DNA of 49,987 nt from Saprospiraceae bacterium. GTDB taxonomy: Bacteria > Bacteroidota > Bacteroidia > Chitinophagales > Saprospiraceae. The position numbers and the translations under genes were made by a program. The stretch spans positions 4,491 through 54,477 of the forward strand of contig JANQZX010000146.1 in NCBI GenBank assembly GCA_030728245.1. Reading direction: 5' to 3'. The notes under the pieces were generated by a model. It had not been told where the DNA came from and did not search any database. It saw only the letters and a program-made list of their open reading frames with translations. Positions 1 to 49,987 of this stretch are shown piece by piece (the stretch's first letter is position 1; the number at the start of each line of letters is the position of its first letter).

Positions 1-52
1 AAGCTGCTGCTAACCCTGAAAAACCTGAACCAATGACAACTACCTTTTTCAA
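1..52 (-). CDS. FAD/NAD-binding oxidoreductase, CrtI (phytoene desaturase)-like, 5' end only
   Basis: Only the first 17 codons are inside the window; the gene runs off the left edge. Read from a TTG at 50-52 the peptide begins MKKVVVIGSGFSGLAAA. This is a beta strand followed by a GxGxxG dinucleotide-binding loop, the usual N-terminus of CrtI-type carotenoid desaturases and related FAD amine-oxidase-fold enzymes. No ATG lies in frame between this loop and the upstream in-frame stop, so TTG is the only reasonable start. It lies 54 bases after the rhodanese stop on the same strand and probably ends that operon. The CrtI assignment is an inference from the N-terminal motif; other Rossmann-fold flavoproteins begin the same way. 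Confidence 0.5.
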   Translation of the reverse strand, partial: MKKVVVIGSGFSGLAAA

Positions 53-106
53 TTTTTTCTTTTTGTTCTTAACAGAAAAGAAAGATGAATGTTTAAACTT
101 TAGAAA

Positions 107-502
107 TTATTTGGGAACGGCTTGCCAGTTCAGGAAACCTCCTTCCAAATCATAAATTTCTTTAAAACCCATTTCCTTTAGAATTATGAAGGCAGAGGCA
201 CTTCTGCGCCCTGACCTGCAATAAATAGCTACCGGCTTATTTTTCTTTAAAGATGCAGCTATAGTTTGTTTGAAATTAGGGTCATTAAAATTGATATTTT
301 TTGCTTTGTCAATGTGCCCGGCTAAGAATTCTTCAGGCGTTCTTACATCCACTAGCTGTACTTTACCCAAACCAATGATTTCTTTAAAGACCTCTTTTTT
401 AACCACACCATTTACTGAAACCTTTGATGCGGAACTTAACCTATTTTGACAACTTGACATTAAACTGACAGCAATTAAAATCAACAATAAGATTCTTGTC
501 AT
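107..502 (-). CDS. Rhodanese-domain lipoprotein
   Basis: A 131-residue exported single-domain rhodanese. The start at 502 is preferred over the longer frame to 544 because it opens directly with MTRILLLILIAVSLMSSC, a lipoprotein signal peptide with the lipidated cysteine at residue 18. The rhodanese fold follows, with VDVRTPEEFLAGHI near its start and the active-site loop YCRSGRRS, whose cysteine would carry the persulfide. Sulfur transfer is known for the family; many single-domain periplasmic members have no defined substrate. It follows the outer-membrane receptor gene by 28 bases and precedes the CrtI-like gene, so all three probably share a transcript. Family call is secure; the physiological role is not. 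Confidence 0.85.
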   Translation of the reverse strand: MTRILLLILIAVSLMSSCQNRLSSASKVSVNGVVKKEVFKEIIGLGKVQLVDVRTPEEFLAGHIDKAKNINFNDPNFKQTIAASLKKNKPVAIYCRSGRRSASAFIILKEMGFKEIYDLEGGFLNWQAVPK

Positions 503-530
503 ATTTAGTTTTTTATTAGAAAAATTAAAA

Positions 531-2912
531 TTAATCAAAATCATTTGGAATCATGCCCTGTCTTGTTTCTTTTTTCTGAATACCAAAAGCATATCTTACA
601 TTTAAACCAATTCTGCGATTATCCCCGTATCTATCCCCCTGAGTATAAACATTTCCCTGTTGGAGGCTAAATTGGGTAACCATCGTTCTGAAAATATCAT
701 TTGCGTTAAGAGAAATGACTAATTTTTTATTTAAAAAAGATTGATTGATACTAATATTGAGCTGACCAAAAGTTTCTAATTCGTAGAAATTCTGAAGACC
801 ACGAAGTAACATGAAGCCGTTTATATTAATTTTTGTTTCTTTAAATAACTTTATTTGGTGGAAGGTAAAAAAGCGCCAGCTTCCTCTACTGAAAGTCAGT
901 GGTTTATTTTCATAAACCCCGTCATATTCACTTAGATTATATTGAGTTCCTACAACAAAAAAGTATTTGCCCCCCGGAGGAACAGCCGCAATGAGTCTAA
1001 AATAGGTTTCTTTGTTTTTTCCAACATTATCAAGAGTACGAACCAATATATTACTATTGATTTTATCCTGATACACTACATTCGAAAAAATATCAGAAAT
1101 ATAATTTCTACCAATGGCAAAAATGGGCATATTATCAAAGCTAATATTTGCCTCTATATTGTCTGTAAACTGAGGTTGTAAAGAAGGGTTACCCGTTTCG
1201 TAAAGATATTCATCTATATATCTGATCGCCGGATTCAAATTTTGGTAATCGGGTCTATTAAGGGTTCTCCTATAAATTAAGAATGCATTTAATTCATAGC
1301 TAGCTATTTTAAAAATAGGTTTACTTACATATAAATAGGGAAAGAAATCCAAGCGTTGGATTAGAAAACTTGTATCATAAGGAACTTTTTGTTTCCCGTT
1401 CATAAATGTATTTTCTGCTCTTACACCAGATTTTAATCTAATATTTCCTGGTAAAGATTTTGAAAATTGAACATAAGCAGCCGTAATATTTTCTCTGTAA
1501 TTAAAAGCATTCGTTCTTATAGGGTCAACTTTACTTACTTTATTTATATTAATAAAATAATCTGCCTGGCTTTCAAAATGCTGAAAAGTACCTTTAAAAC
1601 CTGACTCCATTTTAATGGATAAAGGCAAATTGATAGTAAGATCACTTTGAGCGAGAAGAAATTTTCTCTTCTGTACGGCATCACCATTTCCCTCAATAAT
1701 ATTGACGATGGGAGATGAAAACATAGAATTATAAAATTGAGCTGCCGTGTTATGACTATAAGTAAGGCTAATTTTAGTATCCCATTCTAATTTTGTACTA
1801 TCATTTTTAAAATTTAAACCAAAGTCTTGATTTAGACCTGTAAAACGATTTTCGTTATTTATTGAATTTAAATTTTCTGAGAGAATTTGATTCTCAATCG
1901 ATTGAATGCGCGTTAAATTTTCTGCGGCAGACTCACTTGTATTTAAGTTAATTCTTGTATCGGCGCTTAGATTCCATAGCTTTTTTAGATCCCTATTAAG
2001 GCCAAAGCCAATAAACCCCTGAGTGCCTGGCGTTCGGGTTTTAGCATTTTGATTAATCGTCGTGCCTAAAACGCCATTCCTCGATGAATTCAGTTCATCG
2101 AGTCCATCTCTTTTAAGATAATTTAAATTTAAGTAAGAAGCCTGATTTTCACCTCCATTATTTAGATTAAAACCTATGGACTGATTTCCATAAACACCCT
2201 GATTCATTGAAGATTTTATGGAACCATTCTGACCAATTTTAACTCCCTTTTTTAACACTACATTTACTATACCACCAGAGCTTGCGGCATCAAATTTTGC
2301 AGAAGGCGTTCTCAACACTTCAATTTTCAGAATACTGGCCGGGGGCAAGCTTCTCAAAATGGAGGCAATATCTTGAGCGCTCATTTTCTGTTCTCTTCCA
2401 TTTATATAGACAATGGCGGGGCTGGCACTATTCAAAAAAATATTTCCGTCCTGATCGACAAAAAGGCCGGGTGTTTTCTCGAGGACCTCTAAAGTACTCA
2501 TACTACTTTCTGCTAAAGGTTCGGGATCGATAATCATTTTATCATCTTCCTGAGTAATTAGCGGACGTTTAGCCACGATAGTAACTTCACCAAGATCTAA
2601 AGCTGATTCCTCTAAAATAATATCCAGATTATATGAATTCTTTTCTACCCTTATGTTAGAAATATTTTCTTTAAACCCGATATAATTAGCATAAATGGTA
2701 TAGATACCTGGACTCATTTTCGGGAACTGGGCTACCCCATTCATATCCGTGACCTCATTCAGTGTTAATGAGTCACTCGCCCTGATTACCTGTACAGTGG
2801 CGCCAAAAAGCGGTTCTTTGTTTTTATCTTTAACTACGAATTTTAAAGATTGCGCATCCAATTGAAAGAACATCAAGAAGACGAGGGAAAAAAAGAATAG
2901 GAATTTAACCAT
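531..2912 (-). CDS. TonB-dependent-receptor-like outer membrane beta-barrel protein
   Basis: A 793-residue outer-membrane protein. Start 2912 (MVKFLFFFSLVFLMFFQLDAQ) is chosen over the longer frame because it begins the signal peptide. Domains in order: signal peptide 1-21; a carboxypeptidase-regulatory-like beta sandwich at about 22-105 (SLKFVVKDKNKEPLFGATV); a plug-like region at about 130-225 with YINGREQKMSAQDIASIL and SGGIVNVVLKK; then a long beta-barrel to the C-terminus. This is the architecture of the Bacteroidota 'outer membrane protein beta-barrel' family, which resembles TonB-dependent receptors but is not SusC. There is no SusD partner, so the cargo cannot be guessed. It heads a minus-strand unit with the rhodanese lipoprotein and is divergent from the LOG-family gene. 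Confidence 0.85.
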   Translation of the reverse strand: MVKFLFFFSLVFLMFFQLDAQSLKFVVKDKNKEPLFGATVQVIRASDSLTLNEVTDMNGVAQFPKMSPGIYTIYANYIGFKENISNIRVEKNSYNLDIILEESALDLGEVTIVAKRPLITQEDDKMIIDPEPLAESSMSTLEVLEKTPGLFVDQDGNIFLNSASPAIVYINGREQKMSAQDIASILRSLPPASILKIEVLRTPSAKFDAASSGGIVNVVLKKGVKIGQNGSIKSSMNQGVYGNQSIGFNLNNGGENQASYLNLNYLKRDGLDELNSSRNGVLGTTINQNAKTRTPGTQGFIGFGLNRDLKKLWNLSADTRINLNTSESAAENLTRIQSIENQILSENLNSINNENRFTGLNQDFGLNFKNDSTKLEWDTKISLTYSHNTAAQFYNSMFSSPIVNIIEGNGDAVQKRKFLLAQSDLTINLPLSIKMESGFKGTFQHFESQADYFININKVSKVDPIRTNAFNYRENITAAYVQFSKSLPGNIRLKSGVRAENTFMNGKQKVPYDTSFLIQRLDFFPYLYVSKPIFKIASYELNAFLIYRRTLNRPDYQNLNPAIRYIDEYLYETGNPSLQPQFTDNIEANISFDNMPIFAIGRNYISDIFSNVVYQDKINSNILVRTLDNVGKNKETYFRLIAAVPPGGKYFFVVGTQYNLSEYDGVYENKPLTFSRGSWRFFTFHQIKLFKETKININGFMLLRGLQNFYELETFGQLNISINQSFLNKKLVISLNANDIFRTMVTQFSLQQGNVYTQGDRYGDNRRIGLNVRYAFGIQKKETRQGMIPNDFD

Positions 2913-3045
2913 TATTAAAGTTGTGAACTTATAGTAACCTAAAAGGGTCAAAAGAGTTTATTCCAATATTTTTAAAATAAAATTGGATAAATGAATTAAA
3001 CGATGCGACAAAAAAGTTATTTTGTCACATTAAAATTTCAATAAA

Positions 3046-3621
3046 ATGAGAATATGTGTTTACTGTGCATCGAGTGCTAAAATCGATGAGATTTATTTTG
3101 AGGCGACCGAAAGATTGGCAAAGATTTTAGTAAATTCAGGCGTTCAGGTAATTTATGGAGGAGGAGGTCACGGATTAATGGGAAAACTTGCGGATACCGT
3201 ATTAGCACAGGGAGGACAAATAAAAGGAATTATGCCACAATTTATGAATGAGGTAGAATGGGCTCATAAAAAAGTAACGGATTTTGAATTTACGAATACA
3301 ATGCACGAGCGAAAGGCAAAATTTCTTGAAAACATTGATGCATTGATAGCGCTTCCGGGAGGAACTGGAACTTTGGAAGAATTATTAGAAGCGATTACTC
3401 TAAAGAGATTGGGTCAATTTACGAAGCCTATTATTATTTTAAATACAAATGGTTATTACGATCCACTGATACAAATGCTTGAACGATGTGTCGAAGAAAA
3501 GTTTTTAAGACCAATCCATGCTGAAATGTGGACTTTTGTCCATCAACCAGAGGAAGTGATGTCCGCTATCAATCAATCTATGGAATGGGACGAAAATGCC
3601 ATTTCTTTTGCAGCTGTTTAA
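3046..3621 (+). CDS. LOG family protein (nucleoside 5'-monophosphate phosphoribohydrolase type)
   Basis: 191 residues, the normal length for the TIGR00730/LOG family. The two signature motifs are intact: GGGGHGLMG at residues 38-46 and PGGTGTLEE at 104-112, with MHERK at 86-90. Characterised members release ribose 5-phosphate from cytokinin riboside monophosphates or from AMP. In bacteria the true substrate is often unknown, and older annotation as lysine decarboxylase is an error. It ends 12 bases before the MFS transporter gene, so the two are probably co-transcribed. The start ATG is the first in frame and opens on the expected MRICVYCASS strand. Confidence 0.9.
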   Translation: MRICVYCASSAKIDEIYFEATERLAKILVNSGVQVIYGGGGHGLMGKLADTVLAQGGQIKGIMPQFMNEVEWAHKKVTDFEFTNTMHERKAKFLENIDALIALPGGTGTLEELLEAITLKRLGQFTKPIIILNTNGYYDPLIQMLERCVEEKFLRPIHAEMWTFVHQPEEVMSAINQSMEWDENAISFAAV

Positions 3622-3633
3622 AAATAAAGAACA

Positions 3634-5082
3634 ATGACTAAGCCCCGATTAACTTTTTCCCAAATAATCAATATGAACGTTGGTTTTTTTGGTATTCAAT
3701 ACAGTTTTGGCCTTCAGCAAAGCGCTGTAAATCCAATATATGATATGTTGGGTGCACAACCCGACCAGATTCCCCTATTAAACCTGGCTGGTCCAATGAC
3801 AGGATTATTAATTCAGCCGATTATTGGTGCATTAAGTGATAAAACCTGGCACCCTAAATATGGGCGGAGGAAACCTTATTTTTTTATAGGTGCGTTATTT
3901 TGTAGTATTTGTTTATTCATTTACCCATTCAGCAGTACATTATGGATGGCTGCGGGTTTATTATGGGTATTAGATGCGGCCAACAATACCGCCATGGAGC
4001 CCTACAGGGCTTTTATAGCGGACAAACTACCCGAAGAGCAATATGGCACAGGCTTTCTATCTCAAAGCTTTTTTACCGGCTTAGGTATTACTTTAGCAAA
4101 TATCTCTCTTTTTATTTTTCAGATATACATTCCTGGTCGTTCAGGATCTTTACCAAATTGGGTGTATGCTTCTTTCTTTTTAGGGACAGTGTGTTCCATC
4201 GGTTCTGTTGCATGGAGCATGTATAAAACGCCTGAAATCCCTCCTTCTGAAGAAGAAATAGCCTGGATTAAGCGAAAAAATGAGGGCATGCCTCACCCGG
4301 TTGTTCAATTTTTCCTTTCCATAATTACCACTTTACTAGCCTTTATCATTCTTATTTTATTGTTAATACCTTCCTTATTTTATCCCAAATTACTACGGAA
4401 TATCATTGACAAAACGGAAAAGAATACATTTTTACGTATTGTATTTGCTCAAAACTTAGAAATCATAGAGGCTATTATCGTTATGCCATCGGTGATGTGG
4501 AAATTGGCGTTAATATATTTATTTCAGTGGTATGCGTTATTTTGTTATTGGCAAAATGCGGCAAAAAGTATTGCTCAATCTGTTTGGAAAACCTCTCCGT
4601 CCTTAAATAAAGTTTTATATGAAGAGGCGGTAGGTTGGACAGGATTGGTCAATGGCTGGTATAATGTGGTCACTTTTCTATCGGCGTTTGGGTTAGTCGG
4701 ACTAGCCAGAAAGTTTGGTCCAAAACAAGTTCACTTTATTTGTTTGTTATTGGCAGGCGGAGGTTTGTTAATGTTCCCGTTTATTGAAAACAAGTACCTG
4801 CTTTTCGCTCCAATGACTGGTTTTGGAGTAGCCTGGGCCAGTATGATGGGTGTTCCCTATTTACTTGTAGTAAATGATATTCCGAAAGAAAGGTATGGTG
4901 TATATATGGGTATCATAAATATGATGATTGTTATTCCTATGATTTTTCAAACGCTCACCTTTGGATTTATATCAAAAAACTTTTTGAATAACGACCCGGG
5001 AAAGGCTATTTTTTTTGCTGGGGTACTATTAATTTTTGCAGCATTGGCCACTTTGAGAATCAAAAATCTTCAAAAAGAATAA
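3634..5082 (+). CDS. MFS transporter, SLC45/GPH-like (sugar:cation symporter type)
   Basis: 482 residues, very hydrophobic, with about twelve predicted membrane helices in the inner membrane. The loop between helices 2 and 3 carries GALSDKTWHPKYGRRKPY (about residues 65-82), the form of the MFS signature seen in SLC45/sucrose-type and GPH transporters. A larger central loop with charged residues at about 205-230 separates the two halves. Family members import disaccharides or glycosides with protons; the substrate here is inferred only. It follows the LOG gene by 12 bases and precedes, after 185 bases, a GH109-like protein, which would fit a role in sugar uptake. No regulator sits nearby. Confidence 0.8.
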   Translation: MTKPRLTFSQIINMNVGFFGIQYSFGLQQSAVNPIYDMLGAQPDQIPLLNLAGPMTGLLIQPIIGALSDKTWHPKYGRRKPYFFIGALFCSICLFIYPFSSTLWMAAGLLWVLDAANNTAMEPYRAFIADKLPEEQYGTGFLSQSFFTGLGITLANISLFIFQIYIPGRSGSLPNWVYASFFLGTVCSIGSVAWSMYKTPEIPPSEEEIAWIKRKNEGMPHPVVQFFLSIITTLLAFIILILLLIPSLFYPKLLRNIIDKTEKNTFLRIVFAQNLEIIEAIIVMPSVMWKLALIYLFQWYALFCYWQNAAKSIAQSVWKTSPSLNKVLYEEAVGWTGLVNGWYNVVTFLSAFGLVGLARKFGPKQVHFICLLLAGGGLLMFPFIENKYLLFAPMTGFGVAWASMMGVPYLLVVNDIPKERYGVYMGIINMMIVIPMIFQTLTFGFISKNFLNNDPGKAIFFAGVLLIFAALATLRIKNLQKE

Positions 5083-5267
5083 ATAGACATGTGACACCAA
5101 AGGGGTCAGGCATTTAAAGCTCCGGCACTGATCTGGTTGCGTAATCCATGGCTGGAAACCATTTAATATTTTTAACCTTCTCCTTCTTTCATAAAAAACA
5201 CGCTGATTGATAATGTTAAATAAAAAACTTATCGTATTTTGTTGATTAAGGATAAATCAACAAACAA

Positions 5268-6677
5268 ATGAGCGAAAAATGGAATCGCCGCGCATTTTTG
5301 CGTGGGGCTGCTGCCACAGGAGCGGCATTAACTTTAGGTGGTGTTTTAAAAGGTTCTACCCCAGGTGATGCCACGGCGGAATCAACATTAAGAAATAGTA
5401 TTAAAAGCGAAGCAAATCCCCTTCGTATTGGATTTATAGGCGTGGGTTTGCGAGGTCAGGGACATTTGAGCCTTGCCTTAGATAGAAAGGATTGCGTGGT
5501 AACGGCTATTGCTGATATTGATCCTGACATGATAAAACGGTCTAAATCACTGATTGAGAAGAAAGGAGGAAAACCTGTTGAGGTGTATGATAAAGGGGAA
5601 AATGATTATTTAAATATGTTAAAGAAGGCTCCCCTGGATGCTGTAATTATTGCAACACCCTGGGAATGGCATTCAAAAATGGCCATAGCGGCCATGAAAG
5701 CAGGAAAATATACAGGCGTTGAGGTATGCGGGGCATTTTCTGTAGAAGAATGTTGGGAAATGGTTCATGTCCACGAGGAAACAGGAAGCCACTTATTTTT
5801 CCTTGAAAATGTTTGCTACCGACGTGACGTGATGGCCGTCTTAAATATGGTTCGTCAGGGGATGTTCGGCGATTTAATCCATCTGGAAGGTGGGTATCAG
5901 CACGACTTGAGAAATGTAAAATTTAATGCTGCAACAGCTCCTCATAATGGCGTAGAATTTGGCGAAAATGCCTATAGTGAGGCCAAATGGAGGACTCAAC
6001 ATTCTGTCAGCCGAAACGGAGATCTTTATCCGACGCATGGTGTTGGCCCTGTGGCTAATTATCTTAATATAAACAGGGGAAATCGCTTCCTTTATCTGAC
6101 GTCCATATCGTCTAAGGCGATGGGATTACATGATTATGTTGTAAATCATCCAAAGGGAGGAGAAAATCATCCCAACGCAAAAGTTGAATTTGCCTTAGGC
6201 GATGTAGTTACTACCCTTATCAAAACGGCAAATGGAGAAACGGTCACTCTTTACCATGATACGAATCTACCCAGACCCTATTCTTTAGGATTCAGAGTTC
6301 AAGGAACCAAAGGAATATGGATGGACGTTAACAAATCATTGTATATTGAGGGTGTTAGTGCCAAACCACACCAATGGGATGCTGCGGAAACCTATTTAGC
6401 TAAATACGATCATCCCCTTTGGAAAAAATACGAAGCGCAAGCTACGGGTGCCGGGCACGGAGGAATGGATTTTTTCCTACTTCACGCATTTGTAGAAGCA
6501 GCCAAAGTCAACGACCCAGCCCCAATTGATGTGTACGATGCGGCCGTATGGATGGCCATCACGCCATTATCGGAACAATCTATTGCTGCAGGTAGCGCGC
6601 CCCAACCATTCCCTGATTTTACCAGGGGTGGATGGATGAAACGCCCTGTTGTATTTGCACTAGGCGATACATATTAA
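5268..6677 (+). CDS. Tat-exported Gfo/Idh/MocA family protein, GH109-like glycosidase
   Basis: 469 residues. The N-terminus has a twin-arginine signal (NRRAFLRGAAATGAALTLGG, about residues 6-25), so a folded, cofactor-loaded protein is exported. A Rossmann NAD-binding domain follows, with GFIGVGLRGQGH at 55-66 and EVCGAFSVEE at about 152-161. The C-terminal alpha/beta domain contains ENVCYRRDVMAVLNMVRQG and GDLYPTHGVGPVANYLNINR. These motifs and the Tat signal match GH109 proteins, which use bound NAD to cleave alpha-N-acetylgalactosaminides by an oxidation-elimination route. Family identity is strong; substrate is inferred. An oxidoreductase of the same superfamily acting on another sugar cannot be excluded. 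Its stop overlaps the stop of the opposing msrA by three bases. Confidence 0.85.
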   Translation: MSEKWNRRAFLRGAAATGAALTLGGVLKGSTPGDATAESTLRNSIKSEANPLRIGFIGVGLRGQGHLSLALDRKDCVVTAIADIDPDMIKRSKSLIEKKGGKPVEVYDKGENDYLNMLKKAPLDAVIIATPWEWHSKMAIAAMKAGKYTGVEVCGAFSVEECWEMVHVHEETGSHLFFLENVCYRRDVMAVLNMVRQGMFGDLIHLEGGYQHDLRNVKFNAATAPHNGVEFGENAYSEAKWRTQHSVSRNGDLYPTHGVGPVANYLNINRGNRFLYLTSISSKAMGLHDYVVNHPKGGENHPNAKVEFALGDVVTTLIKTANGETVTLYHDTNLPRPYSLGFRVQGTKGIWMDVNKSLYIEGVSAKPHQWDAAETYLAKYDHPLWKKYEAQATGAGHGGMDFFLLHAFVEAAKVNDPAPIDVYDAAVWMAITPLSEQSIAAGSAPQPFPDFTRGGWMKRPVVFALGDTY

Positions 6678-7369
6678 TTGCTCCTTTTATCTTTGAGCCA
6701 AGTGGAAAAGGTTTTTTCAACCTTTTCCACTTTTGGTTTAGACACACTTAGAATATAAGGTTGATAAGGATTTTGGGGATAATAGTTTTGGTGATATTCC
6801 TCAGCCGCCCAAAATTCTTTAGCCTCTGTCACTTGAGTTACAATAGGTGAAAAGAAACTTTTGGTTGCTGTAAGTTCATTGATGTATTTTTCCGCAGCCT
6901 CTTTTTGTGTTAATCCATGATAAAATATAGCAGAGCGATAACTTTCGCCTCTATCGGGTCCTTGTCTGTTTAGTGTAGTTGGATCATGAGCCACAAAAAA
7001 AACTTTTAATAAGTTTTCAAAAGAAATAATGGCGGGGTCGAAATAAATATTTACCGCTTCAGCGTGACCGGTATTTTCCGCACAAACTTCCTCATAAGTT
7101 GGATAATCCAATGTACCACCAGTGTATCCGCTTATCACAGCTACTACGCCATTAAGTCTGTCAAATGAAGCTTCAGTGCACCAAAAGCAACCACCTGCAA
7201 ACGTTGCTACACTTAAGTTATCCAGATTTTTACCTTTTATATAATCACTGATTCTCATTACTCCTGTTGGAGATTTTTCTCTTTGTTTCTCTTTTTTACC
7301 TACATTTTGGGCACAACTGTTAAAAGTAATTAAAAAGACACCGAAAAGCAGGAGCAATGATTTTTTCAT
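6674..7369 (-). CDS. msrA: Peptide-methionine (S)-S-oxide reductase, exported
   Basis: 231 residues from the ATG at 7369, preferred because it opens the signal peptide MKKSLLLLFGVFLITFNSC, with a possible lipidation cysteine at residue 19. The catalytic motif GCFWC lies at 60-64, with Cys61 as the nucleophile that reduces methionine-S-sulfoxide. The downstream GYTGG, GHAEAV and EEYHQNYY motifs of MsrA are all present. I see no C-terminal resolving cysteine, so recycling may use an external thiol, possibly Cys64. Export suggests repair of oxidised periplasmic or surface proteins. It converges with the GH109-like gene and is divergent from the DUF1801 gene across a 66-base gap. Confidence 0.93.
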   Translation of the reverse strand: MKKSLLLLFGVFLITFNSCAQNVGKKEKQREKSPTGVMRISDYIKGKNLDNLSVATFAGGCFWCTEASFDRLNGVVAVISGYTGGTLDYPTYEEVCAENTGHAEAVNIYFDPAIISFENLLKVFFVAHDPTTLNRQGPDRGESYRSAIFYHGLTQKEAAEKYINELTATKSFFSPIVTQVTEAKEFWAAEEYHQNYYPQNPYQPYILSVSKPKVEKVEKTFSTWLKDKRSN

Positions 7370-7435
7370 TTTAATATTTTTATCTTTAAACAAAAATTAA
7401 GGTCTGCGGTTCACGGTAAAAAAAATCTCAGGGAA

Positions 7436-7885
7436 ATGAAAATTGTTTCAAATAATCCGGAAGAATATTTATCATTAATTCCTATTGAAAAAAGAGAATC
7501 CTTTATAAAATTAAGGGAAACCATTCTTCAACATTTACCTGAAGGATTTGAGGAATGCATCATTTATGACATGATTGGCTACGTAGTTCCTAAATCAATG
7601 TACCCGGCAGGTTATCATTCTACACCACATTTGCCATTACCTTTTTTAAATATTGGCATTCAGAAAAATTTTATTGGTTTTTATCATTTTGGTCTATATG
7701 CTGACCCGTCATTACTTCAGTGGTTTCAAGCAGAATATCCAAAACATGCAACGTCCAAATTAGATATGGGCAAGAGCTGCGTTCGATTAAAAAAACAAAT
7801 ACCTTATGCACTCATTGGAGAACTGATTGAGAAAATGAGCCCTTCCGATTGGATTGACCTTTATGAAAAAACCATAAAAAGATAA
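7436..7885 (+). CDS. DUF1801 domain protein
   Basis: 149 residues, cytoplasmic, with no signal peptide. The sequence has the features of the DUF1801/YdhG-like family: an N-terminal helical part (EYLSLIPIEKRESFIKLRET), the central strand region EECIIYDMIGYVVPK, and the later FIGFYHFGLY and GKSCVRLKK segments. Function is unknown for most members; some relatives have been linked to intracellular iron or stress responses, which I cannot support here. Its stop is one base before the ATG of the DUF1835 gene, and the third gene overlaps the second, so the three are almost certainly one operon. Confidence 0.75.
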   Translation: MKIVSNNPEEYLSLIPIEKRESFIKLRETILQHLPEGFEECIIYDMIGYVVPKSMYPAGYHSTPHLPLPFLNIGIQKNFIGFYHFGLYADPSLLQWFQAEYPKHATSKLDMGKSCVRLKKQIPYALIGELIEKMSPSDWIDLYEKTIKR

Positions 7886-7886
7886 T

Positions 7887-8633
7887 ATGGAATATCATAT
7901 CCTAAATGGGATGTGCTTGTATGATAAATTTCCCCCGCAAATAAAGGGAGAAAAGGTGGTCATGAATGAAGCACTTCTAAATGGACCTCTGGGAACTAAT
8001 CTATTCTTAGAGGAATTTTGGAAAATACGCGCTGATTTTTGGCAAGTTTCCTTGAACGATTATAAGAAAAAGACCGTTGTACCCCTAGATAATCTTACTA
8101 AGGCGAAAAAGGAGGACACCATTCTATTTTGGTTTGGCACCGATTTGTTTTGTCAAATAAATCTTTGGTTTTTGCTTGATTTTATTAGTCAAAAAAAAAT
8201 AGCATCAAAAATAGGTATCATTTATCCACCAGTTTACCCTTCCGAAGAAACATTTGGGCATTATCCCGTCACTTTTTTAGCGAACGCTCAGTATGAACCT
8301 GTATATTTGAAAGAAGAAGAAATCAAAATGGCCATAACCTTATGGAATCTGTGCAAAAATGTGGACATTGAAGGATTAAGTAACTTAAATGTCTTTAACA
8401 CGGAAGGATTTCCGATGATTAGAGAATCTATAGATATGTGGATTGCCTTATTTCCCAAAGAAGGAAAAGGAATAGCCCAGCAAAAAGTAGAAGAATTAAT
8501 CCAGGGCGGCATTGATACTTTTCAGGAAGTATTCAAGGCATTTTCCAATTTTTTCCCAGACCTTGGAATGGGCGACAACCAGGTATTTGAATATTATCAA
8601 TCCTATTTAAAAAACAAAACCTCTGAAAAATGA
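7887..8633 (+). CDS. DUF1835-like protein of unknown function
   Basis: 248 residues, soluble. The order of segments fits the DUF1835 family: an early strand (YHILNGMCLYDKF), an acidic residue before NGPLG (about residues 28-36), a following FW pair (EEFWKIRADFW), and a buried hydrophobic stretch LFWFGTDLFCQINLWFLLDF at about 90-109. The last third is helical and less conserved. No catalytic motif that I can name is present. It begins one base after the DUF1801 gene, and its TGA overlaps the ATG of the ABA4-like gene in ATGA, which points to translational coupling. Family call is moderate. Confidence 0.6.
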   Translation: MEYHILNGMCLYDKFPPQIKGEKVVMNEALLNGPLGTNLFLEEFWKIRADFWQVSLNDYKKKTVVPLDNLTKAKKEDTILFWFGTDLFCQINLWFLLDFISQKKIASKIGIIYPPVYPSEETFGHYPVTFLANAQYEPVYLKEEEIKMAITLWNLCKNVDIEGLSNLNVFNTEGFPMIRESIDMWIALFPKEGKGIAQQKVEELIQGGIDTFQEVFKAFSNFFPDLGMGDNQVFEYYQSYLKNKTSEK

Positions 8634-9058
8634 ATTATACTCAAGCCTTCCAATCAGTCAATTTACTTGCCTTACTCACCTGGTTATTTATTATATTTTT
8701 GCCAAATATGAAATATACCAGAAGAATCGTCTTTGGCTTTACCATTTTTCTATTATCGGTGGTTTACGCCTGGATGGTATTTTCTACTTTCAAGATGGAC
8801 GATTTTAAAGAATTCAGCACTTTACAAGGATTAATGACTTTATTTCAAAGCGAGCAAGCAGTTTTACTTGGGTGGATTCACTATTTAGCTTTTGATCTCA
8901 TGGTAGGACTTTATATATTGGACAACGGCCAAAAAGCAAATATAAAACACGTGTTTTTAGTCCCTTGTTTTCTATTTACCTTTATGTTTGGGCCTGCCGG
9001 ATTGCTAATGTATCGAATCATACGGTATTTTCAACAAAAGAATTTATTGGATTATTAA
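8630..9058 (+). CDS. ABA4-like (DUF4281) integral membrane protein
   Basis: 142 residues with four likely membrane helices at about 11-28, 31-50, 77-98 and 107-131. The conserved core is visible: GWIHYLAFDLMVGLYI (about 82-97) and PCFLFTFMFGPAGLLMY (about 113-129). In plants ABA4 is needed for neoxanthin formation; bacterial homologues are common in Bacteroidota and have no settled role. It starts within the stop codon of the DUF1835 gene (ATGA). Its own stop overlaps the stop of the opposing response regulator by three bases, so neither gene has a separate terminator. A CrtI-like gene starts at the left edge of the window but is about 8 kb away and on the other strand. Confidence 0.75.
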   Translation: MNYTQAFQSVNLLALLTWLFIIFLPNMKYTRRIVFGFTIFLLSVVYAWMVFSTFKMDDFKEFSTLQGLMTLFQSEQAVLLGWIHYLAFDLMVGLYILDNGQKANIKHVFLVPCFLFTFMFGPAGLLMYRIIRYFQQKNLLDY

Positions 9059-9750
9059 ATCATTTCAGTTTCGACGTTCAAAATAAAACCAGTATTATGA
9101 ACATTTAAAAGTTTAATATTTTGGTCTTCAGCTAAATATTTACGTAAACGGGAAATGAAGACATCCATACTTTTTCTTGAAAAATAGTCATCATTTCCCC
9201 AGATTTCATTTAACAAAAGGGATCTTTCCACCACTTGATTCAACTTTTGGGACAGCATAACCAATAGTTTTGATTCCATGGCCGTCAACCTTCTCTCTCC
9301 GTTTGGGGAAGATAAAATTCTTGTGTTTTTATTAAAATGATACCGTCCAATGTTTAGATTGGACGTTGGAATTACAGGTTCTTTGCTTGTTCTATTTAAA
9401 ATAGCCATCATTCTCATCACTAATTCTTCCTCATCAATAGGTTTTTTTATATAATCTTCCGCTCCTAAATTAAAACCTTTTAAAACATCAATTTTCAACA
9501 CCCTGGCGGTAAGGAATAGGAAAGGCACGGAAGGGCACTCCGTTTTTATCCATTGAGCCAATTGAAAACCATCTATATCGGGAAGACCGACGTCGAGAAT
9601 AATTAAATTTGGTTTATTGCTTTTCAGAAAAATTTTAGCTGAACTTCCTGAGGTAACCCAGTCTATATGAAAGTTTTTCATAGCCAGGTATTCTTTCAGC
9701 ATATAGCCTAAATTTTCATTATCTTCAACCAATAAGACTTTATAAATCAT
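9055..9750 (-). CDS. OmpR-family response regulator
   Basis: 231 residues. The receiver domain (1-118) has the acidic pocket (LLVEDNEN), the phospho-acceptor Asp53 in LIILDVGLPDIDG, Thr81 and Lys103 in EDYIKKP. The winged-helix DNA-binding domain (about 132-228) carries RLTAMESKLLVML, the recognition region RKSMDVFISRLRKYL and the wing NTGFIL. It lies four bases downstream of the histidine kinase gene on the same strand, so the pair is a cognate two-component system. The neighbouring barrel protein at 11178 is divergent from the kinase and could be a target, but no operator is evident. Confidence 0.92.
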   Translation of the reverse strand: MIYKVLLVEDNENLGYMLKEYLAMKNFHIDWVTSGSSAKIFLKSNKPNLIILDVGLPDIDGFQLAQWIKTECPSVPFLFLTARVLKIDVLKGFNLGAEDYIKKPIDEEELVMRMMAILNRTSKEPVIPTSNLNIGRYHFNKNTRILSSPNGERRLTAMESKLLVMLSQKLNQVVERSLLLNEIWGNDDYFSRKSMDVFISRLRKYLAEDQNIKLLNVHNTGFILNVETEMI

Positions 9751-9754
9751 ATAG

Positions 9755-11014
9755 TTAGTCTTTAATTAAAGGTAATATTACTGTGAATTTACTCCCTTTT
9801 CCAAGCGTTGAATGCAAAATTAATTTACCCTGATGAAACTTAATCATTTTTTTAACATAGCTCAGCCCCAGGCCGTAGCCTTGAACATTTGCTGACTGTT
9901 TTATTCTAAAAAAAGGTTTAAAAATCAACTTTTGGAATTTATTTTCAATACCCCACCCATCGTCGATTATATCAATAAAAACTTCATCATTAACGTGTTT
10001 TACGATAAGCTGAATATTCACGGTACCTGTTTTAAATTTTTTTGCATTTTCCAGCAGGTTCATAAAAACGTTTTGTAAGTAGTGTTTATCCGCTAAAATG
10101 GAACGAGAAAATATTTCTATCTGATGAGAAAAACGGATAGATGGATCCTGGCTTATCTGGGTAGAAAAATCATTTGCCAGGCTTAAGAAAAATGGGGATA
10201 GATCGATATTAACTTTTTCCAATTGGGGCATAGATTTATCGGCGACCACCATTTCCAAAATTCTCTCGATTTGAATTTTAAGTTTATTATTTTCTGTTTT
10301 AATAATTTGAACTGCTTCAAAGGCTTTTTCATTTAGATTATAATTTTCTAACAATTTAGAGGCAATAGACATAGTAAAAACGGGTGTTTTTAATTCATGG
10401 GTCAGGAAGTTATAAAAATCTTGTTTTGATTTTGCCTGAAATTGTACTTTTTCATAGATCACGAAGGCACCAATTCCGCCAATCAATAGGAAGAAAATCA
10501 AGATTAATGCGGGTAGATAAATATTTTTTGATTCGGCTAAAAAATATGGAACCAGATTTTTGTTTTGAATATAAAGGCTTAGAGGGCAATTACATTGATA
10601 AGGTAAGAAGCCGTCCAGAGATTCAGAAAAATCAGGAGGGATATTTTTTACATAATTTGATGATTTGAGCAAGACCACATTTTCCTGCGTATTATACAAT
10701 GCGAAGGCGAAATCAACCTTTACCCCGACCTTTTCAAATCGTTTTCTTAAAAACTGCTCTAACTGGATCGCCGCTGCATTTTTATACATTTTATTTGGTT
10801 CATAATTAGCCGTTTTTCCTTTAAAGCTTGAGGAAACCAGAGTGGTCAGAGGCGTTTCTAAGTATAAATACTTACCGACCAATCCCAAAGTTTCATTTAA
10901 TTGAATAGAATATCTGGCATTAGCTAATTGCAAACTGAGTATAAAAAACCTGTATTGGACTACACCTAAACCAATCAGACTAAACAAAATTAAACCGAAA
11001 TAAAAACGTTTCAA
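9755..11014 (-). CDS. Membrane sensor histidine kinase
   Basis: 419 residues. Two membrane helices, at about 5-26 and 166-187, enclose a periplasmic sensor region of about 140 residues that includes a CNC triplet at 141-143. The phospho-acceptor is His206 in FLTHELKTP. The ATP-binding domain has an N box (NVFMNLLENAKKF, 315-327), a G1 box (DDGWGIEN, 351-358) and a G2 box (GYGLGL, 379-384). The start is a TTG at 11012-11014: an in-frame stop lies eight codons upstream and no ATG or GTG falls between it and the first membrane helix. It probably autophosphorylates and passes phosphate to the regulator encoded four bases downstream. The stimulus is unknown. Confidence 0.9.
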   Translation of the reverse strand: MKRFYFGLILFSLIGLGVVQYRFFILSLQLANARYSIQLNETLGLVGKYLYLETPLTTLVSSSFKGKTANYEPNKMYKNAAAIQLEQFLRKRFEKVGVKVDFAFALYNTQENVVLLKSSNYVKNIPPDFSESLDGFLPYQCNCPLSLYIQNKNLVPYFLAESKNIYLPALILIFFLLIGGIGAFVIYEKVQFQAKSKQDFYNFLTHELKTPVFTMSIASKLLENYNLNEKAFEAVQIIKTENNKLKIQIERILEMVVADKSMPQLEKVNIDLSPFFLSLANDFSTQISQDPSIRFSHQIEIFSRSILADKHYLQNVFMNLLENAKKFKTGTVNIQLIVKHVNDEVFIDIIDDGWGIENKFQKLIFKPFFRIKQSANVQGYGLGLSYVKKMIKFHQGKLILHSTLGKGSKFTVILPLIKD

Positions 11015-11177
11015 GGAACCCTTATTTGAGATGCGTTAAAATTATTAATCATGTAAAATAAGACAAAAAGAGTAAGTGCAAAGAAACATTAACCTATCAT
11101 TCGCTTTTAATCGTTTTTCATTAGCCTCAATATCCGGATACAAAACCGAACTTTGTTATATAAAATCACCTTTGAAA

Positions 11178-12269
11178 ATGAAATTACATCTTATCTTAAT
11201 TTTTTCAATAATCCTTACGAACTTTTCCTTACAAGGTCAGGGATGTGTTGCCATAAGAGGCGTTGGGTCATGTTTAAATCCTAACAGCCATGCTGAGGCC
11301 GGCTTAAAAGGAGCATGGAATATTTCCGGAGATTTTCGCTATTTTAAATCGTTTCGTCATTTCAAAGGATTGGAAGAAGAGGCCGACAGAGTAGCGAATG
11401 GAACGGAGGTTATTAATCACACTACTGCGTTTAATATAGGTGTACAATATGGTTTAACAGAAAGACTATTCTTCACCAGTGATATTCCATTTGTAATTAA
11501 CACCCGTTCTTCTTTATACGAACATGGTCGAAAAGAGAGAATAACTACCTTTTCCAGAGGTTTGGGAGATATTCGGACGGGTCTTGGCTATTGGTTAGTG
11601 GCACCGGGAAGAAAAAAGCATGCCTTAGCGGCTGGTTTTTCTATAAAGCTACCGACGGGAAATTACCAGGCATTGGATCTGTTTTACAATGTCGGGCCGA
11701 ATGGAGGTTCCGAGGTTCGTCCTGTGGATCAATCTATACAACCAGGAGATGGAGGCTTTGGGATTTCCTTAGATTTTCAATATTACCAATCCATCTTTTC
11801 GGGTATAACTGGTTATATTACTGGTTATTATCTTTCAAATCCAAGAGAGATGAATGGCGTTCGTACTTTTAGAGAAACGTTAAACCCGATATTAAAAAAT
11901 GAATCAATCATGTCAGTAACCGATCAATATAGTTTTCGGGCAGGGCTCATGACGGGTAGTAATCAAAAGGGGTTTTCCGGCATTATTGGTGCACGATATG
12001 AGGGCGTTCCCGTTAGAGATGTACTCGGCGGAAGTTTAGGATTCAGGAGACCTGGAAATATCATTTCTCTTGAGCCGGGAATAAATTATATGAAAGGAGG
12101 TACGAATATTCAGTTAAGTGTGCCTATTGCGGTGAGAAGAAGCAGGCCACAAAGTGTTACCGACATCGAGACAACTAAACTAACAGGTCAATTTAGGAAC
12201 GGAGACGCTGCCTTTGCTGATTACCTCATCAACCTTCGATATTCTGTTCAGATAAGTAAAAAGAAATAA
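11178..12269 (+). CDS. Outer-membrane beta-barrel protein, phenol-degradation MetA-like transporter family
   Basis: 363 residues from the ATG at 11178, chosen because it opens a signal peptide (MKLHLILIFSIILTNFSLQG); a GTG 34 codons upstream would put a non-secretory tail in front. The mature protein starts QGCVAIRGVGSC and then shows alternating aromatic/polar strands typical of a barrel, e.g. WNISGDFRYFKSFRHFKG, FNIGVQYGLTERLFFTSDIP, RGLGDIRTGLGYWL, and FSIKLPTGNY. The last two strongly recall the MetA-pathway/phenol transporter family of outer-membrane proteins. Substrate is unknown. It is transcribed away from the sensor kinase gene and ends before a bidirectional terminator hairpin shared with the tricorn gene. 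Confidence 0.65.
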   Translation: MKLHLILIFSIILTNFSLQGQGCVAIRGVGSCLNPNSHAEAGLKGAWNISGDFRYFKSFRHFKGLEEEADRVANGTEVINHTTAFNIGVQYGLTERLFFTSDIPFVINTRSSLYEHGRKERITTFSRGLGDIRTGLGYWLVAPGRKKHALAAGFSIKLPTGNYQALDLFYNVGPNGGSEVRPVDQSIQPGDGGFGISLDFQYYQSIFSGITGYITGYYLSNPREMNGVRTFRETLNPILKNESIMSVTDQYSFRAGLMTGSNQKGFSGIIGARYEGVPVRDVLGGSLGFRRPGNIISLEPGINYMKGGTNIQLSVPIAVRRSRPQSVTDIETTKLTGQFRNGDAAFADYLINLRYSVQISKKK

Positions 12270-12290
12270 ATCGTTGTTGTTTATAAAAAT

Positions 12291-12345
12291 GTTGTCCTCC
12301 ATGGCAAAAGATCATTCCAAATTAGTCTTTTACCCTGGAGGACAA
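12291..12345. terminator. Long bidirectional terminator hairpin
   Basis: Arms of 21 bases (12291-12311 and 12325-12345) pair with two mismatches around a 13-base loop. The outer stem is GTTGTCCTCCA with TGGAGGACAAC, and the inner stem runs through AAAAGA/TCTTTT. It lies exactly between the converging stops of the barrel gene and the tricorn gene, so it can end both transcripts. There is no long T tract on either side, so it may act as an mRNA-stabilising end as much as a terminator. Confidence 0.75.
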
Positions 12346-12354
12346 CCCTTTACA

Positions 12355-15300
12355 TTACTTTAACTCAGCTAAAAGCAAGCGAATAGCCTCTTCTAATTGC
12401 TGATCTTTCCCTGTTGAAATTTTATCAAAATCGTTCCAAACGGTAACATCTGGATAAGTCTGAGCATTTTCCAGATACTTCCCATCCGTACCTTTTACAC
12501 CCAAAGAAGGAACACCCCAGCGGATGGCATTATCCTGCAGGACTTCCCAACCAGCGAAAGTACAAGTGCCGGGAATAGGTTGCCCCACTAATTTACCAAG
12601 ATTTAATTCTTTAATCATATAGGCATAACAGTGACCATCGGAATAATTAGCCTCATTTGCCAGTGAGATGATAGGTTTAGTCCATCTAAAGTTAGGTTCG
12701 AAACCAGCGCTTCTATTATCGACGGCATAATCCATAAATTTTTTCCCTGAAAAGAAAGTGGCCAGATCGGCTACTAAATCACCACCGCCATTGAATCGGG
12801 TATCTACTACCAGCGCTTTTTTATTAAAAAATTTACCCATAGTTTCCTCAAAGACCGTTCTATACGCACCGTCACTCATTCCAGGAATATGAATATAACC
12901 TAGCTGACCAGAAGACAATCTATCTACCTCATCTTGATTTTTCTTCACCCATCTTTTGTAAAGCAGACGACTTTCTTCTGCCAGGCTGATGGGTTGCACC
13001 ACCATATCCACTGACTTCCCGGAATCTTGCACTGAAATAAGTACATTTTTACCAGCCTTTCTATTTAGAAAAGCGGCCAGATCCTGATTTTTATCGAAAA
13101 GAAGACCGTCAATACTGGTAATGACGGCACCGGGTCCAATTTTCAGGGCAGCCTTATCTAAAGGACCGCCGACGATTATTTCTTTAATTTTCCAACCATT
13201 TCCCGTAAAAGAAGGATCAAAGAATACACCAAAAGAAGCAGTTTCGTCATCTTGCGGGGTGGCATTTGAATATCTTGCTCCACTGTGAGAGATATTCAAT
13301 TCGCCCAATAATTCTGAGAGTAGCTCTGCAAATTCATGTCCATTAGAGATATGTGGAAGATGCTTTAAATAATCTGTTTTATAATCATTCCAGGGAACGC
13401 CATGAAAAGACTGGGTGTAAAAAGTACTTTCCGTTTTTCTACAAACATGGTGAAACATGTATAATCTCTCAGCGGCCACATCCAGAACCATTTCTCCCTG
13501 AATGGAGACAGATTCCTGTTTACCAGATTCAGGATTAATTTTCATTATGCCCCCTGAGGCATTTAAGAAAATATTTTTAAAATCCTTATCCCAGGTTAAA
13601 TTTCCACTGGAAGCATTAAGGTTTGAGATAATTTTTGATTCTTTAGTTCTAAGATTTAGGGACCAAAGATTAAAACCCTTTTCATACCTTGCTAAGTAGA
13701 ACAATGTTTCTCCGTCCTTACTAACCACAGCATCAGAGATAGAGGTAGAGTTTAGTGTCCATTTCACTTTACGACTATCTATATTTTTCCAATCAATTTG
13801 CAGGAGATTCAAGGAATCTTTTTTTGCAGTGGAATCTCTTTTTAATTTCTTATCGGACATTTCTTTAGCCAGGGCAAATTCCTCTTTAGACAAATTATAT
13901 TTATCAAAAGCCTCTTTTGTAAGATAAATAGCATATATATCCAACTGACTATTACCACTTTGAGCGACTGATTTCAAACCATCTCTATTACTAAACCAAA
14001 AGATAGCTTCCCCGCCGAGCGCAAATTTGGCATTAAAATCCTGGAAGCCACTTTCTGTGATATTAATGGGTTTTGATTTACCATCTGCGGCCACTAATCC
14101 AATTTCCCCAACGGCGGATCCAGGCAGGCTATAATCAAAGATCAACCATTTATTATCGGGACTCCAGGTAAAATACTGGTCATTTTCGCCCATAGCAAAG
14201 AGATGATCTTGTCCTAAGATAGTTCTAAACTGGCCACTTTCCTTATTCCAAATTTTCAAGGTCATTCTATTTTCAATAAATGCCAGTTCTTTTCCATTTG
14301 GGGAAAATAGGGGTTGGTAGCAATTATTTGCATTTGTAAAAAGAATTTTTTCAGATAGCAAGGTAGAAGAAGAGAAATAAAGTTCTTCTGCGCGAATCCT
14401 GGAAGATTCAAAAATTTGCCAGCGGTTCCCTCTTTCAGAAGCATAAACCAGCGACTTTCCGTCGGGAGAAAAGCTAACCGAGACCTCCTGTTCAGGTGTT
14501 TTTGTTATTTGTTTTGTCATACCTCCGTCCACAGAGGAAACAAACACTTCACCTCGATAGATATAAGCTACCTCTTTACCGTCGGGAGAAACAGCCATAC
14601 CACGCACGCCACCTTTAACGGAGAGAATTTGCTCATTATTCTTTCTATTTTCATTAGAGATTTTAACATTTACTAATTTTGGAGCACCTCCATCTTTCAA
14701 AGTATAGATACTACCGTCAAAACTAAAACAGAGTATTCCTGCATCGGATTGAGAGAGGAATCGAACGGGATGCTTAGCAAATTTGGTAACCTGCAATACT
14801 TTTGAAGGGTTGTCCAAGGTTAATTTACAGACATTGAAAGAACCAAACTGCTCACTTAAATAAATCACCGATTTACCGTCTGCAGAAAAGACAGGATTTC
14901 TGTCCTCCCCAGGAAAAGCAGTTAATTTAATATGTTTATTCAGTTGTTGATTATAAAGCCACAAATCTCTGGCAATAGAAGAAACATGGTGTTTCCTCCA
15001 TGCATTTTCTCCCCCTTTTTTATCGTGATAAACCCAAAGATTTCCATTTTTATGGATAGAAATATCTTCAGCCGGGGTAGTCCAAACTTGCTGAACCTGC
15101 CCGCCAGTTAGAGGCACCTTGTACACCTCCGGTTGAGAACTTGTAGGAAACTGCCGATTTTCAGCCAGATCCTTTTGTGCGGAACCAAAAACAATAAATT
15201 TATTATCGGTTGTAAACTCGTAAGGATAATCTGGAGCGGAATGATAGGTTAACCTTTTTGGTGTACCTCCGTTTACAGAAACGGTAAAAATATCGAAATT

Positions 15301-15558
15301 ACCAAATCTGTCAGACGAAAATGCGATAGTTTTGCTATCATTTGACCACACTGGCATAAAGTCATGCGCCTCGTGAAAGGTAAGAGGCACTGCTTCTCCT
15401 CCCTGAGTTGGAACGAGCCAAAGATCACCTTTATAGGTAAAAACGATTGAATTTCCATCGGGTGAAATAGCTGAATATCTCAACCAGGTTGGACTATTTT
15501 CAGCTATAGAAGCGAACCAAAGAGAACAAAAAATAAATAAAGTGGGAAAGATTTTCAT
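12355..15558 (-). CDS. Secreted tricorn-type protease (PD40 propellers, PDZ, S41 core)
   Basis: 1,067 residues with signal peptide MKIFPTLFIFCSLWFASIA. Beta-propeller repeats of the PD40/TolB type fill roughly residues 25-330 and 330-700, with repeated S.DGK..AF.S and Y.GD.W motifs. A PDZ domain lies at about 775-855, then the S41 (C-terminal processing protease-like) core. By position the catalytic set is Ser757-His758 (ISHSGARY), nucleophile Ser973 (ANYSDGH) and Glu1030 (KYLENA); their spacing mirrors that of archaeal tricorn. Tricorn trims peptides to short products; this copy is exported, so it probably degrades periplasmic or imported peptides. It is a single-gene unit on the minus strand, divergent from the unknown secreted protein at 15658. 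Confidence 0.9.
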   Translation of the reverse strand: MKIFPTLFIFCSLWFASIAENSPTWLRYSAISPDGNSIVFTYKGDLWLVPTQGGEAVPLTFHEAHDFMPVWSNDSKTIAFSSDRFGNFDIFTVSVNGGTPKRLTYHSAPDYPYEFTTDNKFIVFGSAQKDLAENRQFPTSSQPEVYKVPLTGGQVQQVWTTPAEDISIHKNGNLWVYHDKKGGENAWRKHHVSSIARDLWLYNQQLNKHIKLTAFPGEDRNPVFSADGKSVIYLSEQFGSFNVCKLTLDNPSKVLQVTKFAKHPVRFLSQSDAGILCFSFDGSIYTLKDGGAPKLVNVKISNENRKNNEQILSVKGGVRGMAVSPDGKEVAYIYRGEVFVSSVDGGMTKQITKTPEQEVSVSFSPDGKSLVYASERGNRWQIFESSRIRAEELYFSSSTLLSEKILFTNANNCYQPLFSPNGKELAFIENRMTLKIWNKESGQFRTILGQDHLFAMGENDQYFTWSPDNKWLIFDYSLPGSAVGEIGLVAADGKSKPINITESGFQDFNAKFALGGEAIFWFSNRDGLKSVAQSGNSQLDIYAIYLTKEAFDKYNLSKEEFALAKEMSDKKLKRDSTAKKDSLNLLQIDWKNIDSRKVKWTLNSTSISDAVVSKDGETLFYLARYEKGFNLWSLNLRTKESKIISNLNASSGNLTWDKDFKNIFLNASGGIMKINPESGKQESVSIQGEMVLDVAAERLYMFHHVCRKTESTFYTQSFHGVPWNDYKTDYLKHLPHISNGHEFAELLSELLGELNISHSGARYSNATPQDDETASFGVFFDPSFTGNGWKIKEIIVGGPLDKAALKIGPGAVITSIDGLLFDKNQDLAAFLNRKAGKNVLISVQDSGKSVDMVVQPISLAEESRLLYKRWVKKNQDEVDRLSSGQLGYIHIPGMSDGAYRTVFEETMGKFFNKKALVVDTRFNGGGDLVADLATFFSGKKFMDYAVDNRSAGFEPNFRWTKPIISLANEANYSDGHCYAYMIKELNLGKLVGQPIPGTCTFAGWEVLQDNAIRWGVPSLGVKGTDGKYLENAQTYPDVTVWNDFDKISTGKDQQLEEAIRLLLAELK

Positions 15559-15657
15559 ACAATTTGACGTTTATCTGAACAATAATTGGATAAAGTTACT
15601 TATTTAACTAAACCGTTTCCTTTGGCGGAAATAATTAGGTCGAAAAAAGTTATATTT

Positions 15658-17082
15658 ATGAATATGAAATGGATAGCGACTTTTATTGGAATATTGATTT
15701 ATTTTTATGGATTTGGCCAGAAGCTGGTAGTTTCTGATGAAATTCCTTTGCGAAGTGAGGTAAGGTATGATATTTTAGGAGAAATAAAGGGTAATGCATT
15801 AATGATGAGTACCATTGGCCTGAAATATGAAATTTCCGGCTTTGATGAACAGATGAGAAATTCCTGGACAAAGGAGTTAAATTTCGAAAAGAAGCAGATC
15901 GGCATCATGGGTTATAACGTCAGGGAGAGTGATTTCACCTTAATCTATCAAGTCAGGCAACAAGGAGATACGTATTTACGTGCGCATAGATATGATGCGT
16001 CAGCTAATCTGAAAGACTCAGTTACATTAATTAATATGGGATTTATTGTATTCTTTCCAGAATATGAAATGGTAGTATCGGAGGACAGGAATAAGGTTTT
16101 ATTTTATGCGATTGACAAAGGAAACGAGCTACACGCTTTTGTGCTAGACAATGAGACCATGGACTTATTATGGGAGAAGCGAATAGTCATTGACAGCTAC
16201 AGTAATTTTGACAATCCAATGTCAGTAACTATTGACAACGAAGGGAATATGTATTCTTTTATCCAGGAGAGTGTATATAAACAAAGAAGGGAAGAGGGTC
16301 ACTTCAGGTTAATCATTTATGGTAAAGGACAATTTGGCCCTAAAATTTCAACGATACATTTAGGAGAAAAGGTAGTATATGATGCACGCTTCATATTCGA
16401 TAATCTGAATAAAAAATTAATTGCATCTGGATTCTATTATAATAGGAATCCTGAAAAAGCGGAGGGATACTTTCTTGTAAATCTTAGTCCTGAGGGAAAT
16501 TTAGAAAAGGCAAAATTACAGGCATTCAACGATCGGTTTGTGTCAGATTTAGAGGGTAAAGATTCGAGAAATAACCGGGGCATAATGAATATTAATATTG
16601 CTGATCTTATTTTAAGACATGACGGGGGGCTTTTAATTATAGGAGAAGAATCGCAGGATATGGAGCGGCGGATCAATAATATGAACCGGATGATGTATGA
16701 TAATTTCAGCCGCAGCATTATAGATTATTATTATAACGATATATTCATCATAGCTATTAACCCGGACGGGGAATTTCATTGGCAGTCCATACTGTATAAG
16801 AAACAATATTCGCAGGATGACATGGGGGCATTTTCCTCATTTTTCATATTTCGGACGCCTGAAAAATTGCATCTTCTTTTCAATGATGAGATAAAATATG
16901 AGAACACGGTAAGTGAATATTTATTAAGAGGCGACGGAAAATCGGAACGAAAAAGTATTTTAAGTACTGAAAATCAGAAGATAAGACTTCGCTTTAAAGA
17001 CGCCTTACAAGTCAATGCCCAGCGTATCATCATACCTAGTGAACGGCGGGGAAGACTTCGATTAGCCAGGTTAGAATTTTAA
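15658..17082 (+). CDS. Secreted protein of unknown function, propeller-like
   Basis: 474 residues from the ATG at 15658 (MNMKWIATFIGILIYFYGFGQ), which directly opens a signal peptide; the upstream TTG of the longer frame would not. I do not recognise a named family. The body is rich in short beta strands separated by acidic turns, with repeated patterns of the kind FDNPMSVTIDNEGNMYSFIQES, VSEDRNKVLFYAIDKGNELHAFV and DIFIIAINPDGEFHW, which suggest a beta-propeller or similar repeat fold with aligned 'value now, value expected' strands. No catalytic motif or cysteine cluster is evident. It ends 22 bases before dapD and may share its transcript, though a secreted protein has no obvious link to lysine synthesis. 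Confidence 0.6.
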   Translation: MNMKWIATFIGILIYFYGFGQKLVVSDEIPLRSEVRYDILGEIKGNALMMSTIGLKYEISGFDEQMRNSWTKELNFEKKQIGIMGYNVRESDFTLIYQVRQQGDTYLRAHRYDASANLKDSVTLINMGFIVFFPEYEMVVSEDRNKVLFYAIDKGNELHAFVLDNETMDLLWEKRIVIDSYSNFDNPMSVTIDNEGNMYSFIQESVYKQRREEGHFRLIIYGKGQFGPKISTIHLGEKVVYDARFIFDNLNKKLIASGFYYNRNPEKAEGYFLVNLSPEGNLEKAKLQAFNDRFVSDLEGKDSRNNRGIMNINIADLILRHDGGLLIIGEESQDMERRINNMNRMMYDNFSRSIIDYYYNDIFIIAINPDGEFHWQSILYKKQYSQDDMGAFSSFFIFRTPEKLHLLFNDEIKYENTVSEYLLRGDGKSERKSILSTENQKIRLRFKDALQVNAQRIIIPSERRGRLRLARLEF

Positions 17083-17104
17083 TTAATACCCAAACAAATA
17101 AAGA

Positions 17105-17923
17105 ATGCTTAACGAGAAGCAAATCATTGAATCTGCCTGGGATAACAGGGAGCTTTTAAAAGAAAGCGGCACAAAAGAGGCTATTTTCTTTGTTATTGAA
17201 CAACTGGATAAGGGCAAATTACGTGTTGCCGAGCCTGATGAATCAGGAAATTGGCAAGTCCATGAATGGATAAAAAAAGCGGTGGTACTTTATTTTCCCA
17301 TTAGCGAAATGGAAACGATAGAAGTTGGCCCCTTTGAGTTTCACGACAAAATTCCCTTAAAGAAGGGATATGCTTCACAGGGAGTTCGGGTAGTACCACA
17401 TGCGATTGCAAGACATGGTTCCTTTTTAGAAAAAGGAGTAATCTTAATGCCTTCTTATGTAAACATTGGGGCATGGGTTGGAAGCGGCACCATGGTTGAT
17501 ACCTGGGCAACAGTAGGTTCATGCGCCCAAATTGGCAGAAACGTACATTTAAGTGGTGGCGTTGGTATTGGAGGCGTCCTTGAACCTCTTCAAGCAACAC
17601 CTACTATCATTGAAGACGATTGTTTTATTGGCTCCCGGTGTATTGTCGTTGAGGGGGTAAGAGTCGGAAAAGAAGCTGTTTTGGGAGCTAATGTGGTATT
17701 AACCAAAAGCACGCACATAATTGATGTAACTGGTTCAGAACCAATCACTCATAAAGGATACGTTCCCCCTGGATCAGTGGTCATTCCTGGTAGTTACACG
17801 AAAACATTCCCAGCCGGGCAATACCAGGTACCTGCGGCGTTAATCATTGGAAAACGGAAAGAATCAACAGATAAAAAAGTATCATTAAATGACGCTTTAA
17901 GAGAGCACAATGTAGCCGTTTAA
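17105..17923 (+). CDS. dapD: 2,3,4,5-tetrahydropyridine-2,6-dicarboxylate N-succinyltransferase
   Basis: 272 residues, the usual length of DapD. It transfers succinyl from succinyl-CoA to tetrahydrodipicolinate in the succinylase branch of diaminopimelate and lysine synthesis, in the cytoplasm. The N-terminal helical domain (about 1-95) is followed by a left-handed beta-helix of hexapeptide repeats with the family core RVVPHAIARHGSF, MPSYVNIGAWVGSGTMVDTW and GVGIGGVLEP, then ANVVLTKSTHIID. Its presence implies that this organism makes diaminopimelate through succinylated intermediates, not by the DapL aminotransferase route alone. Pth follows after 10 bases. Confidence 0.95.
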   Translation: MLNEKQIIESAWDNRELLKESGTKEAIFFVIEQLDKGKLRVAEPDESGNWQVHEWIKKAVVLYFPISEMETIEVGPFEFHDKIPLKKGYASQGVRVVPHAIARHGSFLEKGVILMPSYVNIGAWVGSGTMVDTWATVGSCAQIGRNVHLSGGVGIGGVLEPLQATPTIIEDDCFIGSRCIVVEGVRVGKEAVLGANVVLTKSTHIIDVTGSEPITHKGYVPPGSVVIPGSYTKTFPAGQYQVPAALIIGKRKESTDKKVSLNDALREHNVAV

Positions 17924-17933
17924 TTTTCACTTC

Positions 17934-18494
17934 ATGAAGTATTTAATTGTTGGCCTTGGAAATAAAGGGGCTGAATATGCTGAAACCAGGCATAATATTG
18001 GTTTCAAAGTAGTAGATGAACTAGCCAATGCCGCCGGTGTTTCATTTCAAAATGAAACACTGGCGCATATAGCCAGAATAAAGTATAAAGGGAAGCAGCT
18101 TATTTTAGTAAAACCTACCACCTATATGAATTTAAGTGGGAAGGCTGTTAATTACTGGATGCAGAAAGAAAAAATTGACAAAAACAATTTACTGGTTATT
18201 GTTGATGATTTGAATTTTGATTTTGGAACTGTCCGTTTGAAGCCCCGGGGAAGTGACGGTGGGCACAATGGACTTAAAGATATCCAGGCTGTGTTAAACG
18301 GTACCGAGTATCCTAGGCTGAGAGTCGGCATAAGTCGGCCGGAACAAAAAGGGATACAAGTTGATTATGTTCTTGGAGAATGGAGCGAAGAAGAAAATAA
18401 ACAACTCAATGGAATTATATCCAAGAGTGCCGATGCCGTAAAAAAGTTTGTTTCTTTAGGCATTAATTTGGCTATGAACGAAATAAATAAATAG
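17934..18494 (+). CDS. pth: Peptidyl-tRNA hydrolase
   Basis: 186 residues. It releases peptides from peptidyl-tRNA that has dropped off the ribosome. All family landmarks are present: VGLGNKG with Asn10, catalytic His20 in ETRHNIGF, KPTTYMNLSG with Asn66, the DD pair at 91-92 and GGHNGLKD with Asn112. It is 10 bases downstream of dapD. Its TAG stop is one base from the stop of the converging glycosyltransferase gene, so the two transcripts must overlap unless a terminator lies inside a coding region. Confidence 0.95.
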   Translation: MKYLIVGLGNKGAEYAETRHNIGFKVVDELANAAGVSFQNETLAHIARIKYKGKQLILVKPTTYMNLSGKAVNYWMQKEKIDKNNLLVIVDDLNFDFGTVRLKPRGSDGGHNGLKDIQAVLNGTEYPRLRVGISRPEQKGIQVDYVLGEWSEEENKQLNGIISKSADAVKKFVSLGINLAMNEINK

Positions 18495-18495
18495 G

Positions 18496-19635
18496 TTATT
18501 TCTCACAAAGAATGAGCAAATCCTGTACTGCGTCCATAAGTAAATCCTCCCCAATATTTGGTTTGTACTTAGGCAGCCCGGCGGTAAGTTCCGCTTTATT
18601 TATTGCTTCCTTCAGGATTAATTTATCTTGAGAAACGGTAGTACCCATATTTGCCTCATGTAACTGGTCTGCCAAATAGATTTGTTCTGTTTGCCCTGGT
18701 GTTGGAACGAAAATCGCTTTCTTTCCAAAAAAGGCAAGGTCCATCAGGGTACTATACCCAGCTCTACAGAGAACCATTTCACTGTTTGCAATTAAAAGAG
18801 ATAACTCACTAGCTTGAACGTAAGGTAAAACGGATAAATTCCCCTCTTTAAAGGAAGCTGCGTTTACTTGATTGGGAAGCCCCTGAACTAAAGCATAATT
18901 TCCTTTGAGAGAGACTACTTGTTCCCTAATGATATTCTCAAGATAAGTTCGTTGAGGCTCTGGACCAGAGAGAAGAAAAAGCGCTTTATACGTAGGGTTA
19001 TTTAAATTCTCTTGAGGAGCCAACCTACTTAAGGGCCCGATACATCTGGCATTTTTCACCATTGGGTGAGCCAATTTGCCTGCCAGCGAGGAAGAAGCCT
19101 CAGGCATATCGGGAATCCAGCAGGCATTAAATTGATTTATTAAAAGCTGTACATATTTTTGAATACCCTTTTCGACAGAAGGCAAAGGAACGATAGGATA
19201 AACCTGATGGGTTACAAGGACAGAAGGAATATCGGGATGAAAACAACCGTATCTGTTATCAGAAATAACCGCCTTTATCTTATTATTTTTATAAAGCGCC
19301 TTCACCACTTGTTGTTCCTTAACAAAGGTAGAAAGAAGCTGAGGTAATTTCAGCGCAACATTCCAAAGCATATTTTCTTTGGGGTAGCGCATATTATATT
19401 CAGGAAGGAGGACGAATGGTAAATCTGGGAATTCGAGTCTTAATACTTTAAGAGAGTCACCACAACCTCCCAATAAAACGGGTTGATTTAGCGCTAACAA
19501 ACAGCGAATAATCGGAATACACCGGGTAGCATGACCTAAGCCCCAGTCTAAAGGAGTTACCAAAATAGCTGGTTCATTAATTTCGGGAAAAAATTTACTT
19601 CCTGATGCTGCCTGATTATTTAGAAAGACTGTCAT
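18496..19635 (-). CDS. MurG-like (GT28-type) glycosyltransferase
   Basis: 379 residues. The N-terminal Rossmann half begins LVTPLDWGLGHATRCIPIIR (about 26-45), the glycine/His loop of GT-B enzymes. The C-terminal half has the nucleotide-sugar site pattern LLIANSEMVLCRAGYSTLMD followed by GKKAIFVPTPGQTEQ, which recalls the UDP-GlcNAc site of MurG. It is not MurG itself: it lacks the lipid-binding N-terminal motifs and is outside any cell-wall cluster. Acceptor and donor are unknown. It is soluble or membrane-associated, has no signal peptide, and is divergent from the small lipoprotein gene at 19725. Confidence 0.75.
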   Translation of the reverse strand: MTVFLNNQAASGSKFFPEINEPAILVTPLDWGLGHATRCIPIIRCLLALNQPVLLGGCGDSLKVLRLEFPDLPFVLLPEYNMRYPKENMLWNVALKLPQLLSTFVKEQQVVKALYKNNKIKAVISDNRYGCFHPDIPSVLVTHQVYPIVPLPSVEKGIQKYVQLLINQFNACWIPDMPEASSSLAGKLAHPMVKNARCIGPLSRLAPQENLNNPTYKALFLLSGPEPQRTYLENIIREQVVSLKGNYALVQGLPNQVNAASFKEGNLSVLPYVQASELSLLIANSEMVLCRAGYSTLMDLAFFGKKAIFVPTPGQTEQIYLADQLHEANMGTTVSQDKLILKEAINKAELTAGLPKYKPNIGEDLLMDAVQDLLILCEK

Positions 19636-19689
19636 TGGCGGTACAAATTTGAACTTTTAAAAGAACAAAATTGAAGGCTATTTATTAAC

Positions 19690-19720
19690 TTGGTGTAAAA
19701 CTGATATTAAATTATCTTTA
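19690..19720 (+). promoter_or_regulatory. Possible Bacteroidota-type promoter for the mini-lipoprotein
   Basis: TTG at 19690-19692 and TATCTTTA at 19713-19720 resemble the -33 TTG and -7 TAnnTTTG elements with a 20-base spacer (one mismatch in the -7 box). If used, transcription would begin within a few bases of the ATG at 19725, giving an almost leaderless message. Such AT-rich matches arise by chance, so this is tentative. Confidence 0.3.
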
Positions 19721-19724
19721 AGCC

Positions 19725-19823
19725 ATGAAAAAACTAAAAATAAACTACGTTTTTGTACTGTTAGTAATTATTTCCGTCCTAATAAATGCTTGCAAAACGG
19801 GATGTGGGTGTCCAATGAACTGA
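19725..19823 (+). CDS. 32-residue lipoprotein with ten-residue CxC mature peptide
   Basis: A short frame of 32 codons plus TGA in the gap between the glycosyltransferase and RNase G genes. It starts MKKLKINYVF, runs through an uninterrupted hydrophobic stretch (residues 8-20), and reaches a lipobox LINA-C with Cys23. After cleavage only CKTGCGCPMN would remain: an N-terminal lipidated cysteine, then a Cys27-Gly-Cys29 pair and Pro30. The match to a lipoprotein signal peptide from first to last residue argues for a real gene. I recall no named family. It could be a very short lipopeptide holding a metal or taking part in thiol chemistry at the periplasmic membrane face. It converges with the RNase G gene with a six-base gap. 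Confidence 0.6.
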   Translation: MKKLKINYVFVLLVIISVLINACKTGCGCPMN

Positions 19824-19829
19824 GAAGAA

Positions 19830-21383
19830 CTATGAATTTAATCTAATCTGATCATTATTCTCGTCAAAAAATTGATATCCAGAAATATGTTGTTCATTGG
19901 ATGGGGATATTTTAATCCATTTCATGTGACGAAAAGACCATTGCAACTGTTTGCTATACCACCCCATTTTAAGAAAGGCATGGATATAGGGATGAGTAAC
20001 GATAGTAATTTTAGCTGAAGGTCGGGATTGAAAGATAAAATTCAGATCTCGTTCAATATCATCTACAATAAGGATAGAAGGATTGATTTTACCAGTTCCG
20101 TTACAGGTTGGACAAACCTCTGTTGTATCAATTTTCACTTCAGGTCTAACTCTTTGGCGAGTAATCTGCATCAAGCCGAACTTACTCAAGGGCAAGATAG
20201 TGTGTTGCGCTCTATCTTTTTTCATTGCTGCCCTCATAACACTGAGCAAGTCCTTTTTATACTCTGAATTTTTCATGTCGATAAAATCGACGATGATAAT
20301 ACCTCCTATATCTCTTAAGCGAAGTTGGCGGGCAATTTCAGCTGCGGCTTCCACATTAACCCTCATAATAGCCTCATCGGCATTTTGGGAGCTCATTTTA
20401 TGGCCACTATTCACATCGATGACATGCATGGCCTCAGTATGCTCGATTACCAGATAGGCACCACTGGGAAGGGAAGCAGTTTTACCGAAGGAAGATTTAA
20501 TTTGCTTAATAATGCCCATTGATTCAAAAATGGGATTATTACCTTTATAAAGCTGAACGATACCTACTTGATCTGGGGCGATGGTAGCTAAATAATTTCG
20601 AATACTTTGATAGAGGTCTTTGTCATCCACCAGTATTTTATTGAATGAATCGCTAAGAAGGTCCCTTAATATACTTGAGGTTTTGTCAAGCTCACTAAGT
20701 AATTTCATTGGAGCGTTACCTTTATAAAGGGAGGAGAACAAATCGTTCCATTTACCCATCATAAAGCCCAATTCTTCATGAAGATCTGCTACTAATTTAC
20801 CTTCTGCGGCGGTACGAACAATGATACCAAAGTTTTTAGGTTTGATACTTTCAATAAGAAGTTTAAGTCTTTTTCTCTCTTCGTTATTGGCAATTTTTTT
20901 AGAAACGGCAACAATATCAGAGAAGGGAGTTAAGACTAAAAATCTCCCAGGAATAGTAATTTCACAACTTAAGCGGGGGCCTTTGGTTGAAATAGGTTCT
21001 TTTAGGACCTGAACGAGGAGGAGGTCGCGTTTGGATAAAACCTGATCGATTCTTCCTGTCTTTAAAATTTCTGGATCTAAAATAAAATTATCCAGACTGG
21101 GGGTATTTTGGCTACCATTGGCAGCGGATTGAGTAAATCTGGTAAGGGATTTTAGTTTTGGACCCAAGTCTGTATAATGCAGAAAAGCGTCCTTATTATG
21201 ACCTATCTCAATAAAAGCGGCATTTAAGCCAGGCATTAATTTTTTAACACTCCCCAAAAAGATATCACCCACAGAAAAGTTGTTATTAACTTTTTGTGAA
21301 TGAATTTCAACAAGGTGAGCATTTTCAATTAAAGCGATTTCCACTTCTGTTGAAGTCGAGGAAATAACAAGTTCTTTTTCCAC
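19830..21383 (-). CDS. rng: Ribonuclease G/E family endoribonuclease
   Basis: 517 residues if started at the GTG at 21381-21383, giving MEKELVISSTSTEVEIALIE, the customary N-terminus of Bacteroidota RNase G. A TTG at 21434 would add 17 residues but overlaps a perfect TAnnTTTG promoter box, so it is unlikely to be transcribed. An S1 domain lies at about 35-110. The catalytic part has AMHVIDVNSG and GGIIIVDFIDMKN with the two metal-binding aspartates, and the zinc-link motif TTEVCPTCNGTGKI near residue 430. The enzyme processes rRNA and degrades mRNA; it lacks the long C-terminal scaffold of E. coli RNase E. It faces the 32-residue lipoprotein gene. Confidence 0.9.
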   Translation of the reverse strand: MEKELVISSTSTEVEIALIENAHLVEIHSQKVNNNFSVGDIFLGSVKKLMPGLNAAFIEIGHNKDAFLHYTDLGPKLKSLTRFTQSAANGSQNTPSLDNFILDPEILKTGRIDQVLSKRDLLLVQVLKEPISTKGPRLSCEITIPGRFLVLTPFSDIVAVSKKIANNEERKRLKLLIESIKPKNFGIIVRTAAEGKLVADLHEELGFMMGKWNDLFSSLYKGNAPMKLLSELDKTSSILRDLLSDSFNKILVDDKDLYQSIRNYLATIAPDQVGIVQLYKGNNPIFESMGIIKQIKSSFGKTASLPSGAYLVIEHTEAMHVIDVNSGHKMSSQNADEAIMRVNVEAAAEIARQLRLRDIGGIIIVDFIDMKNSEYKKDLLSVMRAAMKKDRAQHTILPLSKFGLMQITRQRVRPEVKIDTTEVCPTCNGTGKINPSILIVDDIERDLNFIFQSRPSAKITIVTHPYIHAFLKMGWYSKQLQWSFRHMKWIKISPSNEQHISGYQFFDENNDQIRLNS

Positions 21384-21431
21384 AAGAGAATAATTTAGAA
21401 GACGGCGCAGAAATGAATGTTTCTGTACAAA

Positions 21432-21439
21432 CAAAAATA
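21432..21439 (-). promoter_or_regulatory. TAnnTTTG -7 box of the RNase G gene
   Basis: The minus strand reads TATTTTTG here, a perfect match to the Bacteroidota -7 element. Transcription would begin near 21425, leaving about 40 bases before the GTG start at 21383. No clear TTG is seen 19 bases upstream; an inverted repeat occupies that place. Confidence 0.4.
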
Positions 21440-21446
21440 GGGTTAT

Positions 21447-21491
21447 AATTAAGTAAATTATCTATAAAAATCATAGATAATTCACTTAATT
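21447..21491. repeat. 19-base inverted repeat upstream of the RNase G gene
   Basis: Arms 21447-21465 and 21473-21491 pair with a single mismatch around a 7-base loop (AAAAATC). The stem is AT-rich (AATTAAGTAAATTATCTAT). It sits between the COX24-like gene and the RNase G promoter box, so it may be the terminator of the former or an operator or RNA structure for the latter. Confidence 0.6.
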
Positions 21492-21559
21492 AACCACTGA
21501 TGGTAGCGGAAACAAATATACATTCCCTAAGAACCCCGGACAGAGGGGCTAAAGACTAT

Positions 21560-21652
21560 CTATTTTTTCTTTTTGTGACGATTCTTGCGTAATCTTTTCT
21601 TTCTTTTGTGAGAAGCTATCTTATGTCTTTTACGCTTTTTTCCACATGGCAT
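21560..21652 (-). CDS. AURKAIP1/COX24-domain mini-protein (ribosome-associated)
   Basis: 30 residues, 18 of them Lys, Arg or His. It starts MPCGKKRKRHKIASHKRKKR and ends in an RHKKKK-type tail; this is the short AURKAIP1/COX24 (mS38-like) protein found across Bacteroidota. The eukaryotic relatives are mitochondrial small-subunit ribosomal proteins, so a ribosomal location is likely here. It is too short for common gene-length cut-offs and is often missed. The ATG at 21650-21652 lies 25 bases downstream of the stop of the TPR gene on the same strand, so it may be co-transcribed with it. The family call rests on the characteristic GKKRKRHK and KRKKR(L)RKNRHKKK pattern. Confidence 0.85.
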   Translation of the reverse strand: MPCGKKRKRHKIASHKRKKRLRKNRHKKKK

Positions 21653-21677
21653 AATATTCCTTTTTAGAGATTAAAAA

Positions 21678-22466
21678 TTATTTTATTGAATTACGACATT
21701 TCTCTGCGGCTTCGTCAGCCGAATCAGATTTAGACGTTTCGCGGTAGGCCCTTTCGAGTAAGCAATAAATTTGAGGCTGGCTATTATCTAGTTTAAGAGA
21801 TTTTTCTAATCTTACCACTGCCTTTTCAAACTGACCTGTTTGAATGGCTAAACGCCCAAGATGAAAAAGAATTCTTGCATTATCCGGATAATTTGCGTCA
21901 AGATCCAACAACATTTTAACCCCTTTCATAGGATTATCTTGTGGAGGCACCTCTGTTAGCACTAGCGCCAGATTCAATTTATTAGTCCAATCATCGGGAG
22001 CCAAAGATATGGCATTTTCAAAAGCAGTTACTGCGTGAGCGGCAGCAAAATCTCTTACTTTAGCATCCTCTTTTTGAGGAATTGCTTGTCCAAAAGTTGT
22101 ACCAGCAATAGACCAGGCCTCAGGCGTTGGAAACCATTCTGCCAACATTTCAGCATAAGCACCAGCGATAGCAGGATAACCTAAGTCGTACCATTTTGCC
22201 GACAATTTACGGGCAATTTCTGCCTTTTTATTAAGATCTGTATTTTTATCTAAATCTTTATTTAGATTTTCTAAGAAAAGCAAATCAGTTGAACTAAGTT
22301 TCTTTTTAGCATATATTTCGAGCACTTCGCGTGTAGTATTTTCAACTACCAATGCTCTTGTTTTGGTCATTTCTTTAATGTCAGAAGCTTTTGTTTCGCA
22401 ACCAACATACATTGTCAGGAGTAATAAAACCGATAAAAACAAAACAAGATATTGAACTTTGTACAT
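21678..22466 (-). CDS. TPR-repeat lipoprotein
   Basis: 262 residues. The N-terminus MYKVQYLVLFLSVLLLLTMYVGC is a lipoprotein signal with the cysteine at residue 23. The rest is helical; tetratricopeptide-type repeats are visible at about 100-250, with patterns such as AFENAISLAPDDWTNKLNLALVL, ARILFHLGRLAIQTGQFEKAVVRLEKSLKLD and QIYCLLERAYRE. TPR domains bind partner proteins; no enzyme domain is present. It lies 29 bases downstream of the HU-like gene on the same strand, an arrangement I infer to be an operon (HU-like, TPR, COX24-like). Confidence 0.8.
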   Translation of the reverse strand: MYKVQYLVLFLSVLLLLTMYVGCETKASDIKEMTKTRALVVENTTREVLEIYAKKKLSSTDLLFLENLNKDLDKNTDLNKKAEIARKLSAKWYDLGYPAIAGAYAEMLAEWFPTPEAWSIAGTTFGQAIPQKEDAKVRDFAAAHAVTAFENAISLAPDDWTNKLNLALVLTEVPPQDNPMKGVKMLLDLDANYPDNARILFHLGRLAIQTGQFEKAVVRLEKSLKLDNSQPQIYCLLERAYRETSKSDSADEAAEKCRNSIK

Positions 22467-22495
22467 AAGGCTAAGAAAAAAAACGTATGAAAAGG

Positions 22496-22810
22496 TTAAT
22501 CTTCAATTCCATCATCTGAAGGCAACGAAGTTACATTACTTTTTACTTGTTCAACAAAAATCTTTGCTGGTTTAAATGCAGGGATGAAATGTTCTGGAAT
22601 TTCGATAGCAACATTTCTTTTGATGTGCCTTCCAATCTTCTTAGCTCTTTTTTTGATAATAAAACTACCAAAGCCACGAATATAAACATTTTCACCTTCT
22701 GACAGTGAAATCTTAACTTCTTTAAAGAAAGCCTCCATAGCGACCAAAACATCTACTTTTGGAACACCTGTTTTCTCAGAAACGGAAACTACCAAATCTG
22801 CTTTTCTCAT
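22496..22810 (-). CDS. HU/IHF-family DNA-binding protein
   Basis: 104 residues. The N-terminal helices (MRKADLVVSVSEKTGVPK...VLVAMEAFFKEVKISL) and the beta-arm region (GENVYIRGFGSFIIKKRAKK, then the arm GRHIKRNVAIEIPEHFIPAFKP) are those of HU/IHF proteins, which bend and compact DNA as dimers. The arm keeps a proline near its tip and the end FKPAK. The C-terminal ten residues are an acidic extension (SDDGIED). It is the first gene of a minus-strand group and is divergent from yicC across 225 AT-rich bases, where I see no gene. Confidence 0.9.
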   Translation of the reverse strand: MRKADLVVSVSEKTGVPKVDVLVAMEAFFKEVKISLSEGENVYIRGFGSFIIKKRAKKIGRHIKRNVAIEIPEHFIPAFKPAKIFVEQVKSNVTSLPSDDGIED

Positions 22811-23035
22811 TGATATCTGTTGGTTTTGAAAGGTTTGTGAAAAAAAATTATTTTCAATAGATGGGCAAAGGTCGTATTAATTTCCCAATTATTTAAGGAA
22901 AAGTGATAATATTTTAAATTAAATTAAAGTGTAAAAACAAATTTATTCATTTTGTCATTAGATAGATAGTTACCTTTAATATTTGTTAACTTAGCCTGTT
23001 CATTCAATCTTTAAATAGGAAGGAAATATTTGCTT

Positions 23036-23911
23036 ATGTTATTATCAATGACTGGTTTTGGTAGAGTTAAATCATCGTGGAAGAATAAAACAATTATTGT
23101 AGAGATTAGGTCTCTTAATAGTAAGATTTTCGATTTACGCACGAAAACGCCACAAAACTACCGGAATAAAGAAGCGGATATTCGAAAAATATTGTCCGAA
23201 AAATTTGAAAGAGGAAAAATTGATTTAGTCTTAGAAATTAATTGTGAAACAGACGAGCCAGAAAACCTTATAAACAAGGTTCTTTTCGAAAAATATTACA
23301 GGGAATTAAGCCAACTAAAAAATAGTTTGGGTTTAGGCGAAGTGGATTTTTTCCAATCTATTTTAAGATTACCCAATGTTGTAGCCACTGGCGAGGAGGA
23401 ATTTTCAGAAGAAGAATGGTCTAAAGTTTTACTTACCGTTGCAGACTGTATTAAGGAACTCAATGATTACAGGGAAAAGGAAGGGCAGTCGATTGAAACC
23501 GATATGAAATATAGGATTCAACACATTGAAGCTTCCCTTTCAAAAGTTCCTGGACATGAACCGGAACGAATACAGAGAGTAAAGGACAGATTAAGAGAAA
23601 ATCTTGCCCAATACGAAGGCAAAGAAAAGATAGATGAAAACAGATTTGAACAAGAGATTATCTATTTTCTAGAAAAAATGGATATAACGGAAGAGAAACA
23701 TAGGCTATCGCAAAATTGTGCTTATTTTATGGAAGAACTGGAGAAGCCAGAAAGATCAAAAGGACGCAAGCTAGGATTTATTACTCAGGAAATAGGTCGT
23801 GAGATAAACACGCTTGGCGCGAAAGCTAATCATGCGGCAATACAAAAGCTGGTAATTTCCATGAAAGATGAACTAGAAAAAATCAAAGAACAAGTAGCCA
23901 ATGTCCTCTGA
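23036..23911 (+). CDS. yicC: YicC family endoribonuclease
   Basis: 291 residues. The ATG at 23036 gives MLLSMTGFGR, the invariant N-terminus of the family, so the TTG two codons upstream is not used. YicC_N (about 1-155) contains IIVEIRSLNSKIFDLRTKTP; the C-terminal DUF1732 part contains FEQEIIYFLEKMDITEEKHRLSQN and GRKLGFITQEIGREINTLGAKANHA. The family is a stress-related endoribonuclease. Its TGA overlaps the ATG of gmk by 11 bases, a gene order conserved widely, which implies translational coupling. A short purine run (GGAAGGAAA) 9 bases before the ATG is unusual for this phylum but weak. Confidence 0.92.
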   Translation: MLLSMTGFGRVKSSWKNKTIIVEIRSLNSKIFDLRTKTPQNYRNKEADIRKILSEKFERGKIDLVLEINCETDEPENLINKVLFEKYYRELSQLKNSLGLGEVDFFQSILRLPNVVATGEEEFSEEEWSKVLLTVADCIKELNDYREKEGQSIETDMKYRIQHIEASLSKVPGHEPERIQRVKDRLRENLAQYEGKEKIDENRFEQEIIYFLEKMDITEEKHRLSQNCAYFMEELEKPERSKGRKLGFITQEIGREINTLGAKANHAAIQKLVISMKDELEKIKEQVANVL

Positions 23912-24530
23912 ACTCATCCCAAAAAAAGTTATTGGGCCCGTAATTATCATTACGGCACCATCAGGTTCTGGAAAAACTACCCTGGTAAAACATCTTTTAT
24001 CTCAATTTCCCTCCATAAATTTTTCTGTTTCTGCTACTACGAGGACTAAAAGACCGATGGAAGAGGATGGGAAAGATTATCACTTTATTACTTCGGAACA
24101 ATTTCTCCATTTAAGAGAAGAAGGTTTATTTGCCGAATGGGAAGAGGTTTATCCCAATCAATTTTATGGCACATTATATTCAGAGTTAACAAAAATATGG
24201 GAGAGAGGAAATATTGTACTATTTGACGTGGATGTGTTAGGCGCACTTGCTTTAAAAAATAAATTTAATACCGACGCTCTATCTATTTTCATAAAGACAC
24301 CTTCCTTAGATATTTTAAGAGAAAGACTTAAAAAGAGATTAACGGAAACGGAAGAAAGTCTTCAGAAGAGAATTTCAAAGGCAGAAGAAGAGATAGGTTA
24401 TGCTCATTCTTTTGATATTGTCTTAGTAAATGACGCATTAGAAGATGCTCAGAAACAAATAGTTGATATAATTAACCATTTTATGACCCAGTTAAAACAT
24501 ACATGGAAACACGATGCAGCCAACCTTTAG
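23901..24530 (+). CDS. gmk: Guanylate kinase
   Basis: 209 residues. It phosphorylates GMP to GDP with ATP in the cytoplasm. The P-loop APSGSGKTT lies at 19-27; the GMP-binding region has SVSATTRTKRPMEEDGKDYHF and EWEEVYPNQFYGT; the lid region has RLKKRLTETEESLQKRI. It overlaps yicC by 11 bases at its start and apaG by 28 bases at its end. The N-terminus has about ten extra residues (MSSELIPKKV) before the first strand compared with many Gmk proteins. A later start is possible but none is better placed. Confidence 0.95.
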   Translation: MSSELIPKKVIGPVIIITAPSGSGKTTLVKHLLSQFPSINFSVSATTRTKRPMEEDGKDYHFITSEQFLHLREEGLFAEWEEVYPNQFYGTLYSELTKIWERGNIVLFDVDVLGALALKNKFNTDALSIFIKTPSLDILRERLKKRLTETEESLQKRISKAEEEIGYAHSFDIVLVNDALEDAQKQIVDIINHFMTQLKHTWKHDAANL

Positions 24531-24892
24531 TTATCATTAGTGTTGACACTTTCTACCAAGAAAAATATTCAGCACCTGTGGAGGGTAAATATGTTCACGC
24601 TTACAGGATTACCATTGAAAACAAAAGTGAATTTCCGATAAGGCTTCTTAAGCGGTCTTGGAAAATAATGGAAGGAAATGGCTTGATAAAAAAGGTAAAA
24701 GGGGAGGGAGTATTGGGTCAACAACCCATTATAAAACCATCGGGTACTTTCCAATATATTAGTTGGTCATCTATGCAAAACAATTTTGGCAAAATGGAGG
24801 GTGTGTATTATATGGTAAATACACTCACAGAGGAGCATTTCAGTGTTAAGATACCCTTATTCTTGCTGATAGCGCCTGATTTATTAAATTAA
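24503..24892 (+). CDS. apaG: ApaG/DUF525 family protein
   Basis: 129 residues, a single immunoglobulin-like beta sandwich. Landmarks of the ApaG domain are visible: YVHAYRITIENKSEFPIRLL, RSWKIMEG, VKGEGVLGQQPIIKPSG and FQYISWSSM, followed by GKMEGVYYMV. Bacterial ApaG has no enzyme activity established beyond structural studies; it is linked to Co and Mg effects in enteric bacteria. The gene begins 28 bases before the end of gmk in another frame. It ends directly at a bidirectional terminator hairpin. Confidence 0.92.
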   Translation: METRCSQPLVIISVDTFYQEKYSAPVEGKYVHAYRITIENKSEFPIRLLKRSWKIMEGNGLIKKVKGEGVLGQQPIIKPSGTFQYISWSSMQNNFGKMEGVYYMVNTLTEEHFSVKIPLFLLIAPDLLN

Positions 24893-24924
24893 AAAAGCCG
24901 ATAGATTACATCCATCGGCTTTTT
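24892..24924. terminator. Bidirectional intrinsic terminator between apaG and the OmpA-like gene
   Basis: Arms AAAAAGCCGATAGAT and ATCCATCGGCTTTTT (15 bases each, one mismatch) flank a three-base loop TAC. A GC-rich stem centre with an A tract on one side and a T tract on the other serves both converging transcripts. It is one of the clearest terminators in the window. Confidence 0.9.
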
Positions 24925-24948
24925 AATTTTAATCCTTGATAGAGAGGA

Positions 24949-25719
24949 TTAGTTCTTTTTAGCGGCATCTAAAATTCCTTTTAGAGGAACATCAACAACA
25001 ACTTCTGAACGACGGTTTGCTGCTTTTCCAGCTTTGTCGCTATTAGCTGATTTTGGCATTGATTCACCACGACCCACAGCTGCCACCTGGTTAGGGTTTA
25101 CGCCATTTTTAACTAATTCACGTACGATAGCAAGTGAACGAAAAGTCGAAAGCTGCCAATTGTCCTGTAGTGCAGAACCAGAATTAACCTTTGCATTGTC
25201 AGTGTGACCTTCAATCAAAAGTTTTAAATTTGGGTTCTTCTTTACAGATTCAGCCAAACCTTTGATTGCATCGCGTTCTGCACGATTTAGCCTGTAAGAA
25301 CCACTTCTGTAGTTTACCGGGCTGGTCATAACATAAAGGCGACCATCTCTTTCTTCCAATTTCAAACCACTTCCTTCATAGGCAGCGAATACACCATTAA
25401 TTTCGGCCTTCACCTTGTCCAATTCTGCAGATGTCATGTTCAGTTTCTCCTGAACTTTTGCAATCTGGCTTTTAGTGTTATTCAATTCTGTTTTAATAGA
25501 ACCGATTTCACCATTCATACGAGTCTTTTCAGATTCGAATTGAGCAGCTAGGGCGTTCTTATCTTCTTCAAGCTTTTTAAGCTTATTCTGAGTGTCCGCC
25601 AAAGCTGCGTCTGATGCTGATTTGCCGGTTACTAAATCATCATATTTCTTTTTTGAAACACAAGACTGAAAAGATCCCAACGCAAAAGCAACGATAAGCA
25701 GGTAGTTTAAAAAACGCAT
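24949..25719 (-). CDS. OmpA-family peptidoglycan-binding lipoprotein
   Basis: 256 residues. A lipoprotein signal (MRFLNYLLIVAFALGSFQSC, Cys20) is followed by KKKYDDL and a coiled coil at about 35-105. The C-terminal OmpA-like domain (about 135-250) carries LLIEGHTDNAKV, the LSTFRSLAIVRELVKNGV helix, VGRGES and NRRSEVVV, the residues that bind diaminopimelate in peptidoglycan. It likely tethers the outer membrane to the cell wall. It is a single-gene unit ending at the shared terminator. The 255-base gap upstream (25720-25974) is AT-rich and holds promoter-like boxes for the divergent hydrolase gene. Confidence 0.92.
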   Translation of the reverse strand: MRFLNYLLIVAFALGSFQSCVSKKKYDDLVTGKSASDAALADTQNKLKKLEEDKNALAAQFESEKTRMNGEIGSIKTELNNTKSQIAKVQEKLNMTSAELDKVKAEINGVFAAYEGSGLKLEERDGRLYVMTSPVNYRSGSYRLNRAERDAIKGLAESVKKNPNLKLLIEGHTDNAKVNSGSALQDNWQLSTFRSLAIVRELVKNGVNPNQVAAVGRGESMPKSANSDKAGKAANRRSEVVVDVPLKGILDAAKKN

Positions 25720-25911
25720 GTGATTACTATTTTAAAATTTCATAAATGCCAGACAAAACTCCCAGGAATTTTTTGTGTTAATTACTTAGAATTTTTTGTT
25801 CCAATGCAAAAGAAAGAATAATTACACAATAAAACAAAGATTTAAGCCAATTTTAAAAAAACTAAATTTGGCTTAATCTAAAGTGTCTTATCAAAAATAG
25901 ATTAAAACGCT

Positions 25912-25919
25912 TATATTTG
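25912..25919 (+). promoter_or_regulatory. TAnnTTTG box upstream of the hydrolase operon
   Basis: TATATTTG matches the Bacteroidota -7 consensus perfectly and would start transcription near 25926, about 50 bases before the ATG at 25975. A second perfect match (TAAATTTG, 25863-25870) lies further up. Neither has a clear TTG at the expected distance. Confidence 0.35.
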
Positions 25920-25974
25920 ATTTCAATAATGGTTTTTTGGCCATAGATTTTTAATCACAACTTTTGCGTGTTAG

Positions 25975-26748
25975 ATGGAATATCCAATTACTACTGAGGG
26001 AAAATATCAATTTGTTGAGACCGTAGGTCAAGGTGAAACCCTGATATTATTGCATGGTTTATTCGGAACCTTAGATAATTTCCAATATCTTTTAAAAGAT
26101 TTTGGAAAAACCTACAACGTAATTGCCCCAATAATGCCTGTTTTTGAGCTTCCTCTCAGACATGTATCTGTGGATGGTTTAGTCGATTTTATGGTTGGTT
26201 TCGTCGCTTTCAAAAAATTGCAAAAATTTCATATTTTAGGAAATTCCCTTGGAGGACATATTGCTATTTTGTATGCCCTGAAAGAACCCAGCCATGTACT
26301 TTCTATTATTTTGACGGGTAGTTCTGGTTTATATGAAAAAGCAATGGGGACTACTTTTCCACGTCGTGAAGATAAAGAATACATAAGAAAAAAAATTCAA
26401 TCTACTTTTTACGACCCTGCCTCTGCTTCTGATGCTATGATTGACGAAGTTTTTGCAGCGGTAAATGATCGTGGGAAACTCATTCGTGCCATTTCTATGG
26501 CAAAATCTGCGCTAAGACATAATCTGGCAGATAAACTCGGACAAATAAACACCCCAGCTTTGCTAATATGGGGGAATCAAGATACAATAACACCTCCTTT
26601 TGTTGGAGAAAAATTTAAGGAGTTATTACCCAACGCAACTTTGTTCTTTATTGATAAATGTGGCCATGCCCCTATGTTGGAAAGGCCTGAAGAATTTAAT
26701 AATTACCTGACGGATTTCCTGAATAAACTGGCACTATCCCGTGGGTAA
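25975..26748 (+). CDS. Alpha/beta-fold hydrolase
   Basis: 257 residues, cytoplasmic. The oxyanion loop HGLFGT (27-32), the nucleophile elbow GNSLGG with Ser91, an acid Asp203 in WGNQDTITPP and His231 in CGHAPMLERP make a complete catalytic triad. The overall form is that of small esterases or MhpC-type C-C bond hydrolases. The substrate cannot be read from the sequence. It is the first gene of a probable operon: the M1 peptidase begins 15 bases after it. Confidence 0.88.
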   Translation: MEYPITTEGKYQFVETVGQGETLILLHGLFGTLDNFQYLLKDFGKTYNVIAPIMPVFELPLRHVSVDGLVDFMVGFVAFKKLQKFHILGNSLGGHIAILYALKEPSHVLSIILTGSSGLYEKAMGTTFPRREDKEYIRKKIQSTFYDPASASDAMIDEVFAAVNDRGKLIRAISMAKSALRHNLADKLGQINTPALLIWGNQDTITPPFVGEKFKELLPNATLFFIDKCGHAPMLERPEEFNNYLTDFLNKLALSRG

Positions 26749-26763
26749 AAACCAGTCATCACC

Positions 26764-29397
26764 ATGCGTTTTCTTTCATTTTTTACGCTCACATTTCTAT
26801 TAATCTCTTGTATATCCAGCAAAACAAGTAGTCCTGTTACTTTTGAACCTGTTGAACTCAGAGATTTAGATACCCTTACAGTAAATGCTGAAAAACCTTC
26901 TATACTTAAAAGTGCGGAGGATTTTGTACTTCCTGTTTATCAAGCCTCCAATGAAAGAAAAGTTGATCTGTTACATACCTTACTTCATATTTCCTTTGAT
27001 TGGGAAAATGAAAAAGTTATAGGTACTGCAACTATTCATCTAAAGCCCTATTTTGATACCATTCAAATGGTCAGATTAGATGCTAAACAATTGGTAATAA
27101 AAGAAGTACACCTACAAAATAAAAATCAGTACTCCCCTATTCCCTTTGAAAATACGGGAAGTCACCTGTACCTTTATCTTGGTAGATCATTTACGAGAAA
27201 TGAAGATTTTAAGGTCTTAATTACTTATGAGGCAAATCCTTCTTCATCGGGAGGTAGTGCGGCTATTACCTCAAATAAAGGCTTGTTTTTCATAAATCCA
27301 AAGGGAACTGACGTTAGCAAACCAAAACAGATATGGACACAAGGAGAAACCAACTGGAATTCCAGGTGGTACCCAACGATAGACCATCCAAATGAGAGAG
27401 CCACCCAGGAGATTAACTTAACGGTCGATTCAAATTATGTAACCCTTTCCAACGGGAAATTAATATCATCCATTCCCCTTGAAAATGGACTCAGGACAGA
27501 CAAATGGGTTATGGATCAGCCTCATGCACCCTATTTGACCATGATAGCTGTTGGGGAATACGCTGTGGTTAGGGAATATTGGAATGAGATTGAATTATCT
27601 TATTATGTTGAACCGGCTTTTAAGGCACATGCAAAAAATATTTTCCCTCACACTAAAGAGATGATGGGGTTCTTTTCTGACATTTTAGATTACCCCTATC
27701 CCTGGTCAAAATATGCACAAATTGTTGTAAGGGATTATGTTTCCGGAGCTATGGAAAATACTACTGCCTCTGTTTTTGGTGAATTTGTTCAAAGGACAAG
27801 CCGCGAATTAATAGACGACAAGGAAAATGAAAGAATAGTAGCCCATGAGCTCTTTCACCATTGGTTTGGCGACCTGGTTACCTGTGAAAGCTGGTCGAAC
27901 CTCACTTTAAATGAGGGTTTTGCCAATTACAGCGAGTATTTATGGTTTGAACACAAATATGGCAGGGAAGAGGCAGATTACCATTTGATGAATGAGCGGC
28001 AAGCCTATATTTCTGAAGTAATTTATAATCTTCATCCTTTAATTCACTTTAATTATAAGGATAATGAAGAAATGTTTGATACACACAGTTATAATAAAGG
28101 AGGAAGTGTTTTACATGTTTTGAGAAATTATCTTGGCGACGAAGCCTTTTTCTTAGGTTTGAATAGGTATTTAAATAAAAATTCCTTTCAGTCGGTAGAA
28201 GCACACCATTTACGTTTGGCCTTTGAAGAGGTAACTGGAAAAGATTTAAACTGGTTTTTTAATCAATGGTTTTTTGAGAATGGTCATCCCGAACTAAATT
28301 ACGATTATCAATATGATGCCTCTCTAAAACAACTTTCCGTAACGGTAGAGCAGGTTCAAAACCCTGACAGAATGCTACCCATTTTTATTTTACCAACGTC
28401 CATTGGTATTCTAATGGGAGATTCATTACACTTTGAAAAGATAGTAATTAACGAACGAAAGCAAAAATTTGTATTCCCATTATCTGCTGAACCAACTTGG
28501 GTAACCTTAGATCCGCACCGCATTTTACTAGCTGAAATAAAAGCTATTAAATCGCGCCAGGATTTATTGAATCAATTTAAATTTTCTCCCTCTGTGATAG
28601 ATAGATTGGAGGCGATTAATATGTTTTCTGAAGAATCGACTTTGCCCCCTTATGTAATGTATCTTCCTGGATTAAATGATTCATTCTGGGCTATTAGAAA
28701 GAAAATGCTCACCCTTTTACCTGAAGAAAGAAAAGAAGAACTTATTCCTGTCATTGTTAATATGGCAAAAAAAGATGCCCATAGCGAAGTTCGTGCAGCG
28801 GCTATCGAGGTTTTAATGAAATGGGATGATGAGTCAATAGATGAAATTGCCATAAAAGGCATTGAGACAGATTCTTCTTATCTCATTATCGCCGCATCGT
28901 TACAAGTATTATTTACGAAAAATAATGCCCAAGCATTCGCGTATGCCGAAAAATTTGAGACCGAAAGTCATCCAGCGATATTAAATACCATTGGAATGAT
29001 TTATGCCAACCAAAAAGTACCTGGTAAATTATCTTTTTTTAGAGAAGGCTTAAACAAAATAAACGATTATGAAATTCTTGCTTTCTATGAAGCATTTTTG
29101 CTATATGGATTATATACCGGCCCCGAGAATTCAGAAGAAGTGATTAATGATTTGCATAAAATAATCTTTGAATTCGACTCGTTACCATGGAAGCGGTTAG
29201 GAGGCATGGCCACTTTAAATAATCTTAGAAATTTGTACAGAGAGCAAGCGAATAAATCAACCAATGCCCTGGAACAAGGAGCTTTAGAAAAAAAAGTAAA
29301 TGAAATATCCAGTTGGATAGAAGAAGTTATGAATAAGGAGCAACTTACGGAACTTAAAAACGTTTACCAACAACTTCAATTAGTTGAAAAAGAATAA
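26764..29397 (+). CDS. M1 family zinc aminopeptidase, lipoprotein
   Basis: 877 residues. The N-terminus MRFLSFFTLTFLLISC is a lipoprotein signal with Cys16. The N-terminal beta domain leads to the exopeptidase motif GAMEN at 328-332, which fixes the peptide amino group. The zinc site HELFHH has His361, Glu362 and His365, with Glu384 (NEGFANY) as third ligand at the normal 18-residue distance. After about residue 600 comes a helical HEAT-like region (RAAAIEVLMKWDDESI). The enzyme should remove N-terminal amino acids in the periplasm or at the cell surface. It lies between the hydrolase gene and the DUF4175 gene, with five bases to the latter. Confidence 0.93.
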   Translation: MRFLSFFTLTFLLISCISSKTSSPVTFEPVELRDLDTLTVNAEKPSILKSAEDFVLPVYQASNERKVDLLHTLLHISFDWENEKVIGTATIHLKPYFDTIQMVRLDAKQLVIKEVHLQNKNQYSPIPFENTGSHLYLYLGRSFTRNEDFKVLITYEANPSSSGGSAAITSNKGLFFINPKGTDVSKPKQIWTQGETNWNSRWYPTIDHPNERATQEINLTVDSNYVTLSNGKLISSIPLENGLRTDKWVMDQPHAPYLTMIAVGEYAVVREYWNEIELSYYVEPAFKAHAKNIFPHTKEMMGFFSDILDYPYPWSKYAQIVVRDYVSGAMENTTASVFGEFVQRTSRELIDDKENERIVAHELFHHWFGDLVTCESWSNLTLNEGFANYSEYLWFEHKYGREEADYHLMNERQAYISEVIYNLHPLIHFNYKDNEEMFDTHSYNKGGSVLHVLRNYLGDEAFFLGLNRYLNKNSFQSVEAHHLRLAFEEVTGKDLNWFFNQWFFENGHPELNYDYQYDASLKQLSVTVEQVQNPDRMLPIFILPTSIGILMGDSLHFEKIVINERKQKFVFPLSAEPTWVTLDPHRILLAEIKAIKSRQDLLNQFKFSPSVIDRLEAINMFSEESTLPPYVMYLPGLNDSFWAIRKKMLTLLPEERKEELIPVIVNMAKKDAHSEVRAAAIEVLMKWDDESIDEIAIKGIETDSSYLIIAASLQVLFTKNNAQAFAYAEKFETESHPAILNTIGMIYANQKVPGKLSFFREGLNKINDYEILAFYEAFLLYGLYTGPENSEEVINDLHKIIFEFDSLPWKRLGGMATLNNLRNLYREQANKSTNALEQGALEKKVNEISSWIEEVMNKEQLTELKNVYQQLQLVEKE

Positions 29398-29402
29398 ATA
29401 AA

Positions 29403-32400
29403 ATGAATACATCTACCCAGGACCAATATGAAATACTGATTAATAAATTAGATCAGTTTATCCGAAAGTTTTATTTAAATCAGCTATTAAAAGGAACGCT
29501 TTACAGCGTTGCGTTGATATTAGTTCTTTTTTTAACCATCAATACGCTTGAATATTACTTTTACTTCCCAACTTTAGGCAGAAAAGCTCTTTTATTTTCC
29601 TTTTTGGGCATTTCAGGAATATCGCTATTTAATTGGGTATTTATTCCGTCGGCGAAATATTTTCGTTTAGGACAATTAATTTCACATGAGCAGGCTGCAA
29701 ATATTATTGGAAGCCACTTCAATAATGTGGGAGATAAGTTGCTCAATATATTACAGCTGAAGCAATTAGCGAACAACGTGGAGGCACCCGATTTAATCTT
29801 AGCGGGCATTGACCAAAAAGCATCAGAAATCAAATTAGTTCCATTCAAGGCTGCTATAAATTTAAATCAAAACAGCAGGTATTTGCGATATGCGCTACCT
29901 CCATTGTTACTATTATTCATTTTGTTATTTGCGGCGCCCAGTTTGCTTATTGATTCCACAGAAAGACTCATTTACAATGGTAAAGAGTTTATTAAACCAT
30001 CTCCATTTCAGTTTTCTGTAACAAACGAAAAATTAGAAGTTGTACAAAACAGTGATTTTGTTTTAAACATAAGGGTAGAGGGCAATCAATTGCCCGATGA
30101 AGCTTTTATAGAGATTGGGGGATATCCATATAGACTTAAAAAAGAAGGTCCTGATCAATTTTCTTATCGTTTCAACAATGTTGCCGAAACCACTCGGTTC
30201 AAGATATCAGGTGCGGAAGTAAAATCACCCACTTTTACGCTAAACGTACTTTCAAAACCTACGATACAGGGATTTGAAATTTCATTAGACTACCCATCTT
30301 ACACGGGTAGAAAAGATGAGACTATTCAAAATATTGGCGACCTGGTCATACCACAAGGTACTTTAGTGAATTGGGTCTTTGATGCCAACCACACTGACGA
30401 TATTTCCTTTTATTTTGAGACCGAAAAAAAGAGATCGGAAGCAAAGCGATTCAGTGATTATCTGTTCACTTACAAGAAAAAGGCATTAAAAGACGATACT
30501 TATCAAGTGTTTTTTAGCAATAAAGCTTTACCTAAAGGTGATTCCGTACGATATAATTTGAATGTTATACCTGATAAATATCCAGAAATAAATGCCCAGA
30601 AATTTGAAGATAGTACCAATAATAAGTTACTTTTTCTGGCTGGTGATGCTTCCGATGACTATGGTATAGAAAAAATAAATTTTAATTATTCATTGTTCCG
30701 GGGTGATAAGCTGATTACTGAGAAAACCCAGATTATCAAGCAAAATGCAGGTTCTCCGGTGGCTTTCCGGCATTCATTTGACCTAAGCACTATAAACATT
30801 GAACCTGGGGATAATATCCAATACTATTTTGAGGTATTTGATAATGACGGCGTTAATGGCAGTAAATCGGCCAAGTCAACATCTTGGACTTATGAAATGC
30901 CAACGGTGGAGGAATTTAAAAAAATGGAAGATTTGAATGAAGATTTGATTCAAAAAAACATGATGGATGCCGCCAAAGAATCCAAAAAATTACAAGAACA
31001 GCTTCAAAAGATGCGTGAAAAGTTATTACAGCAAAAAGAAATGGATTGGCAGACGAGAAAAGAACTTCAACGGATATTGGATCAGCAAAAAGAATTAGAA
31101 AAATTAGTTGAAGAGGCTAAAAAAGCCATGGAGGAGAATAAGAAGAATCAGGAAGAATTTTCTGAAAGAAGTGAGGAGATGAAGGAAAAACAGGAGAAAC
31201 TTGAAGATTTAATGGAAGAGGTGGTGAATGACGAAATGAAATCTTTGATGGAAAAAATTCAGGAACTTATGCAGGAACTGAATAAAGATGAGGCCTTAAA
31301 GATGATGGAAGAAATGGAGATGAATGATAATAAGGTGAATAAGCAAATGGACAGGATGCTTGAGTTATTCAAACAACTAGAGATTGAAAAGGAGGTGACT
31401 GAAACGGCAAAAGAACTGGAAAAATTATCAGATAAGCAGGAGGAATTGACGAAAGAAACGGAAGCCAATCAAAAAGATTCCAAAAAGGAATCGCCTGAAA
31501 AACAAGAGGAAAAACAAGAGAAATTAATTGAAAAGCAGAAGGAGCTACAAGAAGAATTTAAGAAGGTAGAAGAAAAGTTGAAAGAAATTGCAAAAAAGAA
31601 TGATGCCTTAGAGAAGCCACAAAAGATGGACGATAAGAAAGAGGATGCAAAGGATATTCAGCGGGACATGAAAGATAGTCAGCAAAATCTGGAACAAAAA
31701 AAGAATGATAAGGCGAGTAAAAATCAAAAAGACGCGGCCAAGAAAATGAAGGAAATGGCGAGTCAAATGCAAAACCAAATGCAAGCTGGTCAAATGAAGC
31801 AAATGCAAATGGATATGAAGACCCTAAGGCAATTACTTGAAAACCTTGTTTCTCTTTCATTTAGCCAGGAAGATTTGATTTCTGAATTTAATAAAACGGA
31901 CCCATCTACGCCTAAATTTGTGCAGCTTACTCAAAAGCAAAATAAATTAAAAGACGATTTTAAAATAGCAGAAGATACTTTACAGGCCTTAGCTAAAAGA
32001 ATGATTCAACTTGAAAGCTTTGTAACCGACAAAGTAATGGAAATAAACAGGTCATATAAAGAATCTATCGTTCAGTTAGAGGAGAGGAAAAAAACGACAG
32101 CTGCTGATTTCCAACAGCGTGGCATGAAAAGTTTAAATGATCTGGCCTTAATGCTTAGTGAGAGTTTAGAGCAACTTCAACAACAGATGGCCTCAAAAAT
32201 GAAAGGTCAGCAAATGTGTGCTGATCCAAATAGTCCAGGGCAGGGTGAACCCAAAGATCAGATGTCAGAAGGGCAAGAAAAGTTAAATGAACAGATGAAG
32301 GGAAAGCAAAAAGAGGGAAAAAGCCCAAGTGCAAAAGATTTTGCTGAAATGGCCGCTAAGCAAGCTGCTTTAAGAAAAGCCATGGAAGCAAAACAACGCA

Positions 32401-32759
32401 AATTACAACAACAGGGAAAAGGGGGGAATAAGGAAATGCAGGAAATGATTGAGGAGATGAATAAAACGGAAATAGATTTGGTTAATAAGCGAATGAACGG
32501 CGAAGTAATGAAACGCCAGCAACAAATATTAACGAGAATGCTTGAATTTGAAAAGGCGGAGAGACAACAGGATCAAGATGAAAAACGAAAGGCGGAAATA
32601 GCGAAAACCACACCAGCACCTATGCCGCCCGCTTTAGAAGAATACATCCGCCAAAGGAAAGCTGAGATTCAAAATTATCAAACCGTGTCCCCTTCTTTGA
32701 AGCCATATTATAAGAATTTAGTTGAAACCTATCTAAAGTCTTATAAATCAAATAATTGA
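29403..32759 (+). CDS. DUF4175 family membrane protein with long coiled coil
   Basis: 1,118 residues. Three membrane helices lie at about 31-52, 62-82 and 158-181. Beta-rich periplasmic-type domains fill about 190-500, with the DUF4175 sequence DYPSYTGRKDETI and DDYGIEKINFNYSLF. From about 500 to 830 the protein is almost entirely Lys, Glu, Gln and Met, with heptad spacing of a very long coiled coil, and it ends in a Gln/Met-rich tail. The family is widespread in Bacteroidota next to MoxR/BatA-type genes or peptidases; its function is unknown. It is the last gene before a strong hairpin. Long antisense frames in the coiled-coil part are composition artefacts. Confidence 0.85.
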   Translation: MNTSTQDQYEILINKLDQFIRKFYLNQLLKGTLYSVALILVLFLTINTLEYYFYFPTLGRKALLFSFLGISGISLFNWVFIPSAKYFRLGQLISHEQAANIIGSHFNNVGDKLLNILQLKQLANNVEAPDLILAGIDQKASEIKLVPFKAAINLNQNSRYLRYALPPLLLLFILLFAAPSLLIDSTERLIYNGKEFIKPSPFQFSVTNEKLEVVQNSDFVLNIRVEGNQLPDEAFIEIGGYPYRLKKEGPDQFSYRFNNVAETTRFKISGAEVKSPTFTLNVLSKPTIQGFEISLDYPSYTGRKDETIQNIGDLVIPQGTLVNWVFDANHTDDISFYFETEKKRSEAKRFSDYLFTYKKKALKDDTYQVFFSNKALPKGDSVRYNLNVIPDKYPEINAQKFEDSTNNKLLFLAGDASDDYGIEKINFNYSLFRGDKLITEKTQIIKQNAGSPVAFRHSFDLSTINIEPGDNIQYYFEVFDNDGVNGSKSAKSTSWTYEMPTVEEFKKMEDLNEDLIQKNMMDAAKESKKLQEQLQKMREKLLQQKEMDWQTRKELQRILDQQKELEKLVEEAKKAMEENKKNQEEFSERSEEMKEKQEKLEDLMEEVVNDEMKSLMEKIQELMQELNKDEALKMMEEMEMNDNKVNKQMDRMLELFKQLEIEKEVTETAKELEKLSDKQEELTKETEANQKDSKKESPEKQEEKQEKLIEKQKELQEEFKKVEEKLKEIAKKNDALEKPQKMDDKKEDAKDIQRDMKDSQQNLEQKKNDKASKNQKDAAKKMKEMASQMQNQMQAGQMKQMQMDMKTLRQLLENLVSLSFSQEDLISEFNKTDPSTPKFVQLTQKQNKLKDDFKIAEDTLQALAKRMIQLESFVTDKVMEINRSYKESIVQLEERKKTTAADFQQRGMKSLNDLALMLSESLEQLQQQMASKMKGQQMCADPNSPGQGEPKDQMSEGQEKLNEQMKGKQKEGKSPSAKDFAEMAAKQAALRKAMEAKQRKLQQQGKGGNKEMQEMIEEMNKTEIDLVNKRMNGEVMKRQQQILTRMLEFEKAERQQDQDEKRKAEIAKTTPAPMPPALEEYIRQRKAEIQNYQTVSPSLKPYYKNLVETYLKSYKSNN

Positions 32760-32773
32760 AATTGAAAGAGCAA

Positions 32774-32820
32774 AAAAGTATATCCGCATATTGACTTTCT
32801 CAATATTCGGATATACTTTT
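32774..32820 (+). terminator. 20-base-pair hairpin after the DUF4175 gene
   Basis: Arms 32774-32793 and 32801-32820 pair with one mismatch (AAAAGTATATCCG with CGGATATACTTTT at the outer part), with a 7-base loop. The 3' arm ends in TTTT. It lies 15 bases after the stop of DUF4175 and should end that operon. Confidence 0.8.
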
Positions 32821-32821
32821 G
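32791..32821 (+). promoter_or_regulatory. TTG / TAnnTTTG promoter inside the hairpin
   Basis: TTG at 32791-32793 and TACTTTTG at 32814-32821 match the -33 and -7 elements of Bacteroidota promoters with a 20-base spacer. The -7 box uses the end of the terminator stem. Transcription would begin near 32828, about 77 bases before the RsbW-like gene. Confidence 0.5.
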
Positions 32822-32904
32822 CACTAATAATCCCGTGAACACTATTGTAATTGATTAGATGACAAAAATCATCTAATGATTTTTAAACCTAACGGTAGTG
32901 TATC

Positions 32905-33291
32905 ATGCTTAAACTCCCCTCCAATTTAAGGAGCATCAATGTTCTTGACAGTTTCGTACAAGATTTGGTGCATCAATACAAGATAAGTCAAGAGGTTCAC
33001 GGCAATATGTTGATATCGTTAACAGAGGCTGTGACTAATGCTATTACCCATGGCAACCATTATGACGAAAACAAAGTCGTACAAATAAATCTGCAAAAAA
33101 AATCGGACACTATAGCTATCCGCGTTTCTGATCAGGGCTGCGGGTTTGACCCTGCCAGTGTGCCGGATCCAACTTGTGATGAAAACATCTGTAAATGCGG
33201 GGGAAGAGGCGTGTTTTTAATGCAAAGATTATGCGACCAAATTCAGTATAAAGATAACGGTCGTACGGTTGAAATGCATTTCAAAATATGA
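32905..33291 (+). CDS. RsbW/SpoIIAB-like ATP-binding protein (HATPase_c_2)
   Basis: 128 residues, a single GHKL ATPase domain like the anti-sigma/serine kinases RsbW and SpoIIAB. Motifs: N box with Glu41 and Asn45 (SLTEAVTNAITHGN), G1 box DQGCGFDP at 76-83, and G2 region GGRGVFLMQRL at 99-109. The lid between G1 and G2 holds Cys91, Cys96 and Cys98 (TCDENICKCGGRG), in addition to Cys79 in G1 and Cys110; this is unusual. The stop overlaps the ybeY start (ATGA), a common pairing in this phylum. A partner sigma factor or anti-anti-sigma protein is not in the window, so the switch it serves is unknown. Confidence 0.85.
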   Translation: MLKLPSNLRSINVLDSFVQDLVHQYKISQEVHGNMLISLTEAVTNAITHGNHYDENKVVQINLQKKSDTIAIRVSDQGCGFDPASVPDPTCDENICKCGGRGVFLMQRLCDQIQYKDNGRTVEMHFKI

Positions 33292-33761
33292 GCATAGAAA
33301 ATAATATTCTTGAAGAGGAAATGGATGAAGAAACATCTCCCATCTCTTTTTTTTCAGAAGACATAGCCTTCGAACCTCAACATACAGATCAGATAATCCC
33401 CTGGATAGAACATACCATAGAAAAATACGCTTGTAATTTAAGTTTTATAAACTTCATTTTTTGTAGCGATGACTATCTGCATCAGTTAAACGTCAGTTAT
33501 TTAGACCATGATACCCTTACTGACATCATCACCTTTCCGTATAGTACCCCACCACAAATTGAGGGTGATATATTTATCAGCATCGAGAGAGTACGAGACA
33601 ATGCAGGTACTTTCAAGGTAAGTTTTGAGGAAGAATTGCTTCGAGTTATTATACACGGGGTCTTACATTTATGTGGATTTAAAGATAAAACGCCTGCCGA
33701 GAAGGAGGAAATGGATCAAAAAGAAAATGAGGCATTAGGACATTACAAAGGACACAAATAG
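33288..33761 (+). CDS. ybeY: Endoribonuclease YbeY (rRNA maturation factor)
   Basis: 157 residues. YbeY is a zinc-dependent RNase needed for 16S rRNA 3' end maturation and ribosome quality control. The metal site lies in RVIIHGVLHLCGFKDKT with His123 and His127; the third His of the E. coli HxxxHxxGYDH motif is replaced, as position 133 is Asp (GFKDKT), a variant I recall from Bacteroidota. The N-terminal 25 residues are acidic. It starts inside the last codons of the RsbW-like gene. The gene mnmG, which commonly follows ybeY in this phylum, is absent here; the SusC locus follows instead. Confidence 0.9.
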   Translation: MSIENNILEEEMDEETSPISFFSEDIAFEPQHTDQIIPWIEHTIEKYACNLSFINFIFCSDDYLHQLNVSYLDHDTLTDIITFPYSTPPQIEGDIFISIERVRDNAGTFKVSFEEELLRVIIHGVLHLCGFKDKTPAEKEEMDQKENEALGHYKGHK

Positions 33762-34054
33762 AAAGAAAGTAATAATTAATTACTCCATAAAGCAGCGAAA
33801 GAAAATAGGATTTCGTTAAACGGAATATAAAAAGGGAATTTTACCTCTCGAAGAGGTATTATTTTACGCTGTTCCTATAAAATATAGATTTATTATCTAT
33901 TTTTGAGGGCAAAAGAGAATTTCAATGATTTCGTAAGATATTCTTTTTACAATCATTCGTAAAGAGAAAATGAATTAAACTAAACAGAAACAAAAACTTT
34001 AAAGGATTTATTACGAATAAACATTTATTAAGCATTTTTTTTAAACCAGATTTT
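33762..34054 (+). promoter_or_regulatory. 293-base promoter and leader region of the susCD locus
   Basis: No gene is seen. A weak hairpin TACCTCT-CGA-AGAGGTA lies at 33842-33858 and could end the ybeY transcript. TATTTTTG at 33898-33905 is a perfect TAnnTTTG -7 box; no clear TTG lies 19 bases upstream. Its use would leave an untranslated leader of about 145 bases before susC, long for this genome and suited to RNA-level control. Confidence 0.45.
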
Positions 34055-37018
34055 ATGAAACAACGATTTCTGAAACATGTTTTCTCGGTTTTGTGCTTTT
34101 CTGTGTTGGCTATTGGAATGGCTAATGCTCAAGGAGGCAAAATCAGTGGAAAAGTGATTGACGCAGGAAATGGAGAGGGACTCATCGGCGTAAACGTCGT
34201 TGAATTAGGAACCTCCAATGGAACTGTTACGGACTTAGACGGTAGCTACACGATTACTGTTGGAGCCAATGCAACGCTTTCTTTTTCTTTTACAGGCTAT
34301 GCTACTCAAAATGTAGTAGTAGGTAACAGTACTACTGTTAACATTAGCTTATCATTTGAGCAACAAGCCCTAAGTGAGGTTGTTGTGGTTGGTTATGGTA
34401 CTCAAAAGAAAAAGGAAATCACAAGTGCGGTGACCAGTTTGAAAGCAGAAGATTTCAACAGAGGTACCGTAAACGATCCAGCACAGTTACTTCAGGGTAA
34501 GGTAGCTGGTTTGAGTGTTGTACGTCCCGGTGGTGACCCAAATGGTGGTTTCCAGATACGTCTAAGAGGTGTATCTACGGTAGGTGCTAATGCTGAGCCT
34601 TTAGTAGTAATTGATGGGGTAATTGGTGGTTCTTTAAGCACCGTTGACCCTAACGATATCGCTTCTATTGACGTACTTAAAGACGGATCTGCGGCGGCTA
34701 TTTATGGTACTCGTGGTTCTAGTGGTGTAATTCTTATTACTACTAAAACAGGAAAATCAGGTAAAGTAACTGCTGATTACAATGGTTCTGTTGGTATGGA
34801 AAGCTTAGCAAGGAAAATTCCTGTTATGACGGCAGATGAGTTCCGTAAGGTTCCAGGTGCTCCAAACTTAGGTGCTACAACTGATTGGTTGGACTTAGTA
34901 ACTAACACAAGTTATTCTCAGGTTCACAACCTTTCTTTAGGTGGTGGTGTGAACAACACAACTTTCCGTACTTCTTTGAACTTACGTGATGCTAACGGTA
35001 TTGGTATTAATTCAGGATTTAACCAACTTAATGGTAGAATAAACCTTACACAATTGGCTTTTAATGATAAGGCAACCTTCACTGTCAATGTTTCTTCAAC
35101 AACAAGAGAAGCAACGTATGGTGATGCCAATTCATTCAGATATGCAGTAGTTGCAAATCCAACTATGCCTGTTTATGATAATACGACTACTTCTCCAACT
35201 GCCGGTGGCAGATTTGGTGGATATGCACAACGTGATATCTTTGACTTCTTTAATCCATTAGCGATTGCTGAACAAAATATCAATGATGGCAAAGACACTC
35301 GTTTACTTACCAGTGTACGTGGCGATTATAGTTTGACAGATGATTTACGTATAGGTGTTTTCTACTCAAGCCAGTGGGAATCTGATTTCAGAGCTAACTA
35401 TTCCCCTAAGAATTCAAAATTCGGAGGAGGATTTGGTAGAAAAGGTTTAGCTACAAAGCAAACTAACGAGCGTTACAATGAGTTATTAGAAGCTACTGTA
35501 AATTACAATAAATCTATTGGTGCTTCTTCTAACGTTACTTTATTAGGTGGATATTCATACCAGGACTTCGTTTTTGAAGGAAGTTACATGCAGGGAGGTA
35601 ATTTCTTAACAGATGCCTTTACTTACAATAACATGGGTGCTGCGCTTGATTTTGCAAACGGTTTAGGCACTGTTAACAGTTACAAGAATTCTAACAGATT
35701 GGTTGCCTTCTTCGGTCGTGCAAATATCAATATAGACGGAACTTACTACGTATCTGCAAGTGCACGTTACGAAGGATCTTCTCGTTTTGGAGCGAACAAC
35801 AAATGGGGACTTTTCCCAGCGGTAAGTGCGGGTGTTACTTTATCAAATCTTATCGATTTACCAGGTGTAAACAGCTTGAAACTTCGTGGTAGCTGGGGTA
35901 TTACAGGTAACCAACCTAATAGTTCTTATGCTTCTCTTCAAAGATTTGGCCGTCAGGGTAACTTCTTTATCGACGGAGCTTATGTACCAACTTACGGACC
36001 GGTTTCCAATGCAAATCCTGATTTGGCTTGGGAAACTAAAAACGAAATTGACTTTGGTCTTGATTTCGCTATGTTAGACAACCGTTTAACAGGTACTATT
36101 GATTACTACTCAAGAACAACAAAAGACTTAATTTTATTAGTTGATGTACCAGTTCCACCAAACCTCTTTGGTCAAACTTTGGTAAACATTGGTGAATTAT
36201 CAAATACAGGATTAGAAGCGGCATTGAATTACAACGTTGTAAGCAAGGAGAAATTCAGCTGGACTGCAGGTATCAACTTAGCTACTTTCAAAACTAAAGT
36301 AGAGAGTTTAACTTCTGGTGATTTAAGTTTTGGTAATGGAGGTGTACTTTTCCGTGCCGGAATGGGTTCACCTGGTCAGAATAACACCAACTTGATTCGT
36401 GTGAAGGAAGGAGAAGAATTAGGCCAATTATGGGGACCAGTTCAGATTGGTGTTAATCCAAACGGAACCCCTCAGTTCCAGGATCTAAATGGTGATGGCA
36501 AATTCTGTGATTGCGATGATGACAGAACGGTTGTAGGACAAGGATTACCTACTTTAACAGCAGGTATCAATAACTCATTTACTTTTGGAAACTGGGATGT
36601 TAACTTATTCTTCAGAGGAGCATTTGGTCACGAATTATGGAATAGCTACCGTGGTTTCTACGAAAACTTAGAAACGACTACAGTTAACAACTATAACATT
36701 GTTAATACTAAGTACTTAGACCAAACAGTTACTAAAGCACAGGTTAATAGCACGCATGTTGAAAAAGGTGATTTCATCAAATTAGACAACGCAACTATTG
36801 GCTACAAAATGAATGTTAAAGCGGGATCAGGTGTTAGAAGCTTACGTTTCTATCTATCTGCTCAAAATCCATTCATTCTTACTGGTTACACAGGTATTGA
36901 CCCAGAAGTAAGATTTACTGACTCTGAAAATGGCGACCCATTATCACCAGGTATTGAAAGGAGATCAACCTACTTCACTACTCGTATTTTCACATTAGGT
37001 GCGAACTTAGGTTTCTAA
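34055..37018 (+). CDS. SusC/RagA-type TonB-linked outer membrane transporter
   Basis: 987 residues. Signal peptide about 1-25; carboxypeptidase-like domain with KISGKVIDAGNGEGLIGVNV; the family box LSEVVVVGYGTQKKKEITSAV at about 110-130; TonB plug with IRLRGVSTVGANAEPLVVIDG and AAIYGTRGSSGVILITTKTG; then the 22-strand barrel ending in a hydrophobic aromatic residue (LGANLGF). It imports a ligand captured by SusD in a TonB-dependent way. An acidic calcium-type loop near the C-terminal third (LNGDGKFCDCDDDRTVVG) carries two extra cysteines, 818 and 820. By eye the gene prefers AAC, TTC, TAC, GGT and CGT codons more than its neighbours, as a highly expressed gene would. SusD follows after 19 bases. 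Confidence 0.95.
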   Translation: MKQRFLKHVFSVLCFSVLAIGMANAQGGKISGKVIDAGNGEGLIGVNVVELGTSNGTVTDLDGSYTITVGANATLSFSFTGYATQNVVVGNSTTVNISLSFEQQALSEVVVVGYGTQKKKEITSAVTSLKAEDFNRGTVNDPAQLLQGKVAGLSVVRPGGDPNGGFQIRLRGVSTVGANAEPLVVIDGVIGGSLSTVDPNDIASIDVLKDGSAAAIYGTRGSSGVILITTKTGKSGKVTADYNGSVGMESLARKIPVMTADEFRKVPGAPNLGATTDWLDLVTNTSYSQVHNLSLGGGVNNTTFRTSLNLRDANGIGINSGFNQLNGRINLTQLAFNDKATFTVNVSSTTREATYGDANSFRYAVVANPTMPVYDNTTTSPTAGGRFGGYAQRDIFDFFNPLAIAEQNINDGKDTRLLTSVRGDYSLTDDLRIGVFYSSQWESDFRANYSPKNSKFGGGFGRKGLATKQTNERYNELLEATVNYNKSIGASSNVTLLGGYSYQDFVFEGSYMQGGNFLTDAFTYNNMGAALDFANGLGTVNSYKNSNRLVAFFGRANINIDGTYYVSASARYEGSSRFGANNKWGLFPAVSAGVTLSNLIDLPGVNSLKLRGSWGITGNQPNSSYASLQRFGRQGNFFIDGAYVPTYGPVSNANPDLAWETKNEIDFGLDFAMLDNRLTGTIDYYSRTTKDLILLVDVPVPPNLFGQTLVNIGELSNTGLEAALNYNVVSKEKFSWTAGINLATFKTKVESLTSGDLSFGNGGVLFRAGMGSPGQNNTNLIRVKEGEELGQLWGPVQIGVNPNGTPQFQDLNGDGKFCDCDDDRTVVGQGLPTLTAGINNSFTFGNWDVNLFFRGAFGHELWNSYRGFYENLETTTVNNYNIVNTKYLDQTVTKAQVNSTHVEKGDFIKLDNATIGYKMNVKAGSGVRSLRFYLSAQNPFILTGYTGIDPEVRFTDSENGDPLSPGIERRSTYFTTRIFTLGANLGF

Positions 37019-37037
37019 AATTCAAAAAAATCAAACA

Positions 37038-38627
37038 ATGCAAAATTTATTTTTTAAACGCATATTATTGGTTGGATTTGTGCTAACAATGTCTATCCAA
37101 TCATGTACAAACCTGGAAGAGGAATTGTACAGTGATATTACTGCGGATAATTTCTTTAAAACAGACGAAGAGTTTATTGCTGCTTTGGGACAAGCTTATG
37201 CTTCTTTTGGCGGCTTAGGAAACCACGGTAATTTATGGTCTTTGAATGAGATTTCTTCTGACGAATTAGTTATCACAACAAAAGGTGGTGACTGGTATGA
37301 CGGTGGTATTCTTATAAACCTTCACCAACATAACTTTACTTCAGACAACGACTTTTTCAATAACGCATGGGGTTTCCTTTATGGCGGTATTAACACAGCT
37401 AACCGTTTGATTTTCTCTTTCGAGAAATTAGGTACCCCTGAGTCAAAAGTCTTTATAGCTGAATTACGTGCAGTACGTGCCCTATGGTACTATTGGGCAA
37501 TGGACGCTTTTGGTAATGTTCCTTTAGTAGTAGATTTTACAGCTAAAGAAGCGCCTGCAAACGCTACCCGTGCTGAAGTATATAACTTTATACTTTCTGA
37601 ATTAAATGCGGTTATTCCTGTTCTTCCAACTTCTAAAGATTCGAAGACTTATGGACGTATGACCAAATGGGCTGCCTTAGCTATCCGTTCTAAATTATAC
37701 TTAAACTCAGAAGTTTATATCAATCAGGCAAAATGGGCGGAAGCTGCTGCTGATGCTCAGGAGATTATAGACAAAGGCCCATTCAGCCTTCAGTCTGTTT
37801 ACTCTGAGAACTTTGCTATCCGCAACGGTGGATCATCAGAGAATATCATGGTTTATGCTTATGATAAAGTATTTGCTGGTGGTTTCAACTGGCCAATGAT
37901 GACCCTTCACTATGCCAGCCAAGGTGTTTATAGCTTAGCTGACCAGCCTTGGAATGGATATTCTGTTGTAGAAGAGTTTTATAACTCTTACATCGATCCA
38001 GCTAAAAACCCTGGTCCTCAAGGTAATGTTTGGAAAGGTTTAGCCACTGCCCAATCAACAGGTACCCAGGACAAGCGTTTATCCAACTTTGTGGTTGGAC
38101 CTCAGTTTAACCCTGATGGTTCACGCGCACAAGACCCAGGTGTTGACGCTGGTGATCCAGATGGTGCTCCATTAAATTTCACTCCACAAATCAACCAGAT
38201 TTTCCCAAATGCCTGGAGACAAGGTGGTGCTCGTATTGGAAAATACGAATATGAAGTTGGTGGTAATGCAAATATGAGTAACGACTTCGTTATCTTCCGT
38301 TTAGGTGATATTATCCTTACGCTTGCTGAAGCAGAATTCAGAAGAGGCAACACTGCAAAAGCCCTTGTACTTGTGAATCAAATACGTAAGCGTGCTGGAG
38401 TTGATGCCTTCTCTTCTCTAACATTAGACCAAATCTTTGAAGAAAGAGGACGTGAAATGTTTGCCGAGATGACTCGTCGTCAGGACCAGATCCGTTTTGG
38501 AAAATGGGGTGGAACATGGTGGGAAAAGCCATCTACCGCTGCTAAAACGAATCAGATTATATTCCCAATTCCAAAGCCTCAATTAAACTCAAATGCTAAA
38601 TTGAAGCAGAATCCAGGATATAATTAA
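37038..38627 (+). CDS. SusD/RagB-type nutrient-binding lipoprotein
   Basis: 529 residues. Lipoprotein signal MQNLFFKRILLVGFVLTMSIQSC, Cys23, followed by an acidic stretch (NLEEELYSD), which in this phylum favours surface export. The TPR-containing SusD fold is seen in FFKTDEEFIAALGQAYASF, AELRAVRALWYYWAMDAFGNVPLV and KWAALAIRSKLYLNSEVY, then the C-terminal LAEAEFRRGN and FEERGREMFAEMTRRQDQIRFGKW. It forms the lid of the SusC barrel and captures ligand outside the cell. Ligand is unknown; no glycosidase or peptidase is adjacent. It shares the codon preference of susC and is followed by a strong terminator. Confidence 0.95.
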   Translation: MQNLFFKRILLVGFVLTMSIQSCTNLEEELYSDITADNFFKTDEEFIAALGQAYASFGGLGNHGNLWSLNEISSDELVITTKGGDWYDGGILINLHQHNFTSDNDFFNNAWGFLYGGINTANRLIFSFEKLGTPESKVFIAELRAVRALWYYWAMDAFGNVPLVVDFTAKEAPANATRAEVYNFILSELNAVIPVLPTSKDSKTYGRMTKWAALAIRSKLYLNSEVYINQAKWAEAAADAQEIIDKGPFSLQSVYSENFAIRNGGSSENIMVYAYDKVFAGGFNWPMMTLHYASQGVYSLADQPWNGYSVVEEFYNSYIDPAKNPGPQGNVWKGLATAQSTGTQDKRLSNFVVGPQFNPDGSRAQDPGVDAGDPDGAPLNFTPQINQIFPNAWRQGGARIGKYEYEVGGNANMSNDFVIFRLGDIILTLAEAEFRRGNTAKALVLVNQIRKRAGVDAFSSLTLDQIFEERGREMFAEMTRRQDQIRFGKWGGTWWEKPSTAAKTNQIIFPIPKPQLNSNAKLKQNPGYN

Positions 38628-38647
38628 TCATCTATTGATTTTTTAAA

Positions 38648-38688
38648 AAAGAAACTCCCGAAGAATTCCTCCGGGGGTTTCTTTTTTT
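38648..38688 (+). terminator. Intrinsic terminator after susD
   Basis: Arms 38648-38663 and 38669-38684 (AAAGAAACTCCCG with CGGGGGTTTCTTT) pair with one mismatch and one G-T wobble around the loop AATTC, followed by a run of T. It ends only about 15 bases before the ATG of the first VCBS lipoprotein gene, so downstream genes depend on read-through or on a promoter overlapping the hairpin. Confidence 0.88.
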
Positions 38689-38702
38689 AATTGATTCACA
38701 TT

Positions 38703-41700
38703 ATGAAAAAAAATATAGGGAAAATGTTACCGGTAAAATACTTTTCTCTTTTTCTCCCTCTTTTTTTTGTTGGATTTGCTTGTACAAAATCCGAAAATAT
38801 AGAAATAAATAAATTATTCCTTTTGCATGATGCAGAAGACACAGGTATTGATTTTATAAATGAACTTAGTTATACTGAAAAACTTAATCCTTATACTTTT
38901 CGTAATTTTTATAATGGTGGTGGCGTCGGTTTAGGTGACTTTGATAAAGATGGCCTGATTGATATTTTTTTTTCAGGCAATCTGGTGGCCAATAAACTTT
39001 ATCTAAATAAAGGCAATTTTAAATTTAATGACATTTCCATACAGGCAGGTATTGGAAGTGAGGGTGTTTGGACTACTGGCGTAAGTGTAGTTGATATTAA
39101 CGCCGATGGATGGCTCGATATTTACATTTGTAAATCAGGACCTCCAGGTGGTATGAACAGACACAATGAGCTTTTTATAAATGATGGAAACGGTGTAGGT
39201 GAAATTCCTACTTTCACAGAAATGGCAAAAACGTATCGACTTGATGATCAGGGACTTTCAACCCATGCTGCCTTCTTTGACTATGACAAAGATGGCGATT
39301 TAGATTTGTATTTGCTCAATAATAGCTTACGATCTATTGGAGGGTATGATTTAAGGAAAGACCAACGGAAAATTCCTGATCCTGACGGTGGTAATAAATT
39401 ATATAGAAATGACGGGGCTTTTTTTTCCGATGTAACCCTGCAAGCCGGCATTTATTCCAGTGCTATTGGGTTCGGATTGGGTGTCTCTATTGGTGATATT
39501 AATAAAGACGGCTGGCAAGACATTTATGTTTCTAACGACTTTTTTGAAAAGGATTATTTATACATCAATAACAAGGATGGCTCCTTTTCTGAAAAACTGG
39601 AATCTTTCATTGAGGAGATTAGTATGGGTTCCATGGGTGCTGATATAGCTGATATTAACAATGACGCACTCCCTGATATTTTTGTGACCGAAATGCTTCC
39701 CGCAACGGACGAACGTTTAAAAACTACCGCTCAGTTTGAAAAATGGGATAAGTATCAAACCAATCTTAACCAGGGTTATTATCATCAATTCAGTAGAAAT
39801 ACGCTACAATTAAACAATGGATCAAATAGAAACGATGAGATTTCATTTTCTGAAATTTCCAGGTTTTCAGGGGTGCATGCCACGGACTGGAGTTGGGGTG
39901 CGCTGATTTTTGATATGGATATGGATGGTTTAAAGGATATTTTTGTCGCAAACGGTATTTATAAAGATCTTTTAAACCAGGATTATGTCAACTTTATAGG
40001 TAATCCCGATATGGTTAGACAAATCATCAGACAAAAGAAAGAGGTGATAAAACAATTAATCGATTCCATACCCTCAAATAAAATCTCCAACTTTTCTTTT
40101 AAAAATGAAGGCGGTTTTGAATTCAAAGATATGGCTAAAGACTGGGGTTTAGATTTACCCTCTCATTCAAATGGTTCAGCTTATGGCGATTTGGATAACG
40201 ATGGAGATTTAGACTTAGTTATTAATAACATAAACATGCCTTCTTTTATTTATGAAAATAGAAGTAATACTATTTTTAAAGGCCGTCATTTCCTCAGTCT
40301 GGACTTGGTTGGAGAAGGAAAAAATACTTTTGCCTTGGGCAGCAAAGTAAGTGTTTATGTAAAAGATAAAATACTCTATCAGGAATTAGCGCCCATGAGA
40401 GGTTTTATGTCTTCGGTAGATTACCGTTTCCATTTTGGACTAGGCTTAGACTCCATCGTTGATTCCTTAATTATTGAATGGCCTAATCAAAATATATCTA
40501 AACTTTACAATATAAAAGCCGACCAGTTATTGCCTGTTTTTCAAAAAAAGACTGCAACGATTAGCTACAATACTACGCTTAAACAAAGCTCTTTTTTACC
40601 TCCACTTTTTCAATCTGTACCCTTTCCAAAAGGCTTTCAATTTAAACATTTGGAAAGTAATTACGTTGATTTTGATAAAGAACGTTTGCGTTATAATATG
40701 ATTTCTAATGAAGGTCCCTGCACTTGTTCCGGAGATTTCAACAAGGATGGATTAGATGATTTTTATATTGGTGGTGCTCAAGGTCAGGCGGGTAGATTAT
40801 GGATTCAAAATGCTTCCGGTCATTTCAAAACTATGGGAAATACCGTTTTTGACGAAGATTCGGCCTCAGAGGATACAGAATGTGTATTTTTCGATGCAGA
40901 TAACGATGGTTATCCTGAACTTTATGTTAGCAGCGGAAGTAACGAAGTTAATAATAGCTCTTTAACCTTAATGGATCGCTTGTACCTTAATACAAAAGGG
41001 AAAGCCGTGACCAAGAGTCAACAAGTTTTACCAAGTCCTGTAAATTTAGAAAGTACCTCGGTAGTAAAAGCCGCTGATTTTGATAATGACGGAGATGTAG
41101 ATCTTTTTGTTGGAGGAAGAGTTTCACCTAATATTTATGGCCAGCCCGTGTCAAGTTATCTTCTACAAAATGACGGTAAGGGGCAATTCAAAGATGTTAC
41201 CTCTACTTTAATACCTGATATCCAATCTTTAGGCATGGTAACAGATGCTGAGTGGCTGGATTTTAATAAGGACGGCCAGATAGATTTAATCATCGTAGGA
41301 GAATGGATGCCTGTGCGTTTATTCCTTCAAGATAAAGGGAAATTTATTGACCAATCTCAAAAAGTTGGCTTACAAAACACAAATGGCTGGTATCATTCCA
41401 TTTCACAAGGTGATTTTAACGGAGATGGATACCCTGATGTTGTACTAGGAAACCATGGATTAAATTCAAGGTTTAAAGCGACGAGCACTGAACCCATCAG
41501 TCTTTATGTTAACGATTTTGATAATAACGGCACCGTAGAACAAATATTAACGAGGTATTACGATGGAAAGGAGTTGCCGCTGCATTTAAGAACCGATTTA
41601 GTTCTTCAGCTACCTTATTTGAAGAAAAAATACCTGCGTTTTTCAAACTATCAAAACCAGGGAATAAGCGATATATTCACTAAGGAACAAATATCATCTT

Positions 41701-42086
41701 CCTTACAATTAAAAGCTTTTAACTTGTCGTCGAGCATACTCCTAAATGAGGGAGGCAAAAAATTCATCCAAAAGCAGCTTCCTGCCGAAGCACAATTTAG
41801 CTCTGTTTATGCCCTTTTAGTTACTGATTTCAACAAAGACGGACATGAGGATATTTTACTTGGCGGGAACCAATCCAGGGCAAAACCTGAAACAGGGATA
41901 TATCTTGGAAGCTATGGTTTGCTTTTAAAAGGCTTAGGAAATGGGGGATTTATTCCACAAAAACAAAAGGAATCCGGCCTTTTTATAAAAGGAGAAATAC
42001 GTTCTCTAACCTCTATTCGTATAAAAGACAAACTACACGTTATTGTAGGTAAAAACAATGATTTTCCAGCATTTTTAAGTTATTAA
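38703..42086 (+). CDS. VCBS/FG-GAP repeat lipoprotein with ASPIC/UnbV domain, paralogue 1
   Basis: 1,127 residues from the ATG at 38703; the TTG four codons upstream overlaps the terminator tail. Lipoprotein signal ending VGFAC (Cys27). At least six acidic calcium-binding repeats of the DxDxDGxxD type are seen, e.g. LGDFDKDGLIDIFF, VVDINADGWLDIYI, FFDYDKDGDLDLYL, YGDLDNDGDLDLVINN, NKDGLDDFYIGG and NGDGYPDVVLGNHG. An ASPIC/UnbV domain lies at about 540-610 (LAPMRGFMSSVDYRFHFGLG). A second propeller half has the pair Cys673/Cys675 (GPCTC). The fold is a pair of seven-bladed integrin-like propellers, probably exposed on the surface. Function is unknown. It shares its plan with the two large genes downstream. 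Confidence 0.9.
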   Translation: MKKNIGKMLPVKYFSLFLPLFFVGFACTKSENIEINKLFLLHDAEDTGIDFINELSYTEKLNPYTFRNFYNGGGVGLGDFDKDGLIDIFFSGNLVANKLYLNKGNFKFNDISIQAGIGSEGVWTTGVSVVDINADGWLDIYICKSGPPGGMNRHNELFINDGNGVGEIPTFTEMAKTYRLDDQGLSTHAAFFDYDKDGDLDLYLLNNSLRSIGGYDLRKDQRKIPDPDGGNKLYRNDGAFFSDVTLQAGIYSSAIGFGLGVSIGDINKDGWQDIYVSNDFFEKDYLYINNKDGSFSEKLESFIEEISMGSMGADIADINNDALPDIFVTEMLPATDERLKTTAQFEKWDKYQTNLNQGYYHQFSRNTLQLNNGSNRNDEISFSEISRFSGVHATDWSWGALIFDMDMDGLKDIFVANGIYKDLLNQDYVNFIGNPDMVRQIIRQKKEVIKQLIDSIPSNKISNFSFKNEGGFEFKDMAKDWGLDLPSHSNGSAYGDLDNDGDLDLVINNINMPSFIYENRSNTIFKGRHFLSLDLVGEGKNTFALGSKVSVYVKDKILYQELAPMRGFMSSVDYRFHFGLGLDSIVDSLIIEWPNQNISKLYNIKADQLLPVFQKKTATISYNTTLKQSSFLPPLFQSVPFPKGFQFKHLESNYVDFDKERLRYNMISNEGPCTCSGDFNKDGLDDFYIGGAQGQAGRLWIQNASGHFKTMGNTVFDEDSASEDTECVFFDADNDGYPELYVSSGSNEVNNSSLTLMDRLYLNTKGKAVTKSQQVLPSPVNLESTSVVKAADFDNDGDVDLFVGGRVSPNIYGQPVSSYLLQNDGKGQFKDVTSTLIPDIQSLGMVTDAEWLDFNKDGQIDLIIVGEWMPVRLFLQDKGKFIDQSQKVGLQNTNGWYHSISQGDFNGDGYPDVVLGNHGLNSRFKATSTEPISLYVNDFDNNGTVEQILTRYYDGKELPLHLRTDLVLQLPYLKKKYLRFSNYQNQGISDIFTKEQISSSLQLKAFNLSSSILLNEGGKKFIQKQLPAEAQFSSVYALLVTDFNKDGHEDILLGGNQSRAKPETGIYLGSYGLLLKGLGNGGFIPQKQKESGLFIKGEIRSLTSIRIKDKLHVIVGKNNDFPAFLSY

Positions 42087-42089
42087 CAC

Positions 42090-42671
42090 ATGAAAAAGTA
42101 TCTTTTATTTTATCTTATTTTTCTATCTGTCTTCTCAACAAATTGTTCAAAAGAACCCTCAAAAGAGAAAGATGGCATTAATAACCCAGACTATCTTTTC
42201 TTAGATGTTTTCTTCGGTATGTCCAGAAAAGAATTTTATGATTATTGCTGGGATATGAATAAACAAAAAATATTTACGCACGGTACCGGGAATACCAGTG
42301 TGCAATATCGTTTAGAAAATGAATTGAAAGAACCCGTTTTTATGCGTTTCTACCCTTCCTTCCACGAGGATAAAATTTATGAAATGCCCGTTACTTTTAC
42401 TTATGATAAATGGGCTCCGTGGAATAAACAATATTGGTCCGATATATTACTGGAAGATCTGTTAGTTGTATTTAAAAAATGGTATGGGGACGACTTTCAA
42501 TTGATAAATCATCCAAGCCAGGGAAAGATTTACGCTAAAATGGATAAATACAGGAGAATAAACTTATTTATCAGGGATGACCAGTATGTGCAAGCTGTTT
42601 TCACAGATATGAGAAAAGTGGAGGCGGTAGAAAAGAAAGCAAAGGAAGATTTGGAAGAAGAAAAAAAATAA
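42090..42671 (+). CDS. 193-residue lipoprotein of unknown function
   Basis: A lipoprotein signal (MKKYLLFYLIFLSVFSTNC, Cys19) is followed by a Lys/Glu linker and a compact domain with FLDVFFGMSRKEFYDYCWDMNK, VQYRLENEL, FMRFYPSFHEDKIYEMPVTF and WSDILLEDLLVVFKKWYGDDF. The tail is a charged helix (EAVEKKAKEDLEEEKK). I recognise no family. The alternation of strands and helices suggests a small alpha/beta domain of about 130 residues. It starts three bases after paralogue 1 and ends 24 bases before paralogue 2, so it is translated with them and may be an accessory subunit or chaperone for the large lipoproteins. Confident as a gene, not as a function. Confidence 0.8.
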   Translation: MKKYLLFYLIFLSVFSTNCSKEPSKEKDGINNPDYLFLDVFFGMSRKEFYDYCWDMNKQKIFTHGTGNTSVQYRLENELKEPVFMRFYPSFHEDKIYEMPVTFTYDKWAPWNKQYWSDILLEDLLVVFKKWYGDDFQLINHPSQGKIYAKMDKYRRINLFIRDDQYVQAVFTDMRKVEAVEKKAKEDLEEEKK

Positions 42672-42695
42672 TCTTTTTCAACGAAGTATTTTATT

Positions 42696-45600
42696 ATGAA
42701 AAATTATTCCCTTCAGGCCTTATTATTTTTTCCACTCCTTTTAGGAGTTATGGGTTGTTCATCGGAAAAAAACAAGTCTAATCCCCTTTTCAAAGAGATA
42801 AAATCGAGCGAAAGTGGCATTTCCTTTGAAAACAAGCTCAGTTTTGATGCTGCTTTTAATATTTATACCTATCGAAATTACTATAATGGTGGTGGTGTAG
42901 GACTTGGAGATGTCAATAATGACGGACTCATTGATGTTTATATGACGGCTAATATGCTTCCAAATAAATTATTCCTTAATAAAGGGAATTTTAAATTTGA
43001 AGACATAACTGCCACTGCAAAAGTAGCGGGAACCAAAGCGTGGTCCACCGGCGTTAGCCTGGCCGATGTCAACGGGGATGGTTTGCTCGATATTTATGTT
43101 TGTAACTCAGGAGATATTAAGGGGGATAATAAACAGAATGAATTATTCATTAATAAAGGCAATAATGCCGATGGAATTCCTGAGTTTTCTGAAGAAGCCG
43201 AAAAGTATGGCTTAGCCGATAAGGGTTTTTCAACCCATGCTGCTTTTTTTGATTATGATAAAGACGGCGATCTTGACATGTATTTACTCAATAACTCATA
43301 TCAAGCCATTGGAAGTTTCAATTTACGCAAAAATGAAAGGCCAAATCGCGATCCGGTAGGTGGGGATAAACTTTTTAGAAATGACCAGAATCATTTCACC
43401 GATGTGAGTGAAGAAGCTGGAATTTATGGCAGTATCATTGGCTTTGGATTAGGTGTAACCGTCGGGGACATTGACAAAGATGGCTGGTTAGATATTTACG
43501 TTTCCAATGATTTTTTCGAGCGTGATTATTTATATCATAATAACGGTGACGGAACATTCACAGAACAATTAGAAAGCAACATGCGCTCTATCAGTGCTGC
43601 TTCTATGGGTGCAGACATGGCTGATATCAATAATGACGCTTTTCCCGATATTTTTGTGACGGATATGCTACCTCGCGATGATGCCCGATTAAAAACAGTT
43701 ACCACTTATGATAATTGGGATAGATATCAATTAAATATTCAAAATGGCTATTGGCATCAATTCACCAGAAATATGCTTCAATTGAACAATGGAGACAATA
43801 CTTTCAGTGAAATTGGCCGATTAACCAATGTTGCCGCGACCGATTGGAGCTGGGGTGCCCTTATTTTTGATTTTCAAAATGACGGGCGCAAAGATATTTT
43901 TGTTGCCAATGGTATCTATCAGGATCTAACTGATCAGGATTTCTTAAAATTCGTTACCGAGGAAAATACGGTTCAACAAATCATGTCGAATAAGGGGGAC
44001 GCCTATAAAAAATTGGTTGAGCTCATTCCCTCCAATCCAATTCCAAATCATGCCTTTATCAATCAGGGAAATTTATCTTTTAAGGATAATGCGACAGAAC
44101 TTGGCTTGGGAAATCCTGGATTCTCCAATGGTTCCGCTTATGGAGATCTCGATAATGATGGCGATCTTGACTTAGTGGTGAATAACGTTAACGCACCTTT
44201 TTCCCTATTTCAAAATCAAAGCAGAGAAATCAATCCTGAAAATAGTTATTTAAAATTTCAATTAACAGGTGTAAAAGGTAATACCAATGCCATTGGGACT
44301 AAAATTACTGCCTTTGTTGGTGGGGAGAAATTATATCTGGAGCATATTCCCATCCGTGGTTTCCAATCAACGGTAGATCCCAGACCTAATATTGGTTTGG
44401 GAAAAATAAAGATGGTAGATAGTATATTTATAGAATGGCCAAATGATGAATTAACGACTCTCAGAGATGTTAAGGTAAACCAAACCATTCGGTTAGTACA
44501 GGAAAATGCTGTATTGAAAAAGGAAGTTCCTAACGTAAGCAAGCAACAAATATTCGCTGAATTCCATAATCCCTCTATTTTAAATTATCGCCATATTGAA
44601 AATCCCTTTGTCGATTTCGATCGGGATAGACTGGTTTTTCACATGCTTTCCTCTGAAGGCCCTTGTATTTGTAAGGGCGATTTGAATGGAGACAATAGAG
44701 AGGACCTATATATTGGCGGTTCATCAGGTATCCCTGGTTCCCTTTTCTTTCAACAACCCAATGGGCAGTTTGTGTCTGTTCAAAAACCTCTTTTTGATAT
44801 AGATAAAGATTCCGAAGACACTGATTGTGCTATTTTTGATGCCAACGGTGATGGAAAAAATGACCTCTATGTTGGCAGCGGAAGTAACGAGGTTTCCAAT
44901 AGTTCCTCCTCTTTGGCCGATCGTCTATATTTTAATACATCCAATGGTAAACTGGTAAAATCAAACCAGATACTTCCTGCAAATCAGTTTGAAAGTACCT
45001 CAACGGTTAAACCAGCAGATTATGACCTTGATGGGGATATTGATTTATTCGTAGGTGTTCGTTCTATCCCAATTTATTACGGTTTACCCGCCAATGGATT
45101 TATTTTACAGAATGACGGAAAAGGAAACTATAGCGACGTTACGTCAAAAATAATTCCCTCTTTAAAAAATATTGGCATGATCACCGATGCAGTTTGGATT
45201 GATTATGATAACGACAAAGATCTTGATCTACTTGTTGTTGGAGAATACATGCCACTCCGCATTTTTCAAAATAATGGGGGTAAGTTTACGGAAACTTCTA
45301 CCAACGCAGGGTTTGAAAATACGAATGGTTGGTGGAATACCGTAGAATCAGCGGATGTAAATAACGATGGATATCCAGATTTAGTCGTTGGGAATCATGG
45401 GTTAAACTCAAGGTTTCTCGCTTCTATGAAACAACCTATTGAACTTTACATTCAAGATTTTGACCAAAACGGAACGATAGAACAAATTTTATGTCAGTAT
45501 AATGGAGATAAATCATATCCCTTCATTTTACGTCATGATTTAGTTTTACAAATGCCTATTTTGAAAAAGAAATACTTAAAATACAATAGCTACAAGAACC

Positions 45601-46043
45601 AGCAAATTACTGATATTTTTGATAAGCCATTGCTTGAATCTGCTTTGAAATTACAGGCGAATACGCTTGAAACCGTTGTATATTTAAATACGGGAAAAGG
45701 GTCATTTACCAAAATTCCCCTGCCTGTAGAAGCTCAATTTTCACCCGTTTATGCCATTTCAATCAATGATTTTGATGGGGACAATCAACTGGATATTCTC
45801 TTGGGGGGAAATTTATATCAATCTAAACCAGAGGTGGGCAGGTATGATGCCAGTTATGGCTTATATTTAAAAGGAAATGGAAAGGGAAATTTCAAATCAG
45901 TTTCCTCAAAAGACTCAGGCTTTAAGTTAAAAGGTCAGGCCAGAGGTTTTTCTATGGTTACTGTAAATAATAAACCTGTTTTAATGGTGGCGAACAATAA
46001 TGAGCAAGCCCAGGCATTTACCATTCAAAAGGGAAAAAATTAA
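42696..46043 (+). CDS. VCBS/FG-GAP repeat lipoprotein with ASPIC/UnbV domain, paralogue 2
   Basis: 1,115 residues; lipoprotein signal with Cys21 (LLLGVMGC). It aligns end to end with paralogue 1: NYYNGGGVGLGDVNNDGLID, VSLADVNGDGLLDIYVCNSG, GFSTHAAFFDYDKDGDLDMY, YVSNDFFERDYLYHNN, ADINNDAFPDIFVTDMLP, RLTNVAATDWSWGALIFDFQ and SNGSAYGDLDNDGDLDLV. The ASPIC/UnbV domain sits at about 530-600 (IRGFQSTVDPRPNIGLG). The second half carries Cys657/Cys659 (GPCIC), then GVRSIPIYYGLPANGFILQN and VVGNHGLNSRFLAS. Function unknown. It is closer to paralogue 1 than to paralogue 3, judged by shared motifs including the CxC pair. A 24-base gap separates it from each neighbour. Confidence 0.9.
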   Translation: MKNYSLQALLFFPLLLGVMGCSSEKNKSNPLFKEIKSSESGISFENKLSFDAAFNIYTYRNYYNGGGVGLGDVNNDGLIDVYMTANMLPNKLFLNKGNFKFEDITATAKVAGTKAWSTGVSLADVNGDGLLDIYVCNSGDIKGDNKQNELFINKGNNADGIPEFSEEAEKYGLADKGFSTHAAFFDYDKDGDLDMYLLNNSYQAIGSFNLRKNERPNRDPVGGDKLFRNDQNHFTDVSEEAGIYGSIIGFGLGVTVGDIDKDGWLDIYVSNDFFERDYLYHNNGDGTFTEQLESNMRSISAASMGADMADINNDAFPDIFVTDMLPRDDARLKTVTTYDNWDRYQLNIQNGYWHQFTRNMLQLNNGDNTFSEIGRLTNVAATDWSWGALIFDFQNDGRKDIFVANGIYQDLTDQDFLKFVTEENTVQQIMSNKGDAYKKLVELIPSNPIPNHAFINQGNLSFKDNATELGLGNPGFSNGSAYGDLDNDGDLDLVVNNVNAPFSLFQNQSREINPENSYLKFQLTGVKGNTNAIGTKITAFVGGEKLYLEHIPIRGFQSTVDPRPNIGLGKIKMVDSIFIEWPNDELTTLRDVKVNQTIRLVQENAVLKKEVPNVSKQQIFAEFHNPSILNYRHIENPFVDFDRDRLVFHMLSSEGPCICKGDLNGDNREDLYIGGSSGIPGSLFFQQPNGQFVSVQKPLFDIDKDSEDTDCAIFDANGDGKNDLYVGSGSNEVSNSSSSLADRLYFNTSNGKLVKSNQILPANQFESTSTVKPADYDLDGDIDLFVGVRSIPIYYGLPANGFILQNDGKGNYSDVTSKIIPSLKNIGMITDAVWIDYDNDKDLDLLVVGEYMPLRIFQNNGGKFTETSTNAGFENTNGWWNTVESADVNNDGYPDLVVGNHGLNSRFLASMKQPIELYIQDFDQNGTIEQILCQYNGDKSYPFILRHDLVLQMPILKKKYLKYNSYKNQQITDIFDKPLLESALKLQANTLETVVYLNTGKGSFTKIPLPVEAQFSPVYAISINDFDGDNQLDILLGGNLYQSKPEVGRYDASYGLYLKGNGKGNFKSVSSKDSGFKLKGQARGFSMVTVNNKPVLMVANNNEQAQAFTIQKGKN

Positions 46044-46056
46044 TTTTCAGCAAGAA

Positions 46057-46063
46057 AAGGAGG
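46057..46063 (+). promoter_or_regulatory. Strong Shine-Dalgarno sequence AAGGAGG
   Basis: AAGGAGG lies four bases before the ATG of paralogue 3 (46068). Bacteroidota ribosomes mostly ignore such sequences, and almost no other start in this window has one. It may be chance, or a device to set the output of this third gene. Confidence 0.5.
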
Positions 46064-46067
46064 TTAA

Positions 46068-49000
46068 ATGAAACAGTCAAAATGGCCTATTTTATTACTG
46101 TACAGTACGCTGTCCCTTACGGTAAGTACGTGTAACCAAAATAAATCGTCCGAATCGACTTTATTCAACACCGTTCCTTCCTCTTTATCAAATATAACTT
46201 TTTCAAATCAACTTACTGAAACAGAGGATTTCAATATCATAGAGTACCTCTACTTTTATAATGGTGGCGGCGTAGCACTGGGCGATATTAACAATGACGG
46301 TCTATTAGATATTTATATTACTGGTAATCAGGTAAGTAATAAGTTATATCTAAATAAGGGAAACTGGCAATTTGAGGATATTACGCTGAAAGCTGGCGTT
46401 GCATCACCTGGTGAATGGAAAACAGGCGTTACTATGGTAGATATTAACGGGGATGGTCTTTTGGACATTTATCAGTGCCGATTGGGTAATTATAAGGGAA
46501 TAAAAGGGGAAAACGAACTATTTATCAATCAAGGTGATCTCACTTTTACTGAAGAAGCGGAACGTTACGGTCTAAATTTTAGTGGTTTCAGTACACAAAG
46601 CGCCTTTCTCGACTATGATCTTGACGGCGATCTCGACATGTATTTACTCAATCATTCCGTTCATACCGAGCATAGATTGAATGAAGCATCAAAAAGAAAT
46701 TTTGATGACGCATTAGCTGGAGACAGGTTTTTTGAAAATGTTGACAATACATTTTACCCTGTAACTAATAGTTCAGGCATTTACAGTAGCCAATTGGGAT
46801 ATGGATTAGGTATTGGGGTCAGCGATGTGAATAACGACGGCTGGCCAGATATATACATTTCCAATGATTTTAGTGAAAATGATTATTTATATCTGAATAA
46901 TAAAAATAAAGGTTTCACAGAGGTCCTGAATCAGTCGATAAAACACACTTCCCGATTTTCTATGGGCAATGATCTGGCCGATTACAATAATGACGGTTAC
47001 ATAGATATTGTTTCCCTGGATATGTTGCCGGAAGACGAAGTAGTAATAAAAAAATCGGCCGGTGAAGATGCTTATAATACCTATAAATTAAAATTATCCT
47101 TAGGGTTTGGCCGACAATTTTCAAAAAATGCCCTACAATTGAACCTGGGTTTAGATGAAAATAATATTCCTCAATTTGCAGAAACAGCCCATTTGGCGGG
47201 TATTGCTGCCACCGATTGGAGTTGGGCTTCCTTGCTTGCAGACTTTGATAATGACGGTTGGAAAGATCTGTTTATCAGTAACGGCATTCAAAGAAGGCCG
47301 AATGATATGGACTATATAAATTTTCTTGCCAGCGAAGAAATGGTCAATAACCCCGATGTGAGTGATAAAAAACTATATGGTCAAATGCCTAATGGAGAAG
47401 TTTCCAATTATTTTTTTAAAAATAATAAAGATTTGACTTTTAAAAATGTGACAAAAAACTGGGGTATTAATACCAATAGCATTTCAAATGGAGCTGCTTA
47501 TGGCGATTTGGATAACGACGGAGATTTAGATCTCGTGATAAATAACATAAACCAGGAAGCTACTTTACTAAACAATCAATCCAGAAATACTCCGCTACCC
47601 GCTAAGAATTCCTTTATAAATATCCATTTTAACGGCTCAACCCAAAATACTAAGGGTATAGGGGCAAAAGTCATGGTTTATGCCCATGGGGATAAGATAG
47701 TTCAGGAAAATTACCCGAGCCGGGGATTTCAATCGTCTATGCCGCCAACCCTTCAGATGGGCTTAGGTGAAGCTCAAACCATTGATTCTTTGCGCGTAAT
47801 ATGGCCGGGTGGTAAAACCAAATTATGGGAAAATATTCCTGTAAATAAAACCCTTACCGTTAATGAAAAGGACTTGACCGAGTTATATTCCTATCAGATA
47901 CCTAATGGCATTGTACCCTATTTTTCCACCTCGGACGACATTGAATTTGTTCACAAGGAAAATGAATTTAACGATTTCGATATTTCTTATTTGCTTCCCC
48001 ACAAATATTCAACCTTAGGTCCTGGAATAGCTGTAGCTGATGTAAACGGCGATCAACTGGAGGATTTTTATATAACAAAGGCCAAAAACGGATCGGGTGG
48101 TCTATTTTTTCAAACTAAAAATGGAAAATTTCAGCGCCAAGAGCAGGCTGCTTTTTCTTCGTTTAAGGAATCTGAAGAAACCAATGTTCATTTTTTCGAT
48201 GCCAATAAAGATGGTTTCCAAGATTTATATATTGGGATGAGTGGAAGTGAATGGCCGGAAGGACATAAGAACTTAAGAGACAGATTGCTCATTAATGATG
48301 GAAAGGGAAATTTCAAAGATGAAAGTTTCCGATTACCTACCTTTTACCAACATACCGGAGCCATTACCTCGGCTGATTTTGATAAGGATGGGGACGAAGA
48401 TTTGTTTATTGGAAATCATTTCATTGCTGGTAAATATGGTTTTTCTTCCCAAAGTTACCTGCTCATAAATGACGGGAAGGGTTATTTTTCCTCTTTATTT
48501 GGGAAAAAAGGGTTTGACGTATCTGGTATGGTTACTGATGCAAAATGGGTAGATTTAGACGGAGATAACTGGCTCGACCTGTTGATTGTTGGGGAGTGGA
48601 TGCCCGTACGAATCTTTAAAAATGAGCAAGGCATTTTAAGTGAAATTAAAAATACCTCGTTAGAAAATACTTCCGGGTGGTGGCAAACCATAGAGTTTAC
48701 TGATGTAGATAATGACGGCGACAACGATATCATTTTGGGAAATCAGGGGGAGAATACAAGGCACCAACCATCCAAAGAATTTCCTATGTATATGTATGTC
48801 AGTGATTTTGACAATAACGGCACTTTAGACCCGCTCATCGCCTATCAAAGTAAAAAGGGTATTTTTCCAATACATAGCAGAGACGAACTTATCAAACAAA
48901 TACCGAGTTTAAAGAAAAAGTTTGTCAAGCATGAAGATTTTGCAGGGAAGACCATTTCACAGATATTAGGTGCAGAAATGCTCAGAAAAAGTAATAGACT

Positions 49001-49388
49001 GGAAGTCACCCTTTTTAGCAGTATTTCGCTTGAAAACATGGGGAATTTCAATTTTAACATTAAAAAACTACCTAAGGAAGCACAATTCACCCCTATCTAT
49101 TCCATTTTGGCAACTGATATCAATGGGGACAACTTACCAGATTTGATTACAGGAGGAAATAATGTGGAAACTGCACCGTATTTTGGAACTTATGACGCGG
49201 GCAGAGGGCTAGTCCTTTTAGGGAAAGGCGATGCAAATTTCTCGCCGCTAAGTGCTGAAAAGAGTGGACTTAATATTTCGGGTCAAATACGTGATATAAA
49301 AAAACTGAATTTACAGCGCACTATGCATTTAATCATTGGATTGAATGACGATAAAGCGTTACTTTACAAATTGAATCCTAAAAAATAA
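46068..49388 (+). CDS. VCBS/FG-GAP repeat lipoprotein with ASPIC/UnbV domain, paralogue 3
   Basis: 1,106 residues; lipoprotein signal with Cys22 (LSLTVSTC). Same architecture: YNGGGVALGDINNDGLLDIY, FSTQSAFLDYDLDGDLDMY, VSDVNNDGWPDIYISNDF, LADYNNDGYIDIVSLDM, DWSWASLLADFDNDGWKDLF and AYGDLDNDGDLDLVINN. The ASPIC/UnbV domain (about 525-600) is the clearest of the three: GIGAKVMVYA, SRGFQSSMPPTLQMGLGE, and IDSLRVIWPGG. It differs from its relatives in lacking the CxC pair (GPGIAVADVNGD at the same place) and in its middle part. Preceded by a rare strong Shine-Dalgarno sequence. It ends seven bases before the haloperoxidase-like gene. Confidence 0.9.
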   Translation: MKQSKWPILLLYSTLSLTVSTCNQNKSSESTLFNTVPSSLSNITFSNQLTETEDFNIIEYLYFYNGGGVALGDINNDGLLDIYITGNQVSNKLYLNKGNWQFEDITLKAGVASPGEWKTGVTMVDINGDGLLDIYQCRLGNYKGIKGENELFINQGDLTFTEEAERYGLNFSGFSTQSAFLDYDLDGDLDMYLLNHSVHTEHRLNEASKRNFDDALAGDRFFENVDNTFYPVTNSSGIYSSQLGYGLGIGVSDVNNDGWPDIYISNDFSENDYLYLNNKNKGFTEVLNQSIKHTSRFSMGNDLADYNNDGYIDIVSLDMLPEDEVVIKKSAGEDAYNTYKLKLSLGFGRQFSKNALQLNLGLDENNIPQFAETAHLAGIAATDWSWASLLADFDNDGWKDLFISNGIQRRPNDMDYINFLASEEMVNNPDVSDKKLYGQMPNGEVSNYFFKNNKDLTFKNVTKNWGINTNSISNGAAYGDLDNDGDLDLVINNINQEATLLNNQSRNTPLPAKNSFINIHFNGSTQNTKGIGAKVMVYAHGDKIVQENYPSRGFQSSMPPTLQMGLGEAQTIDSLRVIWPGGKTKLWENIPVNKTLTVNEKDLTELYSYQIPNGIVPYFSTSDDIEFVHKENEFNDFDISYLLPHKYSTLGPGIAVADVNGDQLEDFYITKAKNGSGGLFFQTKNGKFQRQEQAAFSSFKESEETNVHFFDANKDGFQDLYIGMSGSEWPEGHKNLRDRLLINDGKGNFKDESFRLPTFYQHTGAITSADFDKDGDEDLFIGNHFIAGKYGFSSQSYLLINDGKGYFSSLFGKKGFDVSGMVTDAKWVDLDGDNWLDLLIVGEWMPVRIFKNEQGILSEIKNTSLENTSGWWQTIEFTDVDNDGDNDIILGNQGENTRHQPSKEFPMYMYVSDFDNNGTLDPLIAYQSKKGIFPIHSRDELIKQIPSLKKKFVKHEDFAGKTISQILGAEMLRKSNRLEVTLFSSISLENMGNFNFNIKKLPKEAQFTPIYSILATDINGDNLPDLITGGNNVETAPYFGTYDAGRGLVLLGKGDANFSPLSAEKSGLNISGQIRDIKKLNLQRTMHLIIGLNDDKALLYKLNPKK

Positions 49389-49395
49389 AACCATC

Positions 49396-49987
49396 ATGTC
49401 TGCCATAATGATAAAAAGAACGGGTGTCATCAGTTTACTTTGCCTGGCAATATTGTCATGCAAAACCGAATCAACGCCTTATACCTCGGAAATTGATAAT
49501 CCCCAATACTATCACAATTCCTTAAAGCAATTGACGGATATTATTGTTCACGATATATTTTCTCCCCCAATTGCAAGTAGAATTTATGCCTATTCAAATA
49601 TTGCTGCCTACGAAGTTTTAGTTCTCGGATATCCTGAATATCAATCATTAGCCAATCAATTGAATGAATTAACCCCCATTCCGGCACCGGATACCACAAA
49701 ACAAATTGATATTCATCTCGCTGCCATCCATGCTTTTTTAACCGTTGGAAAAGCCCTTATTTTTTCAGAGGAAAAGATGGACGCATTCAGAGAAAACCTT
49801 TATGCTGATTTTAAAAAAGGCAGTGTGCCCGAGGAAATATTTATATCATCTATAGCTTACGGCGAGAAAGTGGCTGAACACATATTGACATGGGCTGCGA
49901 AAGATAATTACAAACAAACCCGCTCACTCCCAAAATATACCATAAGGCAGGAAGATGCCTATTGGAAACCCACTCCTCCCGATTATA
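49396..49987 (+). CDS. Vanadium-haloperoxidase/PAP2-like lipoprotein, 3' end missing
   Basis: 197 codons are inside the window; the gene runs off the right edge. The start may be 49396 or the second ATG at 49408, which opens MIKRTGVISLLCLAILSC with a lipoprotein cysteine at residue 18. The segment SRIYAYSNIAAYEVL, then a long helical part (DIHLAAIHAFLTVGKALIF, SSIAYGEKVAEHILTWAAKD) and KYTIRQEDAYWKPTPPDY fit the helical N-terminal half of the vanadium-dependent haloperoxidase/PAP2 family of Bacteroidota. The vanadate-binding residues are C-terminal and outside the window, so activity cannot be judged. It follows paralogue 3 by seven bases and is clearly in the same operon. Such genes often sit next to VCBS/ASPIC proteins. 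Confidence 0.7.
   Translation, partial: MSAIMIKRTGVISLLCLAILSCKTESTPYTSEIDNPQYYHNSLKQLTDIIVHDIFSPPIASRIYAYSNIAAYEVLVLGYPEYQSLANQLNELTPIPAPDTTKQIDIHLAAIHAFLTVGKALIFSEEKMDAFRENLYADFKKGSVPEEIFISSIAYGEKVAEHILTWAAKDNYKQTRSLPKYTIRQEDAYWKPTPPDY

Follow-up and report, generated by a model that had tools for sequence, protein, structure and literature searches.

A frame of just 32 codons, lying within a 49,987-nucleotide stretch of DNA from a Saprospiraceae bacterium (the whole stretch analyzed, hereafter the window; source genome of 3.9 Mb in 157 contigs), is a conserved gene that encodes a mini-lipoprotein, with orthologues across Saprospiraceae and other Chitinophagales (table 1). Its product belongs to an unnamed, widely conserved family of mini-lipoproteins, in which a lipid anchor is followed by a very short peptide built around a Cys-Pro pair. 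As for function, the best-supported mechanism that we can offer, on sequence comparison and with somewhat less than even confidence, is that of a free-standing, lipid-anchored "track tail" that would form a disulfide bond with GldK.

Table 1. Features of the mini-lipoprotein locus, in positions of the window
Feature	Coordinates	Strand	Basis
Mini-lipoprotein gene	19725..19823	+	Translation; intact in 7/7 genus genomes, third-position bias
Type II signal peptide MKKLKINYVFVLLVIISVLINA, lipobox LINA-C	19725..19790	+	Sequence
Mature part CKTGCGCPMN	19791..19820	+	Orthologues retain C-[KR]-x(1-4)-C-x-C-P
Possible Bacteroidota-type promoter: TTG (19690-19692), 20 bp, TATCTTTA (19713-19720)	19690..19720	+	Weak inference
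Glycosyltransferase (GT), GT28 C-terminal domain (family-28-type), PF04101	18496..19635	-	Pfam; divergent from mini-lipoprotein gene
RNase E/G (rng), PF10150	19830..21434	-	Pfam; convergent with mini-lipoprotein gene

The Gene and Its Predicted Product

The frame translates to MKKLKINYVFVLLVIISVLINACKTGCGCPMN (32 codons and a TGA), exactly as the original prediction had read it, namely as a complete lipoprotein signal peptide followed by CKTGCGCPMN. The product displays the basic n-region, the hydrophobic h-region and the lipobox ending in cysteine that are characteristic of type II signal peptides. If the precursor is processed as this lipobox predicts, the mature peptide would have the 10 residues and three cysteines foreseen at the outset, one cysteine being lipidated. 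The lipidatable Cys at +1 is followed by a basic residue at +2, free cysteines at +5 and +7, and a proline at +8.

The region of the 19700s is almost invariant across the seven genomes of the genus and contains a candidate promoter, the position of which is not conserved in other genera and which imperfectly resembles the -33/-7 consensus. Since TATCTTTA ends 4 bp ahead of the ATG, the mini-lipoprotein mRNA would be nearly leaderless if this element were genuinely its promoter. A structured RNA or leader upstream of the gene was rejected, because the 85 nt concerned fold no better than shuffled sequences (z 0.06), and no terminator was found.

A Conserved Protein-Coding Gene

The seven available genomes of the genus, the own genome among them, all have an intact open reading frame at this position, free of frameshifts, with unchanged start and stop and identities of 84-100%. 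When the seven sequences are aligned, which requires no gaps, variable sites are distributed as 4/1/12 over codon positions 1, 2 and 3 (chi-square against a uniform distribution of about 11.4, 2 d.f.), and pairwise dN does not exceed 0.07 when dS reaches up to 0.79. Profile searches of the own genome returned a single match (E 3.5e-11 to 6.6e-16), and orthologues occupy the same place in dozens of genera with unrelated signal-peptide sequences but the same CxCP core.

Further orthologues came from profile searches in Saprospiraceae and from named rng loci (the organisms being named through the rng neighbor). Once pooled, the orthologues amount to 74 distinct peptides, the gene of each diverging from the same GT, converging with the same rng, or both. 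As the pooled set was chosen by the CxCP pattern, the invariance of CxCP within it is partly circular, and we relied on two noncircular tests, that is, the alignment columns of independently retrieved matches and the size of the gap between rng and GT. Of 30 named rng-GT pairs, half harbor the gene: rng and GT are 100-1800 bp apart in all 15 of these, but -56 to 47 bp apart in 14 of the 15 pairs that lack it (Mann-Whitney p 1.6e-5). A phylum-wide profile search of 392 genomes, with 19 candidates scored per genome, returned fragments of long ORFs outside Saprospiraceae; the relatives of the wider family presented below come from smaller profile searches.

The signal peptides of the 74 orthologues are barely alike beyond their hydrophobicity. 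Position -1 of the lipobox is restricted to A, S or G (36, 22 and 16 peptides, respectively) and position -3 is mostly L, I or F. The mature part begins with C-[KR] in 71/74, continues with one to four residues and then reads C-[G/D/N]-C-P, the residue in the middle of the CxC being a glycine in 55 peptides. After CxCP, the peptide either ends (8-9 residues), extends by one or two residues (MH, MY, MN, Y) or carries a short variable tail, so that the mature length is 8-11 residues in 41/74. The lipobox and the C-x-C-P thiols thus persist where DNA and signal peptides have diverged, a pattern that had been proposed as a check on the GCGCP tail, together with the substitution and frameshift comparisons reported above, and these checks all favor the gene.

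Taken together, the intact frames in congeners, the codon-position bias, the low dN/dS, the retained core and the gap test argue for a real gene, and what had been suspected to be an unlisted gene below the size of routine annotation turns out to be one. The small number of codons and the overlap with the presumable 3' untranslated region (UTR) of rng might have suggested a frame open by chance within conserved intergenic DNA, or else an antisense RNA. Yet codon-position bias, low dN/dS, the rng-GT gaps and a core conserved at the protein level, unlike the DNA and the signal peptide, all contradict this reading, which is rejected as far as sequence can reject it and is almost certainly wrong.

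The Locus and Its Evolution

The gene lies on the strand opposite to both neighbors, its stop codon being separated from that of rng by 6 bp. A divergent, adjacent GT is found for 66 of the 74 orthologues, including those of other Chitinophagales families, and rng is the convergent neighbor in 41, its synteny being observed in Saprospiraceae; 33 orthologues have both neighbors, 33 GT only and eight rng only. Because other Chitinophagales families keep the gene beside GT with no rng in range, the link with GT is older than that with rng, and GT is the oldest syntenic neighbor of the mini-lipoprotein. The gene was originally described as sitting alone between genes of RNA decay and glycosyl transfer: the arrangement is in fact conserved across the family, but it holds true that neither neighbor explains the function, and a function deduced from an operon was rejected, GT and rng both being on the other strand. 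Many members of the Saprospiraceae have lost the gene. It is within this family that the organism and the relatives named through rng belong, and not within the Cytophagales, where homologues were initially to be sought.

Several side observations were made around this locus. At two loci (L012, positions 1420-1500, and L039), a likely rng terminator hairpin (GGCCTTCC...GGAAGGCC, its T-run being on the rng strand) is situated past the mini-lipoprotein gene, upstream of its start, an arrangement that would make the rng 3' UTR completely antisense to the mini-lipoprotein mRNA. Tandem divergent copies of the gene also occur at the GT locus, one being of the CxCP type and the others having a single GCP, with three copies at L053 (positions 1519-1979) and two at each of four other loci (L010, L049, L078, L079). 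Elsewhere in the window, a 498-aa ORF without Pfam match is found upstream of dapD and pth (15586-17082, + strand).

A Wider Family in Bacteroidia

Across Bacteroidia, the wider set of mini-lipoproteins follows a common plan: the lipid-bearing Cys, two to eight residues that are often basic, Cys-Pro, any residue and then usually an aromatic one. The single free Cys conserved throughout is that of the Cys-Pro pair, its thiol being kept 5-8 residues away from the lipid; the CxC is the mark of the query branch, in which both free cysteines are kept (GT/rng group), and the sister branches (GCP, CPAY) retain one free thiol. In a generic-lipoprotein control, Cys-Pro was found near the lipidated Cys in 2/72 cases, which correspond to two near-identical ORFs, this control being crude and including spurious frames.

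Two paralogues are encoded by the own genome, CNRGYGCPTNFKLSSMVSEIISSLAQILS (G000:C37, L132/L242) and CNRKTGCPAMNQTADFRKNN... (G000:C70, L142/L265). Of 43 loci of the first type, 12 have a gene for PDH E1-beta and 17 one for an Mpl-like ligase beside the mini-lipoprotein; the genes that come next encode the monothiol bacilliredoxin BrxC (PF11009) at 22 loci and an MnmD-like methyltransferase (PF05430) at 30. The corresponding CNRGYGCP.../CPAY-type sister locus is conserved and observed across Bacteroidia families (L132, positions 1501-1659; L329, positions 1058-1590; L016; L023-L025). Relatives in other families of Bacteroidia, for example CHKDRCPAYKITILAK, CKAHGDCPAYGKQ, CRAKKVDCPAYGKV, CRSKRCDCPTWGKD and CSNKLCPAYGTYPKTGR, are often encoded beside BrxC, OsmC being recurrent in several of those loci. 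A third type, with a basic tail (GCPA...K-rich...LFPKxMRK), is found near a gene for HU and a peptide ABC-transporter permease (L142, positions 2501-2701; L149; L150; L156-L158; L070). Pfam and NCBIfam hold no family for these mini-lipoproteins, no known Rfam family was matched, and we found no paper describing them among the open-access literature searched.

Which Side of the Membrane

Surface display of Bacteroidota lipoproteins requires an acidic lipoprotein export signal (LES), with at least two acidic residues just after the Cys (PMC5080379). None of the 74 orthologues has two consecutive acidic residues at +2 to +7, and 51 have no acidic residue at all at +2 to +6. Surface display is rejected on this ground, and in the absence of an acidic signal the mini-lipoproteins should probably face the periplasm; we infer, in addition, that they are sorted to the outer membrane.

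A Putative Disulfide Partner for GldK

In Flavobacterium johnsoniae, SprF and PorG each have a periplasmic tail with Cys that forms a disulfide with the invariant Cys343 of GldK, a lipoprotein that is part of the moving track of the gliding/type IX secretion (T9SS) machinery, and the CxC of SprF has been proposed to form a strained disulfide that donates the bond (PMC12635249). Like the mini-lipoproteins, these tails are short, flexible and membrane-proximal, with a CxC or a single Cys at variable spacing. In the genomes studied here, they also share with the mini-lipoproteins a CP-x-aromatic/hydrophobic signature and nearby basic residues. Indeed, PorG-like barrels and many of the PorP/SprF ones terminate in a Cys-Pro-x-[FYW] signature: Cys-Pro occurs within the last 20 residues of 18/28 distinct DUF6089/PorG-like barrels and of 8/51 PorP/SprF (25/51 with any Cys there), when none was found across the 21,420 residues of the barrel bodies of both groups (Fisher p 1e-20 for PorG-like and 3e-10 for PorP/SprF, values that overstate independence, the sequences being related). 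Barrel tails such as KSRKKTGCPTF, GKQFGCPTF and KKDFGCPKF resemble the mini-lipoproteins CNRKTGCPAMN, CNRGYGCPTFSL and CKSGCGCPKFS.

The same holds in the own genome, where PorG (L406, identified by NF052316 with 163 bits, the cut-off being 130) ends with GNLRCPDISRRK (tail RCPDISRRK), a PorP/SprF protein (L369) has the tail GSGVFCPTFSGY, ending GVFCPTFSGY, and a PorG-like protein (L439) the tail GKKGSPCPTFW; the Cys-Pro motif common to these tails and the mini-lipoproteins spans about four residues and could be convergent. GldK is present as well, with one non-lipidated Cys that is invariant in 31/31 aligned GldK sequences and lies at ORF position 297 in the own genome; by this invariance, Cys297 appears to be equivalent to Cys343 of F. 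johnsoniae. As a separate observation, the PorP/SprF C-tails fall into classes, many ending in PRYF/PRFF/PRFY without Cys and others in (N/S)DCxxxFR or CPRF/CPTF (L338-L387, L418-L437), which perhaps reflect different ways of coupling to the track.

On the basis of this resemblance, and of the presence of a GldK with an invariant Cys, we propose that the mini-lipoprotein could be the "tail" alone, a hook without a barrel. After export by Sec, lipidation and cleavage at C23, the product would travel to the periplasmic face (inner leaflet) of the outer membrane, reduced to the lipid anchor and 10 residues. There, the Cys-Pro thiol would act as a membrane-anchored disulfide partner, most likely of the reactive invariant Cys of GldK. 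The CGC pair could pre-form a strained disulfide and donate the bond, in the manner suggested for SprF; attack by the GldK thiol would yield a GldK-lipopeptide adduct in which two lipid anchors are joined by a disulfide, thereby tying the track to the outer membrane. Alternatively, the peptide might cap, or hold in reserve, the GldK cysteines unoccupied by SprF or PorG. With greater hesitation, at a level of belief clearly below an even chance, the proposal may be extended to the large Bacteroidia family of lipopeptides with mature parts of at least eight residues, which would be free-standing copies of the PorG/SprF disulfide hook, covalently coupling the outer membrane to moving GldK.

Several points weigh against the hook. 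The shared motif is so short that it could have arisen by convergence, and many of the Saprospiraceae that have lost the gene presumably keep GldK. SprF and PorG couple through a barrel, when an anchor alone would have no evident cargo to move; they are outer-membrane barrels and not lipoproteins, and the GldK disulfide was demonstrated experimentally only for them. The query itself is no member of PorG or SprF, its mature part being 10 residues without an outer-membrane beta-barrel domain. The third position after the Cys is aromatic in 35/45 mini-lipoproteins against 10/26 tails (hand-picked sets), and the query has an Asn there (CPMN). The neighbors of the mini-lipoprotein genes are not T9SS genes, and co-occurrence with GldK is uninformative, since 115 of the 119 Bacteroidia sampled have GldK.

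Other Functions Considered

Three alternatives to the hook deserve serious weight, namely a CGC redox catalyst, a barrel ligand resembling LptM, and the binding of heme or metal. The lipid-anchored C-G-C could instead be a minimal isomerase or oxidant for envelope proteins, a local thiol-disulfide catalyst with no fixed partner. The CxC is indeed kept throughout the GT/rng branch, most often with Gly in the middle, and small CGC peptides mimic protein disulfide isomerase (PDI), with a reported reduction potential of -167 mV near the -180 mV of PDI (Woycechowsky and Raines, as cited in PMC4316792). Such peptides share Cys-Gly-Cys with the query but are synthetic or part of large proteins. The sister mini-lipoproteins, unlike them, lack a second free Cys, and a dithiol is therefore not what the family shares functionally. 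BrxC does adjoin the sister group, and OsmC is close by in other families, but both are cytosolic, and the Pro and the aromatic residue would be left unexplained; we therefore consider this catalyst unlikely. In this regard, the thiol chemistry originally proposed for the CxC pair keeps its general form, given that free cysteines are retained in the GT/rng group and the Cys of Cys-Pro family-wide, but the single free thiol of the sister branches argues against an obligate CxC metal or dithiol chemistry at the core of the function, and persulfide chemistry found no support.

Another candidate comes from LptM (YifL), a lipoprotein of the LPS translocon considered as a barrel ligand (PMC10567701, PMC12644819), after which the anchor and about 10 residues could dock in the lateral gate of a barrel (LptD, BAM, TonB-dependent or T9SS) as a small structural subunit. 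The anatomy is the same: a small lipoprotein in which the lipidated Cys and some 10 residues make up the active part. Conservation in the mini-lipoproteins is likewise confined to about 10 residues next to the lipid, beyond which the tail varies or is missing. The structure of LptM resolves no more than its first 10 mature residues, the N-terminal part suffices, and deleting residues 22-30 strongly impairs LptDE binding (PMC12644819). LptM was also the top weak NCBIfam match of one member (NF047847, E 0.017, 15.2 bits against a cut-off of 27.7), but this match spans only the signal peptide, and the query gave no match to LptM. LptM differs furthermore by its 67-aa precursor, its occurrence in Proteobacteria and its lack of Cys-Pro, and what is conserved in the mini-lipoproteins are thiols and not a Cys-free binding motif, all of which makes this docking quite improbable.

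A CxC can bind soft metals, and CxC(P) or Cys-Pro might form, at the membrane, a site for Cu(I), Zn(II) or ferric heme. The Cys-Pro dipeptide, present here, is a recognized transient heme-binding motif in short peptides (PMC10377097). The sister groups nevertheless have a single free thiol and, except for the peptide permease by the third type, no metal, heme or transport gene recurs as a neighbor in the branches examined, which renders such a site decidedly improbable. Lastly, a membrane-perturbing lipoprotein of the entericidin or colicin-lysis type, suggested by the small size common to all of them and by sub-threshold matches to entericidin B and Lysis_col (12.5 of 94 and 13.3 of 27 bits), is highly improbable, as these matches do not extend past the signal peptide, neither an antitoxin partner nor a lysis cassette was found, and the known proteins have neither conserved thiols or Cys-Pro nor a family-level match; the related idea of a signal made from a hydrophobic signal-peptide remnant is ruled out by a signal peptide that varies when the Cys-Pro core is conserved, the opposite of the pattern expected for a pheromone.

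Implications

These results add to the Bacteroidia an unannotated, strongly conserved and widespread family of lipoproteins, present in several copies per genome and among the smallest known to us. Lipoproteins are a known class, in which members stripped down to an anchor and a disulfide tail would represent a novel form. If the link with GldK fails, the question remains why a lipid anchor and a Cys-Pro have been kept for so long at fixed loci. If it holds, missing disulfide clients of the track would be named, the reported partners being two barrel proteins, and the clients of the gliding/T9SS engine would include, besides barrels, ribosomally made lipopeptides.
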